Source: Chrysophaeum taylorii (lineage: Eukaryota; Sar; Pelagophyceae; Pelagomonadales; Pelagomonadaceae). Taken from it: a stretch of DNA of 61,278 nucleotides. Position 1 is the stretch's first letter. Every line of letters begins with the position of its first letter. The stretch covers positions 1 to 61,278 of the forward strand of contig JAQMWT010000195.1 of NCBI GenBank assembly GCA_029834535.1, written 5' to 3'. The position numbers and the translations under genes were made by a program. The notes beneath the pieces were generated by a model, which was given only the letters and a program-made list of their open reading frames with translations, was not told where the DNA came from and searched no databases. Below, one piece after another: positions 1 to 61,278 of this stretch.

Positions 1-2088
1 CCAGCACATCGCGATTGGAGAATGACCTAGAGCAGTAAAAAGCCAGTCGGCCGCGCTCCTGCCAGCCTGCCCCAATCTCTCGACCAAGTCAATGCGCGGC
101 ACGCCGCCACGTCGCGGGCCCTGCGCCGTGGCCGACCACGCGCGCGCGGCCGAAGGCCCGAAACTCGGACCGAAGGCCAATTCGACGCTTGCGATGAACT
201 CGGCATAGCCGGCCTCTCGCCGACGCGGACGACGATATTCCATGCGTCCACGGCCCACGTCGCACGATCACCTCCATCCTACTGGCGACACGATATGGCG
301 TTTGCCGACGCTTGCCTTCGGCCAGGCTCCGAGAGATTCGATCCTGCCGACCCCTAGGGCTCGGCCTCCGATCGTCGGCTTCCACCAACAGTTGCGCTTG
401 CGCCCAGGCCCATGGTCCTCCCTAGCCTCCCTGCAAGAACAACAATAAAGGCAGGGGAAGCTCTTGTAAGACGGCGGTGGGTGAGCGCGAAGGTGCTCTC
501 CGAAGCACATACGTGCGCCTTTCTTCCGACGCGAAGGCCAGGCAAGGCGAACCCTCCCCCAACCTGCCTTCGTAATTCGTAGAGGTCCGTTGTTGTTGTT
601 GTTGTGAGTAGTAGGTTTTATGGATCGCAAGATGGAGGCGGATAGTCGCGACGATAAGCTTATGTTTCGCGGCGCGTGGGTCTTTCTGTGCCATCGCGAG
701 GTGGACGAGCTGTTCTATTGCGCCACGCCGCGGCACCAATGGGACGCGATGTATTACGAGGGCACCTTGGACGATTGCCGAGGGCTGGGCGTGAAGCCTG
801 TGGCTAGCTTGCGCGGCAAGTACGCGGGCACGGCTGCGGCAGAATTGGAGTCGGCCGTGTCGGAGCAGGAGAGCACATATTTGACGCTCAAAGCACGACC
901 GCCTGATGGGGTATACGCGACGCGCCGCTCCGGAGTAGAAGGAGGAGGATGAAGGGCGCACACGACCCTGAAAAGATGTGTAACGACGCCAGGCCATGTT
1001 TATAACTTTTTTATTATTGTAACGAAGGAAGAAGTGATCGGTAGTACCATAGACTGCTACGACCAGATTTCGCCCGCCGAACATGCCGTCAGCTGGCGGG
1101 AAAGGCGTTCAACAGGGGGAGGGGCCGGGAGGGAGGGGGAAACAAAATAGAGATGAAAACTGATCAGGGTTGCGAAACTAACTTATAACTGGACGAGCAT
1201 AATCTGGATGGTATGGAAACGATCCGGCGGAATTAGTGGTCGAGCCGCGGGGTGTTTTTTCGGCGGGGCGCGCGGGCGTCGTCCTCGCAGTGTGGGGCGG
1301 TGTCGTAGGGGTTTGCATGCAAAAGTCGGGGGCCGTGGACCAGGCGGGTGGATGTTAGTAAGGATGTTGGTGTTTGGCATAAAGTAGCTAGGCGGCGAAT
1401 ATGGGTCATGAAGTCATTTCGAACACTTGATGTCCTTTGCGGGCGGTGGTGGGTGACTGCGTTCGGGGTGGGAGGTTTGGCAGGGTGAGTCCTGTTGTTG
1501 GTGCTTCTCGCGAGGGCTGACCGCCGGCGGCAGCGGGGACGAGTAGCTCTGTTTCCTGGGCGGTCGCGTAGCCACGATATCCTCGAGGCTCCAGTCGAAA
1601 AAGTTGGGTATAGCCGCCAGTCGAGAGGTTCCTTGGTGGGCATCGGGGTATCGGGCGAGCGTCCGTCGAGCCTAAGGGAGGAGGTTATCGAGACCCACAG
1701 TGCCTAGTGCCAACGCCACTCTGGTGTGGTCTCCGCGTCCGGCGGTATGCCCGAATGAGCTCGGGAACGATTTCTCTCCTCGCGGCCTCGGGGGGGTGCC
1801 CGCCGAAGCGCTTGATAGAGCTATCTCGGCCTCGATGCTCAGAACGGAGGTCGTTTCCGAGCAGAGCGCAGGGCCAGAGGGTTCCGCGTACCTCCGGCCG
1901 TAATGTTAGCCGCTTGCCTGGGGGGGGGGGGGGGGGGCCGGGGCCAAGAAACGCGGATGGAGGCGCCTAAGACTGCTCGGCTTTTCCACACACACAAAGA
2001 TCCAGGACAGGACGCGTCGCGCGCGCGGCGTCGAGGCGGCGGGGCGTTTGGTTGCGCGCGGCGACGAGCGCAAGTTGGCCGCGAGGAT
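1..2088. other. Left-end region without a convincing gene
   Basis: I see no gene here that I can defend. The best open frame is 620-952 on the plus strand (110 codons, starting MDRKMEADSRDDK, with an ATG and a stop at 950). It has coding-like amino-acid composition but no domain I recognise. The stretch 1100-1900 is G-rich, with many overlapping, arginine-rich frames on both strands of the kind GC-rich noncoding DNA produces. A run of 18 G residues lies near 1921-1938, just after the 3' end of the minus-strand gene that follows. The region may hold UTRs or the end of a gene outside the window. Confidence 0.35.
620..952 (+). CDS. Hypothetical 110-residue protein (weak)
   Basis: An ATG-initiated frame of 110 codons. 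The protein is mixed and soluble, with hydrophobic and aromatic residues spaced as in real proteins (for example FRGAWVFLCHREVDELFYC), unlike the low-complexity arginine-rich frames around it. There are no transmembrane segments, no signal peptide and no motif I recognise. It could be a small gene, one exon of a gene truncated by a transposon, or chance. No functional claim is made. Confidence 0.25.
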   Translation: MDRKMEADSRDDKLMFRGAWVFLCHREVDELFYCATPRHQWDAMYYEGTLDDCRGLGVKPVASLRGKYAGTAAAELESAVSEQESTYLTLKARPPDGVYATRRSGVEGGG

Positions 2089-3315
2089 CTAGGAGGACGG
2101 CGGCGGCGGGGAGTCTGGCGGGGGCGGGCCTTCCTCCTCTGCGTCGGCGGGGGTTCGCGCGTGGTGCCTTCGACGGAGCTCCTCGGACTGAGGCACGAGG
2201 TCGATGAGGCCAGAGCCTGGTCCTGGGCGTCGCGGAAGGTCGCGCGCCAGCGGACCGTAAGCCGGAGAGTCGACGCCGCCGAGGAGAGCCTTGGCGAGAG
2301 CATCGGCCGTCGCGGCGGCGGTGACGCGCCAGCAGTCGGCGCGGGGCGGTCTCAGCGGCGGCACCGCACGCGCGAGTCGTCGTCGTCGGCGCCGGTACCC
2401 GACGTCGTCCTTGGGCCAGGCCTCGCGCGGGAGGGCCGTAGAGCCACGCCGTGGCGAGCTGTCGACCGCGTCGTCGACGACGACGCGGTCGCTGCCGTGC
2501 ACGCTCGAGTCGATCTGCCAAGGCGAGAGCCAGCGCCAGGTGAGGTCGGGCAGGTCGTCCTCGGCCGCCTCGGGGGGCGGTCCGTTGGCGGCGGCGAAGA
2601 GGGGGCCGAGGGGCTGGCGCGTGGGCGACTCGAACGCGAGCCGAGCGTCGACGCCCCTGCGCGCGCCGCCCCGGCACGCGCGCCACTGGCGCTTCTGCGG
2701 CGCCGGCGACGCCATCGCCTGCGAGAGCCGGAGCTTGGCGCCGTCGAGCACCGTCGCGTCGCGCGCCTCGTTCTGCCACACGCAGTCCACGACGATCTCG
2801 CCCGCCGGCAGGAGAGAGTCGTGCCTCGATGCCCGTAGCCGCGCCTCGGCGACGCAATTGTCGCCGTCGGCCGCGCGCCGCCGCGCCTCGCGCACCCGCT
2901 CCACGTTGTAGTCGAGCTCGTCCTCGTCCTCCTGCTGGATCCGCGCGAGCCGGCTGCTGATGCGGTCGACCAAGTTACGCCGCGGCGACGACGACGAGTC
3001 GGGCGACGCGTCGCTCACCGATCGGGAAGCCTCGCCCGCCCTCTTCGTCGCTACCACCGTCACCACGGGCCGCGGCACCGCCACTTCGGGGCCCTCCTCG
3101 GGCTCGCTTACCGGCACCACCACCTCGGGCATCGGTTCCTCCTTGGCCTCCTCTGCCTCCTCGAGGGGCGCGTCGAGCCACGACGCATCGATACCGTCCT
3201 CGCTCGTCCCGCCGTGCCGGAGCAACTCGGCCGTCCGGAGCCGATCGGCCTCGGTCAGCTCCGCGGCGTCGTCGTCCTCCTCGTCGATCAGCTCCGCCAG
3301 CCGACGGTCGTCCAT
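2089..3315 (-). CDS. DysF (peroxin/ferlin)-like domain protein
   Basis: A single-exon frame of about 408 residues. The first ATG is at 3315 (MDDRRLAELIDEEDDD); further upstream only a TTG is available. The N-terminal third is acidic and disordered. The middle contains two blocks typical of DysF domains. The first is an N-terminal DysFN-like strand near VVDCVWQNEARDATVLDG. The second is a DysFC-like block, W-R-W-L-S-P-W-Q-I-D, followed by D-V-G-Y-R-RRRRR. This resembles the W-x-W-x-x-x-W-x-I-D ... GW-x-Y ... RRRRW pattern of Pex23/Pex30-type peroxins, ferlins and TECPR proteins. In those families the domain sits on cytosolic or membrane-associated proteins of uncertain biochemical role. The C-terminus is proline-rich and low complexity. 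No transmembrane segment is evident. The domain call rests on motif spacing only, so the family is likely but the function is unknown. Confidence 0.55.
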   Translation of the reverse strand: MDDRRLAELIDEEDDDAAELTEADRLRTAELLRHGGTSEDGIDASWLDAPLEEAEEAKEEPMPEVVVPVSEPEEGPEVAVPRPVVTVVATKRAGEASRSVSDASPDSSSSPRRNLVDRISSRLARIQQEDEDELDYNVERVREARRRAADGDNCVAEARLRASRHDSLLPAGEIVVDCVWQNEARDATVLDGAKLRLSQAMASPAPQKRQWRACRGGARRGVDARLAFESPTRQPLGPLFAAANGPPPEAAEDDLPDLTWRWLSPWQIDSSVHGSDRVVVDDAVDSSPRRGSTALPREAWPKDDVGYRRRRRRLARAVPPLRPPRADCWRVTAAATADALAKALLGGVDSPAYGPLARDLPRRPGPGSGLIDLVPQSEELRRRHHARTPADAEEEGPPPPDSPPPPSS

Positions 3316-4243
3316 CCCCCGACGAGCACCCTCCGACAACCTGAACTTTTGTATTTAGCACGTCGTCGTCGTCGTGATCATTTATTCGCTTCGAAGAGGG
3401 GGGGGGGGGAGTTAGCCCTTCCTCCGAGGCGGGGGTGGAGTGGATTGTATTGTTGGCCCGTTCTCGTCCGTCGAGACTACACCACCACCACCGTGTGCGT
3501 ACGTGCATGCAAAAATAACATGAAAGGGCGCGAACTCACGACGGGTGCGTCAGTAGCCAGGGGGGATGGCGGTGATGATGTAAGGCACAACAAGGTGGGG
3601 CGGCATACCACACCTCGGAGAGGAGGGGGGGGAGGGGAGGAAGGTGCGCAGAGAGGACGGACGGAGTGTCGTGCGCGGTGTTGTGTTGGTGGTGTTGTCG
3701 CGCCAGGACACGAGCGGAGCAGGTGTGGCTGCTGGCGTGTCAATCGTACTCCCCAGTCCCCAGGAAAGGAAAGGAAAGAAAAGGAAAGAAGAGAACGAGC
3801 GACAGCGCGCGAACGCGCGCGCTCGATAGGGGGCGCATCGTCCGGCACCCGCCAGTCGGAGGGGAAAACAAGGCCTCGTCGCGTAGAGGCGGGTCGAAAA
3901 GAAGGAAAGGGGCGGCAGCAGCATGAGACGAGAGAAGCAAGGGGAGACGAGGCCGCGCGGTGATAGAGCGAGCGAGTGCCGCCGCTCCTGACGGCGGCAC
4001 GATCGCGTCGTTTCTATGAGGGGAAGAAATGTGATCAGCGAGAGGAGTGTGCTTTGGTAACTATCTACCTACGAGAGGAGGAGCGAGGTGTGATGATGGG
4101 GCTCCTCGAAGAAGAAGAAGAAGAAGATGATGATGATGATGATGAAGAAGAAGAAGAAGATAATGAAGAAGAAGATGATGATGCACGTCATATCACGTCG
4201 CGTCGCGTCACGTCTTAGGGGTATTTTTTTGCTATTGTTGTTG
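3316..4243. other. Intergenic, simple repeats
   Basis: Between the DysF-like gene start and the 3' end of the myosin gene. It holds G-runs near 3399-3410, purine-rich GGAAAGGAAAGAAAAGGAAAG tracts near 3770-3790, and a GAA/GAT microsatellite at about 4108-4180 that translates as poly-Glu/Asp but is just a triplet repeat. I see no gene. Confidence 0.6.
4110..4182. repeat. GAA/GAT trinucleotide microsatellite
   Basis: Imperfect run of GAAGAAGAAGAT-type triplets just downstream of the myosin stop codon. It gives spurious acidic open frames on the plus strand. Confidence 0.85.
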
Positions 4244-7200
4244 TTACTTGACGACAGAGAGCGCCTGAGTGCGGAGGCCCTTGTGCTTGGCGTGCGCCTC
4301 GAAGACCGAGGCCATTTTGGTTCCCTTCTTGATCTTGAGGACGCTGACCTTGCCCGTCTTAGCGTGCTGCGCGCGGATGACGAGCCTGCGGAAAGAAAGA
4401 AAGAAAGAAAGAAAGTCAGTCAGTCGGTCAGTCGGTCAGTCGCGAGGCAAAGAAAAAAAAAAAGACTCACATGCCCGACTCGGAGGGGTGGGTGCCGTTT
4501 TTGTCGCCCGGGGTCGTGGAGGCGATGGCATCCTTGGCGAGGGTGTGGGCGAGGCCGTTTTCGTCGTAGAAGCCCGCCGAGCAGGCGAAGCGTCCCTCGG
4601 CGTAGAAGCCGAGGTCGGAGAGGACGGCGCGCATCGAGGTGACGGCCGAGTCGTGCCCGACGGGCGCCTCGAGGACGGCGACGGCCGTCCACATGCAGAA
4701 CTTCTGCGCGCGCTCGGCGTTGGAGGCGAAGGAGACGCCGAGGTCGGCGCAGGTGCGGCAGAGTTTCGAGGCGAGGGGATAGAGGACGGGGCAGAGCTCG
4801 GGGAGCGAGGGTTTGAACGCGTCGCTCGGGCTCGCGCCGGCCCTCGAGGAGCGGTAGAAGCGGTGCTGGGCGTCGGAGATGGCACCCTTGAAGAGCTCTG
4901 ACATTTCGCCGGCGTCACACTGGCGCGTCCAGTCGGGAAAGGTGATTCGCTGGAGCGTGTTGACCCACAACAATAGAGTCGCGGCCGACTCGAAGCCAAA
5001 GTCGTAGCTGCGCTCGGGCGTGGTTAGGGTCATGTAGTGCCACTCGGTCGGGACCATGGTGCACCACTGCTTGGCGTTCGTGCCGACGTGGACGCCCGTG
5101 ATGCTCGCGATGGCGAGCTTTCGCGAGCCTCGTCGTAGGAGCGTGTTCGAGGGCCACGTGAGGAAGGCGCCCGCGCGCGACGCGGGGTTCTTGAAGGTCG
5201 GATCTTGGCAGAGGAGACTCTCGCCCCTGGCGTCTTGGGGAGTCTCGAGGCGGACCTGTTTCCACTCGGCTCCCTGGACGCTCGATGTCGACGAGAGCTT
5301 GAGCATGCGCGTGCCCTTGATGAGGAGCTGGACGCGCGTCGACCAGTCCATGTCGCAAAACAGGACCGTCTTGGTCTGGATCCGCTTGGCCTCCTCGGCG
5401 GCGATGGCGGCCTTTTCGTCGTTGGTGAGGCCCTGCATCTCCTTGGTCGGGCCGCGCTTGGAGATCCCCGCCGCGTCGTCTTTCTCGGCGGCCTTGCGCG
5501 CCTCGGCCGCCTGGAGCTCGCGCATGCTCTCCTCGCGCCGCTTCTCTCGCGCGAGCTTGCGCTCCGTGATTTGGCGTTCTTCCTTGGTCGTTTCCAGCAG
5601 CGGCGCCGGGATGGCTGCTTGTTGGGCAGCGGCGGCGGCGGCGGCGGGTGTTTTCTCGGCGGCGGTGGTGGTGTCGTCGAGGCCCGCGGGCGCGGCGGCG
5701 GCCGTCGGCTTGGGCGCGGGCGGCGCCCGGGCCGCGAGCGAGTCGCGGATCTTGTCGGCGATCTTCTTGGCGTCGGCGACGAGCGCCGGGTCGAGGTCGG
5801 CGCCGCCGAGCTGCTCGACGATCGCGACCAAGCCGTCGAGCTTCTCGACCTGGGTCGGGGCGTCGGGCTTGGCGACGAAGGCCTTGGCGGCATCCGAGGA
5901 GCGCGTCACCTCGGAGAGGCGTTCGACCTCCGCGCCGAGCACGTCGAGCGCCTCGAGGCGTTTGGCGAGCGCGCGCGCCTCGACGATCGCGTCGTCGTCC
6001 TTGTCGGTCATGAGGGTCTCGGCTTGCTCGGCCGGGAGCGCGTCGAGGGTCGCCAGGGCGCTCTTGATGTCGGCGAGCTTCTTGGCCGCTACGGCGTTCT
6101 TTAGGGCGCGGAGCGACGCGGCAATGTGGACGCGCGCCTCGGCCTTGCCGACCATCTCGCGGACCTTGTCGGCGAGGCGCTTGAGGGAGTCGACGGGGGG
6201 GGCGCGCGCGTCCTCGTCGTTGGCGGCGCTCTCGAAGGCGGCGATCTCCTTGGCGGCGGCCGCCATGAAGGCGCGCGCGAGGTCGAGGACGTCGGTCGTG
6301 ACGTCGTTCGCCATGCCGACGCAGGCGCGGTCGCCCGCGCGCGCGGTGCGCGCGACGCGCGACACGTCCACGACGTACTTGGACCACTGCGAGCCCGCGA
6401 ACCACTGGCCGCTCGAGAAGGGAAGGTCCTCGCTCGCCGTGCTGGTGCTTTCCTTTTTTTTGGGGTCGACGTCGCCGTCGCCCGCGAGGGGGATGTTGTG
6501 CTTGTTGAACGCGTCGTCGACGGCGGTCGACTTGCCGTCGTCGCAGAGGTCGACGACGGCGCCGTAGATGTCTTGGAAGGCGCGCTCGTCGGTGAGCGTC
6601 GACCGCGCGAGCCGGGCTTCGTCGGTCTCGCCGAGGCGGAGCTCGTCGGCTATTCGCAACGTGAGCTCGAGCTGCATCGCGTCGCGGTTCTCGGTCGCTT
6701 CGCCGAGCGCGAGCAGCACGTCGCGCTTGAGCCTTTCCTCGCGCATCGACTCGAGCTCGTCGAGGGCTTCGCGCTTGAGGAACACCTTGGTTTTGCCGAT
6801 GGCGAGGCCTGTTTTGAAGGCCTCGGTGTTTTTGATGAGCTTCTTGCGCTTGAGCTCGCCGACGAATTCCTTGGAGATCTGGGGCGAGCCGCCGCGCTGT
6901 TCCCACCGCTGCGTTGCGCTCAGTCCGTGGGTAGGCTTGGGGCTCTCGCCGTTGGTGGTGGTGGTGGCCGAGGACCTCCCCGCGGGCGACGACAGCATGC
7001 TCATGAGGGACGACGAGTACGACGAATCCTTCTTTTTCGGAGTCGCCGCCGACGACAACGACGGAGCCGCGGACGCGTCGTCGGCCGCGTTCTCTTCGCC
7101 GTTCTCCTCGTCGTCGAGAAGGAGCGCGTAGCGCGACACGAAGGTCGCGTGGTCGATGCGGCGCGCGTACCCCCGGCGCCGCGCCTCGACGAGCTCGAGC

Positions 7201-9482
7201 ATGCCCATGCACCGGAGCTGGTCGAGCACGATGCTCCCCTCGAACTGTCGCGCCATCATCTTGTGGTTGGGCTTGATGCACCGGACGAACGACTGCGACG
7301 TCGCGTCCAGGAGGTGCGTCAGCAGCGTCAAGCTCTCGCCAAAGGCCGCCGCGACGTAGCGCGTCGCCTTTTTTTTCGAGCCATGGTGGTGGCTCGCCGC
7401 GCTAGAACTGCCGGATTTGTGGGGGGGGCTCGTCGCGCCGCTTCCGGGAGGGGGGTTGCCGTTCGACGCGTCGGCGCTGTCGTCGTCGACGTCGGCGAAG
7501 AGCGCCGCGATAAACGCGCGGTCCGAGGTCGCGACGAGCTGGCAGATTTCGTCCGGAAGACGGTCGCGGTTCTTCTCGACGAAACCGAGGATGCTGTAGG
7601 TGACGGATGCGGCGAAGTGCGAGACCCCGAACACCGTGCCGACGGCGTCGCGCTCCTCCTTGGACGAGTGGCGGTGGATCTTGGGAACGAAGAGGCCCCG
7701 CGAGGTGGGCTGCTGGTTGGGTCCCGAGGCGCCGTGGCGCTTGAGGAGCGTCGAGAGAAAGTTGCGGTCGTTGCCGTCGCGGCGCACGCACTCCGAGTTG
7801 AGCGTCGCAAAGACGCCGTCGCGCGGGTTCTCGAGCGTGTGAAGCAAACCAGAGTTGTCGTGATACGTGAGGTCGCCGACGTCGACGCCCTCGGCCTCGT
7901 ACTCGGCCGTCGCCGCCTCGAAGACCTGCTTGTTGAACTCCTGGAGGAGACGCTCGTTGGCGTAGTTGATGAGGAGCTGCTCGAGGGAATTCGTCGCAAA
8001 GGCCTCGAACCCGAAGATGTCGAGGAGGCCGATCGTGAGCGTCGCCTCGGCCGCCCTCGACGCGTTGTCCTCCGTGCCGAGGAGCATCGCGCGCGTCATC
8101 TTCTGGGGCTGGTCGCCCGTCAGCGCCTTGAGGGCCTCGTTCACGCGCCGGAGGACCCACGCGAAGAGCCTCGAATACAGCGCCTTTGCAAAGGCCTGCT
8201 TGGCGACCTCGGCCTCGGCGTCGTTCCGCGGCACGCGCACCGCGGCCACCTGGCGGCTAATGAGCGCCTCGGCGAGCTCGTTGGCGTCGACGCCGAGGGA
8301 GGTCGCCGCCGCGTCGAGGGCTTTGGGCGTGCCGCTCGACAACCGGCTCAGGTCCGTCGCGGCGACCTTGGCGACCGTATCCTGGCCGTCCGACGCTTCC
8401 GCCTCGAACCGAATGTCGCCCAGGTGCGCGACGGCCGCGATCGCGAGATACGCCGACGCCTCGTCGACGGCGAGCGCGCTCATCGCGTCCTTCGTCGCCA
8501 CGAAGGTATCAACGTCCTTGACATCCTTCGGGTTCTTCACCCCGCCCGCCGCGTCGCGCAGCACGGCGTGCGCGTCGGACGCTGTGCCCATCGTCGCGCA
8601 TCCGTCGTGCCGCGTCGCCGTGCCGGCCCCGAACCCCGCGACCAGCTGGTAAAATATGTGGTAGTTCCGCTCGCCCTTGAACCGCTCGATCACCCTCACC
8701 TTCTCCAGCAAGTAGGCCGTAATACCGACGCGCTCGATCGCCCCCGACGCCGGCTGGACGTAGACCTGCGTGTACTTACCCCACCGCGACGAGTTGTCAT
8801 TCCTCGACGTCTTCGCGTTCCCAAACGCCTCGAGAATAGGATTACTCAGCAACACCGACTCCTCGAGGGCGTTCGACCGCGCGTCGCTCTCGGCGTGCGA
8901 CACGGTGTGCTCGTACCGCCGCTTCGACCGGTACGACAGGTACCGCAATATGTACTTGCACGTCTCCGTCTTCCCCGATCCCGACTCCCCCGAAATCACG
9001 AACGATTGCGACTCGCGGTCCCGATCCAAAGCGCGCAAAGCAGACTCGGCGAGCAAATACGGGTGCGGCTCGCACCCCGTGAACGCCACGTCGGCACCCC
9101 CGTACGCGAACATGGCATCCTCCCCGTACGTCGCGTCGCTCAGCTTCTCGTACGGATTCACCGCCACCAAGATACCCCCGACGTTCGTGTATATCTCCTT
9201 ACGCTTGTACCGCGCCCGCAACGTCGACAACACCGTCGCCTCGGTCAAATCGTCCAGCGTCGTCATGTCGGACACACCTTCCAGCGACAATTTTGACGCC
9301 GCCTCCACCTCGGATGCATCGCGCTCCAACGTCCGCCCGGACTCGCGCAGCCGCAAATTCAACGTCGCGCTCCGACCCACGCCCGCCACCTTGGTTATCG
9401 ACGCCTCCACCCATCCCTCCTCCTCGTCGTTTACGAACACCGACGACCCCACGTCCCACCCCTGGCTGAACGCCCCCGCCAT
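4244..9482 (-). CDS. Unconventional myosin heavy chain with C-terminal PH-like domain
   Basis: Two exons: 9482-4471 and 4385-4244, joined across an 85-nt intron (4470-4386; donor GTGAGT, acceptor TTTCCGCAG behind a pyrimidine-rich tract). The product is about 1,717 residues. I start at the ATG at 9482 (MAGAFSQGW), which sits directly before an SH3-like N-terminal myosin subdomain. The motor domain is complete: P-loop GESGSGKTE at about residues 165-173, switch I N-D-N-S-S-R-W-G-K, switch II D-I-F-G-F-E-A-F, and a converter with GKTKVFL. After the converter there is no IQ motif, which is unusual because most myosin necks bind calmodulin-like light chains. The tail has Ala/Lys/Glu-rich helical, coiled-coil-like segments. 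A PH-like module follows (from about TVLFCDMDWSTRVQLL to TLLLWVNTLQRI), suggesting membrane or phosphoinositide binding. Splicing adds the last 46 residues; without it the frame stops at TGA inside the donor. The motor call is certain; the class is not assigned, although protist-specific myosin classes are the likely home. Confidence 0.93.
4386..4470 (-). other. 85-nt GT-AG intron of the myosin gene
   Basis: On the minus strand the exon ends in GGGCAT before GTGAGT. The intron closes with a long TTTC repeat and CCGCAG. Splicing turns a premature TGA into ATG and opens a 46-codon basic, Lys-rich terminal exon. The intron interior consists of GACT and TTTC tetranucleotide repeats that act as its polypyrimidine tract. 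Confidence 0.85.
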
Positions 9483-10171
9483 ACAACTCTTCCGTCTCTC
9501 AACAAACTCCTGTCCTGGCCCGCGACACACACACACACACTACTCTCTTTTTTATCAGCCGTCTCGTCTTGCCTCCTACTTTGCGTCAACTAAATCTTTG
9601 ACGTAACACCTTGTTCTTTATAACTTTCCCGGGATCTTTCGTCCTCTCGAGACGCTTCCTACATATCGCTAACCTCATACTAACCATCTTCTTTCTCTCT
9701 ATTTTTAATATTTTTTTTTAGCTCCTGTCTCTCTCGCAGATTTCTTTTTTTTTTTTTTCTCGCAAAATGTTTATTTTCCTTGAAAGCCAGATGATGATGA
9801 TGATGATGATGATACTATAACCTTGTGGCGCTGACGCCCCGTCCTGTTCTCTCGACTTATTAAAACCCGCAGCCAGCATCAGCCACTTGGCTCGAGAAGA
9901 TTGTGCGGCTACTCAGCGAGGTGAGGAATGCGGTGAGGAATGCGATACGGCAGAGAGACGCGTCGTCGCCGGGGCCGGCTTTGTGTTGGCTTGTATTGCG
10001 AAGCGCATGGAGGTAGTATTTGTGGGAGATCCGAATAAAGATAATAACTTTCAGGACTCTCCCAGGGTGGGTGAAACACTTTGGTGGTGATCCACTTTAA
10101 CACTCAAACTCACGTGGCGTAGCAAGCAAAAGTAAGTCAAAAGCGGTAGCTGCTGCCCCAGCCGCGCCACC

Positions 10172-10499
10172 ATGCGCGACGATGATTTGGCGAACAAGGA
10201 AGATGGGGAGATGGCGCACAGGACGGACGTAACGAACCCCGCCCTAGGCACGAGCCAACTCAAAGATACTACTCCGAAGAAGCGTCGTCAAGCGGACGAC
10301 AGGAGAGCACTCTGAGCTGCTGGAGAACGACTGCTATTACAAGACGAAAGACGCCTTGCGTGCCCAGTTTCCTGCAAATCGAGAGACTACACACTACTCG
10401 ACCGAAATTCTCATCTTCCTGCGCATGCACCTCGTGTTCATAAAGTACATGCGCCGTATGACGCCCATCTTGTCCAAGGCGAGTTTCACACGAGATTAA
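10172..10499 (+). pseudogene. Possible short coding relic, frame-broken
   Basis: An ATG at 10172 opens MRDDDLANKEDGEM and runs, hydrophilic, to a stop at 10313-10315. In another plus frame a protein-like stretch follows (LLENDCYYKTKDALRAQF, then HYSTEILIFLRMHLVFIKYM) and runs to a stop at about 10499. The residue pattern suggests descent from a real protein with one indel or an unrecognised intron between the halves. No family recognised. Confidence 0.25.
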
Positions 10500-10759
10500 A
10501 CGCGCAAAATCTAGACGTTCACGCTGCACTTTCACATTGCCGCGACACCTTCATCATTAGCGCCGGTAAGTAATGGATTGGAAATTTGCGCGCCCGCTTC
10601 TCTCTCTCTTCGATTTACCCACGCCGAAATTAATTTTGCTCTTGTACTCGGGGTCTTCGTTCGTAGCCGACTGGCTGCGTGTGACTGACTGCTTGTCTGG
10701 GTGCTTCAAACATCGTTTTTTAAGTGACGCGCGGCTCGCCGCGCCTCCGTCCCTGAGAA

Positions 10760-11320
10760 GTCCTGGAAAGTGAGGGTGTACGAGTAAACTCGAAGGTTCA
10801 GGGCAGAGCGGGTGCTGATGAAAGCAGCTAAGATTGGCGGGGGTCGGAGCATCGAGCGGAAAGAAGAGCTGGGGTGAGTGGGAGGAGAGAAGAAGGACGT
10901 TGACGCAGGCCGCTTGTAGTGGCAGAGCGAAAGTGAGGGTTTAGAGTAAACTCAAAGGTTAAAGGGCGGAGTGTGTGTTGATTAAAGCAGCTTAGATTGG
11001 GGGGTCGAGCCGAAAGGAAGGAGAGCGGGGGTGAGTGGAAGGAAGGACGTTGACGCACGCCGATTATAGGGGACGGCAAAGCGCTAGCCTAACCGTCCGG
11101 GCGCCGCTAGGGACCCGGCTGCAGAGACGAAAGTGAGGGTTTAGGAGTGAACTCAAAGGTTAGAGGGCGGAGCGTGCGCTGATCAAAGCAGCTTAGATTG
11201 GCGGGGCGACAGCGTCGAGCTGAAAGGAGAGTGGGGTGAGTGGGAAGGACGATGACACAAGCCGATTATAGGGGACGGCCAGGCGCTAGCCTAACCGTCC
11301 GGGCGCCGCCAGGGACCCTG
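10760..11320 (+). repeat. Three tandem copies of a dispersed repeat
   Basis: Copies begin near 10765, 10930 and 11130. Each contains GTGAGGGTTT-AG-AGTAAACTCAAAGGTT, a GGGCGGAG...GTTGATTAAAGCAGCTTAGATTGG core, then GTGAGTGGAAGGA. The second and third copies are followed by GCCGATTATAGGGGACGGC-GCGCTAGCCTAACCGTCCGGGCGCCGC. The same unit occurs in reverse complement near 32560-32665 and 33585-33680. It has no coding capacity. Confidence 0.8.
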
Positions 11321-11535
11321 GGCGACCAAGAGACGTAGGGGCCGTTGGCGTTTCTGTAAGCTTCTTGCCGCTCCATGTGCGTAATGCCGTTGCTGGGGGT
11401 GCGGGTTAGCATTATGAGCGATCAAGATAGGGTCGTGATTCGGCGCGTTGTGTGCGCTCGAGAAGACGGCCAATCGCTCTTCTTGCCAACAAGTCGCGCG
11501 AGTGTGATTCATCGGCCAGTCATTCGGTGGTCTTC

Positions 11536-14500
11536 ATGGATAGCTCCGAGACGAGGGTACTTGCGCCAAATTCGTGTGAGGACGACGATACGGTCGTTCC
11601 GAATAGTAGGGAAGAAACTCTCTTGCGCTCGCTGCAGCAAACCGTTGGCGGTAGCTCCCGCACGCAGCTTGCGTTCGAATTCGCGGCGTGGCCCTTGGCC
11701 GTCTGGGCAACTTGTGTTGCGCGCACCGCGCGCGCTCGATCTGCGTGCTCCGGCCTGGCCATTCGAGGAGCTGGCGACAAGGCACGAATCGGCGCAAGAT
11801 ACATGGATGCGAAATGGTGGCGCTTCAAGCTCGAGTCATGCTCGAATAAAACTCTCGCGGTGCTCGCGAAGCACCGCGTCTGCGAGATCGCGGAAGCTCG
11901 GTCGGCTTTGACACGGTCTCTTGGCAAAACAGCGCTCACGCCTCTGGGAAACTCCTGGAAGCTCTCTGACGATGGTGTCGCGCTGCAAGCGCTGTTGAAC
12001 GAGGGGCGTCTTGTAGAGGATGCCGCCCGCAGGACGAGCATCGCCAGCCATCCCGAGGTGCGAGCGCACAACCTGCTTCTGAAATGGGAATCCAGCCCGT
12101 TGGACACGAACGCACGAGCTGAGTCAATTTCTTCGCTCGTGAAAGCCCATGGCAGTCCACAAACGTGTATTGAACGCCTGTTTGCCGCTGGACCACCACC
12201 ATTGCTCGCGGCAGTCATCGTCGTCGCTCTCAACTCGGGACCGCGAGATTCGCGTTTTGAATGGCTTGCAGCAATAATGGATTCGGGGCTCCTCTCACGC
12301 TCGCAGTTGAAGCAAGCCATAGACGCCGTTGAGAAACGAGGACCTCTCGATGACGACGTCGAACTGGATATACTTTGTGATGGCGAAGATAATACTGAGA
12401 GAGTCAATCATCGAATTCGATTCTGGAAACTGACCTGCGCCGCGCGCCACGCTGTTGGTCGCCTCGTTGGAACTAGCGCAGTTTGTCGACCCGCGTCGCC
12501 GTTGCCGCGATGGTGGGATCCTCTCGAAACCGGAACACGGAGTGAAGCTGCAGACCGATTTGCTCGATGGTGGTGGTTGATCCGAAGCTCTAGAATGCTC
12601 GCGCCGCATCACGGTTGTCTTCAAGCAAAGGGACGTCGCGGGAACGAGCTCGATACATTCGCTTCTCACGGCTATATCGAGCCTTTCAGCTCGCTTATGA
12701 TTGAAAATATCGCGGACTTCGGCGCGGGTGGTGCGTCTCGACACATGATGCTGCAAAACGCTGTTGTTAGCTCCAGAGGCGGGGACGAGTCGGTGTATGC
12801 GGCAGCTGCGGGTAACCAAACTCAACTCGGCGACGGGGGACTTGGCTTGGTGCTTGCGAGAAACGAAACGCGCGTGGTACTTTGCAGCGCGTTGGGCGGA
12901 TTGCACGCGGTTCTGTTCGGGCCTTCTTCCTCCGTTCCCAACGATGATTCGGAAATGTGGTGGAGACCACCCGAGCGCGCTCTGCCGTTGTTCTTTCAGG
13001 CCTGGAGCAGGGCGAAACCTTGGCATCGATTTGTGTTGGCATTCGGCGAGCTGCCAGCAGCCGCATGGAACGCTGCCTTCAACTTTGATGTTGATAACCG
13101 CGGCGTCAAGTGTAAAGTCGCCGACGACTTGGTTGATCAAATATACAAGCAACCCGAGCGCGTTTGCACGCTCGGAGTCGGGCCAGGACAAGTCCTTCTT
13201 CTCGCTCTCGTCTCGGATAATCCAACCGAGGCCGCGACAGCCCTTGCGCACACCATTCGCGCGGGTCTCGAGTCGAAGGACTTGAGTGCCGCATGCAGCG
13301 TTGCTGCGCTCGTCGTTTGTGTGCTCGAGGGTCCCGCTCACTATCAGAAAGGTCGTCTACGCGTACCATATCCCACCGCTCTCTCAATGCTTCTTTCTGC
13401 TGGAGATCGTGATTCTCGCGACGATGCTGCCCTTGCCAACGTGGCGAATTGGACGCCCACCCAGGCAGCCGCGTGGTGTGCGTGCGCACTTGCAAGCACC
13501 TCCGTTGGCGGTGCGGCCAGCGCCGCTCGCGCTGTCGAGGGTCACTTGCGCCATCTTTTGGATAAAGGAGGTGCGAACTGTGCCACTCTTTTTCAAAGCG
13601 CGTTCTGCAATTCTGATACCGGACAAAACTGTGGTCCAAGCAGATCGCGGATTTTGGAGGCCACCGGAATCTCCAGATCCGCGCAGACCGCACTCTCAAC
13701 CGAAGTGGAACGACTTGCTTCCATGCGGGAAAACATGGTCCCAGGTCTCGCCCGGGCACGAGAAATCGTCGGTTGCGTGCTCGCCTGCGGCCAAGACGAC
13801 GGTGCGCGGCCCGCGCTCTTGGCCATTACGAGTGCAGCCCTCAAATTGGCCAGCGGCGCGTCTGTCAAGTCCAAAAATGTGTGGCTTGGCGCCGCGCTCA
13901 CCAACTCGAAGAGCGAGCGTTTTGCATCTGCAGCGAATGCACTCGGTGGCCTCAGACTGAAGGATTCGACAGCGACAGCGTGGCGAACAACTGGTGAACT
14001 CTTCGTCGCGGCTAGCGTCCTCTTGAAATACTGCCATGCGGGAGCCGTGGCATCTGCACTGCCCATGCTTTGCTGGGCGCTCGAAATGTACTGTGAGAGC
14101 ATATTCGCCATTCGCGACCGCGTGAAGTCTGTGCAGAGGACAGCCACTGCAGCCGCACGATCGGCTGGAAACGAAGAGTCCCTCAAAGAAATCGAAGAAG
14201 GAGAGATTCGCAACGCGGCCCTAACCGCCGAGGCGGACCTCCTGGGTATATGCGCGCGTAATAGTCCCGGGTTTAAATCATCCCTTTCCGTGCTGTGCCC
14301 CCAGGGCTGTGTGCTGGCGTCGGTGATACCCACTTTCTCCGCGTTTATCCTCGGCTCACGTCTTCTCTGTCGAATCTCTGGTTCTGTCGTCGCCCTTGGT
14401 GATGCGGACGACGCGGCGTTCATTGCGGAAGCCGCCCCAGGTCCGGATATCATCGGTAAGACACGACAGGCCGCTCTCGCTGTTGTCACTGAGTCCCTAA

Positions 14501-17500
14501 TCGGCGCCGAGTCCGCGTGTCGCGCATGGCTGACGGAACTAGGGGGCTTTTCCGAGTGTCTCATCCGCGGACGCTCGTGCGGAGCAAGCGCTGCGGCGAT
14601 GACGCGTCAGGGGTTTCCGCCGACAGTCCTGGCGAGTTTACAAACCACCGTCTTTACAATCAACGCACGAGCTTCTCTGGGTTTGTCAGCCTGTCTCTGG
14701 CGTGCGCGCCCAGATTCCGGCTTTGTCTCGATGGCGCCTGTCGACGAAGCGGCACCATCGTGCGCGACCGCCTTTGTCGACCAGAGATCACCCTCTGTCA
14801 GTGATGAACAGTTCGATATGCAAACTTCTCGTGCCAAGGCGTCATCTCACGCGTTTGTCGCCGCGCACCAAATATTTCCTCACCATTTGTGTCACGAGCT
14901 GCCATCGTTACCATTATCCACTGACTCTACAGGTTCGTTCTTCGGCGACCGCTGCACGAGCTTCACATGGCGGCGTTGCGAGACGTCGAAACAAAGATGG
15001 CAATTAAAGGCTCGCTACCGTGCATTGCGGCCATACGTTTAACTTTGCCGCGGCTCACATCGGCGCATGGGCGCCGCCCTTGGCAACTTCAAGAAGGTGA
15101 AAGCTGGTCTGGTGAGTGTGACAATGAGGTGGCGGAAGTCGCCAACTGCGACGCGGAAACTCTCGGGAACACGATAAGAGACTTGATGAAGACGGTTGCG
15201 ACAAAGCTCGTTGACATTCCATTTGACACACGCAGTGAGTCTGTGCTACGAGAGCTTCTAGATGTTGAGACCGCTATTCTTGGTCTTTGCTGCGCTCCTG
15301 ACGCCGTCCGTCCTTCGGCATTATTCTCTGCGACACCCCGCAGCACGACGGGTGGCAATGGAGACGACAACGATGCACAGCATTTTCGAGCCAAGTTCGT
15401 GTCGAACGTATTTCCGACGCTAGCTTCTGTGTTTCACGCTCGCTTTAGTTTGGTCGAAAATATCCATCAACTTGAAAGAGCCCCGTTCGCGAGCGAGGAC
15501 GGCGTGTTCGCCAAAATGGACTCTGTCGCCGTCCGGCGGTGTGCAGAACGCCAGCAAGTCGGCGCACTTGAGGAGCTCCGTTGGCGATACTGCTGGACAA
15601 GTTGGCTCGTTGGACCGAGCGAAACCGTGCGCAAGCTCGCGCGAGACGCGCTGTTCTCAAGCGGGGATGAGACGCATTCGCAGCACATCCGAGAATGGCT
15701 TGGACATTTGCTTCTGGACGTATGTCGCACAACTGAGGAACGGGACCCCACAGCCGCTAGCACACGACATGATTGTGGTGTGCAAGTGCGGCGGGACATG
15801 GGCCCGAACCTAGCCGATGCGGCAGCGGCAACTGCGGCACGGCGGCTGCTGCATGCTGGTGCACTTTCGACAACGCACACCGGCACCAACCCACCTCTCT
15901 TGTTGGCGTGTCGCTCCGGCAGTGTACTTCTTGCACTTGCTTTGATTGAAGGAGGGGCGCTGGTGGAGTCGCCTAGTTTAGGTATTTTAGTGAATGCCGC
16001 ACGGCGCGCACGCGCTTTCGAGTTGGTCGAATTCCTCACCAGACTTACATCGAAGAAGGTTGATAATGCAGTCTCTCCCGATGCGATCGAGCTTTGGCCC
16101 GGAATAAGTTCGGATAAACTATTCGAAGATGAAGGCGACACTCCTACGGATGCAGCTGACTATTCTGGCGAGGATTGTGGCGTGGGAAAAGACGACGAGG
16201 AGGAGGACGACGACGCAAACGCAGGCATGTCGCCTTGGGAGTGGATGCCTGATACTCGGGCAGCCATCATCGCTCTCGTAAGTGCAAAGTGTAACGTGCG
16301 CGCAGCGAATGAGTCTATCTTGCATCACTGCATGCGGTTTCGCCTACTCGACGCAGCAAAGTATCTCTTGGAGCATGGAGCTGATCCCAATAAGCCCGAT
16401 GCTGCAGGAGTGTATCCCCTCCATCTTGCGTGTGGTATGGACGTGTTTGTCAAGCCAGCATGCGGGTTTTCGAGCGAATCGGTGCGTCTAGACCAAAGCA
16501 ACGACGCCGAATTTGTGGTAAGGCGTGCGCAGTGGCAACAACCGCACACGCAGCCCGCGCTCATACCTAGGGGGGCGGCGGCTCGCTCCTTCCGAGTCAA
16601 GGCCAAGAGCATGAGCGTCCCCTTTCAAGGTTCAACAGTAGTTCTTCGGTTTTCGCCACCCTCCGCGGCCGCGGTGGAATTGCTTTTGCTTCACGGCGCG
16701 CTTTGTGATATCAAAGCTCCGGACTCGCTCGGGACTCCTCTTGCCGTGGCCTTGCGCGCAGTCGCATCCGTCAAAGCCGACATGCTCCGGTGTGCGGATG
16801 ATTGGTATTCCGCCAACATGGCTGATACAGCAGCCCGGTCTTGGACCGCCGGGCTCTCTCCTCACCAGTCGCACGATCTTCTAGACGTCGTTCGAATGGC
16901 TCGTCACCCTGGAATCGTAGCTATCGCTGCCATCAACAACTTCATCGATTCAATGTGTCCTACTGCGAGAGACGGTCCTTCGGCAACTCGTGTTTTCGAA
17001 AAAATCATCGAAGCTTCGAAGGAATCGCCGGATCCTCGAGCGAGAGCAGCGCTGGCTGAAGCAAGTGCACTGAAGTGCGCTCGATTGCTACTGGGTGCTG
17101 GGGCTGATCCATTGGCAGTGTTCGAATCACATAAAGATCCTGATTGGCCTACACCCTTACACTGCGCCGCCGGCTCGGGTCAGATCCAAGCTGTTGATTT
17201 GCTGTTGAGAAATGCCGGAACACTCGATATTTGTTCTTTGGCTCCTTCGAGCAGCACTCCATTAGTCGCGTCCATTGGCGGGGGTCCAATGACAAGCAAC
17301 ACTACGCTTTGCGTGTCACCCGCACCGTCCGTCCGAATATCAGGCCGGTATGCTTCAGTCCAATGCGCCGCGCGCATCTTGAAGCACCAAACACGAAGGC
17401 GAGATGATTGTTTTCGCCTGATTTGTTCCAGTCTTAACAGTGCGCAGGCTTCTCCATTACTTGTCGCTGCCAGAAATGGTGCACTGGACACCGTTGCGAT

Positions 17501-20500
17501 GATGCTGTCGATGTTACGGGATTCGGACAACCGCGCCACGCTCATTTCGGGCATGAAAGAAGATCTTGAGGACATACTCGCAGCAGCCCTCGCTTATGCA
17601 TGTCATTACAATGACGCCTTTCAGGCTCGGAGCGCCGTAGAGATGATTCTGGACTTGCACGAACATTTCAACCAATGCCAGACAGAGGAATTATCCTGTC
17701 GTGTTTCCTTGGTGTTGCAGCGGCACGCATCACGTGGAGGTCCGTGCTACGCACGACGGTGTTTAGCGCCCCCAGAATCTCCGACGATCCTCCAGCTCCT
17801 GCTTGCGATGGCACCTCGCGGACTATGTTTGGAAGCCACCGCTGACCAAAAAACAAGCGATTCCCAGCTTTCGGAGATTGGCGTTTTAGAGCTACTGTGT
17901 GAGTCGTGCAAAATGGGAGCGCCAGGATGCGCCGCGATCTTACTGCGTCGACTGCAGTTGTTACCATCCTGCGAGCCACCAAGTCTGTCGAGCGTGAACA
18001 ACTTTGTGGGATACATTGATGAATCTGGATATTCGCTATGTGACGCAATGTTGCTGGGTGCGGCGCCGCTTACTCCAAGCGAAGACAATGAATTTCAGCA
18101 CCAAATGGCTCGCCTGATGGACTGGCTTGCGCAGCCACTCAACTTGTTTTCCTTTTCGCCTAGCAGTGACGTCTCGCGAAGAGCCGACATTTTCTCGTGG
18201 TGCGCAGCCATAGAAAGAGACGTTCTACCTTCTCCAGTGGTAATAATACCTGACTTCTCGATCCTCCGATGTGCTGTGCACGCTGCCCTTGTGTCGCACT
18301 TTGGAAAGACCGAGACCCGAAATATCATAACGAAAGGCCTTGCCACGTCACCGCGTGAGCTGGAGGCCGCGACAGTGGGAGCCAAGACGTACGGTAGTTC
18401 CGACGAAGTTGGCGCCCGAGCGATCGCGAAAATCCTCTCATCCAAAAGTCGCGGAAGCTGTGTGACGTGGAGACCCTCCGTGTTATCGACGCTCAATCTT
18501 GGGAGTCTTAGACAAAGGTCCTGGCGATGGGCACCGATTTCGCCAAAAGCAATGAAGCGTTCGCGGATCGTGGACAAATTTTCGGAAGCGCTGTTCGTTT
18601 TCGGGAATAAAATTCCACTCCGACGAGTTGTCAGCGCACGTTTTTTTTCTCCTGGCACTGGTGATAGCCCGTCTTTGTTCTCGCTGCTCGTGCGATACAC
18701 TGCAGGAGCCGCGGCAACGCGGCGTCTGTCGGCTTTGTTGAAACATGTCAAGGGTTGCACACCGTCATGCGTTGCAGAGGTTTTGGGCTTGGAAACCGCC
18801 CCCACTCAAAATAGTGAGCATCCAATTTGGGGGTGGGCACCTTCGAGGCAGACTGCACTTCATGCAGCATGTGCTGGAGGCATGGCCGAATCGGCAGCAG
18901 TCATCGCTCGTTTAGCGCACAGCGCGGGCCTCGAATCCGCTTTGGCAAACGTCGAAGACTCGTTAGGACGCAAGGCTCTGTTTGAGGCTGTCCGACACGG
19001 GGACGACGACGACGCAGGCGCGGCACAATGCGTCGCCGTACTTCTTTCGCTCGGGGTCGATCCCGAGTCTCGCGAAGAACGTGTCTGGATTGCCGACAAC
19101 AGCCTGGTGGACGAGACCACTAGAAACGACAAAATTATTCCGGAGTTCGTCCCGATGCATGGGCAACTCGCCGCATGGGTTTCAGCTTTTGGCACTCGAC
19201 TCACAGGGCCACCCGCGCTCTACGAGGCGGTTCGTCGTGGTGCTCTGAAGACTGCTCGCGAACTTTTAATTGCTGGAGCCCGAGGATATCTGCCATTCGA
19301 GGTGACGCAGGAGGACATGAATCCGAATGATAGTATCACGCTCAATGAATGGTGCGTACAGAACCGTGTTCGGAAATCGACGTGGCAGCGGGCAAAGCGT
19401 GCACTTCGAGTCGACACCCCAAGAGAGGTGAGTTCTTGGTGTCCTGGTTGCGAATCGGTGCTTGCAATTTCCGGGAAACACGCTGCCGACAGGCACCTCG
19501 TCGATCCGAGATTAAGACGTATCTTTGGTACCCGCGCGCACACATTCGTACCCGCTCTTTCCGCAAGCGAGCTGAATGTTCGCGTCGTGGACCTCGACGA
19601 ACGGCGTCAAAGTGGGAGTGCGATAAGATATGCCAATAAGAAGCTCGAGGCTGCGGCGCGACGCGTATTCATGCAACTTGCACGGTGCGCACATACAGAC
19701 ACAAAATCAACACTCGCCCTAACTATACGCGAGGCAATCGAATGGTTTTCCTCAAACGCACCCGCTGCTCGAGAACTTCTCGCGGATGCTCCGCACAGCA
19801 TGTCGCGAGTTGTCGGCTCTTGTAACGAGACCGAAGACGAGCCTATACCCGCTATGGCTCAAGAAGCAGTCCAACGCGCGTTCGTGAAGCTTATGGGCGA
19901 CGATTCGGACTTCGATGATGGGCGAGTTCTTGGCGTCGACGAGTTTATCCTCATTGTGCACCGTCTCTGTTGCGACCACGTTCCGATCGCGAGCGGCAGG
20001 AACGAACCTGGAAAAGAACAGATTGTCTTGAAACTTGAAACCGACACAGATCTGAGACGCTCCGATGCGGGCACACAGATTGTCTCAGGAGCGCTGCAGA
20101 GCAGTTTCGAGGATGGCCGCGCGTGGCTTCATTCAGACAACTTTGTGCAAATACGCGCTGGATTCGAAGGGAGGGTGCGGTTCGCGGTGCATACCTTAAT
20201 AGATGGTGTTCCGTCCTCAAGCGACGTTGCACGCTCAAATTGGTTCAATGTGTCGTCAAATCCGTCGCCGGCTCGACGCGTGGACATCCTCGCGCCAAGG
20301 CGAGCGACGGCGGGCGAGCTAATCAAGGGAATTCGGGTGGCAGTCTTCGACGTTCGCGGGCACAAAACTCGCGGAAGCGAGCAGAAGGTCGTTGTGCACA
20401 TATGCAATAAAGGCGGCGAGGGAAGTCAGACAGAAGGATTGTGGACAGACCCAATTTCGATTCAAGACGGAGAGACACCAATCGATATATCGTTCATGCA

Positions 20501-23500
20501 AGCCGGTGAATGTATCGCCAGAGCACACCTCATCGACACTCGCCACAGTTCGCTGTCTATTGCTACGTCAAGGTCATTGTCACACGCCGCTGTTGCATCA
20601 TCGAAACCAGCTTGCATACTCATCGAACCAGCGGCTCCATCGAGACTAATCGTGTGTCTGGATGCAGCTGACAAGGCGGCTGTCGAGGCTGGGACCTGCC
20701 CTCCCATCCCTGAAATCAGGATCCAAGACTGTCATGGAAACGATGGAGTAGTCGATACTAATGATGAAATCGTGGTGAGACTGCTGCGTGTTGGCAAATC
20801 ACAAAAAAATGGAAATGATTGCACAATTTCGCCGCCATACCAAGCAGACGCACAACACACTTTGAAACTGCATGCAGAAAACGGAAAGGGCCGAATGACT
20901 CAAAAGCAGATATCTGCGCTACGCGTGTGCGGTATCGGAGCTTATGTATGGGAAGCAGTCGCAAAGCTCACGCCGGCGAAAGATGGTCGTGCCGGTGTAA
21001 AGCTTCACGGGCGATCGAGCGAGTTTGTCGTAGTGGCTGGCGACGTCTCAACGTGCAGAATCGTGGCCCCAAACACACTAGAAGCTGGAACTCCTTTGGA
21101 TTTTGAGGTGCTCCCCTGTGATGAGAACGGAAACTACGTGAGCTTTCATCAAAAGCGTCGTGTTGTGATGGACATTACCAACTCTCGTTTTTTTTCGGTG
21201 CCAATGGTGGATCGCCAGCAGAATCTGCGCTGCCAAGGTCTTGAGGCTGACGGATCCTTCTGCCTTCAAGTGACAGACCACGATAGCGTTGCATGTAAGA
21301 TACTTGCTCCGGGCTCCGTGGTATGGAACGATGTGCGAGATGACGTGGAACAATGCATCGACGTACGAGTAGAAGCAGAGATGCTAACGAACGTCGGAGA
21401 ATACAGGCTCCGTGTCAGCTACGACAAGTGCGACGTCAAAGTTGATCACTATGTTCGCGTCGTGTCCGCAGATCCGGCGTTTCTGCACGTCGCGGTCACG
21501 ACCTTGGGTGCACCCGAGATTTGTGCAAGCAGCTCGCGTCTAGACGACGATAGCGACGCACGGCCTCACGCGGTCAGCGAAGGACTCGTCACACGGACGT
21601 ATCTGGCTGACGAGTTCGGTAACTTATGTCGCCTCTCGACTGCTACAATATCACTCGAGATCTACTCCCTGAGCCAAGACGTAGATCCACAAGCAAGCAG
21701 TGATGTGGAAGCGCATCGCGTCACGTTTACAACTGCCGCTCCAAGGTCGAAGTCAAAGCAATCAGACGCCGTGTGTGCCGACATGATGGATGGAGTCGCG
21801 GACTTCTCCCATCAAGATCTCAAGTTGCCGGGTCCGGGACTCTACGCTTTGGTCGCGCACGGATGTATTTGGCCAGACAAGGGTGGGTCTTCGTCTCGCG
21901 TCAAGACTTTGACGGGAGTATCGCGGCCGGTGAGAGGTTGCGGTGGACCCCCCTCATCTCTCCGGTTCGTGCCCTTGAAAAGCGACGACCTCGTTTGGCC
22001 TGCCGGCAGAGTCTTCACAGCGGGGGTGCCGCTGAGCGTGGGTCCGTGCATCGAGGTCCTAGATGAATCAGGTTACCCTGCGCAGCTGCGTAGACCAGCA
22101 TTTATGGTGCTGAGCTTGAGCCGTGCGTGCGATGCTGACCTCGAGGAAAGAATGGCGTGCGATGCTTCGAATTGTCGGGAAAGCTGGTTGGTTCTGAACG
22201 AGGACGAAGCGATCGCCACTTGCACGGTAGTGGCGAACGCTGTGACCGCGCGAGCACGGAACATCGCTCGGAGTCCCCGACTCATGGGGAACGCGTGTGC
22301 CTTGTTACCTCCGGAATCTTCTTTGGTCTGCTTCGATGCAGCCACGGCCGAGCTTATTGTCGCGTTGCCTGGAACGTATTTGCTCGTTGCACGGCTGTTT
22401 GGTTTCCGCACGCCGTCGTCGCCGTTCACCCAAGAGCTCGCCTGCTGCGAGTCTTCCCCGTTTACTGTGTTGGCACCAACAACGTGGGATCACGAAACAC
22501 GAACACCAGCGTCCGTCGGTCTGTCCAACGAGATGGCGCAGTGGGCGTCATGCAGGAGTCGAACCGCCGTCGAGGCGGCGCTACGAGCGCAGCACACCAA
22601 TCCAGCTGACTGGGAGAAGCTTGTCTCGCTCGAGGATAGGTTGCGCAAAGTATACCAGCAAAACACCGCAATTGTGCAAAGGATCCGGGGTGCAAGGAGG
22701 CGGAAATTGCGAGCTGACGACGCATATGCCGCCGAGGTGGCTTATCTCCAGACACTCATTGCGCAGAACACTAGCATGTCATCGTCGTGCGGCGAGGTGG
22801 TGCCGCATCAAGTATTGGCTCATCTTGAATCTGAGCAGCAGTTGACATTGCTTGCTCGGCACGAGTACGTGCTTCGCCACAAGATCGAAGACATGCGCAC
22901 AGAGTTACACGGCAACTTCGTTGAAGCGAACCCGACAGAAAGATCGACGCAGGCCAGTTCACGTCCGCTGGCGGCCACAACGCAAGATCGGGGCAGAAAC
23001 AGTCCTGTAGTGGCGACAAGTGGAACAAAAAAGGGCGAACCATCATTAAGGTTCGTAGAATCTCTCAACCAATGCACGGAATCGCTCGCCGCGGTCAACG
23101 TAGCTGCCGTCGATGCGCTTATGGCAGAAGCCGACCGCGTCAATGTAGACCTGCAAAGTGCGCGTGATGACGTTTGGGAAATCTTCGCAAGCCGCGCGTC
23201 GTTTCCCGTCAAGACGCGGGAAGGCGAGCCGACTATGTTGGGCGCAGAAGCCGCGATGGAAATGGTCACACCAGTCCTGAGCCAGTTTCACGCTCGAGTG
23301 TCGAGCGAAGTCGCGAACACAAAGCAACGGCTGCTTCGCTTGCTGGAGCTTTATAACTTGGCTTTGTTTCGAAGCTTTGTTGCTGACAGCGAAGAGAAAA
23401 GCGGAGATGATGAACCGAGACTGCAAAACAACGAAAGTAAAGCCGCGCGACGGTGGGCCGCTCAGGAGTTTGAGTCTTTGATGGCCAGCTTCGTAGCTGA

Positions 23501-23930
23501 TTTTAACGGCAGTGTCCTGTCTTTGAGGACGTTGCCCCGGGGTGGTTGTTGCGACCGCCCGCATGCACAGATAGTGGTGGGAATGACCTCCTCCCGAACA
23601 GACTCTCTCGCACAAGTAACGGTCAACATGACAGACGTCTCAGCACTGTCAGCGTTCTTTTGCGCACTCACGAACGGATCTCAGTGGCAAGTGACCAACA
23701 TCATGAACGGGTTCGAAACGGACGACCCGACTGTGGACCCACGATTACGCATTCGAATTATGCGGTGGAACCAGTACTTTTCCCTGACTTTAGGGCTTCG
23801 CGACGTCGAAATTCTCTGCGAGGATCTACTGGAGTACGAGGACATCGCCGATGCGCTGAGCAAGGGCGACTGGCACAGGTCGTTATGTCCAGACGTAAAC
23901 AGGAAAAGAATTCGCGATACAACTATCTAA
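11536..23930 (+). CDS. Giant ankyrin-repeat / Ig-like-repeat protein
   Basis: Two long frames, 11536 to about 14840 and about 14933-23930, are best read as one gene of roughly 4,100 residues. The junction shows a clean 3' splice pattern, CCACTGACTCTACAG ending at 14932, after which the second frame reads FVLRRPLHELHMAALRD. GT donors with the right phase exist at 14841, 14853 and 14889, so the donor is unresolved; a frameshift is the alternative. The start ATG at 11536 gives MDSSETRV. The first 1,100 residues are not recognisable. The second part has ankyrin repeats (for example AKYLLEHGADPNKPDAAGVY near 16350, and GAGADP...PTPLHCAAGSGQ near 17100-17180, with further units near 17450, 18850 and 19210). 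An EF-hand-like D-S-D-F-D-D-G-R-V-L-G-V-D-E-F follows near 19905. Several beta-rich Ig/filamin/invasin-like repeats lie between 20,100 and 22,450 (AGTPLDFEVLPCDENGNYV). Next come coiled-coil segments (22,600-23,400) and a C-terminal domain I cannot place. No signal peptide. A cytoskeletal scaffold is plausible but unproven. Confidence 0.75.
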
Positions 23931-24193
23931 TTAAAAGACTGGGGAGACTCGGTAAATCTAGGAGCGAGATACGCGACGTTGCTGAGCTCCCGTTGTGCCC
24001 TAACTCTGTACGGCGGCACGATTGTCTTTAGATGTCGACTGCGAAGAGGGGGGTGTGTGTGGGGGATTGTCAATTACGCAGAGAGAAAGGTCTCGATTCA
24101 AGGTGCTGCTTTTTAGGGTGCGAAGAGATTCCTGCCCTAGGTCGAAGTCAAAGAGGGTTTAATAATAATCAGGCCACCAAGAAAAAAAAGGAG
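23931..24193. promoter_or_regulatory. Spacer upstream of the pseudouridine synthase, with a dispersed T/GTCGAC/G-run motif
   Basis: Contains TGTCTTTAGATGTCGACTGCGAAGAGGGGGG at 24022-24051, one of several occurrences in the window of a T-rich/TTTAAA + GTCGAC + AAGAGGGG motif. An ATG inside the motif is in frame with the following gene, but the peptide it would add is not conserved-looking, so I treat it as leader sequence. Confidence 0.35.
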
Positions 24194-25054
24194 ATGCTCG
24201 TCGTCGTGGCGATGTCTGTCGTCCGGGGGCTTAGATTGGGTGAAGGCGGGTTGGCCTCGCGGTTTGGGAGTCGGATGTTGTTCGCCGACAACCACGTGCT
24301 CGGGTTGAACAAGCCGTGCGGGGTGCTGAGCCAGCGCGACCGCACGGGTGACGCGAGTGTGAACGATTGGGCGCTCGCGTGGTTAGCTCGAGAGCGCGGA
24401 ACCAAGTTCGCCGCGGCCGTGCACCGGCTCGACAGGCCCGCGAGCGGGGCGATGTTGATTGCGGCGACGTCCAAGGCGGCGTCGCGGTTGTCGGCGGCGA
24501 TGAGCGCGCATGGGCGAGTGCGGAAAACGTACGTAGCGTGCGTCGAAGGCGCGGACCGGCTCGAAGACCGGAGTTGGGTGGTCGCGTCGATGACGCAGGC
24601 CGGGGACGCGGCGTCGGCCGCGCGGCGCGCAAAGTGCACGACGCTGTGCCACTCGCGCGACCGGCCGGCGTGGGAGTCTATGGACGCGCGAGGCGGACGG
24701 CTAGCGGTACTCGAGTACGAAGTCTTGTCGCGCGACGCGACGCGGGCTCTCGTAGCGGTCGAGCTGGTCACGGGACGTCGACATCAGATCAGGGCGCAGT
24801 TTGCGGCGTTGGGGTCCCCGGTTGTGGGGGACAGAAAGTACGGAAGGTCGTCGTGGTCGTCGAGAAGGCAGCCGGCGATCGCGCTTCACGCCGCGGCCCT
24901 CGTCGCGCCGCATCCTATCGCGGGCCGGCCGCCGATCTCCATCGTAGCACCCGCGGACACGGCCGCGTGGGCCGACCTCGGCGTCGGGGACACCCTCCTC
25001 CGGTCCTTGCGCGCCTACGTCGCGGAAGAGGAGGAGCGAAGACGACAAGAGTAG
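24194..25054 (+). CDS. RluA-family RNA pseudouridine synthase
   Basis: About 286 residues from the ATG at 24194. Two further in-frame ATGs lie at 24032 (upstream, within a dispersed repeat) and 24212. The family isomerises uridine to pseudouridine in rRNA or tRNA. The signature HRLDRPASG is present at about residues 77-85, with the catalytic Asp in HRLD. The preceding block (NHVLGLNKPCGVLSQ) is the usual first strand of the fold, and VELVTGRRHQIRAQFAALG-P-V-V-GD-KYG is the canonical C-terminal RluA/RluD block. There is no S4 domain. The N-terminus (VVAMSVVRGLRLGEGGLASRF) could be an organellar presequence, which is inference. The stop lies 24 bp from the stop of the convergent glycosyltransferase gene. 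Confidence 0.9.
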   Translation: MLVVVAMSVVRGLRLGEGGLASRFGSRMLFADNHVLGLNKPCGVLSQRDRTGDASVNDWALAWLARERGTKFAAAVHRLDRPASGAMLIAATSKAASRLSAAMSAHGRVRKTYVACVEGADRLEDRSWVVASMTQAGDAASAARRAKCTTLCHSRDRPAWESMDARGGRLAVLEYEVLSRDATRALVAVELVTGRRHQIRAQFAALGSPVVGDRKYGRSSWSSRRQPAIALHAAALVAPHPIAGRPPISIVAPADTAAWADLGVGDTLLRSLRAYVAEEEERRRQE

Positions 25055-25078
25055 AATCAGGAGGCAGGAACGGTCATA

Positions 25079-26200
25079 TTATCTTCGGCTGGGGACGGTG
25101 TCGTCGAGGTGCCAGGTCGGAAACCACGAGGCGCGCGCCGTGTTGAGGACGGCGACGAGGCGGCGGGGGGCGGGCTGGATCCTGGCGAAGCGGGGGGGGT
25201 CGTGCGGGAGGTCGAGACCCTGTTTGATGTCGGGAGTCCAGGGGACCTTGTGGAGGCGGCGGAGGTCGACCACAAAAAGTGCGGTCTGGTCGGACTCGTT
25301 GATGGCGTGCCAATTCTGATGCAAGACGACGACGCGACGCGCGGCGTTGCATTTCGCTTGCGCGACGAGGTGGAACGGGGCGTCGCTCTTCCGGCGCCAG
25401 GTGACCACAGCCGCATAGGGGGAGAGCGTAAAGGGCGTGCCCTCGAGCATCAAGGCGAGGTGCCAGAGGTCTTTATCGCCGTGCGAGAGGCGTGCCCATC
25501 GCCAGTCGTTGTCGTCGAGGCCTCGCGCCATCGAGTCGACGCGATGAAGAACGCGGCTCGTGCGTTGCTTGTCGATAACGAAGAGCCCCGAGTCGAAGCC
25601 CTGGGTCCAATCCCAGGCGTCGCGCTTGTCGAGGCCAACAATATTCCAGAGTTGCCAGGTGGGGCTGAAGTGGCCGTAGAAGTCGGGCCAGAAGAGGGCC
25701 GGGCTGGCGTCGTCGAAGAGCGAGTCGGGGCTCGCGGCGAAGTAGGCGTCGGCGTCGATCCAGAGCGCCACGCGAACGGGTGCGGCGATGACGGCCGCGA
25801 TCTTGCTGTAGCCATACCCCGAGGGTCTCGAGACCGTCTCGTCGAGCTCGAAGCACGTCACTTCAGCTCTGGAGAGACGAGACGACGCCCGGCACTGCGC
25901 GTGCGCGGCTCGCTCCGAGGCGAACGAAACGAAGAGCACCGGCACCCTCGACCCGGTCTCTCGCAGCGACTCGGCCATCGTGATGACCCCATCCATCATC
26001 GTCGACGGCTTCCACCAGCCATTGTTGTCGGCTGCGGCGCCCGCGCCACACGTCGTCAGCACGGCGCGCTCTAGAGCCCACGGCTGCCCGAGGCTCAGCC
26101 ACTGCCGTTTTTTCGAGTTCAACTTTTCCTCGGCCCGCCGCGACGCGTTCCTCGTCCCCAGGCACCCCTCAAGCCAGAAAATCAGGAAGAAGGACACCAT
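25079..26200 (-). CDS. GT71/MNN1-like glycosyltransferase, type II membrane protein
   Basis: 373 residues from the ATG at 26200. A short hydrophobic N-terminus (MVSFFLIFWLEGCLG) would act as signal-anchor, placing the catalytic domain in the secretory lumen. The fold shows a nucleotide-sugar DxD motif in VALWIDADAYF (Asp149-Asp151). It also has F-W-P-D-F-Y, F-D-S-G-L-F-V-I-D-K, and the downstream H-G-D-K-D-L-W-H-L-A block. Together these match the putative alpha-mannosyltransferase (MNN1/GT71) family. The donor and acceptor cannot be read from sequence. The stop is 24 bp from the convergent pseudouridine synthase stop, and the co-directional Cpn20 gene ends only 74 bp upstream, so transcript overlap is likely. 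Confidence 0.82.
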   Translation of the reverse strand: MVSFFLIFWLEGCLGTRNASRRAEEKLNSKKRQWLSLGQPWALERAVLTTCGAGAAADNNGWWKPSTMMDGVITMAESLRETGSRVPVLFVSFASERAAHAQCRASSRLSRAEVTCFELDETVSRPSGYGYSKIAAVIAAPVRVALWIDADAYFAASPDSLFDDASPALFWPDFYGHFSPTWQLWNIVGLDKRDAWDWTQGFDSGLFVIDKQRTSRVLHRVDSMARGLDDNDWRWARLSHGDKDLWHLALMLEGTPFTLSPYAAVVTWRRKSDAPFHLVAQAKCNAARRVVVLHQNWHAINESDQTALFVVDLRRLHKVPWTPDIKQGLDLPHDPPRFARIQPAPRRLVAVLNTARASWFPTWHLDDTVPSRR

Positions 26201-26274
26201 TTGGAGGATTCCATTCAGATCCGCGACGGCCGTTTAAATTGAACCGACGAAGGGGGGGGGGGATCGTGAGCAAT

Positions 26275-27035
26275 TCAGGCTTTCTGCCACTTGCATATGA
26301 TGTGAGCGCCGCTGATGACGACGTAGTCCTGGCCCTCGATGGAGACCTCCGTCGTGTCGTAGTCGCGAAATTTGACGCAGTCCCCAACCTCGACGCCGAT
26401 GGGCACCGGGACGCCGTCGCGCGTCAAAGCGCCCTCCCCCTTTTTGACGACCTCGCCCTCGACAGGAATGTCATCCTCCGGGTTGGGGGCGATGACGAGG
26501 CCGGAGGCCGTCTCCCCGGGTTGGCGGATGACCTTGAGTAGGACGTTGCCGTGGACGACGCGGGCCGTCGCGGCGGTGAGGTCGCCGTCCCAGACGAGGG
26601 CGATGTCGTCGTCGCGCAGCAGGGTGTGCGCCTTGCCGCAGTACTTGAGCTCGGCGCCGTTGTACCTGCCCCAGAGGACGTGTTCTCCCTCCTTTACGGC
26701 AATCGGCAACTTCACGCCCGTCTCCTTGTGACCCTTACCAGGCCCCACCGACACGATAGTGCCGGACTGCGCCTTCTCCTTGGTCCCAAGCACAATGCCG
26801 CCGCTGGTCGTGGACCGCGCGGCGTCGACCTCGACGAGCACGTAGTTCGTCAATGGCACGAGCGGCCCGTCCACGACTGTTTGATCCTGTAGAAGAAGAA
26901 GACGTCGCCAAACACACCACATTGACGACGACGCACGATAGTGTAAGACGCCATGGCCACGGTGCTTCGTCTCAGCGGGGTCGGCTGGAATGCGACCGCT
27001 GGCAGCGAGATCGCTACCATCGTCAACATCGCCAT
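26275..27035 (-). CDS. CPN20: Plastid co-chaperonin Cpn20 (tandem Cpn10) with bipartite presequence
   Basis: Two exons: 27035-26937 (33 codons) and 26886-26275, with a 50-nt intron (donor GTGCGT, acceptor TTCTTCTACAG), phase 0, giving 236 residues. The first exon encodes MAMLTMVAISLPAVAFQPT. This is a signal peptide followed by A-V-A/F-Q-P and a basic Ser/Thr/Arg stretch, the ASAFAP-type bipartite presequence used by secondary red plastids. Two Cpn10 units follow: PLTNYVLVEV...GGIVLGTKEK...G-T-I-V-S-V-G-P-G-K, then HGNVLLKVI...GLVIAPN...V-E-G-E-V-V-K-K-G-E-G, ending in DYVVISGAHIICKWQKA. In the family this is the lid for plastid Cpn60 rings. The start codon is 101 bp from that of the divergent CHMP5 gene, implying a shared promoter region. 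The identity is firm. The plastid location is inferred from the presequence. Confidence 0.93.
26887..26936 (-). other. 50-nt GT-AG intron of the Cpn20 gene
   Basis: The minus strand reads ACT ATC | GTGCGT ... CTTCTTCTTCTACAG | GATCAAACA. Splicing joins SYTI to DQTVVDGPL in phase 0 and links the presequence exon to the mature protein. Confidence 0.9.
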
Positions 27036-27136
27036 TATCGAAACCCTACGAATCCGTTGGTGCACGCACCAAGAACAGTTCTGTGCGACTCGGACGCGGT
27101 CCAGCGCGCGTCGGTGCTGTTTGAGCCACCACCACC
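27036..27136. promoter_or_regulatory. Bidirectional promoter interval between Cpn20 and CHMP5
   Basis: Only 101 bp separate the two start codons, so the core promoters and 5' UTRs of both genes must lie here or overlap the genes. I see no TATA box. An in-phase CCACCACCACC precedes the CHMP5 ATG. Confidence 0.6.
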
Positions 27137-27823
27137 ATGAAACGTATCTTTGGGCAGAAAAAGGAGGTTGCGCCACCGCCGACGCTCTCGGACGCCGGGG
27201 CAAAGGTCGACAGCCGCGTCGCGGGGCTCGACGCAAAAATCAAAGGTCTCGAGCAGGAATTGTCTGGATACAAGGAAAAGATGAAGCGGGCCAAGGGGCC
27301 CGCCCTCAAGACGTTGAGACAGCGCGCCATGGCCGTCCTTAAGCGGAAGAAGATGTACGAGCAACAGCGAGACCAGCTCGCGGGGCAGGCTTTCAACCTC
27401 GAACAGACGAATTTCACGATCGACTCCGTCAAGGACACAATATCGACCGTCGAGGCGATGAAAGCTGCGAGCAAGACCCTCAAGCAGGAAACCAAAAAGA
27501 TCAACATCGACAAGATCGACGACTTGCAGGATGATCTCGCCGACATGATGGAGGACGTGAACGAGGTCCAGGACGTACTCGGCCGCTCCTACGACGTAGG
27601 CGAGGACGTAGACGAGGCCGACCTCGACGCCGAGCTCGCATGCTTGGACGACGATCTCGCCTTAGATGACGAGATCGGCGACACCACCGCAGACACCACA
27701 CCTGCCTATCTCCAACCTGCCGAGCCCACGCTCCCCGAGCAACCGACCAACATGCCGGCCCAGCCCGCCCAACCAAACCAGGCAGTCGACGAGTTCGGCC
27801 TTCCGGTGGCCCAAGGGGCTTGA
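27137..27823 (+). CDS. CHMP5: ESCRT-III protein CHMP5/VPS60
   Basis: 228 residues, single exon. The N-terminus MKRIFGQKK is the hallmark of CHMP5/Vps60. A basic first helical pair (LDAKIKGLEQEL, KTLRQRAMAVLKRKKMYEQQ) is followed by the NFTIDSVKDTISTVEAMK and DKIDDLQDDLADMMEDVNEVQDVLGRSY segments. The acidic tail has DVDEADLDAELACLDDDL, then a Pro-rich C-terminus. The family acts late in ESCRT-III remodelling at endosomes, with LIP5/Vta1 and Vps4. Length is normal. The stop lies 29 bp from the stop of the convergent ferredoxin gene. Confidence 0.95.
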   Translation: MKRIFGQKKEVAPPPTLSDAGAKVDSRVAGLDAKIKGLEQELSGYKEKMKRAKGPALKTLRQRAMAVLKRKKMYEQQRDQLAGQAFNLEQTNFTIDSVKDTISTVEAMKAASKTLKQETKKINIDKIDDLQDDLADMMEDVNEVQDVLGRSYDVGEDVDEADLDAELACLDDDLALDDEIGDTTADTTPAYLQPAEPTLPEQPTNMPAQPAQPNQAVDEFGLPVAQGA

Positions 27824-27852
27824 TTCAGGAAAAGTTCTTACGTATAGTAAAT

Positions 27853-28231
27853 TTACGCAAGCAGCTGGAGGACCCTCCTCGCGTCGTCTTCCGTTTTCAC
27901 GCCATTCACCACGCGACCCTCGTCCGTCTGTGGGGCGCCGTTCACGCGTACGTTTGGACCCATAGTGCACCTGTCTTTCAAAGGTCAACCAAAGGGACAC
28001 CACCACGCCTCACTCGTCAAAGCACCCATGCTCGGTGTGGGACATGTCAGCGATCTCGACGCTAACCGTTGCGGGCGCGAGCTCCTGCAGTCGCTTGAGC
28101 GTGGTCGCGCCTCCCCGCTTCCGGCAGTGCTTGTTCTGGCACACTTCCAGACGCTCCACAGTTCCCGACATCATCACTAACGCGGATGCCGCCGACCACG
28201 CCAGCACGTACAGCCACACCCGCAAAGGCAT
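27853..28231 (-). CDS. Thioredoxin-like [2Fe-2S] ferredoxin domain protein, split by a 43-nt intron
   Basis: Two exons: 28231-28014 and 27970-27853, joined across a 43-nt intron (donor GTGAGG, acceptor GAAAGACAG), phase 2, giving about 111 residues. Unspliced, the reading frame stops inside the donor. The family is recognisable: LEVCQNKHCRKRGGATTL carries the first cysteine pair (C31, C36). The splice creates HGCFDE|CTMGPNVRVNG with C70 and C74, the usual CxxxxC...CxxxC-x-x-GPNV ligand set. The end, TEDDARRVLQLL, is the usual final helix. Such domains bind a [2Fe-2S] cluster and move electrons, and many are organellar. The N-terminal MPLRVWLYVLAWSAASALVMM is hydrophobic and may be a signal peptide or part of a plastid presequence. 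No single open frame covers this gene. Confidence 0.85.
27971..28013 (-). other. 43-nt GT-AG intron of the ferredoxin gene
   Basis: The minus strand reads GACGA | GTGAGGCGTGG ... TTGAAAGACAG | GTGCACTATG. It restores the second cysteine pair and the GPNV motif. It is the shortest intron I can support in this window. Confidence 0.85.
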
Positions 28232-29683
28232 ACGTGTCGTGCAAACTTTTTATTCGGTCCGTTAGACTTCGGTGAAGATGCTCTCGCATTGGCGTTCTGC
28301 GATGTATGTCGAGACTGGCGCAATGGGCAGAAGCGAGACTGCTCCATCTCGTCAACCGTCGACCGCGTCCTCGCCAAAGAAGGTGGTGGCCTCTCGACCC
28401 AAAGCGCCCGCCGACGTCCACTGCTACCTTTGTCTCGAACCTGGGGACGAACGACAACGTGTTCCCTGGATGTCTCTGCCGCGGGTAATTACGCACAATG
28501 ACTCTCTCGCCCCCATCATTGGTTCTTTTGTCTGCGCGCTTGTTGCTCGTGCTTTCGCCGTGCTCTCCGCATGAGACGACGACGGAGGTGAGCGAGAAAA
28601 GGCGCAAAACAATTTTGACGAAGCGGATTGCATGAAAAGCCACTATCCGACGTGCGGTGGCACGTACTCGGACAAAATGCGCACCCACCAGCGCTAAGAG
28701 TGTGGTGTGGTGAAGCCGAAGTCGAGATGTGGTAAGCGACAGCAGATATGTTCTCTATCCTCTCCATTCGAGCTAATTAACGGAGAGGGTGCGCGCATTG
28801 CGTCTTGCACTGCATACATAGACTACGTCGTCACGAGAATACTCTGTGCCGCGATTTCGGCACCTAATATTCTTTTTTATGGGCGTGCATCGCTCGTAGC
28901 TACATGCCAATGTGAACGAAGATTTCGAGTAGATTTCGATTTACCTAAAGCGTCGTAAGAGCAGACGTTGCCCCCAACCGGATTCGATCGTTAGGGCTGT
29001 TTTTATTCGAAGACCTCGTAGAAAAGTAGGACCCTCTCGTGATTAGTCTCGGAAAGTCAAGAATGGCGGCGCATGGGAGAAAAGTAGGATCAACGCCGGT
29101 GGTGGTCAACGAAGGGAGGTCTTACGTGACCGGTAGAGAAGTCTTCAACGGCGAAGACATAGACGAGAGAAGGCGGGATGGTCACGAGTAGTTTGACAAA
29201 GCAGCGCTCGCCGACGGACGAGGGACGTGGTGGGAAGTGGCAGTAGCCAAGCAATAATATTCGTAGTAGCAGTGCAGGGCCGAAAGCGAGCGCGTGCGTC
29301 TCGAATGTTCTCCTCGACCTTGCTGCTGGTGGAAACCACGGAGTTAAACTTGGGAAACCGTCGTCGCGTGTCCACCAAACGCGAAGGCATTCTCGCTGTC
29401 GACGACGAGGACGCATGTTGTAGTCGCATCTAAACCAAGGGTCGGGTCGTTTCATGTTGTGGGAGTAGACATGGCCTTGCCACCGAGAGCTCATTGTGTC
29501 GGGGAGAGGCGTCGCGCGACGGCGAGACTGGTTTGAGCTCAGATTCTACTGAGCGGAAGCCCGCGTGAGTAAAAGGAAATGAAATGAAACGACGCGACGC
29601 GACACGACTTGACTCAAGCCCACCATATCCACGTAACGTAAGTAAGTCCTCTGGCTGGCCGGAGCATCGCGGCCCCACTCTCT
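28232..29683. other. Gene-poor interval with a possible RING-CH relic
   Basis: Apart from the frame-broken zinc-finger-like stretch listed separately, I find no defensible gene from 28,700 to 29,680. The frames there are short and mutually overlapping. Confidence 0.5.
28272..28694 (+). pseudogene. Possible decayed RING-CH (MARCH-type) zinc finger
   Basis: In one plus frame ADVHCYLCLEPGD occurs at 28412-28450. One base out of frame, NDNVFPGCLCRG occurs at about 28451-28486, followed by a stop, and SHYPTCGGTYSDKMRTHQR follows at about 28638-28694. C-x2-C, C-x-C and a late (Y)P-T-C are the spacing landmarks of RING-CH E3 ligase domains. One cysteine of the last pair is replaced by Tyr, and at least two frame breaks are needed, so this would be a relic. 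It could also be a chance match; no further domain is seen. Confidence 0.3.
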
Positions 29684-30664
29684 CTACTTTCTATATGGAC
29701 CGGGCGGCCGACGGCGGTCCTCAAGGAGTGCGAGAGGCCCAGCGAAAGCGGCGCGCGTCGCGGCGTAGAGTTTGCGGCGCGGCGCGGTTACGAGCGCGAT
29801 AGCGACGGCGACCGCGTTGGCGGCGAGGCAGGCGAAGGAGGCCGCGTGCGCGAGGTCGAAGAGAGGTTGCGGGTCGATGTACGGCGCGAGGGCCTTCTGG
29901 GCGTCGAGGGTTGCCGGAGCGTCGGGCGTCGCGGCGATGAGAAGGAGCGCGACCGTCGCGTAAACTCGCCCGGCGATTCCGAGGGATAGGGGCGCGAGAA
30001 GCGCCGGCCATTCGACGGGCATCGGCGGGTCGGGCTTGTAGCGGACACCGACGACGACTTCCCGGCGTTTTTTAGAAACCGGGAGTTTGACCGTCCGATC
30101 GCTTTTTTCCTTGGTCGAGTTGATCGTCGACGCGCCGGCGGCGAGAGCGGCGTCGAGAGAGGCTCCGAGGCGCACCCCCCGTACGGGGGGGGGCGTCTCT
30201 TTTAACTCGACGCGCGGAGGGGGCCTTTTTTGCGTCGCAATCCCGAGGGCCTCCGAGACGAAGATGTGGCCGCCGGCGTCCATTATCTCTTCGACGAGAA
30301 AGCCGTAGCCAAAGCGCTCCAGTTCCGTATAGGCCAGCGCGTCTTCGGTTTTCTCGTCGTCGTCGTCGTCTGGTGCCTCGGGCAACAAACTCTCGAGGGA
30401 GAAGAGGTAGTTCCCGGCGCGCCAGAGCGGATTGGCCATCGCGGCCTCCCGTTTCGCGATGATTTTCTCGCGCATCGTTTGCGTCTCTTCGATGCGCGAA
30501 GCACGCGCCGCGAGATACTCGCGCACCTTGGTTTCGAGGTCCGCCGACACCCGTGGCTGGCTCGTCACCAAGCTCGGGGCCTCTTCGTCGATCGACTGCC
30601 AGGAATGGAGGATCGTGTTCTTGGTCGTCCGGAGGGCGCCAAGGGCCGCAACCCACAGCAACAT
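29684..30664 (-). CDS. Hypothetical membrane protein with signal peptide
   Basis: 326 residues from the ATG at 30664. It starts with a hydrophobic stretch (MLLWVAALGALRTTKNTIL) that reads as a signal peptide. A charged helical region follows (KVREYLAARASRIEETQTMR), then an acidic patch DDDDDEKTED and a Pro-rich loop. Two hydrophobic segments lie near the C-terminus: PLSLGIAGRVYATVALLLIAA and ASFACLAANAVAVAIALVTA. It could be a plastid- or endomembrane-targeted protein. I recognise no family. Its start codon is only 23 bp from that of the divergent M50B-like peptidase, which suggests coupled expression. Confidence 0.7.
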   Translation of the reverse strand: MLLWVAALGALRTTKNTILHSWQSIDEEAPSLVTSQPRVSADLETKVREYLAARASRIEETQTMREKIIAKREAAMANPLWRAGNYLFSLESLLPEAPDDDDDEKTEDALAYTELERFGYGFLVEEIMDAGGHIFVSEALGIATQKRPPPRVELKETPPPVRGVRLGASLDAALAAGASTINSTKEKSDRTVKLPVSKKRREVVVGVRYKPDPPMPVEWPALLAPLSLGIAGRVYATVALLLIAATPDAPATLDAQKALAPYIDPQPLFDLAHAASFACLAANAVAVAIALVTAPRRKLYAATRAAFAGPLALLEDRRRPPGPYRK

Positions 30665-30687
30665 CTTTCTTTCCGTTGGGTGGTCCT
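30665..30687. promoter_or_regulatory. 23-bp gap between divergent start codons
   Basis: The ATG of the minus-strand membrane protein (30664) and the ATG of the plus-strand peptidase (30688) are 23 bp apart. Transcripts must overlap, or one start lies further in. Both N-termini look genuine (signal peptide; first transmembrane helix). Confidence 0.45.
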
Positions 30688-31481
30688 ATGACGGGGTGGT
30701 TTCGATGCTGCGACTGGCGGCAGACGGCGACGCTCATTGCGATCCTGGTCTACACCGCGTTCGACCTCGCTCTATGGCGCGTGGACGTCGTCTCGAAACC
30801 CATGAAGCTGCTCGCCGTGTTTGTCCACGAGGCTTCGCACGCGTCCGCCTGCATCCTGACAGGAGGCACCGTCAGATCCCTCGAGGTCAACATCAACGAG
30901 GGCGGCGTGACGCGCTTCTCGGGTGGCTGGCGCAGGATTGTCACGCCCGCGGGCTACCTTGGCGGCGCGCTCTGGGGCGCCGTGGGTACTACCTGCTGCG
31001 GGACGACGCCCGGCCAGTACGTTTTGGTCGGGCTGTTGGGGAGCGGGCTCCTCGCCACCCTCGGCCTGTCGCTCTTGCACTCCAGCAGGCTCGACAGCCC
31101 TCTAACCACCATCGGGACCTGCGTCTTCTTTCTCGGCGTCCTCGCCGCGCTCCTCGCGCTCCACGTCCTCGTCGCCGAGGACGCTCTGCGCTTTGGCCTT
31201 CTTTTCGTCACCACCTACATCTCCCTCTTCTCTGTCGCCGACATTTATGATGACTGCGTCGCCCGCTACGTTTCCACCGCGGCCGAGAAATCCGATGCCG
31301 TCGTCTGCGCGAAGCTCTGTCCTATCTTGCCGGCGCGAGGTTGTGCGTCCTCCTTCGCCATCATCCCGATGATGATAATGATTGATGATGATGATTATCC
31401 GCAGGGGGTGTCGTCTGGTTCCTCGCGAGCCTCGGCTTGTGGTTCCTTGGCATCAGCTTCTGTCTCTACCTCACGGGATGA
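30688..31481 (+). CDS. M50B-like membrane zinc peptidase
   Basis: Two exons: 30688-31339 and 31405-31481, with a 65-nt intron (donor GTTGTG, acceptor TTATCCGCAG), phase 1, giving about 242 residues. The first hydrophobic helix (TATLIAILVYTAFDLALW) is followed by KLLAVFVHEASHASACILTGG. Its H47-E-A-S-H51 is the HExxH zinc motif of the M50B-like family. GGWRRIVTPAGYLGGALWGA then matches the conserved Gly-rich second block. Several further transmembrane helices come next, then D-I-Y-D-D-C. The spliced last exon adds GVVWFLASLGLWFLGISFCL, a final transmembrane helix, which supports the intron; unspliced, the frame becomes low-complexity Ser/Arg. The substrate is unknown. The family is typically endomembrane. 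Convergent with eIF3k (stops 73 bp apart). Confidence 0.88.
31340..31404 (+). other. 65-nt GT-AG intron of the M50B-like gene
   Basis: CGCGAG | GTTGTGCGTCC ... ATGATTATCCGCAG | GGGGTGTC. The interior is rich in GATGAT triplets. Splicing restores a terminal transmembrane helix. Confidence 0.82.
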
Positions 31482-31554
31482 TACGATATGGAGAAGAAGA
31501 AGAAGACGAAGAAGAAGTTAGGCGCACCGACGAGAAACAACATCATCATCATCA

Positions 31555-32280
31555 TCACCCAGCCTCCTGAGGGTGGTGCTTGGTCGTGGTTGCCGCTCTG
31601 AAAACATTGTTTTCGTTGGAGAAGAGGGAGAGGAGGGTGTCGAGGTGGACGGGGTTGGAGAATCGCTGCTGGCGCGGCTGGTTCTTGGGGTTGGGTTTGA
31701 AGGTAGCGACGTCGGGATCGGTCGAAGGGAGGAGAGGCGAGCTCGGGGTCGGTGCGGCGGCTAGGGCTCTCGCGTCGTCGACGGCGATCCCGAGAGCCCG
31801 GGCGACGAGGTCTATCGGCGCCGTGCAAAAAGTCTGCGACAGCAATCCCAAGATGAAGCGACGGAGGTGCGGCGCAAAGCCCGGGACCTCGATGTCGCGC
31901 GCGTGTTCCCAAAAATCGGCGAAGCGCGACGTCTCGACGAGTTGTTCGCACTTGCCGAGGCGACGGAGAAGGGGTGTTGAGTCGGCGAGCTTGTGCGGGC
32001 AGATGCAGAGGATCGCGCTCATGTCGGCTTTTGGCCGCGCCATCATGGCCTTGGCAAACACCAACTCGAGGATTTCCGGGCGACACCGGTGGGGCGAAAA
32101 CTGGTACAGCTTGACGAGGGCCTTGTTGGCCTTGGCATCGTACGTCTCCTCGCGGACCTGGACCCCGACGTGATTTTCGAGGGTTTCGATCGAGCTCTCC
32201 TTGTACTGCGCCGCCGTGTTCAGCACCATCGTCACGCCCTCGGGCCTCGGGGCTATCGGAGGCTCGCTTTCCGCGATCAT
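31555..32280 (-). CDS. EIF3K: Translation initiation factor eIF3 subunit k
   Basis: About 241 residues from the ATG at 32280 (MIAESEPP). The diagnostic N-terminal helix YKESSIETLENHVGVQV and EETYDAKANKALVKLYQFSPH match the eIF3k pattern, in which a subunit-specific first helix precedes a HEAT-like region and a PCI/winged-helix domain. The middle (EILELVFAKAMMARPKADMS, GFAPHLRRFILGLLSQTF) and the C-terminal winged helix (IDLVARALGI) follow in order. The tail is longer than usual: Pro/Asn-rich, then HLDTLLSLFSNENNVF. eIF3k is a small, non-core subunit of the 43S preinitiation complex. The 5' leader contains TTTTTAAAGGTCGAC and AAGAGGGGGGGG, a motif that recurs elsewhere in the window. Confidence 0.93.
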   Translation of the reverse strand: MIAESEPPIAPRPEGVTMVLNTAAQYKESSIETLENHVGVQVREETYDAKANKALVKLYQFSPHRCRPEILELVFAKAMMARPKADMSAILCICPHKLADSTPLLRRLGKCEQLVETSRFADFWEHARDIEVPGFAPHLRRFILGLLSQTFCTAPIDLVARALGIAVDDARALAAAPTPSSPLLPSTDPDVATFKPNPKNQPRQQRFSNPVHLDTLLSLFSNENNVFRAATTTKHHPQEAG

Positions 32281-32439
32281 CGTCAATATCACGCACCAGG
32301 GTTTATTTTTAAAGGTCGACGACGGTTAAGAGGGGGGGGTCTTTCTTTTAAGGGATCGGTCAAGTTTGGTCAATAAGTTTGGTCAATTTCTTTCAAGTTT
32401 GTTCGATTTTGATGTATGTTTGAGGAAGCAAAAGTGCAG

Positions 32440-32790
32440 GCCAGTAAGTTCACCTAGTCCCAATCTCTAACCCCAGTAAGTTCACCTATCCCAATCTCTA
32501 ACCCCAGTAAATTCGGTGTAAACCCAATCTCTAACCCCAGTAAGTTCGGCGTAAACCCACACCCACTCACCCCACTCTCCTTTGAGCTCGTCGCTCTCAC
32601 CCCTGCCAATCTAAGCTGCTTTGATCCGCACACGCCGCTAAGCTTTGAGTTTACTCTAAAAGCCCCAGTAAGTTCGCACTTGGTCTCAGTAAGTTCACCT
32701 GGTCACTTAGTTCACCTAGTCCCAATCTCTAACCCCAGTAAGTTCACCTGGTTCCAGTAAGTTCACCTGGTCCCAGTAAGTTAACCTATA
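32440..32790. repeat. CCAGTAAGTTCACCT / CCAATCTCTAACC iterons, array 1
   Basis: Many short direct copies of CCAGTAAGTTCACCTAGTCCCAATCTCTAACC and shortened versions. The array surrounds a copy of the dispersed repeat also found at 10.8-11.3 kb (reverse complement, about 32560-32665). Repeated as array 2 at 33500-33785. Confidence 0.85.
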
Positions 32791-32849
32791 GTGCGTGTTA
32801 GACGCCGGGAGGGGGCTTATCGGTATTGCGCAGCACGTGTGGGGTAGGG

Positions 32850-33400
32850 TGGAGTCGTCGACCCAGAAGAGGGTATCCTCGGGGTTGCCGATCGACAGAG
32901 AGCCACGTAGAGCTGGACGTGGCAGAAGACGGGCTTGGGCAAGAGGACGCCGACCTCGCGGGGCGTCTGGCCCTGGCTCTTGTTGATCGTTTGGCGTCGG
33001 CGGGCCTTAAGGGATACAGGTTGGAGGAGCCTCGGTGACAACGACACGATCGATCATGTATCTGGTACCGTTGCAGTGGCCGTGCGACGGGTCGAGGTTG
33101 CGAAGACTTTAAGCTCGCGATCAAAGTCAGCATCCCGTTGGTTGTCAGGGAGTTGAAAACTCTACTGTAAAGAGCGAGGCGTCGTCTTCCGACCCAGCCT
33201 AGTAGCCGAAAAGAACTCCGACGCCTCGTCTCCGGGAAAAAAAGGCCGCGGTCATGCGCGCGTTGTCAGCATCGACAACATCGTTTCGACGGGGCGTGAG
33301 AATGGCGCGCTGAAAGAGCCGCCGCGGGTCGTGGAAATAGTCTGCGAGGTCGCCGTAGACGGCTTGGAGGATCACTGTCTGGCTCTCGCGCCTACCTGAT
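32850..33400 (-). pseudogene. PIF1/Helitron helicase fragment, copy 1
   Basis: Minus-strand relic with INKSQGQT and [10 protein letters not shown] in one frame (33047-32880). The upstream part lies in other frames, including a copy of the ILTPRRNDVVDADN segment near 33,300. Nearly identical to copy 2 but with several indels. Confidence 0.7.
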
Positions 33401-33499
33401 CCTTACTCTCGCGCCTACCTGATCCTTACCCTAAATCGAGGGTCAAACAGACAGACAGACAGACAAACATCTGTCGATTAGTAGTTAGGACAAGTGCAG

Positions 33500-33785
33500 G
33501 CCAGTAAGTTCACCTACTCCCAATCTCTAACCCCAGCAAATTCGGCGTAAACCCAATCTCTAACCCCAGTAAGTTCGGTGTAAACTCACACCCACTCTCC
33601 TTTGAGCTCGTCGCTCTCACCCCCGCCAAGCTGCTTTGATCCGCACACGCCGCTAACCTTTGAGTTTACTCTAAAACCCCCAGTAAGTTCACCTGCTCCC
33701 AGTAAGTTCACCTGGTCACTATATTCATCTAGTCCCAATCTCGAACCCCAGTAAGTTCACATTGTCCCAGTAAGTTCACCTACAG
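33500..33785. repeat. CCAGTAAGTTCACCT / CCAATCTCTAACC iterons, array 2
   Basis: Second copy of the iteron array, within the tandem duplication, again enclosing the dispersed repeat (about 33585-33680) in reverse complement relative to 10.8-11.3 kb. Confidence 0.85.
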
Positions 33786-33849
33786 TGCGCGTGTAGACAC
33801 CGGGAGGGGGCTTATCGGTATTGCGCAGCACGTGTGGGGTGGGGTGGAG

Positions 33850-34390
33850 TCGTCGACTCGGAAGAGCATATCCTCGGGTTGCCGATCGACAGAGAGCCAC
33901 GTAGAGCTGGACGTGACAGAAGACGGGCTTGGGCAAGAGGACGCCGACCTCGCGGGGCGTCTGGCCCTGGCTCTTGTTGATCGTTTGGCGTCGGCGGGCC
34001 TTAAGGGATACAGGTTGGAGGAGCCTCGGTGACACGACACGATCGATCATGTATCTGGTACCGTTGCAGTGGCCGTGCGACGGGTCGAGGTTGCGAAGAC
34101 TTTAAGCTCGCGATCAAAGTCAGCATGCCGTTGGTTGTCAGGGAGTCGAAAACTCGACTGTAAAGAGCGAGGCGTCGTCTTCCGACCCAACCTAGTCGGC
34201 CGAAAAGAACTCCGACGCCTCGTCTCCGGGAAAAAAAGGCCGCGGTCATGCGCGCGTTGTCAGCATCGACAACATCGTTTCGACGGGGCGTGAGAATGGC
34301 GCGCTGAAAGAGCCGCCGCGGGTCGTGGAAATAGTCTGCGAGGTCGCCGTAGACGGCTTGGAGGATCACTGTCTGGCTCTCGCGCCTACC
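33850..34390 (-). pseudogene. PIF1/Helitron helicase fragment, copy 2
   Basis: Minus-strand relic. 34369-34001 reads ILQAVYGDLADYFHDPRRLF then QRAILTPRRNDVVDADNARM. The motif VI-like INKSQGQT...[10 protein letters not shown] block is at about 34000-33890 in another frame. At least two frame breaks. Confidence 0.72.
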
Positions 34391-34436
34391 TGATCCTTAC
34401 TCTCGCGCCTACCTGATCCTTACCCTAAATCGAGGG

Positions 34437-34551
34437 ACAAACAGACAAACAAACAAACAAACAGACAAACATCTGTCGATTAGTAGTTAGGGACAAACAG
34501 ACAGACAAACAAACAAACAAACAGACAAACATCTGTCGATTAGTAGTTAGG
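34437..34551. repeat. CAAA/CAGA tetranucleotide tracts with ATCTGTCGATTAGTAGTTAGG caps
   Basis: A unit of about 55 bp (tetranucleotide run plus ATCTGTCGATTAGTAGTTAGG) occurs twice here and once, shorter, at about 33449-33490. This looks like local slippage-type expansion at the end of the duplicated unit. Confidence 0.8.
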
Positions 34552-34555
34552 ATAT

Positions 34556-34765
34556 TCTCAGGTTTGGTCATTTTCAATAGACGTTTGATCAGTTAAGTTT
34601 GGTCACTCCCAAGTTGCATTAAGTTTGATCAATCAACCCTTCGAGTTTGATTAATAACCTTGTAAGTTTGGTCAACAAGTTTGATCACTACTCCTCAAAC
34701 TTCCACAGTCTCCTCAAACTTCCACAGTATTGACCAAACTTTGACTTTTAAAATCAAACTTAAGA
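34556..34765. repeat. Cluster of AAGTTTGGTCA-like iterons
   Basis: At least ten degenerate copies of AAGTTTG(G/A)TCA in both orientations. Smaller clusters occur at 32340-32420, 35640-35705 and 36860-36970, so the motif brackets and punctuates the accessory block. Confidence 0.75.
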
Positions 34766-34987
34766 AGGCTTTTCAAGGGGGCGCGTGAGCGCTTTTGGTG
34801 CGAAAATGCTGTAAAAACAAGAGCTAGGTGCTGCAGCCACGCAGAATCTACCGTGGCGTTACACGCGCGGCATGGGCACCCCATGACCGGCTTAGAAGGA
34901 GATCCACCCTAAGACAGCGCGGCGATACGCAAGGAGAGCGGGCAGCGACGCGCGGCATAGAGAGCAGATTCCCACGGCTTGGCGTGT

Positions 34988-35606
34988 TTAAGCTGAGCCC
35001 ATTCTCGTACCTTCCATCGTTCGTAGAAGCCACCCAAACCGCGACTCACCACGGTAGTGTTGCCGTGGTCGTACTTCATTCTTCAGCAACAAGCGGACAT
35101 CGGACACCAGACTTACATGGTCTGCTTGAGACGGATCACCCCATTCTGCATCCCAAAATCCTAGAGGGAGCGCGTCTTTGATAATCGACTCGGGGTCGAG
35201 AACGCGAAACTCGACGACCTCGAGAAACTGCGCGAGCAACACCCCTCGAGCACCCAAAGATTGTAGTCCCACACTTGTGCGGGACCGTAGAGGACCACGT
35301 TCAGGAGTTCCTCACCGTCGCGTACCCGATCCGGAGTTAGCTGTCCAACTTGATCATGGGACGGCAACGCGAGCACGTGCCGTTACGCCAGCATAAACAA
35401 CTCGCACGACCGTAAGTGAACACCTGCTTATCCTCCTCCTCCTCGCGCATCTCGACAACCCCGCCCTGCCGCAAGATCTCCCCGGGAGCTGCTGCTGCAC
35501 CGTCGAGCACTGTACAAGAAAGTCGGCAAATACAAGCTGCGGCGCGAAGGGATGTCAAGACGTCGGCAGCCTCGCTCCAGAAGATCGCTGACACCACCCC
35601 TGTCAT
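34988..35606 (-). pseudogene. Unidentified coding-like relic, frame-broken
   Basis: On the minus strand three consecutive protein-like stretches occur in different frames. The first has a Cys-rich segment (FTYGRASCLCWRNGTCSRC). The second reads PDRVRDGEELLNVVLYGPAQ then VWDYNLWVLEG. The third reads FLEVVEFRVLDPESIIKDAL then PLGFWDAEWGDP. Hydrophobic and aromatic spacing is protein-like, and frame changes occur without splice signals I can support. Same strand as the helicase remnants, so possibly cargo or another ORF of that element. No family recognised. Confidence 0.3.
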
Positions 35607-35937
35607 TCTAACCGGGTCATCAATACGAGTCTAAAATACGACAAGTTTGATGTGATTGTTCGAAATTTGATCACACCATTGAATGCCTCCAAGTTTGACC
35701 ATACACACGCATCAACATACGAATACTCGCAGAACAACATCCACAAACAAGGCATGCGTAAGACAACGCTGCTACCACGCTGTTTCGTCGCCCAAGATTA
35801 TTCGAATGCGCCTTATTAGCTCGATGTTTATGACGGACTACAGCGAACGATCCCGGTTCGTCATCTCGTGCCTTTAGCGGATGACATTGTTGCAGATGTC
35901 TATCAAACGCATATGCCGAGAAGAGCCGCCTGACTGA

Positions 35938-36340
35938 CTAACTTACTAACTAACTTCAGACCTCGCCCGAGCATGGGAGCCAGGCCGGACCGGCAGGAGC
36001 AGGTACGGAATCACAGAGGAAAATCACGCAGTTGGGGCAGAGGCGAGGGACGAGGACGGACTTGTTGATGGTGGACCGCCACTGTGCGCGGTCTTGTGCG
36101 AGGTCGTGCAAAAGCGTCGCAGGCCGCGGACGTGTTGGTCCATGAACAATCGACCTGTCCGTCGCGTTCTGCCCAACCGAGCGAACCCCATCCCAGCGCG
36201 GACTTTCCGGGTGCTAACCGGCCAGCGAGCCGCCTGACTTGCCCTCCATAAAGCCCTTGATGAGGACCGACACGGCCTCGCAGAAGTGCTTCGCGCGATA
36301 GCTCGGCAAGAAGGTTCGGAGCAGGTGTGCCTTTTAGCAC
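35938..36340 (-). mobile_element. 5'-truncated LINE 3' end, copy A
   Basis: On the minus strand the C-terminal LINE signature HDLAQDRAQWRS is followed by the RLCPNCVIFLCDS tail and a 3' end running into (GTTA)n. The plus-strand left edge reads ACTAACTTACTAACTAACTTCAGACCTCGCCCGAGCATGGGAGCCAGGC. Nearly the same sequence recurs at 46965 and 47375. It ends in a simple repeat, as LINE 3' tails do. It includes GGACTTTCCGGGTGCTAACCGGCCAG in common with copy B. Confidence 0.75.
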
Positions 36341-37062
36341 ACGTGACGGTATTGTCTACTTGCACATCACAACGAGCAGCACGCACATAAAAGCTGCATC
36401 TTGCATATAGCACTTGAACGACAGCGCTGTCGCGCTGTAGACCATGTTGTACGCGCCGTCAACTTGTGTGACTGCCGCAAGTCGGCCTCGAGAACACACA
36501 TGCTGAACTTGGCATCTTGGTTAGATCGAGTAAAGTGGTGCCTCGTATTTGCGCGCTCTGAGCTGCGACAGCGTACTCGGCGATCTCTCACAGTCGTTTA
36601 CCTTCGTCTGGGCACGCGACTTCTTGTATTCTTTCTCGGCGTCGTGGTCAACCGACGTCGGCGTGTTACCACCACGCTCCCGCTCGACCTGAGCGAAGCC
36701 CGCATCGATACCGCGTTCGTTTCGAAGTCGAAGGACGATCCGGAGTCACAGCGCGACATGCAGAACCGCTGAAAGCTTGATCACGGCGGGCCTTGTTTTT
36801 TTGTCTTTAAATGTCGACTGCTAAGAGGCCTTGTTTTGTCAGCGAACCGTATGTTTGCTCTCTAAGAGTACAAGTTTAGTCAACCAAGAGACGGATTGAC
36901 CAAACTTAAGTGACCAAACTTGTTGAAGGTTTACGGTGACCAGACTTATATGGTGGTAGGAAACTTGACTTTTCCCTTCTTTTAACTGCTTATAAAAATG
37001 GATCGATCGATCGATCTTGAGGGTTTTGATGACTAGTGGTAGTGGACACTGGCAAATCAACG

Positions 37063-40000
37063 ATGTTCGCGTTGTTGTGCGGGTGCTGCTCTCGTGAGGC
37101 AGCCTCGTCGGGCTCGACCGAGATGGTATCGAACCCGGTACGAAACAGCGACGACACGCGGGACTTTTACGATCCCGTCGAGGGCTGGCTCCATCGTGTC
37201 ACGGACGAGGACAAGGTGAAGGTTTGGGCGTGTTTGCGCGAGCGTCACTTGTATTACTACGACGCGCGCGCGAAAACCTCCGCGAGGCCGGTCGGGTACG
37301 TGGACCTGCGCGGGTGCCGGCTCAAGACCGCGCGCGAGTGGCAGGCGACGTCGTCCCCCGAAAAAAAGAAAACGACGAAAAGTTTGTTTTTCGCGGGGTC
37401 GGCGAAGAAGAAGAAGAAGAAGAAGACCGACAAGACTTTTTCCCTCCGGGAAGGGAGCTCGTTGTTGAGCGCGACGTTTGAGTGCGGAGAGGGCTACGAG
37501 GCGTGGATCGAGGCGATCGAGGCGGCGATTGCGGGCCGGGTACACCGGGCTCCGGCGCACCGCGGGGCGACGGTCGAGGCCAAAGCCACGAGGGTCGCGC
37601 CCCTCGAGCTCCCGACGTTGAGCGGTCCTTTACGGAAGCAGGCGATTGGGAAATTCATGATGTCGAAAAAATCAGCCAAAAAGTGGCAGCTGCGGCACTT
37701 CAAGCTCGAGGGCGGGGTGTTGCGATACTACTCGGAGAACAACGCGCTCAAAGGGGAGGTGTCGCTGGCGGGATGCTCGGCGCAGCGGAGCGACTTGGAG
37801 ATCTGCGTGGTGCTCCCCGAGGGCAAGTACCTCAACCTGCGTGCCGTGACGGCCGCGGACGCCGAGCGGTGGGCGGGGGGGTTCCACGACACGATCGCGC
37901 TCCTCGCGGCCGACCCGGGTCGGGCGCGGAGGATCGGAAACGCGAAGGACACCGAGTTGGGCGTCGAGCCGACGGAGAGACGGCGCCTGATTTTCGGGCG
38001 TCGCTTCGTCGCGGACGACGACCCCGACTTTTTTTCTCGCGATGAGCGCCAGCAGCTGCAGGAGCGGGATGTTTTCATCGACGAGGCCGCGCGCGCGACG
38101 GTGACGCGGGCGATGGTGGCGACGCGCGCCGCGGCAGACTTTGTGTTCGAGGCGGGATTCGACTGGAACGACGACGACGACGACGTGAAGAAGAACAAAG
38201 AAGGCGACGACGACGTGGACGAGAGCGATGAGTTGCTCGCGGCGCTGTCGTCGCAGTTTCGGGAGGAAGTGTTCGAAGCGGGAGACGCGGTCGTGTGGCA
38301 GGGCGAGGAGGGCGACAAGTACTACGCGATCGAGACGGGGTGCGTCGAGCTGTTGCGCGACGGCGTCAAGTTCGGGAAATCGTTGGCGAGCGGCCAGGGG
38401 TTTGGGGAACTCGCGCTCGCCCACGGCACGCCGCGCGCGGCGACGGCGCGATGCGTCGCGAAGACGCGCGCTTGGTCGCTGCGTCGCGGAGCGTATCGGG
38501 CGGTCGCGGGTCGCGTCGTTGCCGCCGAATTCGGCGGGCGCGTCGGGTTCCTGCGCCAGGTGAGCCTCCTCCACAGCTTCGCCGACATGACGATCCAAAA
38601 GCTCGCGGCGTCCTTGGTGGAAAAAACGTATCTTCCGAACACGACCATCATCCGCGAGGGCGAGCGAGGCGACGCGTTTTTCGTCGTCAAGCGCGGAGTG
38701 GTCGCGATCAGCACGCGCAAGCACGGGGTCGTGTCGCGGTGCGGTCCCGGGGATGCCTTCGGCGAGCGGGCGCTGTTGCACAACGAGCCGCGCGCGGCGA
38801 CGGCGCGCGTGGAGGACCGCGAGCCCGCGCGGTGCTACGTGCTCGAGCGCCGCGCGTTCCTCGAGCTCCTGGGCCCGGCCGCGGAGGTCGTCGAGCGAGA
38901 AGAGCGAAAGAAGATCCTGCGGTCGGTCAAGCTCCTGGCGCCCCTCGAAGACCCCCAGCTCGAGGCCCTCGCCGGCGCGATGACGCAGGTCGCCGCGAAA
39001 GCCGGGGATACGATCGTCAAACGCGGCGACGCGGGCGACGCGTTTTACGTCGTCAGATCGGGCGCCGTCGACGTGGTCGATCGCCGGGGATCGGTCGTCG
39101 CGACGCTCCGCGCGGGCCACTTCTTTGGCGAGAGCGCCATCCTCAAGAACAAGCCGCGCGACGCCGACGTCCGAGCCGCGGACGAAGACGCGGTCCTCCT
39201 GAGGCTCCGCCGCCAAGACTTCGTCGACCTCCTCGGCCCCGTCGAGGCCGTGCTCCGAAAGGAGTCGGACCGGCGCGCCGCCGAGCTCGCTAACGGCCTC
39301 AAGTTCGGCGCGCGCCTCCTCGTCCACGGCATCCACGCCTCCAAGCCAAAAAAGAAGAACGAGGCCGTCGAGCCTTCGGACATCCTGCCCGGCTGGCGAT
39401 CCTCGTCGTCGGTTCCTCGTTTCGAGTCGCTCCGGGAGCTCAAATGGTCGGCGATTCCCGAGGTCGGGGCCCTCGGGCGCATCGCTCTCGTCAAGGACAA
39501 GAGCACCGGCGAGTGCTTCACGCTCCGCTCGGTACGCAAGCGGCGCATCGCCGCGCTCGACTACGAGGTCGGGCTCCGGCGCGAGAAGGACATTCTCGTC
39601 GGGCTATCGTCGCCCCGCGTCGCTTCGCTCGTCGCGACCGCTTCCGACCGCGACCGCGTCTACCTCCTCTCCGAGGCGCTCCCCGGCGGAGACCTCTGGG
39701 CGCAAATCCACGAGAATTCTACTACCTCGGAGAAAGCGCGGCGCTTCTACTGCGCGTCGGCGGTCGCCGCCGTCGAACATCTTCACGCGCGCGGCGTAGC
39801 CCACCGATCCATCGCGCCCGAGGCCTTCTGGATCGCCGCCGACGGCCGTCTGAAATTCTTCGAATTATCTTGCGCGCGCCGCCTCGCTCCCGGCGACCGC
39901 GCCAACACGCTCTGCGGCGCGCCCGACTACATCGCGCCCGAGGTCATCCTCGCGATGAGCCACGACGCCGCCGTCGATCTCTGGGCCCTCGGCGTCCTTA

Positions 40001-40389
40001 TTTTCGAAGTAATGCATCGAAGGTCACTCTTCGCTCGAAAAGACGGCTCTCACGCCGACCTCTTCTCCCGCATCGTCCACCCCGAGGCAACGCTCCAGCG
40101 CGTCTGGTCGGCCACCAGCTACGCCGCCAAGCTCGTGTGCGCGCTCCTGCGTCGCCGCGAGACCGAGCGCCTCGGTCGACGCAGAGCCGGCTTCGCGGAC
40201 ATCTGGAACCACCGCTTCTTCAGCGGCATCACGCCCGCCCTCGTCGCCGCCAACGCCAGCCCGCCCTGGCTCCCGCCCTCGACAACCGACGGCGTCGTCC
40301 CAGACTCGGACCTACGGGGGGACGACGACGACGACGACGACGACGACCCCCCCAAACGTCGCCTTACCTTCTATCTCGCGGCCTTCTGA
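37063..40389 (+). CDS. PH / triple cNMP-binding / PKG-like pseudokinase protein
   Basis: About 1,108 residues from the ATG at 37063 (MFALLCGCCSREA; two Cys at the N-terminus could be acylated). Two PH domains come first (about 38-155 and 187-280; the second begins LSGPLRKQAIGKF and has W-x-L-R-H-F-K-L). Three cyclic-nucleotide-binding domains follow, each with a phosphate-binding cassette: FGELALAHGTPRAATAR, FGERALLHNEPRAATAR and FFGESAILKNKPRDADVR. Last is a PKG/AGC-type kinase fold (about 786-1060) with CGAPDYIAPEVI and DLWALGVLIFEV intact. All three catalytic motifs are altered: the VAIK Lys is Arg (CFTLRSVRK), HRD is H-R-S (VAHRSIAPEAF), and DFG is F-E-L (LKFFELSC). The architecture is that of an alga/protist PKG, but phosphotransfer is not expected. 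A role as a cNMP-sensing membrane scaffold is inference. Confidence 0.92.
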   Translation: MFALLCGCCSREAASSGSTEMVSNPVRNSDDTRDFYDPVEGWLHRVTDEDKVKVWACLRERHLYYYDARAKTSARPVGYVDLRGCRLKTAREWQATSSPEKKKTTKSLFFAGSAKKKKKKKTDKTFSLREGSSLLSATFECGEGYEAWIEAIEAAIAGRVHRAPAHRGATVEAKATRVAPLELPTLSGPLRKQAIGKFMMSKKSAKKWQLRHFKLEGGVLRYYSENNALKGEVSLAGCSAQRSDLEICVVLPEGKYLNLRAVTAADAERWAGGFHDTIALLAADPGRARRIGNAKDTELGVEPTERRRLIFGRRFVADDDPDFFSRDERQQLQERDVFIDEAARATVTRAMVATRAAADFVFEAGFDWNDDDDDVKKNKEGDDDVDESDELLAALSSQFREEVFEAGDAVVWQGEEGDKYYAIETGCVELLRDGVKFGKSLASGQGFGELALAHGTPRAATARCVAKTRAWSLRRGAYRAVAGRVVAAEFGGRVGFLRQVSLLHSFADMTIQKLAASLVEKTYLPNTTIIREGERGDAFFVVKRGVVAISTRKHGVVSRCGPGDAFGERALLHNEPRAATARVEDREPARCYVLERRAFLELLGPAAEVVEREERKKILRSVKLLAPLEDPQLEALAGAMTQVAAKAGDTIVKRGDAGDAFYVVRSGAVDVVDRRGSVVATLRAGHFFGESAILKNKPRDADVRAADEDAVLLRLRRQDFVDLLGPVEAVLRKESDRRAAELANGLKFGARLLVHGIHASKPKKKNEAVEPSDILPGWRSSSSVPRFESLRELKWSAIPEVGALGRIALVKDKSTGECFTLRSVRKRRIAALDYEVGLRREKDILVGLSSPRVASLVATASDRDRVYLLSEALPGGDLWAQIHENSTTSEKARRFYCASAVAAVEHLHARGVAHRSIAPEAFWIAADGRLKFFELSCARRLAPGDRANTLCGAPDYIAPEVILAMSHDAAVDLWALGVLIFEVMHRRSLFARKDGSHADLFSRIVHPEATLQRVWSATSYAAKLVCALLRRRETERLGRRRAGFADIWNHRFFSGITPALVAANASPPWLPPSTTDGVVPDSDLRGDDDDDDDDDPPKRRLTFYLAAF

Positions 40390-40859
40390 TGATAACAAAA
40401 AATTGTACAAGCATAATAAACCGCAACAACATAGCGCAGATTTTGCAGAGGATTTGTTTTATTAGTGTCAAATTCCTTTTTGTTCGGCCATCAAGGAGGG
40501 TTGTTAAAGTCGATTCGATCGGCGACCCCGCCTTAGCAGGATGCGTCGATAGCACGCATCTAGACTAGGACTAAAAACTGCTTTTGTCTGGAGAATCTGC
40601 TCAGCGTCGCTATTGCCGAAGGCGAAGACGCCGGTCGTCGATCGACGCGCACACGAACGATATTATCAATTTTAACCCAAAACCCTCCCAAGAAGAATAA
40701 ATGTTACGCAAAGAAGGTTGGTGAGATCAGTGGTTAGGAGTAAAATGGAAGGGTAAGAGAGAGAACAATCAAGTGGTAAGGGAAAAAATCGAAAGCTTAC
40801 GAGTACTTGCACGATGGGGGGAACGCCGCCGTAGGTTCATAATAAAATACGAGGATAGT
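40390..40859. other. Intergenic, AT-richer
   Basis: Spacer between the PKG-like stop and the next gene. It contains AATAAA-like and T-rich stretches suitable for 3' and 5' processing. No gene seen. Confidence 0.6.
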
Positions 40860-42239
40860 ATGGAAGGCAGCACCTCTCAGTTAACGCGGCGCGCGCCGCG
40901 GCGCGCGTCGTTGATCTCGGGTGCGGAGCTCGATCAGCAAGCTCTCGCCCTCGACCGAAAGAAGTTCAACGCCGAAAGGCGCGCGACGCTGGCCAAAACC
41001 GCGCTCTCCCGAAGCACTTCAAGTATCTCGGAGGCGCCCCCGCGGACGGCCCTCGACTCGGCGCAGGTCATCGCCCAGGAAAACAACAGAAACGCACCGA
41101 GTTGCGCTCTGGAGGCCGTCGTGGCCTTCGGCCCGCTCGGCGCGAAGATCAGCGAGGCGGTGCGTCGACGGCGGCGCGCGTGCCGCTGGGCCGGCGCCGA
41201 AACTGTGTGGTCTCCGGGGGTGCTGTCTCCCGCGGGGGTCGTCAAGTTCCTCGAGGAGCCCGAGGTGGCGACGCTCGTCGAAGCCGACGACCTCGCGGGC
41301 ACGCGGTCGGCAGAACTAGCTATGGCGATGGAGTTAGTCGAAGACCGACACGTCGAGCAAGCGTCGGTCGTCCTCGCGCTCGCGCCCGACGCGTGGATCA
41401 GCGACCGCGAGGACGATGCCACGCTTCTGGCCTGTCTCTCCACGCTCGTCTGGCCCTCGCGCTGCGCCACCGTCGTCCTCTTGGAGACGGCGCGCGCCGC
41501 GACCGTCGCCGCCGAGTCCGCCCTCGCCGCCGACGCCTCGTGCGCCGCCGCCTGCGCCGCCTCCGCGCGCTGCGTTTCTGCCGACAAGAACAACTTGGAC
41601 GCGATCCGCGCGGCGGCCCTCGAAGTCTCCAGCCACAAGCTCGACGCCGAGAAGTCCGCGCGCGGCGCCCACGACGTCGCTCACGGCGGCTGGCTCTCGG
41701 AAGCTCTCGTCGACAACCTCGCCGACCTTCTCGAGCGCAGAGACTTCGAGGACAGCCTTATCGCGGCGGAGGGTCTCCCGAAAGACGAGAAAACCCTCGC
41801 GTCCTTTCGAGCCGCCGTCCAGCGCGCGCGCTCGCGCGTCGCCTCGCGAGCTGCCAACGCCCGCGCCAGAGTCGCCTTTGCTACCAGGGCCGCCGACGTC
41901 GCGGCCGCCGCTGACGCCGAGGCGCGCGACTACCTTCACCGTGCGACCGGGGACGCGAGCAACAGCTCGCTCTCTGATCATCTCGACCAGCAGGAGCGCG
42001 CGGCCGCGTGGCGCCACGAGCTCAGAGCGCTGGCGCGGGCAAACAACGACGCCTTCTCCGACCTCACCAAGGCCCCAGCCGACCGCCGGGCCTTCGAGGC
42101 GACCAAGTCCTCCAAGCGTGTCGCCCTCACACTCGCGGCCGCCATAAGGACCCGAAATCAAAAGCCCGCCGTGCCAGACGGGACGCTCCGCCGCTCAAAG
42201 CGATCGCTCGCGATCGGCACCCCCCGGCGTCACGACTGA
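40860..42239 (+). CDS. Possible Exo84-like exocyst subunit
   Basis: About 459 residues from the ATG at 40860 (MEGSTSQLTRRAPRRASL). The protein is Ala/Arg-rich and almost entirely helical, with no signal or membrane segment. The block GGWLSEALVDNLADLLERRD followed by FEDSLIAAEGLPKDE resembles the conserved C-terminal Exo84 segment (W-x-x-x-A-L-D-x-L-D-x-x-I-x-x-R-x-F-E-x-A-V). The long helical rods on both sides fit CATCHR-type tethering subunits. Exo84 functions in exocyst-mediated vesicle tethering. The match covers only about 30 residues, and the rest is compositionally biased, so another helical scaffold protein remains possible. Confidence 0.5.
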   Translation: MEGSTSQLTRRAPRRASLISGAELDQQALALDRKKFNAERRATLAKTALSRSTSSISEAPPRTALDSAQVIAQENNRNAPSCALEAVVAFGPLGAKISEAVRRRRRACRWAGAETVWSPGVLSPAGVVKFLEEPEVATLVEADDLAGTRSAELAMAMELVEDRHVEQASVVLALAPDAWISDREDDATLLACLSTLVWPSRCATVVLLETARAATVAAESALAADASCAAACAASARCVSADKNNLDAIRAAALEVSSHKLDAEKSARGAHDVAHGGWLSEALVDNLADLLERRDFEDSLIAAEGLPKDEKTLASFRAAVQRARSRVASRAANARARVAFATRAADVAAAADAEARDYLHRATGDASNSSLSDHLDQQERAAAWRHELRALARANNDAFSDLTKAPADRRAFEATKSSKRVALTLAAAIRTRNQKPAVPDGTLRRSKRSLAIGTPRRHD

Positions 42240-42880
42240 CTCTTCCCGCGCGCGGGGAATTTTAAAAATTACTTTCTCTTTATTTAGATGATGGCCGGAA
42301 ACACACACACGTGGAGCAAGAAGCGCCCCAGGGCTCGGCCGACGCAACATGCCTGCCTGCCTGCCTTTGCGGGCCGTACGGAGGATGAAGACAGCTCTGG
42401 CATCGTCGTGTCTCCTGTGTCCTTCAGGGCGTTGGCTTGTTGGTTGGAAGGAGGCCGGCGTCGTCGTCGTCGTCATATTTTCCCTTTTCGGACTGATGGT
42501 CGACGATCTGGAGCCGCGCGTGCACGTTGAGCTTGCTACCCTCACCAAGTAATCCATAAGCCATCCAAAAAAAAACGGGCTTCGAAGACGAACGGACGGG
42601 CGGACGGACGTCAAAAGCTCCATGCGCAGCTCGACGAGCGCGAACGAGGCGTATGACAGCGGCACTAAGGCCGCCATCGAACCGATACATCCGAACTCTT
42701 CTTCCTCGGGACAGCAAGTCAAGCCAAGTGAGTTACAACGCAGAGCTATTTTTCTGGACCTGCACGAAAGACGCCTGCCGATGCTATACCTGCCATGAGA
42801 AGAAAAAATTGGCCCCCAACCTCCCGTTTCGCGCGACGCCATTTGTTTTTTCCGCAGCACGCGTGCGGTAAGTTAATAAG
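42240..42880. other. Intergenic between convergent genes
   Basis: 3' ends of the Exo84-like (plus) and RBR (minus) genes face each other. The 640-bp spacer includes GGACGGGCGGACGGACG near 42594-42610. No gene seen. Confidence 0.6.
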
Positions 42881-45232
42881 TCAAAGGGGATAGGCAGCAC
42901 GCCGAGGGTGCTTGGTCCTGGTGTAGTCGCGTTGGCGACCAAGGTTGTAGTCGCGTTGGCGACCGTGGTTGTAGTCGACGTCGTCGTCGTGAAGCGCGTT
43001 GTCGTGGACGCGGACGAATCCGCGCTGCCACGGACCCGGGTTCGGGCGTCGGACGGGGCTCGTGACTTGGTGCGAAATGATCGTGGTTCGGCGCGGCTTG
43101 GTGCGCTGGCGACGAGGGCACGCTTGTTCTTTGTCGAGGCCGACGCGGTGAATGAGCGCCTTTAGTGCGGCAACGACGGTAGGGCGCGCGAAGGACTCGA
43201 GCACCTCGGGGTTCTCGGCGCGAGCAAACTTGGCGACGGCGGCGTCTAGAGCCCGTTGTGCCACGAGGAGGTCCAGTTCGGGGACGGAGTGCTGCTCGCG
43301 CGTGTGGGATCGCCGGGATATCGCTGGACGGCTGTCGGCGGTCTTCGCGGCGAGGAACGGTTCGAGGGCCAGGAGCTGCGCTTCGAGGGTGGTCGCGTGG
43401 GGCAAGAGGTTGTAGGCGGTGGCGCGGCGCTCGTCCGTCTTGGTACATCCCTCGCAACGGGCAAGCTCGGCCCAGCGCCTCAAGTAGAGGAGGTAGAGCG
43501 TCCAGTGCGCGGCGGCGATCGCCGGCTCGCGGTTCGAAGCGCGGGCTTTGTGGAAGACGGCGGATCGCTGCGCCGCAAGCGCATCGGCCTCCCGCGCCAA
43601 CAGATCCGATGGGATTCCCGCCCACGAGCGCTGGCTGGGGTCGTCCGATTCATGGCGCGCCCATGCGCCTCCGGCGCTGTCCGTCAATCGTAGCCCGGCG
43701 ACGCCCGTCGCGTAGCACCGGTACGGGCCGCAGGTGCCAGGCCCGTCGGTCGGGCGGCCGCACGCCCAACAGAAAGAGTGCTTGCAGCGCCAGCACCTCA
43801 TGTGCAGGCATCCCCCGTTCTTCTCGATCGAGGCCGCGCACTTGGGACACGGTCTCGTGTTCCGGCGCAAGTAAAGGGCCGAGGCCTCCTCGTCGTCCAG
43901 CAGACCGCGCGACTCCTCGAACTTCCGGAACGCGGCACACGGGGTCCCGAGGTGGGTGTCCGCGCCGCAAGACCCGCATCTCAGAGCGCCGCAGCCGCCG
44001 CACAGGTGCGACGCGGGGCCCACGAGGAGCCGATCGCAGGTGGGGCACCACCTGGCCGTCGGGTCGGCAAAGGACTCTCGCCGCCATTTCGCGATGCGCC
44101 ACACGGCGTCGGCGGCTCCGGGGCCCTCGCCGGCGAGCGACGCGGCGGTACAAAGGTTCACGCGCACCGCGCACCTCGCTCCAGGGCACCGCACGTCTGC
44201 GGAACCGTTGCGGGCCTCGGAAGTTAAGTACGCGTGCCAGCACGCGGAGCAGCAGCGATGGCCGCAAGAGAGGGCGAGCCCGTCCTCGACACGGTCGCCG
44301 TCTTCGAGGCAGATCGCGCACGGCCCGTTGGAGGTCGTGGCGCACAATAGCCCCCCAGTCGTGTTTTCCTCCTTGGAGGATTCTCGCCACAGCTGAAACG
44401 GCGTGAGGGAATCGTGCCGGACGCGCGCGACGCGGAACGCCGTCCTCATGGCCTTGGCAAGTGGGTGCGGAGCGGGGTGAAGGGTGGACGCCGCCACCAT
44501 GAATCGGGATGCCTCAATCAGCCGTCGGGCAGTGGCGAGCGCCTCGGCTGGCGTGGCGTCCACCGCCGCGAGCTCCGCCTCGAGGTCCATCGCGTCCTCG
44601 GGCGACGCGCCGACGAGCGGCCGAACCCGTAGACCTGCCGTCGCGCGTCCAGCGCCTCGCGCGACGCGGGCGACGACGACGAAAGCGGTGCGCCCGTTTT
44701 CGACCGTCATGGAGTACCAGGCATCGGGACCGACCTCGACGCGGTCCGCGACCTTGGCGACGGCAGCGAGCTCTGAGAGCACGACGCGCGGCGCGAAGGC
44801 CGGAGGCGCGCTCGCGCTCCGTGCAAGCGGCGACGGCGGCTCGAAGGGCTCAGACCGTCGCCGCTCGATCGGTGGTCGCGGTAGCAGCAGCTCGCGGCCG
44901 ACCATTCTCCTCGTCTTCTTCTTAGGTGGTGGGTCGCGAGACGTGCTGACCTCTTCGACGCTCACCTCGGCGACATCCTTGACCCTGCCAGCCTTCTTCG
45001 AGGGCTTTGGGACCATGACGTCGCCGAGCGTCAGGGGCACCCGCGAGCACGCCGAGCCGCAGGACTCGTCCCAGTCTTCGTAGTCATCGTCGGCGTCGTC
45101 GTCGAGGCCGCCGAAGTGGATATGCTCGCGCACGCCGATGCGAGCACAAGCCTGACCGTGCATGGTGCCGAGGACGGCCATGTAGCGGCCACCGCTATCG
45201 TCGCGTCGCGCCCGAATGCGGTACCCGGGCAT
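42881..45232 (-). CDS. RBR-type E3 ubiquitin ligase, Ariadne-like
   Basis: 783 residues from the ATG at 45232 (MPGYRIRARRDD), single exon. The N-terminal 300 residues are acidic/basic low complexity with a KKKTRR patch. The RBR module is in order. RING1 is C-A-I-C-L-E...CGHRCCSACW...CPGARC, about residues 303-355. The IBR is WCPTCDRLL...CGGCGALRCGSCGADTHLGTPC, about 395-435. RING2 is CPKCAASIEKNGGCLHMRCW...HSFCWACGRP, about 455-500. The RING2 cysteine in N-G-G-C-L-H is the expected ubiquitin-thioester residue and is present. A helical Ariadne-type region follows (HWTLYLLYLRRWAELARCEG). The last 60 residues hold a short repeat, GRQRDYNLGRQRDYTRTK. RBR ligases transfer ubiquitin in two steps through this cysteine. 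Confidence 0.93.
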   Translation of the reverse strand: MPGYRIRARRDDSGGRYMAVLGTMHGQACARIGVREHIHFGGLDDDADDDYEDWDESCGSACSRVPLTLGDVMVPKPSKKAGRVKDVAEVSVEEVSTSRDPPPKKKTRRMVGRELLLPRPPIERRRSEPFEPPSPLARSASAPPAFAPRVVLSELAAVAKVADRVEVGPDAWYSMTVENGRTAFVVVARVARGAGRATAGLRVRPLVGASPEDAMDLEAELAAVDATPAEALATARRLIEASRFMVAASTLHPAPHPLAKAMRTAFRVARVRHDSLTPFQLWRESSKEENTTGGLLCATTSNGPCAICLEDGDRVEDGLALSCGHRCCSACWHAYLTSEARNGSADVRCPGARCAVRVNLCTAASLAGEGPGAADAVWRIAKWRRESFADPTARWCPTCDRLLVGPASHLCGGCGALRCGSCGADTHLGTPCAAFRKFEESRGLLDDEEASALYLRRNTRPCPKCAASIEKNGGCLHMRCWRCKHSFCWACGRPTDGPGTCGPYRCYATGVAGLRLTDSAGGAWARHESDDPSQRSWAGIPSDLLAREADALAAQRSAVFHKARASNREPAIAAAHWTLYLLYLRRWAELARCEGCTKTDERRATAYNLLPHATTLEAQLLALEPFLAAKTADSRPAISRRSHTREQHSVPELDLLVAQRALDAAVAKFARAENPEVLESFARPTVVAALKALIHRVGLDKEQACPRRQRTKPRRTTIISHQVTSPVRRPNPGPWQRGFVRVHDNALHDDDVDYNHGRQRDYNLGRQRDYTRTKHPRRAAYPL

Positions 45233-46964
45233 GGTGCTCGAGAGCCGTCGCTCTTAGTTCTTGTCGGCGGCTGGCTACTAAGTTCAAACTCAGAACACGC
45301 GAAGAAGCAGACAAGCAAGTTGGCGATATCGCCAGTTGGACGACAGTCGACAACTCTTTCTTTTCTGTTTACTTTCCATATGGTCGACTGCAAATAAAAG
45401 GGGGAAGGCCGAGTGGGCCGAGGGCTCAGAGCCCATCTCCGCGGCTCGAGCGCTTACGATAGTAGAGCAGGTCTTCCGTGGAAAAGAACCGGCTCTCAGC
45501 GCGCGCGCGACGTCTAGCACCCATCGTGGACAGCTCGAGCGTACGTTGGTGAGGGTCAGCGATGGGGCGCATGGCGAGGAGTGCGCGGGCACCGGAGATG
45601 GATGGTGATACTGAGCGTGCGGAAGATGCTTGTCGCAGTTGCGGGGTATGCATCGTTGACGTTGCGAGCACCTACATGTCGCCAAGCATGATCAACGAAG
45701 CGCTGAGCAATGAAGGGGGCAAAGTCGCGAAGGGCGGTGCTACATTCACTTGAATTTCCAAGGACGAAGCCCTGGCTGCCGACGTAGCCTGCCCTGGAGG
45801 CGCAGTTGGGAAGGTTCCGAGGACCAGTGTTGCTAGGGAGGCCAGCATGTGTGCCAGTGGTCGTGAGCATGGCGGGCGTTGAGAAACGCGCGGTGGTCGA
45901 CAGCAGGACGTCCGCCGGGTTCGCAGGCGGCTGCTGGGTAGTAGTTGTTCCGTGACCAAGCGAGGGTTTTGAAGTCCGAAATTCGTCGTTTGTTGCGAGT
46001 CGGGTACGTACAGAGGAAGTCGGGGACCAGAAGTTTCCGACCAACTAATGTTCAAACGCGGTGGCCAAACGACGCCGAATTTCAACCGGGAGGGAAGATT
46101 TCATCTTTAAAAACGGCTCGAGGTGGTAGGGGATGCGCGCCTCCATGAAGAGGTCGGCGATCCAGAGGACCGGATCGTGCCACTGGCGAGCGCGATTTGA
46201 GGCATCGCTGACAAGGGTGAAGTTGCACAACAGGATGTGTCCATGGGGGTCGAGCACACTGGGCGGAGGGAGATCGTTGACCTGTACATCAAACGAGACC
46301 AGCGAGAGTCGGCTGACGTGCCCTGAAGTAGTTGCAAGCGGCGTTTGTCCACTTCCCTGGTGCCAACACACGGGAGTGTGTGGGGATGGAAGAGACCAGC
46401 TTTGTGCTGTAGCTGTCTCAGGCGAAGAAGGCAGCACGACGAGGATCTGAGAGTGGGATCTGTTGGAAGGGGAGCGCAAGTGCAGTCAGCTGGGCCGACT
46501 CGACTTGGGAAGTGATGGCATGCTGGAGGCGATAGATGACAGAGTACGTGTTTGTGGATGTCTGGAGTCTCGTTCTGGCAGCGTCCGCAGGAACTGAAAG
46601 GGGCCCTGAGGTGATTGGGGTAACGGGCTGGCCTGGTCGTTGGGTGGCAGAAGTGACGCTCGTGGCGCTATAGTGCCATGAGGAACGAAGTTCTACTCTC
46701 CAAGATCCCCACTCCAAGACGAAAGCCGTTGTTAAAAGAGACGTAGAGCGTTGAATTCCATACCCTCGTCGAATAACCTTCAAGCACCATCACGCACCCC
46801 CCCCTCTTATCAGTCGACCTTCAAAAACCCTCGTTGAACCCCCCAGACTAGGTCCCGCATACTTTTGGCACATCCCTCCTATGTCCCCTCACAACGTACC
46901 AAAACCTTCAAGCACCCACACGCACCAGTCGGCCTTTAAAAACCATCTTTGATCAGTCGAACTA
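45233..46964. other. Unidentified region, minus-strand coding-like relics
   Basis: Minus-strand frames 46783-46418, 46479-46045 and 46085-45556 overlap end to end and have plausible composition (for example VLDPHGHILLCNFTLVSDAS, and ADLFMEARIPYHLEPFLKMK). No domain is recognisable and frames change without splice signals. They may be the remains of a transposon gene. GTCGAC/AAGAGGGG-type motifs in reverse complement lie at about 46797-46840 and 46925-46950. Confidence 0.35.
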
Positions 46965-47330
46965 ACTAACTAACTTCAGACCTCTCCCGAGCATGGGAGC
47001 CAGGCCGGACAGGCAGGAGCCGATCCGGAATCACAGAGGAAAATCACGCAGTTGGGGCAGAGGCGAAGGACGAGGACTCGTTGATGACGGACCGCCACTG
47101 CGCGCGGTCTTGTGCGAAGTCGTGCAAGAGCGTCGCAGGCCGCAAACGTGTTGGTCCACGAACAATCGACCTGTCCGTCGCGTTCTGCCCAACCGAGCGA
47201 ACCCCATCCCAGCGCGGACTTTCCGGGTGCTAACCGGCCAGCCCGGGAGGCGAGCAGGCACCGTCTCACTCCGGGACGGCCGGGGCCGCCGCAGGGAGCA
47301 AGCGTGTTAGGCGCCGTCCTCCATCGCAAC
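46965..47330 (-). mobile_element. 5'-truncated LINE 3' end, copy B
   Basis: Minus-strand fragment with the same terminal region as copy A at 35938. Its left edge reads GAACTAACTAACTAACTTCAGACCTCTCCCGAGCATGGGAGCCAGGCCGG. It carries the tail with RLCPNCVIFLCDSGSAPACP. The simple-repeat 3' tail is (TTAG)n on the element strand. Confidence 0.78.
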
Positions 47331-47374
47331 CAATGGTTAGCGATCGCAGGGTTAGGGAGGTCGAACTTTAACTA

Positions 47375-47740
47375 ACTTAACTAACTTCGGACCTCTCCCG
47401 GGCATGGGAGCCAGGCTGGACCGGCAGGAGCCGGTCCAGGATCACAGAGCATATCACACAGTTGGGGTAGAGGCGAGGGACGAAAAGGAGTTGATTGCGG
47501 ACCGCCACTGCGCGCGGTCTTGCGCGAGGTCGTGCCACGCGTTGAAGGGGATGTCGCATTTCCAGAGTGCCTTGGCGAGCGTCCTTCCGTACGTCATCTG
47601 CGGAGCCCCAGGTGGGCGCTTGGAGCGGACCCACGACGAGAGCAAAGAACCCTCGTAGATCATACGTCCGGCGGCAGCATGCGTACGACCTACGGGCTGG
47701 GCCGCCCTCTCTTCGCCTGCCCCGAGGCTCGGCGATGACC
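47375..47740 (-). mobile_element. 5'-truncated LINE 3' end, copy C
   Basis: The minus strand reads GAPQMTYGRTLAKALWKCDI then PFNAWHDLAQDRAQWRSAIN, the canonical C-terminus of APE-type LINE reverse transcriptases. The left edge repeats AACTAACTTAACTAACTTCGGACCTCTCCCGGGCATGGGAGCC, so three copies in this window share the same 3' end. The copy is truncated upstream within about 370 bp. Confidence 0.82.
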
Positions 47741-47884
47741 CTGACTATGCCCCGCATACCCATTATTTACGCCCTTCAGGCACATCCTTCATGCCCCCAT
47801 ATAACACACCAAAGCCTTCAAGCACCCACACGCACCCCCCCCCCCTCTTAGTCGACCTTTAAAAACCCTCGTTGAATACACTAC

Positions 47885-50800
47885 TTGTAGCTCGTGCCAA
47901 GAGATGCGGTGAGTTGCCAAGAGAGCTCTTTCTTGCTGAGCAGGCGTATTTACGCGGGCATGTACCATGTACCAGGAAACTTGGCTCTCGGGAAATCAAT
48001 CGCTGAGGAAGAAGGCGGACTCACGCTGACTTTCTCGGAACTTCCTGCTGAAAAAGTTGCCGAGGCCAACAAGGCTGGCCATGGCTCTTAGCCCTTCGGC
48101 GGCGAGGGCATGGCGAGACAGCGGCGAAGAAATGATTCGGACTTCGGCTCGCGTCATGGCATTACAGCTTGTCGCGAGAGATGCGAAAGGCCGTGATGTC
48201 GGGCCCGTCCTCGTTGGTGCCTATGTGCGAGCCGGAAATTATGCGCCAGTCGGCAATGCCTCTACTGAGGCGTGGACCTCCTATATGGTGATTTGGACAC
48301 CGTCCTGCGACTGAAACGGCGTCGCAACGCTCTTATTATGTGGGTGGATGGGAACGCCAGCATTGGCGTTCGGGCTGATTTCGATGACAAACATGTACGT
48401 GGTCCACATGGGGTCAAACACGTGAACAACGCGGGTCGTCGGACGTAAACCCTTCTGCCTACGAGAGAGCTGGCAGCAGCTGGCACCTTATTCGCGAAGC
48501 CGAACCATGGGACATGGGTACATTCTGGTTCGTGTTTGCCCCACCAACTCGACATTGTCGTCGTGGACCGTCTCGAGTTGGGTCGTTTTTGGATGTATTT
48601 GTCAATGAGAGTATTACCGACTCTAATCACCGAGCGCTTAAGTGCATCGTCCCAATCCACATGCGACTCGCGCGGCATAACGATAGTCGACCACCCAACC
48701 ACGGCCTAGACAACTCGGCGTGGAAAACTTCCGCAGGTGCGACCAGTTTTTGTCGCGCCGTGTATGATAAGTACTGCTTGCTGGAAACGACACCTACGGA
48801 CGTGGACGCAGACTCTGTGTAATCTAAGTTGGGGGCAGCGGCGCGCGCAACCGTTTCTGTCGCGCTGAACCTCACCCGACGCAACGAACTGGGATGGTTT
48901 GCAGCTGCAGCTACCGACTCTATCACCACTAATTCAAGCGCGCAACTCGGCTTTCGCGCGTTCATGGCAGCATCCTCGGCCTTCGCTCACTCTGCGAGCT
49001 GCTCATAGTGCCGTTTGCACGGCCGTGTTAGAGGCAAACGAGGAATGTGCTCGATGTGCGGCGGGTTGAATGCCAGCCGTGAGTCGCTCGGTGGCACGTC
49101 GCAACAATGGGAGACTGTTGGCCGTCTTCAGAGCGGTTTGTCCAAGGATAGGTCGTCATGTCAGACGCTCATGTGCAAGCCGGATGGTGCGCGCTGTTCA
49201 ACACTTCAGGAAAATGCTGAAGTTTTTCGTGCACACTTTTGCGAACGGAAAAGCCGCCAAGCTTGCTTTGACGCGGGAGTGCTTGAGGATATAGCTCAGG
49301 GACCAATCCGCGATGAACTTGGTGTTGCACCGACAGATGACGAAATTGGTCGTGCTGTGCGGCAGCTCAATCTTTCAGCTGTTGGCGCATCGGGCGTTTG
49401 TGCGGAGATATGGCGGACGCTCGCTGGTCGTCAGAGCACGTCTAGAATCCTCGGAACTGCAGTGCTGATTTCTGGTCGTCCGAGAAACAAGCGGGAGAAT
49501 GGGATATCGGCCTTCTTGGTATTTTGCCGAAGAAAGATGACTTTCGCTGCCAGCTTCTTATCGCGGCGTGATGATGCTCGAGATATACGCTAACTCTTCG
49601 AGTGCGACTTCCTCGGTGCGTTGTAACGACGCCCAGTGAGTACATCCTCTTGCTTCGCCTTGAAAACGCACACTGGCTTCCGACCTCCACGCCGTCACCA
49701 CGAGATGGTCAAGGCCGCCATGAACAGAACGAAAATGACTGGGCCTACGACATCACATTGCTTAACGCCGATGATTGTCGATCGAAACGGTAGGGCCGGA
49801 GACGGAGAACCGCACTTGTATACTGTGGGGCGCTATAATGAGGCGCACGAGTTTTGCTGGAATGCCGATAGCACTTGCCATAGTATTTTCCGCGGGAACC
49901 TGTCGAAAGCCTTGACAAATCGGTGAATAGGACCCACGTTTCCGTGCCATGCTCACCACGCTTCTTCTATGCCATCTCTAGGGTGAAAGTTGCGTCGGCA
50001 GTTCCCCGTTCCGGCCGAAAGCCGCACAGCGATTCGTTTTCTAGCTCAGTGGAGATGACACCGAGACGTGCGCGTATGATGTTGGAGACAGTCTTTTGTG
50101 TTTCCGTGAATGTAGAGACGCCCCGTCTCATCAGGCCAGATTGGGTATGGAAGTCCACACGTGCGACTTCCAAGCTGGGAAAGAGTCGAAATCCGAGATA
50201 CGCTTCGTTGCCAAGCCAGGCATTGTCTACATCGACCCGGCAACCTAGAATTCTCCGACTAAGATGTATGCGACGGTCGTCATATCCATGTCGTGGCGAC
50301 GTCCAAACAACTGGACTCGGTACTCTCTCGCAACTGTAGTGACTCTGAGGACGTTGACTCTCGTCTGAAGAAGACGGCGGCAGCAGCTTTAGTTGCGCTC
50401 CGTCATTACGTTTTTGCCTCGAGAGATACGTCTCTGTTCGAGCTAAGCAAACTGTCAACGTCGGGTTCGTGACTGCCATCATTCTCCACGGTGCGGAATC
50501 ATAGTGCCTAGCCGAGGTTGTTGTCTGCAATCGCCTACGATGCTTTCACGCACGTTGTGCTCGCGCGATGTGCCGCGTTACACGTCGGCGCACTCCTGAG
50601 AACATCATAACAAACTATAATCCGTCTTCAGCACCTCGGGCTGGGGATTATCAATATCTATATTTTCCGCCGATTGCTCCACTGGGCAGGCCGGCAGGCC
50701 ATGTTGCCCGCATGCCTTGGAACCACATCCCTCTCCTCTCCTGTCCTCCTGGTGCGCCTCCAAGCGCTCCCGCGGGTGGTGTCACTACTTCACACGCACG

Positions 50801-50890
50801 ACAGGAGTCTCAACAAAGTACTTCGCAAACTCCACATCCCAACGAAGACCTGGTACTCCCTCGCTCAAGACCGTAACAACGGGCGGGCGA
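47885..50890 (+). mobile_element. Degenerate non-LTR retrotransposon (APE endonuclease + RT) with an inverted core
   Basis: Plus-strand frames with many breaks follow LINE order. The endonuclease has ALSPSAARAW...VMALQLVARDAKGRDVGPVL at about 48080-48220, WVDGNASIGVRADFDDKHVR then GPHGVKHVNNAG at 48341-48445, and HGTWVHSGSC...PHQLDIVVVDR at 48505-48580. The linker (about 49015-49500) ends with GEWDIGLLGILPKKDDFRCQ. The thumb reads ARLGMEVHTCDFQAGKESKS at about 50140. C-terminal parts are SEDVDSRLKKTAAAALVALR near 50345, ILHGAES, RCFHARCARAMCRVTRR, GHVARMP near 50700, and KTWYSLAQDRNNGR at about 50850. The RT fingers/palm lie on the opposite strand in between (listed separately). Stops and shifts make it inactive. 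Confidence 0.85.
49590..50135 (-). mobile_element. Inverted LINE reverse-transcriptase core
   Basis: On the minus strand, within a plus-strand LINE: RRGVSTFTETQKTVSNIIRA then ENESLCGFRPERGTADATFT, IPAKLVRLIIAPHSIQVRF, and VKQCDVVGPVIFVLFMAALT then QEDVLTGRR. These follow the normal order of RT fingers and palm. The YxDD segment should come next but is missing or unrecognisable at the 49590 edge. Frame changes are present. Confidence 0.78.
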
Positions 50891-51018
50891 CAGACCATCA
50901 AGTTAAGTCGCCGCCCTCAATCCGCCCTTCCATCCCCATCGAAAACAAGCTTCTCTTAAGTTCGTCGAAGTCCCTTCGTCCGATATATAACGGTATAATC
51001 CCTCCCCTCTATAGTACA
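50891..51018. other. Short spacer after the LINE
   Basis: AT-rich, with GATATATAACGGTATAATCC and TATAGTACATT near 50980-51020, then the stop of the minus-strand DNAJ gene. Confidence 0.5.
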
Positions 51019-52326
51019 TTATCGCCGTTTTTTCGACTTAGCTCGGAGGATGTTTCTGTGGGCCCGCGAAGACACGTGGGAGTCGAGCGCGTCCTTGGTG
51101 GCGAAGGTCTTGTCGCAGACGAGACAGGCGTGCACCTCGTCGTCGTCGTCGTCCTCGTTTTTTGGGGAAGGCTGCTGGTGGCGGTCGTCGTCGTCGGCGG
51201 CGGGCTCGGCGTCCGAGTAGTCGCTCGAGACCCCGCACGAGGCATTTCTGGCGGCAGCGCGCCGTTGGTGGAGCTTTGTCTTGAAATGGCTGTCGAGCGC
51301 GTGGCGAGTCCGGAATGTTTTGGCACACACGTCGCACGCGAGACAATCATCATCGACGTCGTCGTCTGAGTGGTCAAGCCAGTCGGCCCTCGCTCGCTCG
51401 AAGGCCCGTCGCTGGTCCGCCCTCTCGCGCTCGAGGCGCTGGGCCTCGAGCGCGCGGTCCCGATCCTCCCGACGTCGCCTCGCGGCGACTCTGGGGTCGC
51501 GGCGCTTGCAGTGCTTGGCCAATCGTCTGACGGTCGTTTCGTACTTGCGCTTGGCTTCTCGACGAGACGCGGCGAGGCGTGCTTCCAGGTGCTTGCGCTC
51601 TTTCTTCGGTGCGTTGGCGAGGGCCGCGAATACGCGGGGGTCTTCCGCCTCTCGAAACGACCTCACGCTTTCAAAGTTCTCGAAGTGAAAGTAGAAGCGC
51701 GAGACGTCGTCCCAGGCGTCGGTCGATCGCCCGAACGGGGGTGCCCCTGCGTAGGTCGCGCCGTTGGCCTGCGCGGCGCGGCGCTCGCAGGCATCGACCT
51801 CGCCGAAGGCCGCGTCGTAGCACGGGTAAAAGCCCTTAGCGGGGTTCTGCCGCTCGAGGTTTGCCAAGAGGTTTCCCAGCCAACCGGGCCCGCCCAGCAG
51901 GCTCACCGTCAACGCAACGACGACCCGCAGCACCAAGACGGCCAGCGCAAAGACGAGCGCGGGCTCGACCCCCTCCGCGTCGTCCATCTCGCCGTAGCAA
52001 TCGCGCGAAAAATAAGGCCACAGCTGCGCCTCGTATCCATCAAACGCCTCCTCCGGCGCCGACGAGGCTGAGGCCGGGACCTCCTCCTCCTGGGGGCGGA
52101 GGATCGACCGACGGTTGGCGTCGTAGAAGGCACGTTCATCTTTGTCGCTTAGGCACTCGTACGCCGCTTGAATCTCTCGAAAAGCCTCCGTCGCCGCGGC
52201 CACGTCCTCGCCCCGCTGCGCAGCCTTGTCGGGGTGCCACCGCACGGCGAGCTTCTTGTACGCCTTGCGGATCGCCTCCTCCTCGGCGCCACCCTTGACA
52301 CCGAGCACCTCGTAGTAACAACGCAT
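51019..52326 (-). CDS. DNAJC21: DNAJC21/Jjj1-like J-domain zinc-finger protein
   Basis: 435 residues from the ATG at 52326. The J domain is at residues 1-70 (MRCYYEVLGVKGGAEEEAIR, HPD at 31-33, EIQAAYECLSDKDERAFYD). Next is the region typical of Jjj1, with GFYPCYDAAFGEVDACE and YFHFENFESVRSF, then a basic helix (ASRREAKRKYETTVRRLAKH). Two C2H2 zinc fingers of the U1-like type follow (CDVCAKTFRTRHALDSHFKT, CLVCDKTFATKDALDSHVSS). The protein ends in a basic KSKKRR. In yeast and animals the family assists late 60S ribosome maturation with Hsp70. Odd: residues of about 119-150 (ALVFALAVLVLRVVVALTVS) are strongly hydrophobic, which family members lack. A 60-nt segment inside (51906-51847, GTGAGC...CGGCAG) could be a frame-neutral intron. 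Divergent from the P-loop kinase by 45 bp. Confidence 0.88.
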   Translation of the reverse strand: MRCYYEVLGVKGGAEEEAIRKAYKKLAVRWHPDKAAQRGEDVAAATEAFREIQAAYECLSDKDERAFYDANRRSILRPQEEEVPASASSAPEEAFDGYEAQLWPYFSRDCYGEMDDAEGVEPALVFALAVLVLRVVVALTVSLLGGPGWLGNLLANLERQNPAKGFYPCYDAAFGEVDACERRAAQANGATYAGAPPFGRSTDAWDDVSRFYFHFENFESVRSFREAEDPRVFAALANAPKKERKHLEARLAASRREAKRKYETTVRRLAKHCKRRDPRVAARRRREDRDRALEAQRLERERADQRRAFERARADWLDHSDDDVDDDCLACDVCAKTFRTRHALDSHFKTKLHQRRAAARNASCGVSSDYSDAEPAADDDDRHQQPSPKNEDDDDDEVHACLVCDKTFATKDALDSHVSSRAHRNILRAKSKKRR

Positions 52327-52371
52327 TTAGGGTTTGTGTAAGGGGTGTGTCTGTCTGTCTGTCTGTCTCTC
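52327..52371. promoter_or_regulatory. 45-bp interval between divergent start codons
   Basis: Separates the DNAJC21-like ATG (52326, minus) from the kinase ATG (52372, plus). It contains a CTGT repeat. Shared promoter or overlapping 5' ends are implied. Confidence 0.5.
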
Positions 52372-53319
52372 ATGAGGTGGTGGTGGCTGCTGCTCGCGGC
52401 CCGGCATAGGGCCCTCCGTGTCTTCGTGAGCGAGGCAGCACAACGCCGACGCCTTAGCGAGGCCTTGCCGGACCTGCGGTTCGTCGATGACGACGGCGAC
52501 GTCGTGGTGTGGCTCGGCGGCAACCTCGCCACGCTCCGGTCCAACCTCGCCACCAACGAAACCCGCGCCGTTTTTGTGGATCGCGACCCCCAATGGTGGC
52601 AGGAGGTGCTGGGCAACCGCTTTGTGGTGTCGACGCACTCGAAGCACCGAAGACTCTTCGTGCTCTTCGGATGTCCGGGCGCCGGCAAATCGACTATCGC
52701 GGACGCCGTCGCGCTCGACAGACAAATACGACTCCTCGACGGCGACTGCTGCGTGCCGCAGTGGATGCGCGACAATTTTGCGCTCGGCATCTATCCAACG
52801 CAAGATCAGAGAGCGGCCTTCGCAGCGGACCTTGTCCACTACGTCGACCGAGTGGCAACCGGAGACGCCCTCCTTACCTTCAGCTTTGTCAACGACGACC
52901 TCCGCGACGTCTTCAGAGCCGCCTGCCCCGACGCAGCCTGGGTTCTCGTCGACACTGACAAAACTCTGGCAGCCACGCGCGTCGCCCAACGAGACGGCCA
53001 CTTCTACAAACCCCCGCCACTGAGCAGAGGGGAACACCACAACGATGAGTGGGCCTTCGCCCCGGTCAGCTTTCCGCACGCCCGCCTCGACGGCCGATCC
53101 GAGGTCCCCCACAATACCCGCATCCTCAGACGCTTCCTCGACTCCCCTATCCTCCTGCTCGACCTCGCCGAGGAAGCCAGTGGTGACGACGACGACGCCG
53201 TTGTTTCCGCTGTACGAGCCTCCTGCGCGGGTCTCTGCAGTGGTTTTCTCAGACACCCGCCCCTCTTGGCCGGACCAGAGGCCTCAACAACCCTTTTTCC
53301 CAACCCGAACCGCGGGTGA
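52372..53319 (+). CDS. P-loop kinase (gluconokinase-like) with LTR-derived C-terminus
   Basis: 315 residues from the ATG at 52372 (MRWWWLLLAARHRALRVF). The N-terminal 90 residues form a small alpha/beta domain I cannot name. A P-loop kinase domain follows: Walker A G-C-P-G-A-G-K-S-T (about 100-108), L-L-D-G-D after the second strand, and AWVLVDTDKTLAATRVAQRD then GHFY. The last resembles the R-x-x-x-R-x-G-H-F lid of gluconokinase-type kinases. Substrate unknown. The natural end is lost: from 53241 the frame enters a retrotransposon LTR, which supplies the last 26 residues (GFLRHPPLLAGPEASTTLFP...) and the TGA. The same peptide is encoded by the other LTR near 60065-60140. The domain is complete enough that the enzyme may survive, but this is untested. 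Confidence 0.78.
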   Translation: MRWWWLLLAARHRALRVFVSEAAQRRRLSEALPDLRFVDDDGDVVVWLGGNLATLRSNLATNETRAVFVDRDPQWWQEVLGNRFVVSTHSKHRRLFVLFGCPGAGKSTIADAVALDRQIRLLDGDCCVPQWMRDNFALGIYPTQDQRAAFAADLVHYVDRVATGDALLTFSFVNDDLRDVFRAACPDAAWVLVDTDKTLAATRVAQRDGHFYKPPPLSRGEHHNDEWAFAPVSFPHARLDGRSEVPHNTRILRRFLDSPILLLDLAEEASGDDDDAVVSAVRASCAGLCSGFLRHPPLLAGPEASTTLFPNPNRG

Positions 53320-53541
53320 AACCACCACACGCCCGACCTCAGCGTAAACGCTCACGCTATCACGAGATCGGACAAAGCAAGAAAGCAATGCAAATTCCTG
53401 GTACATTGGGTTCAGTGGAAGCGCAGGTGAGGGTGCCAAGATGACACCCCCCTCCCACAATTGCAAGGTCAGTACCAGGGCAACAATCAGGGTAAGTCAG
53501 GAGGCATGCAGGCAAGTGGGGGCATGGGCGTTACTGCCACA
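53241..53541 (-). repeat. LTR 1 (3' LTR of the minus-strand Ty3/gypsy element)
   Basis: 301 bp from TGGTTTTCTCAGACACC to TTACTGCCACA, bounded by TG...CA. It aligns along its length with 60061-60389, with small indels. As the element is on the minus strand, this is the 3' LTR. A G-rich polypurine-like stretch (AGTAGGGGGC on the element strand) abuts it at about 53543-53555. Confidence 0.9.
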
Positions 53542-53707
53542 GGAGCCCCCTACTTGAGATGAAGTCGTCCTCGACTTCAATGGTGACGAAGGTCACGCTC
53601 ACGAATGGTAAGATAAGCTCGATCAGCTACATCAGCAGGAACTTTGTTGCTGTGGAGGCCGAAGTTAGTGACGAGGACATCGATTTCATCCGGGCGAAAA
53701 AAATCAG

Positions 53708-56700
53708 TCACACAGGGTTCACAGCCCTCCATATGTTTGGTCGTAGGCGTGTGAAGCTACCTCCGTCAGGGTCCTTGTATTCTGGTCTTAAGCGTCGCTC
53801 AGCCAGAGGCTTAGTAGGATCAAAAACACGAGTATCATCGCGCGGTCCCAAATCGGTATAATAGTGAAGCGCATCTGTATCATTGTCGTGGTCATATTCT
53901 TCATAGACTTCGGCGACGTAGATACGCTTCTTCCACGCGTTGGATCGTCCTTTAACCCTCAAAATCACGAACTTGCCATGCTTGAAACGGTCGCGGTCTG
54001 AAGGTAAATGCAGAGGGGCTGAAGAAGTGTGGATGATTGGCACTTTCAAAGGCACAATCTGTTGTACAGATACTACAACCGACTCAGCATCATCGTCGTT
54101 GACGTCCTGAATTTCGTAAACGACGGGAGAGATCTTTCTGGTAACTATGTAAGGCCCGCGCCAAATGGGCCGTAGCTTGTGGCGCGTCTTAGGCACGAAA
54201 CGCAGAACATAGTCACCTGGGGGAAACTGGATGTCAATTTGGTGGGCATCATAGTTGAGTTTTTGGCTCTCCTGTGCTTTTTGGTGAGCTCGTGTAACGA
54301 GTCGACTGTAAAATTCAAACTCGTTCTTAAAGTCCATCAAAATCTGATGACGCGATTGCGGTAGATCACGCTGTTCACTCAAAAGATTGTAATCGGGTGG
54401 TAACAGGGGTTGCTTGCCAGTACGCATCATGAAAGGTGAAATCTTCGTTCCCGGAATGTACATCCTATTGTACATGAATGCAACATATGGGAGGAAATTC
54501 GACCAATCTGGCTGACGCTGTTCATCGATCGCAGCTCTCAAGAAGGCTTTGATAAATCGGTTGACACGTTCAGTGTGGTTAATCTGAGGGTGATACGGAA
54601 GGGTAGTACGATAACGTACGTTGAATTGACGAACAAACGTGTGCGAAATAACCTGTTCGCGAACTCATTTCCATTATCCGTGACTATGCACCGTGGGTGA
54701 CATCCCTCAAGTAAAATCTTGTCCACAAACGCTTTTAAAATTGAATAATCATGCTTGGTGTTGATCAGAGCCAATTTCAAGAAATGCGACGCTGCATCGT
54801 ACATCACGAGTATGTACGTGTACAGGTCAGCGCCTCGCAGAGGTCCAATCAGATCCATACCTAGGACATAGCAATCTCCGACGCGATTCGGTTGACAGAG
54901 CAAGACATGACGCTTAGGCATGGTGGATCGAATCTTCTGGCAAATAATGCAAGCATTGATGAACTCATTAACTGACGATGCGACGATTGGCCACCAATAC
55001 CGTTCTAAGATTTGATTCGCTGTGGAGTCTCGTCCTACATGGCCTCCGAACAATCCTCGGTGATGCATGGCGATTACACGCTTTCGCATCGACTGAGGGA
55101 CCACAATAAGACGTTGAGAATCCGAATCATCAACCTTATACAGCACGTTGATATCAACTTCATACGGAACGGATGACTGCTCGTCTTGATCTTTCTGCTC
55201 AGAATCGAGATTTCGTCTGATTCGCTTGCATGTGTCATCTTCAGCTTGTTCTTTCGCTATCTCATCTCATCCTCCGCTTGATCCGCAAAAGGAAGACGTT
55301 CGACGGAGTCAACTGGCTCAGACTCGTACGAGAATTGAGGCGGTTGTACGTTCTGTCGCGTACTAACTGCTGCCATAGCTGCTGTGGGTCCGCTGTCCGT
55401 CGGTATAGGCATCGTCACCGAAGAGAAGGTAAAACAGGCTGTGTCAGGTACATCGGTGGGGATTTCTTGGAAAATCAAAAAGCTTCATTGATTGGTTCCC
55501 GTCTTCGTCTTTCTCGATCAACTTGTCGATAGGGTTGCGCGACAGACAATCCGGGATGCGCATGCCAGGGGAATTTCCAGGTTTGTATCCGAGCTCCCAG
55601 TCGAACACAGCAAGCCGCATAGCCCATCGCGCTAAGTGTCCAGACGTATGGTTTGAATCCCGAAGAAATGTCAAATTACGATGATCCGTCTCTAATTTCG
55701 CCTGATGTCCTTCGATATAAAACCGGAAATTTTCAAGAGCGGAGAGTACTGCGAGGAGTTCCAAGCGCCGAGGGTCATACTTCCTCATCGATTTAGGCAC
55801 GGTTCGACTCTAGTACTCGACAACTCTTTCTTCTATTCTTTCTCTTCCATTGTCGTCAACGACTGGTACTTTTTGAAATAAGCAAGCACCCAACCCGTGC
55901 GCGGAAGCATCAGTTCGAATGTAGAAAGGCAACGATTAGTCAGGATGGTAGACACCCTTCGAAGTGGCAACAGCCTCGATGATGGCATCCCAAGCTTCCT
56001 GACACTCTTTTGTCCACTCGAATTTTACGTCCGGCAACGTCAGTTGTCTTAATGGCTCTGCAACTTTCGCAAAATTCCTTACATAACGACGGCAAAAACT
56101 CCCCATTCCAAGGAAAGACCGCACTTGCTTCTTAGGGTCAGCATCCGACAAAGTGCCGGGAATTGGCATGTGTCTGATGGCTTCTAAAGACCTCGGTGAT
56201 GGAAGCAGTCCGTTCGGGGTGGACAAATGACCCAAAAACTCAATGACTTCTTGCATGAAGTGGATCTTCTTCATCTTGGCGCTGTACCCTTTAAAGGCGA
56301 GATGGGGAATGACTTGCATAAGGGACTGCAAGTGATTCTTTGTATCCGCGTGACCGGCGAGAGTATCGTCGATATATGCCACGAGATCACGATATAGCCA
56401 TTTCGACAAATCCGTGTTTAACTGCTCACAAAACAAACTTCCGGCTGGTTTGACTCCCAAAGGTAGACGCATGTAGCTGTACGCTCCCAGAGGACTAGTG
56501 AAGGTTACCACATCTTGTGCATCTAGCGACAATCGTAAAATGTGATAGCCCCAACGAATATCCAAGCTGGAACGACAGAGCTTGTCGATGAGAAACATCA
56601 ACGCGTCCGCCATACTCACACTCGGCCAGCTATCATCCTTCAGCAATGCATTGAGGCGCCGCAGGTCGACAGCTGCCCTGTAAGCATTGGAAGTGCCAGG

Positions 56701-57852
56701 CTCAGCACCTTTCTTGGGCAACATCAAAATAGGGAAACCCCATGGAGAATTCGCGGGACGAATAACTCCGTCTTGGGTCCATTCTTCAATCTGCATCCGC
56801 AAGCATTCAATCTTTTCTTTCGACAACCGATATGGCGAAATTTTGACGGGAGTCGGGTTCTCTTCTTTGAACCGGAGCGTCACTTCAGGTGAATCAACAG
56901 GTCTCATCACATCATCGAAAAATGCCCACGAATACGAGACTAGATGCTTCATCATCAGCTTCTCGTCATCATCTAAAGCAGGATGCTCTGTAATACCCAA
57001 CTCAGCCATCACCTCTTCGACATGCGCGACGGTCGGAGGGGTGACCTGCATGCTCTCCTGATCCGCTAAATGAGGAGGCACCACCGGTAAAGGTAGACCA
57101 TGTTTGTCGTGAGGCGCGTCCGCCCACGGAGCGTCGTACTTATTGAAATACGCAGGTCGCTCCTTCGCGGTGCCTTCTTCTTCAGCAGTTGCGGAGGGCT
57201 GGTTGTTGGTTTGGTTGCTCTGCATAAGAGCAGTGGCGACGGTGCCCCCTGCAAAAGATTGAGCCGTCCCAGGCGATGTAACCAAAGGTGGTGGCGGGGT
57301 GGCGGGGGCAGCAGCTGATGGTGCAGGACTCGCAGGAGAGTAGAGTTCATCGGGCGAAATCCATGACACACTTCGAGTAGCAGGGTCGAGCGTTGGAATG
57401 CGCGACTCGACAGCAAAGGGTGAAAACCGTAGAATATGGTGATCGGGCTGTGCTATCGTAGTCGTCGCAATATTTCGCAACTTACCCAAATTTCGAAGTG
57501 AAGGATCAAACGAATTGTGCACTGCTAGCTCGATCCGCGTCATAGTCGCGGGTGGCACCATACTGCCAAGCATCTTCATAGCTGCTGTCTCTGAAACTTT
57601 CTCACCCCATTGCCACGTAGCAGGAAGGGTCATAATGGCCTGGTGCATCTGCAACGTGAGTGGGCGGGTGTTCGAGAAGTGAGGTCCCATTTGTAATTTG
57701 TTGCGCGTCACCATGAAGGCAAGGCCGATAGCCGGGCGCGTAGATGAGAAACTGTTCACTATAATGAGCGGGTGACCACCCGTAAATCCCAGCGCTGGGC
57801 CAAAACGGTCCCGCAAATTCGGTGGTACACACCATAATAACGGCAGTTCCAA
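53708..57852 (-). pseudogene. Ty3/gypsy Pol: RT, RNase H, integrase (frame-broken)
   Basis: 57852-55936 contains the C-terminal MTase part, a Pro-rich linker and a full RT: PYRLSKEKIECLRMQIEEWT, GFPILMLPKKG, YRAAVDLRRLNALL, and LVAYIDDTLAG (YIDD active site), with the connection domain RSFLGMGSFCRRYVRNF. RNase H starts IRTDASAHGLGACLFQ near 55925-55870, breaks near 55800, and continues with RRLELLAVLSALENFRFYIE and TDHRNLTFL. Integrase (55146 onward) has HHRGLFGGHVGRD...CIICQ zinc ligands, G-M-D-L-I-G-P and V-T-D-N-G-N-E-F. The Glu-bearing segment (NHTERVNRF) lies one frame away after a break near 54650. The last part (54541-53708) has the GPY module (IWRGPYIV) and a 100-residue extension of unknown nature (YVAEVYEEYDHDND). 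Confidence 0.88.
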
Positions 57853-58495
57853 GCGAACATTGCAAGCAAGTAGGCGCGTGCGCGATCACAGCGATTCTGG
57901 TGTAATATTATAAAAATCGACAATGCGCGGCACATAAAATTTGTGATGCACAAAAGGGATCACTGATGGTTCCTGCTCGAGCGTCCATCGTCCAATTACA
58001 TAATGTGCACACATCGGTGTCACTGATGGTTCCTGCTCGAGCGTCCATCGTCCAATTACATAAGGTGCGTTGCGGAAATGACGCAGGATCCAAGAAGTAA
58101 AAAGCAGCGACCTTGCGTGCGTCCCTGTAGTGCAAATTGGCAGTCGAGCCATAGATACACGGTGGACTTGCGTGAAAATAAGAGTGCGTCCAAAACTCTG
58201 AATGCAAATACGACAACACCAAGTCGTATGTACGACGATGAGATTTCCCCAACTCGTGCAAAACATAGGGAATCTTCGGAAAATTGAGCTCAAAGGTGGC
58301 TCCGGCTTGGGGACAAGCATCCAAAGCCAAGACAATGCGAAATGAACTGCCATATAGGTCATTGCATCGCCGGATACCCAACGTTGATCCTCCAGCGCCA
58401 GCAAAATAGACGACGACAAAGGTGTAGGTGATGGATATCCAAACCAAGGAGGCGTACTTAGATAGCAGCTCCTTAGCGGTCGAATCCATCTCCAT
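57480..58495 (-). pseudogene. C5 cytosine DNA methyltransferase domain inside the retrotransposon
   Basis: Read on the minus strand across two frames. Motif I is VVVYFAGAGGSTLGIR. Motif II is V-L-A-L-D-A-C-P-Q-A-G-A-T-F-E-L-N-F-P. Motif IV is HASPPCIYGSTANLHYRD, with the catalytic Cys in S-P-P-C. Motif VI is replaced by W-T-L-E-Q-E-P. Motif VIII-like is S-R-T-R-L-L-A-C-N directly after the TGA. The C-terminal motif IX/X region reads TRPLTLQMHQAIMTLPATWQ and then M-L-G-S-M-V-P-P-A. Order and spacing agree with a complete C5-MTase fold (AdoMet binding, target recognition, closing helix). The frame switches near 58080, and a 43-bp repeat at 60-bp spacing duplicates motif VI. This copy is not translatable as it stands, but related intact copies may exist. 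Confidence 0.85.
57961..58063. repeat. 43-bp direct repeat, 60-bp period
   Basis: CACTGATGGTTCCTGCTCGA and the following bases, 43 in total, are identical at 57961-58003 and 58021-58063. The repeat duplicates the W-T-L-E-Q-E-P-S-V segment of the MTase in frame. Confidence 0.95.
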
Positions 58496-58500
58496 TTCTG

Positions 58501-58512
58501 TTTTTTTTTTTT
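58501..58512 (-). other. A12 homopolymer at the Gag/MTase frame change
   Basis: The element strand reads GAAGTGAAAAAAAAAAAACAGAAATGG. Before it the Gag frame is coding; after it the -1 frame carries MTase motifs I-IV. It is either a slippage-type frameshift site or a recent indel. Confidence 0.6.
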
Positions 58513-59226
58513 CACTTCTTCACCTGGTGGTGGCTCAGGAGGAGGTCTGTCACTCAAGACATCCTCCTCGACTTGATTCTCGTCAACAGCAGCCATGAGA
58601 GTCGCATGACAAACGTCCTCAGTGGTCTCTAGCTGCATGTCGACACATCCTTCATGCGGCATGATCTCGCCTTCCACCTTACGCTGCAACTGCATAAACC
58701 ACGCGTTAACCTCATCCTGGGTCTTGGTGATTTGCCCAGTGAGAAGCAACAACGTGATACGAGTCATACTAGCAGCTCCCTTCTTGATCTGAAGTAGCTC
58801 TTCTTCGTTACGAGGGCGTGCTGAACCGGGGTCCGTATGATGCTGCAGGGTAGGCTCCGGTCGACTTCGCGGTGGCTGATCATCGGTCCGTGCCGATACA
58901 GCGTCATCCTCTTCGGGCGTAACACGCGTGGCATCCGGAGAGGCTGGCCGTGCCTCTCGAGCATGCGCCCGCGTGGATTCCTCCATCATTCGTCGAAGTC
59001 GATTGTTGTCGATCCGCTGCCGCCCCACTTCTGAGCGTTGTTGTTGCCCGTCGCGGCGGGCGAGCTCAATTTCACGTATGACTTGCTCGATCTGCGACTG
59101 GTACATCTCGAACCGCTCGTTGATGGTCTGCAAAATCTCGGGGTCGGTATCCAATCGACGATCTGCCGCAGCTCTCGTATTCGCGGATGGTGGCCTAGGA
59201 GGTGCATTCTCCTCTGGTCCACGCAT

Positions 59227-60035
59227 CGCAGTAGTAAATCCGGGGTGCGCTCAAGATGACTCCGTACCATTCATCGCACGTTCGTAGGGTCGTGCGTACG
59301 GGAACGTCGGCTCACCGGTCTTGAGGTTACGTCTGGCGCAACCGTAGCTCCCCCTTCGCCGGCGCGTGGATCCGGAAGGATGACCGCGCTTGGGGGGCTG
59401 TCGAGGCTATCAGATGATCTTGCCTCTCTTCTGATGCCGCTTTCCTCGGCTTCCTGCCGTTGAAAGGGCGTGCTGAATGGTGTTCTTCCAATGGACGTAA
59501 GTTGGGTCGCCATACTGAATCGTTGTAGACGTTCCTGTTCGTCCCGAAACCACTGCGGTCATTCTGTCATTGGCCTTTCTGCCATGACCGCGCTTTGCCC
59601 GGATAATAAGATTAATCCGAGCGCTCACAACTCGTTTGTTGCACTCTTTTTCGCCAGACGACACTTGCCGGCAGCCGTCTGACTGCGCGCTGTCCCGGTG
59701 CGCTGGACTTACGGAAGTTTTTGCCTTGCGCGTGAAGGCTATGGGCGGCCTTCCCGGTGCTGTCGCTCGCCGTCAGGGAGGTGGTCTGCCTCGCGCGAGC
59801 TAGGTTAGGTCTTACTTTTTGCCTTGTGGTTAGGTCTTACGATTGCTTTGCCTGCTGGAGTCGTAGTGACTCCGCTCCCCGTTCGATCCGAATCACGTAA
59901 AATGAACCCTGCAGTAGTACCCGTGATCCCCAAGATCTTCACCCACAAATGCGTCGGCTTCGCACTCACTCGACCGTTACGAACCGACTCGCCGCCGAAA
60001 AACAGGAGATCGATAGTCCGGGAGTTGGACTATCG
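59227..60035 (-). other. Leader region of the LTR element
   Basis: About 0.8 kb between the primer-binding site and the Gag ATG. It includes short minus-strand frames (59664-59410, 59513-59271), one with TSTTIQYGDPTYVHWKNTIQ. These may be upstream parts of Gag separated by frame breaks. Confidence 0.4.
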
Positions 60036-60036
60036 A
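60008..60036. other. Perfect 11-bp-stem hairpin beside the primer-binding site
   Basis: ATCGATAGTCC - GGGAGTT - GGACTATCGAT forms an uninterrupted stem with a 7-base loop, directly abutting the primer-binding site in the element leader. Confidence 0.75.
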
Positions 60037-60054
60037 TTCCCGCTTCTGAGACCA
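60036..60054 (-). other. Primer-binding site of the LTR element
   Basis: The plus strand reads ATTCCCGCTTCTGAGACCA. Its length and layout match a tRNA 3' end from A58: two T-loop bases, five T-stem bases, seven acceptor bases, discriminator, CCA. It is six bases from the LTR edge at 60061. The tRNA identity is not known to me. Confidence 0.72.
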
Positions 60055-60060
60055 CTGTAG

Positions 60061-60389
60061 TGGTTTTTCTCAGACACCCGCCCCTCTTGGCCGGACCAGG
60101 GGCCTCAACAACCCTTTTTCCCAACCCGAACCGCGGGTGAAACCACCACACGCCCGACCTCAGCGTAAACGCTCACGCCATCACGAGATCGGACAATTAA
60201 AAATGAGGGTAATAGCAAGAAGACAGCAAGAAAGCAATACAAATGCCTGGTACATTGGGTTCAGTGGAAGCGCAGGTGAGGGTGTCAAGATGACACACAA
60301 CCACATAATTGCAAGGTCAGTATTAGGGCAACAAGCAGGGTAAGTCAGGTGGCAGGCAGGCAAGTGGGGGGATGGACGTTACTGCCACA
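60061..60389 (-). repeat. LTR 2 (5' LTR of the minus-strand Ty3/gypsy element)
   Basis: 329 bp from TGGTTTTTCTCAGACACC to TTACTGCCACA, with TG...CA ends. It differs from LTR 1 by scattered substitutions and by an insertion around 60197-60224. The bases flanking the two LTRs on the outside (TGCAG versus TCTCC) do not form a target-site duplication. Confidence 0.9.
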
Positions 60390-61278
60390 TCTCCTCGGCC
60401 CCCCATCGTAGGTGAGAACCGTTGGATGTGATGGATTTGTATCCAAACGCGATGGCTGTGGCGTCGTCGGTCATCATTCCGAGCAGCCGTCGCCGCTATG
60501 CGCAAAAACCGACCATTCGCATACCACCGACGACGAGCCTTGGCGGCCTACGCGCAAGCCTCTCGCATCCGCGGCGTGTCCCGCATGACCCGATCGCCGG
60601 AAAATGCTTGCGTGACCGAGACGATCTTGAGGGCACGATCGGCGCGCGCGCCGGGGACGCGCGTCGCTTGAGACCGCCGACCTCGACGCTCGCCCGCTCC
60701 ATACTCGCCGGCTTTATGCCGTGGTAGAATCCAGACCGCAAACTAGCCTGGAGGGGAGCACCCTCTCGTACTTGACCTCGACCCTCGACGAGTCCCACGA
60801 GCTACGTCGACCACTTCAATGCCAGTCTCCTTTGGTGCCTTATTTTACCCCGCTTCAGACCTACGAGATGTCCGCGTATCGCCGTCATATCGAACGGACG
60901 GCCCTGCTTCGCGCGACTCGTCGGCGAAGCCGCCTCAAATGATGACCTCGAAGTTACATTTCCGAGGTGCAAATTGTAACCCGAGTTCTAGCGTAATATG
61001 AGTATCCACGCCAGAAGGGTGTCGGACTGCGCCGATGTTGTGCGGCTTTTGAGATGGAGCGCAAGTATGCGAGAGTGCGCCTTTGCGAGAACGCGCCTTG
61101 ACTTCAGTATCCGCTGCTGAATGGTATACCCGACATTTTCTTCCGAAAAGCATCATTGGGCGATTCCAAGGTTACATCGGGAACTGTGCAATCGGGTCAT
61201 ACCGTGTATCAGAACAACAGCAGGGATTTGCGCGAAACTTTTGATGAAGAAAAAACGAGCAAGCAATGAAACACGGAC
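60390..61278. other. Right-end flank, no gene recognised
   Basis: Frames on both strands between 60,420 and 60,800 are arginine-rich and overlapping. None shows a domain. The first bases after LTR 2 (TCTCCTCGGCCCCCCATCG) are C-rich, like those beside LTR 1. Confidence 0.5.

Follow-up and report, generated by a model that had tools for sequence, protein, structure and literature searches.

A Ty3/gypsy retrotransposon lineage in Chrysophaeum taylorii carries a C5 DNA methyltransferase (MTase) built into its polyprotein, with a diagnostic Glu-Gln (E-Q) pair in motif VI. The lineage was recognized through a decayed copy on contig JAQMWT010000195.1, within a stretch of 61,278 nt analyzed at its full length (hereafter the window), and its relatives were traced in the genome and in a protein database. 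The reading that we hold with a little more confidence than doubt is that a prokaryote-type C5-MTase was taken up once in the distant past, has been kept as a working part of Gag-Pol, and likely methylates the cDNA of the element. Retrotransposons bearing DNMTs, a gypsy element among them, are already known. As far as searched, the novelty lies in the lineage itself, with its E-Q signature and its depth, in the likely prokaryote-type enzyme, and in the co-occurrence with a capture by a Ty1/copia family.

The element was assigned to Ty3/gypsy on the basis of its LTR pair and its RT-RNase H-integrase order with H2C2 and rve domains, features seen in the window copy (Table 1) and in the genomic copy L034, where rve, unlike in the window, passes its cut-off (45.8 bits). 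A 4-base direct repeat, GAGA, is present on both flanks. The initial annotation had placed an MTase between Gag and RT inside one LTR pair; comparison of the LTRs, Pfam searches, and translation confirmed the LTRs, the RT with its YIDD, the RNase H, and the integrase, and Gag is named by position only, giving no Pfam match in the window copy and just 14.6 bits in the related copy L032 (cut-off 24.1). The MTase motifs likewise lie where they had been reported, on the minus strand and in order, with positions fixed by translation.

Table 1. Coordinates of the window element and of the MTase motifs within it.
Feature	Position in window	Strand	Basis or remark
Ty3/gypsy LTR element, whole, decayed copy	53236..60389	-	LTR pair and flanks; Pfam domains
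5′ LTR, 334 bases, TGTGGC...ACTACA	60056..60389	-	
3′ LTR, 306 bases, TGTGGC...ACTGCA	53236..53541	-	
Gag remnant, part	58664..59250	-	named by position; open frame; blastn against L031 and L032
C5-MTase domain, broken	57480..58459	-	PF00145 halves; alignment with intact relatives
Motif I FAGAGG (SAM-binding loop)	58388..58405	-	F-[AS]-G-[AS]-G-G in 6/6 genomic relatives
Motif IV SPPC with catalytic Cys	58157..58168	-	Cys invariant in 7/7
Tandem duplication	57960..58068	-	49-base copies 57960-58008 and 58020-58068, each with motif VI (E-Q)
Motif VI E-Q, two copies	58038-58033 and 57978-57973	-	translation
Motif VIII SRTR	57874..57885	-	both Arg invariant in 7/7; aligns with motif VIII of other MTases
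Motif IX TRPLTL	57669-57652	-	PF00145 positions 262-318 for motifs IX and X
Motif X GSMVPPA	57567-57547	-	PF00145 positions 262-318 for motifs IX and X
Open frame: MTase C-terminal part and reverse transcriptase	55939..57885	-	RVT_1 45.6 bits
RT YIDD	56376-56365	-	translation
RNase H	55447..55809	-	RT_RNaseH 56.4 bits
Integrase: zinc-binding domain with the initial part of the core	54541..55266	-	Integrase_H2C2 62.4 bits; rve 26.2, below cut-off 32.6
Integrase remainder and C-terminal extension	53711..54664	-	Integrase_p58_C 30.3 bits

The window copy is dead. Its MTase, initially described as complete-looking, is broken: motifs I-IV occupy one frame and motifs VI and VIII-X another, with a single stop between motifs VI and VIII. 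A 49-base stretch is present twice at a spacing of 60 bases, a tandem duplication that accounts for the doubled motif VI. Comparison by blastn with the genomic copies L031 and L032 shows, in addition, a deletion with its junction at 58664-58678, which has removed approximately 2.6 kb of the Gag-PR region that L031 retains. The same insertion is present on contig C475. A second jump was considered for that copy (100% identical) and rejected, as the flank outside the LTR matches as well (97%); C475 is therefore an alternative contig of the same insertion. Beside the element, a frame open on the plus strand (window 52342-53319) encodes a P-loop, GCPGAGKST, and extends into the 3′ LTR, so that a host gene may have been interrupted by the insertion. 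A further open frame, at window 51019-52326, begins like a J-domain and ends in repeats resembling zinc fingers, as judged by eye; it is apparently a host gene adjoining the element.

Intact copies with the MTase in an open frame with RT, which the initial annotation had proposed to look for, were found in the genome (70.8 Mb in 697 contigs, with 84 chlorophyll-binding-family matches). Two gypsy families bear an MTase, and the two enzymes are about 40% identical. The window MTase frame retrieved 152 listed matches and the MTase of the second family 127, the two lists overlapping in at least eight places; these counts are lower bounds with respect to missed copies and include pieces of single copies and alternative contigs. 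No internal stop interrupts 103 of the 127 listed family-2 matches, some of which are partial. Copy L030 displays a 2115-aa frame comprising, in this order, a protease-like region, MTase, RT, RNase H, and integrase, L034 a 1662-aa frame from MTase through integrase, and contig C5 two copies whose frames of 3063 and 3067 aa, known by coordinates only, span MTase and RT. Integration of a C5-MTase into a Ty3/gypsy polyprotein is thus borne out by several copies in which it is in frame with RT. The suggested PF00145 search gave a divided result: the window halves score 18.2 and 16.7 bits, neither reaching the cut-off of 22, and all four intact full domains tested pass it (25.4-38.2 bits). The L034 MTase, scored within its long frame, falls just under at 19.7 bits.

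The 90 best family-2 RT matches (of 123) fall into two sets: upstream of 57 an MTase match is listed, in at least 42 cases at 506-513 bases, and 33 have no MTase partner among the matches listed. One of these 33, L039 (C671:166200-167740), was read and is rearranged: the second half of the MTase is kept upstream of RT and is preceded by about 420 bases of inverted upstream element sequence, with motifs I-IV lying outside the 1.5 kb read. The usual aspartic protease motif is D-S/T-G-A; the protease-like region reads DGMA in both gypsy families (L030:3455-3850, L033:6502-6897), and neither of the two gypsy protease-like pieces tested gave a Pfam match.

The C5-MTase motifs are retained in order, with EQE rather than ENV in motif VI and with GS or AS in place of GN in motif X. 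These two departures, and the lack of an evident Asp in motif III, where C5-MTases are expected to carry one, speak against the reading as a working enzyme. The initial annotation had rightly called motif VI noncanonical, although the change is not from ENV to LEQ; Glu is kept and Asn is replaced by Gln. Its proposal that the change could mark the lineage holds, since E-Q occurs in all seven aligned members. In this seven-row alignment, 22 of 366 columns are invariant, including Cys101 of motif IV, Glu141 of motif VI with its Gln, Arg173 and Arg175 of motif VIII, and the Asp of motif II. For four given columns, the probability of all lying within these 22 is about 1e-5, a figure that ignores relatedness. 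Comparison by hhalign of the family profile with a profile of four MTases (P0001, P0002, P0050, and the host DNMT2-like protein) aligned 252 columns at a probability of 99.5%; in it E-Q is matched to the E-N of the other MTases, R-T-R to their motif VIII, and V-P-P to their motif X. This result, together with PF00145 scores above the cut-off in four of four genomic domains tested, rules out a chance resemblance to MTases.

The domain might instead have ceased to be an enzyme and be kept as a folded module of Pol that binds nucleic acid, for instance the template or the target, a reading to which we give an appreciable but clearly smaller chance. Loss of the motif X Asn in both genomic families, of the FxGxGG loop in the database protein P0003, and of the PPC prolines in P0004 would fit such a role. 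Against it, the catalytic Cys, the Glu, and both Arg are invariant in all seven rows, degenerate members included, and motif I and SPPC are both intact in six of six aligned genomic domains.

The MTase domain is under purifying selection between subfamilies. Its dN/dS is 0.08 in all four pairs comparing L029/L030 with L031/L032, alongside 0.08-0.11 for PR and a lower 0.02 for RT (one pair); these figures are rough because dS exceeds 1. Between the two gypsy families, dS is about 3 or not computable, and dN/dS is 0.22-0.25 where given. Near-copy pairs show MTase values of 0.14-0.64, the range expected for decay after insertion. A host MTase gene nested in one copy, the refuting possibility named in the initial annotation, or a chance resemblance could be entertained for the window because both halves there fall under the Pfam cut-off. 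We regard either as exceedingly improbable: listed matches number 152 and 127, the domain shares an open frame with Pol, it is under purifying selection, and it recurs at the same place in three database proteins.

Those three proteins, P0003, P0004, and P0005, contain a similar MTase domain at the same place as the genomic gypsy elements. A profile search of the protein database with the MTase domain identified only P0001 and P0002 (7996 candidates scored), and the MTase-RT part of L030 as the query identified 48 proteins (7985 scored), P0003-P0005 among them. PF00145 gives 13.2 bits for P0005 and no match at E ≤ 0.1 for P0003 and P0004, so that the three are called MTases by alignment (22-31% identity). 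They likely derive from other species, as judged from their RT identity of 45-54%; the source tag of P0003, mmetsp, denotes a marine eukaryote transcriptome set. Some relatives may be inactive: the motif I loop is gone from P0003, and motif IV is altered to VDC in P0004 and PSC in P0005. In this lineage the MTase has persisted while RT diverged to that level, and finding one enzyme, marked by one unusual signature, in such distant relatives from other sequence collections suggests an old, useful capture rather than an accident.

Both phylogenies, which have few rows and some long branches, are consistent with a single uptake. In the RT tree (21 rows, drawing on 16 of 46 usable database proteins), the eight rows with an E-Q MTase lie on one side of a branch with support of 100/100. 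In the MTase tree (17 rows, no Dnmt3 sequence among them), the seven gypsy rows group together at 99/97 and four copia rows at 100/100. Because each tree recovers one clade, MTase uptake is most simply placed before these elements split. Two metagenomic proteins resemble the lineage in being gypsy Pol with a PF00145 domain. P0050, in which the domain is flanked by RT and by a weak protease match (18.7 bits against a cut-off of 28.2), has the canonical ENV and falls outside the E-Q clade; P0041 differs in having its MTase between RNase H and integrase, plus a PHD finger. P0041 also displays a D12 adenine-MTase match below the cut-off of that family.

A second MTase-bearing LTR superfamily was found in the same genome. 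PF00145 identifies 57 places, of which 20 were read: 18 hold one other MTase from a Ty1/copia family (L010-L027), one a DNMT5-like host gene (MTase plus SNF2), and one a DNMT2-like host gene. For these 20 of 57 places, the idea that other PF00145 matches are copies of the window element is rejected. Nor was a further host PF00145 gene seen among the 20, a count from which intron-split genes could be missed. Membership of Ty1/copia is indicated by RVT_2 at 133 bits in L010, the sole copia locus tested. The copia MTase is located between a protease-like region (D-G-G-A in L010) and the integrase; its motif VI is the canonical ENV, its motif IV reads LPC, and its region has no relative among 7669 protein-database candidates at E ≤ 0.001. 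Like the gypsy lineage, the family encodes its C5-MTase within the polyprotein, ahead of the remaining Pol domains; it differs in superfamily, in keeping ENV, and in forming a separate MTase clade. That one genome houses two separate captures suggests a benefit to carrying a C5-MTase in this host.

By profile, the gypsy MTase looks nearer to prokaryote-type MTases than to either host protein. The family profile scores 62.4 bits on P0001 and 47.9 on P0002, both of which a related profile had already selected in the database search, and 1.8 and -1.8 bits on the host DNMT2-like and DNMT5-like proteins; scores this far apart do not point to the host DNMT5 or DNMT2 as the source. P0001 is the nearest free-standing MTase, and its own best PDB matches are bacterial DNA MTases. 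A search with P0001 retrieved 24 loci in genome_contigs and 5 in viral_contigs, all at low identity; among these P0001-derived loci, the family profile matched 17 of the 24 bacterial ones at E ≤ 0.01 (best 38.1 bits) and none of the 5 viral ones. A virus was considered as the source and rejected on this result and because the family profile, P0004, and P0005 each gave no match in viral_contigs. In the PDB, the best profile match is a bacterial enzyme (E 0.014) followed by DNMT2 enzymes (0.06-0.31), and no DNMT1 or DNMT3 chain is among the six matches at E ≤ 1, all of which are weak. The evidence leans weakly toward a prokaryote-type source rather than Dnmt3.

The DNMT2 matches raise an alternative in which the MTase methylates RNA, such as the element RNA or a tRNA primer, in the manner of DNMT2 rather than acting on DNA. 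DNMT2 enzymes directly follow the one bacterial enzyme in the weak PDB list, and PMC5890265 proposes RNA as the substrate of the LINE enzyme from Symbiodinium. We judge RNA methylation unlikely: the best-aligned parts of the DNMT2 hits are confined to profile positions 13-69 of 342, and on the family profile the host DNMT2-like protein scores far below P0001, a protein matched best in the PDB by bacterial DNA MTases.

Under the favored reading of a retained DNA methyltransferase, a Ty3/gypsy lineage would have acquired a prokaryote-type C5-MTase once, long ago, between protease and RT. The MTase would be translated together with Pol, enter the virus-like particle, and act there on newly made cDNA of the element, so that the copy would reach the chromosome already methylated. 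Premethylation could then shield the copy from host DNA defense or determine its chromatin state. What we infer in this scheme is that the enzyme is active, that cDNA is its substrate, and that the element benefits. Among published cases, a DIRS-type retrotransposon DNMT is described in PMC5890265 as methylating CG de novo, and the LINE-type enzyme tested there gave no DNA methylation in yeast.

Substitution patterns in the gypsy copies carry no trace of lasting CG methylation, since CpG transitions are not raised among them (ratio 0.83-1.20, five comparisons). The CpG observed/expected ratio is 1.04-1.31 in six gypsy loci, flanks included, versus 1.29 and 1.42 in the rest of the window, and no clear sequence-context signal was seen among gypsy copies. 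Ratios for CpG transitions among copia copies are 1.09-1.59 (six pairs). The missing gypsy signal is compatible with methylation in another sequence context, methylation of cDNA only, or good repair. It also bears on a self-restraint reading, raised in PMC5890265, in which the MTase helps the host to silence the inserted copy and reduces harm to the host. The host DNMT5-like gene could maintain such marks, yet this reading seems to us rather improbable given the high copy number, the lack of CpG decay, and LTRs that are 97-98% alike over 100-177 compared bases in three of six loci (in the other three, possibly cut, no LTRs were found). A bolder reading, which we consider more doubtful still, is that retrotransposons supply the de novo MTase of this organism, the gypsy and copia enzymes seeding marks that DNMT5 copies; if true, the methylome would be seeded by the transposons themselves. 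As the host C5-MTases found among the 20 places read are only DNMT5-like and DNMT2-like, the genome may suit a direct test of who makes new marks.

Retrotransposon carriers of this silencing-class enzyme were previously reported from dinoflagellates and charophytes, to which an LTR lineage with a diagnostic active-site change is now added. It shares the features of DNMT-bearing retrotransposons: an MTase in the element frame, multiple copies, and purifying selection. The closest parallel is KnitGypsy-Dnmt3 from the charophyte Klebsormidium nitens (de Mendoza et al. 2018, PMC5890265), likewise a gypsy LTR element whose Pol polyprotein includes a C5-MTase, with the domain under purifying selection (Ka/Ks < 0.2, compared with 0.08 here). 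The differences, drawn from the same published description, are that its repeats are arranged as in DIRS, whereas the present element has a plain LTR pair, and that its MTase is Dnmt3-related, whereas the present one has E-Q and is nearer to prokaryote-type MTases by profile. Judged from this description, the capture reported here is likely independent of that in Klebsormidium. SymbioDIRS-Dnmt3 and SymbioLINE-Dnmt from Symbiodinium, as presented in PMC5890265, are similar in carrying an MTase in retrotransposon coding sequence at high copy number and different in belonging to the DIRS and LINE classes with Dnmt3 or orphan MTases. A 2025 report mentions DNMT3 in LTR Copia and DIRS elements from streptophytes and dinoflagellates (PMC12344493). 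By that wording its elements, too, include C5-MTases in LTR Copia, so the copia MTase as such may not be new; the difference lies in their description there as DNMT3 members. No description of the E-Q MTase gypsy lineage was found in the open-access literature, preprints being outside the scope.

Downstream of the integrase, a stretch reading GKFVIFRVK...IYVAEVYE...LHYYTDLG and similar recurs in these elements (window 53711-54664, L030, L034, P0004, and P0005) with no named Pfam match, and could be a chromatin reader.
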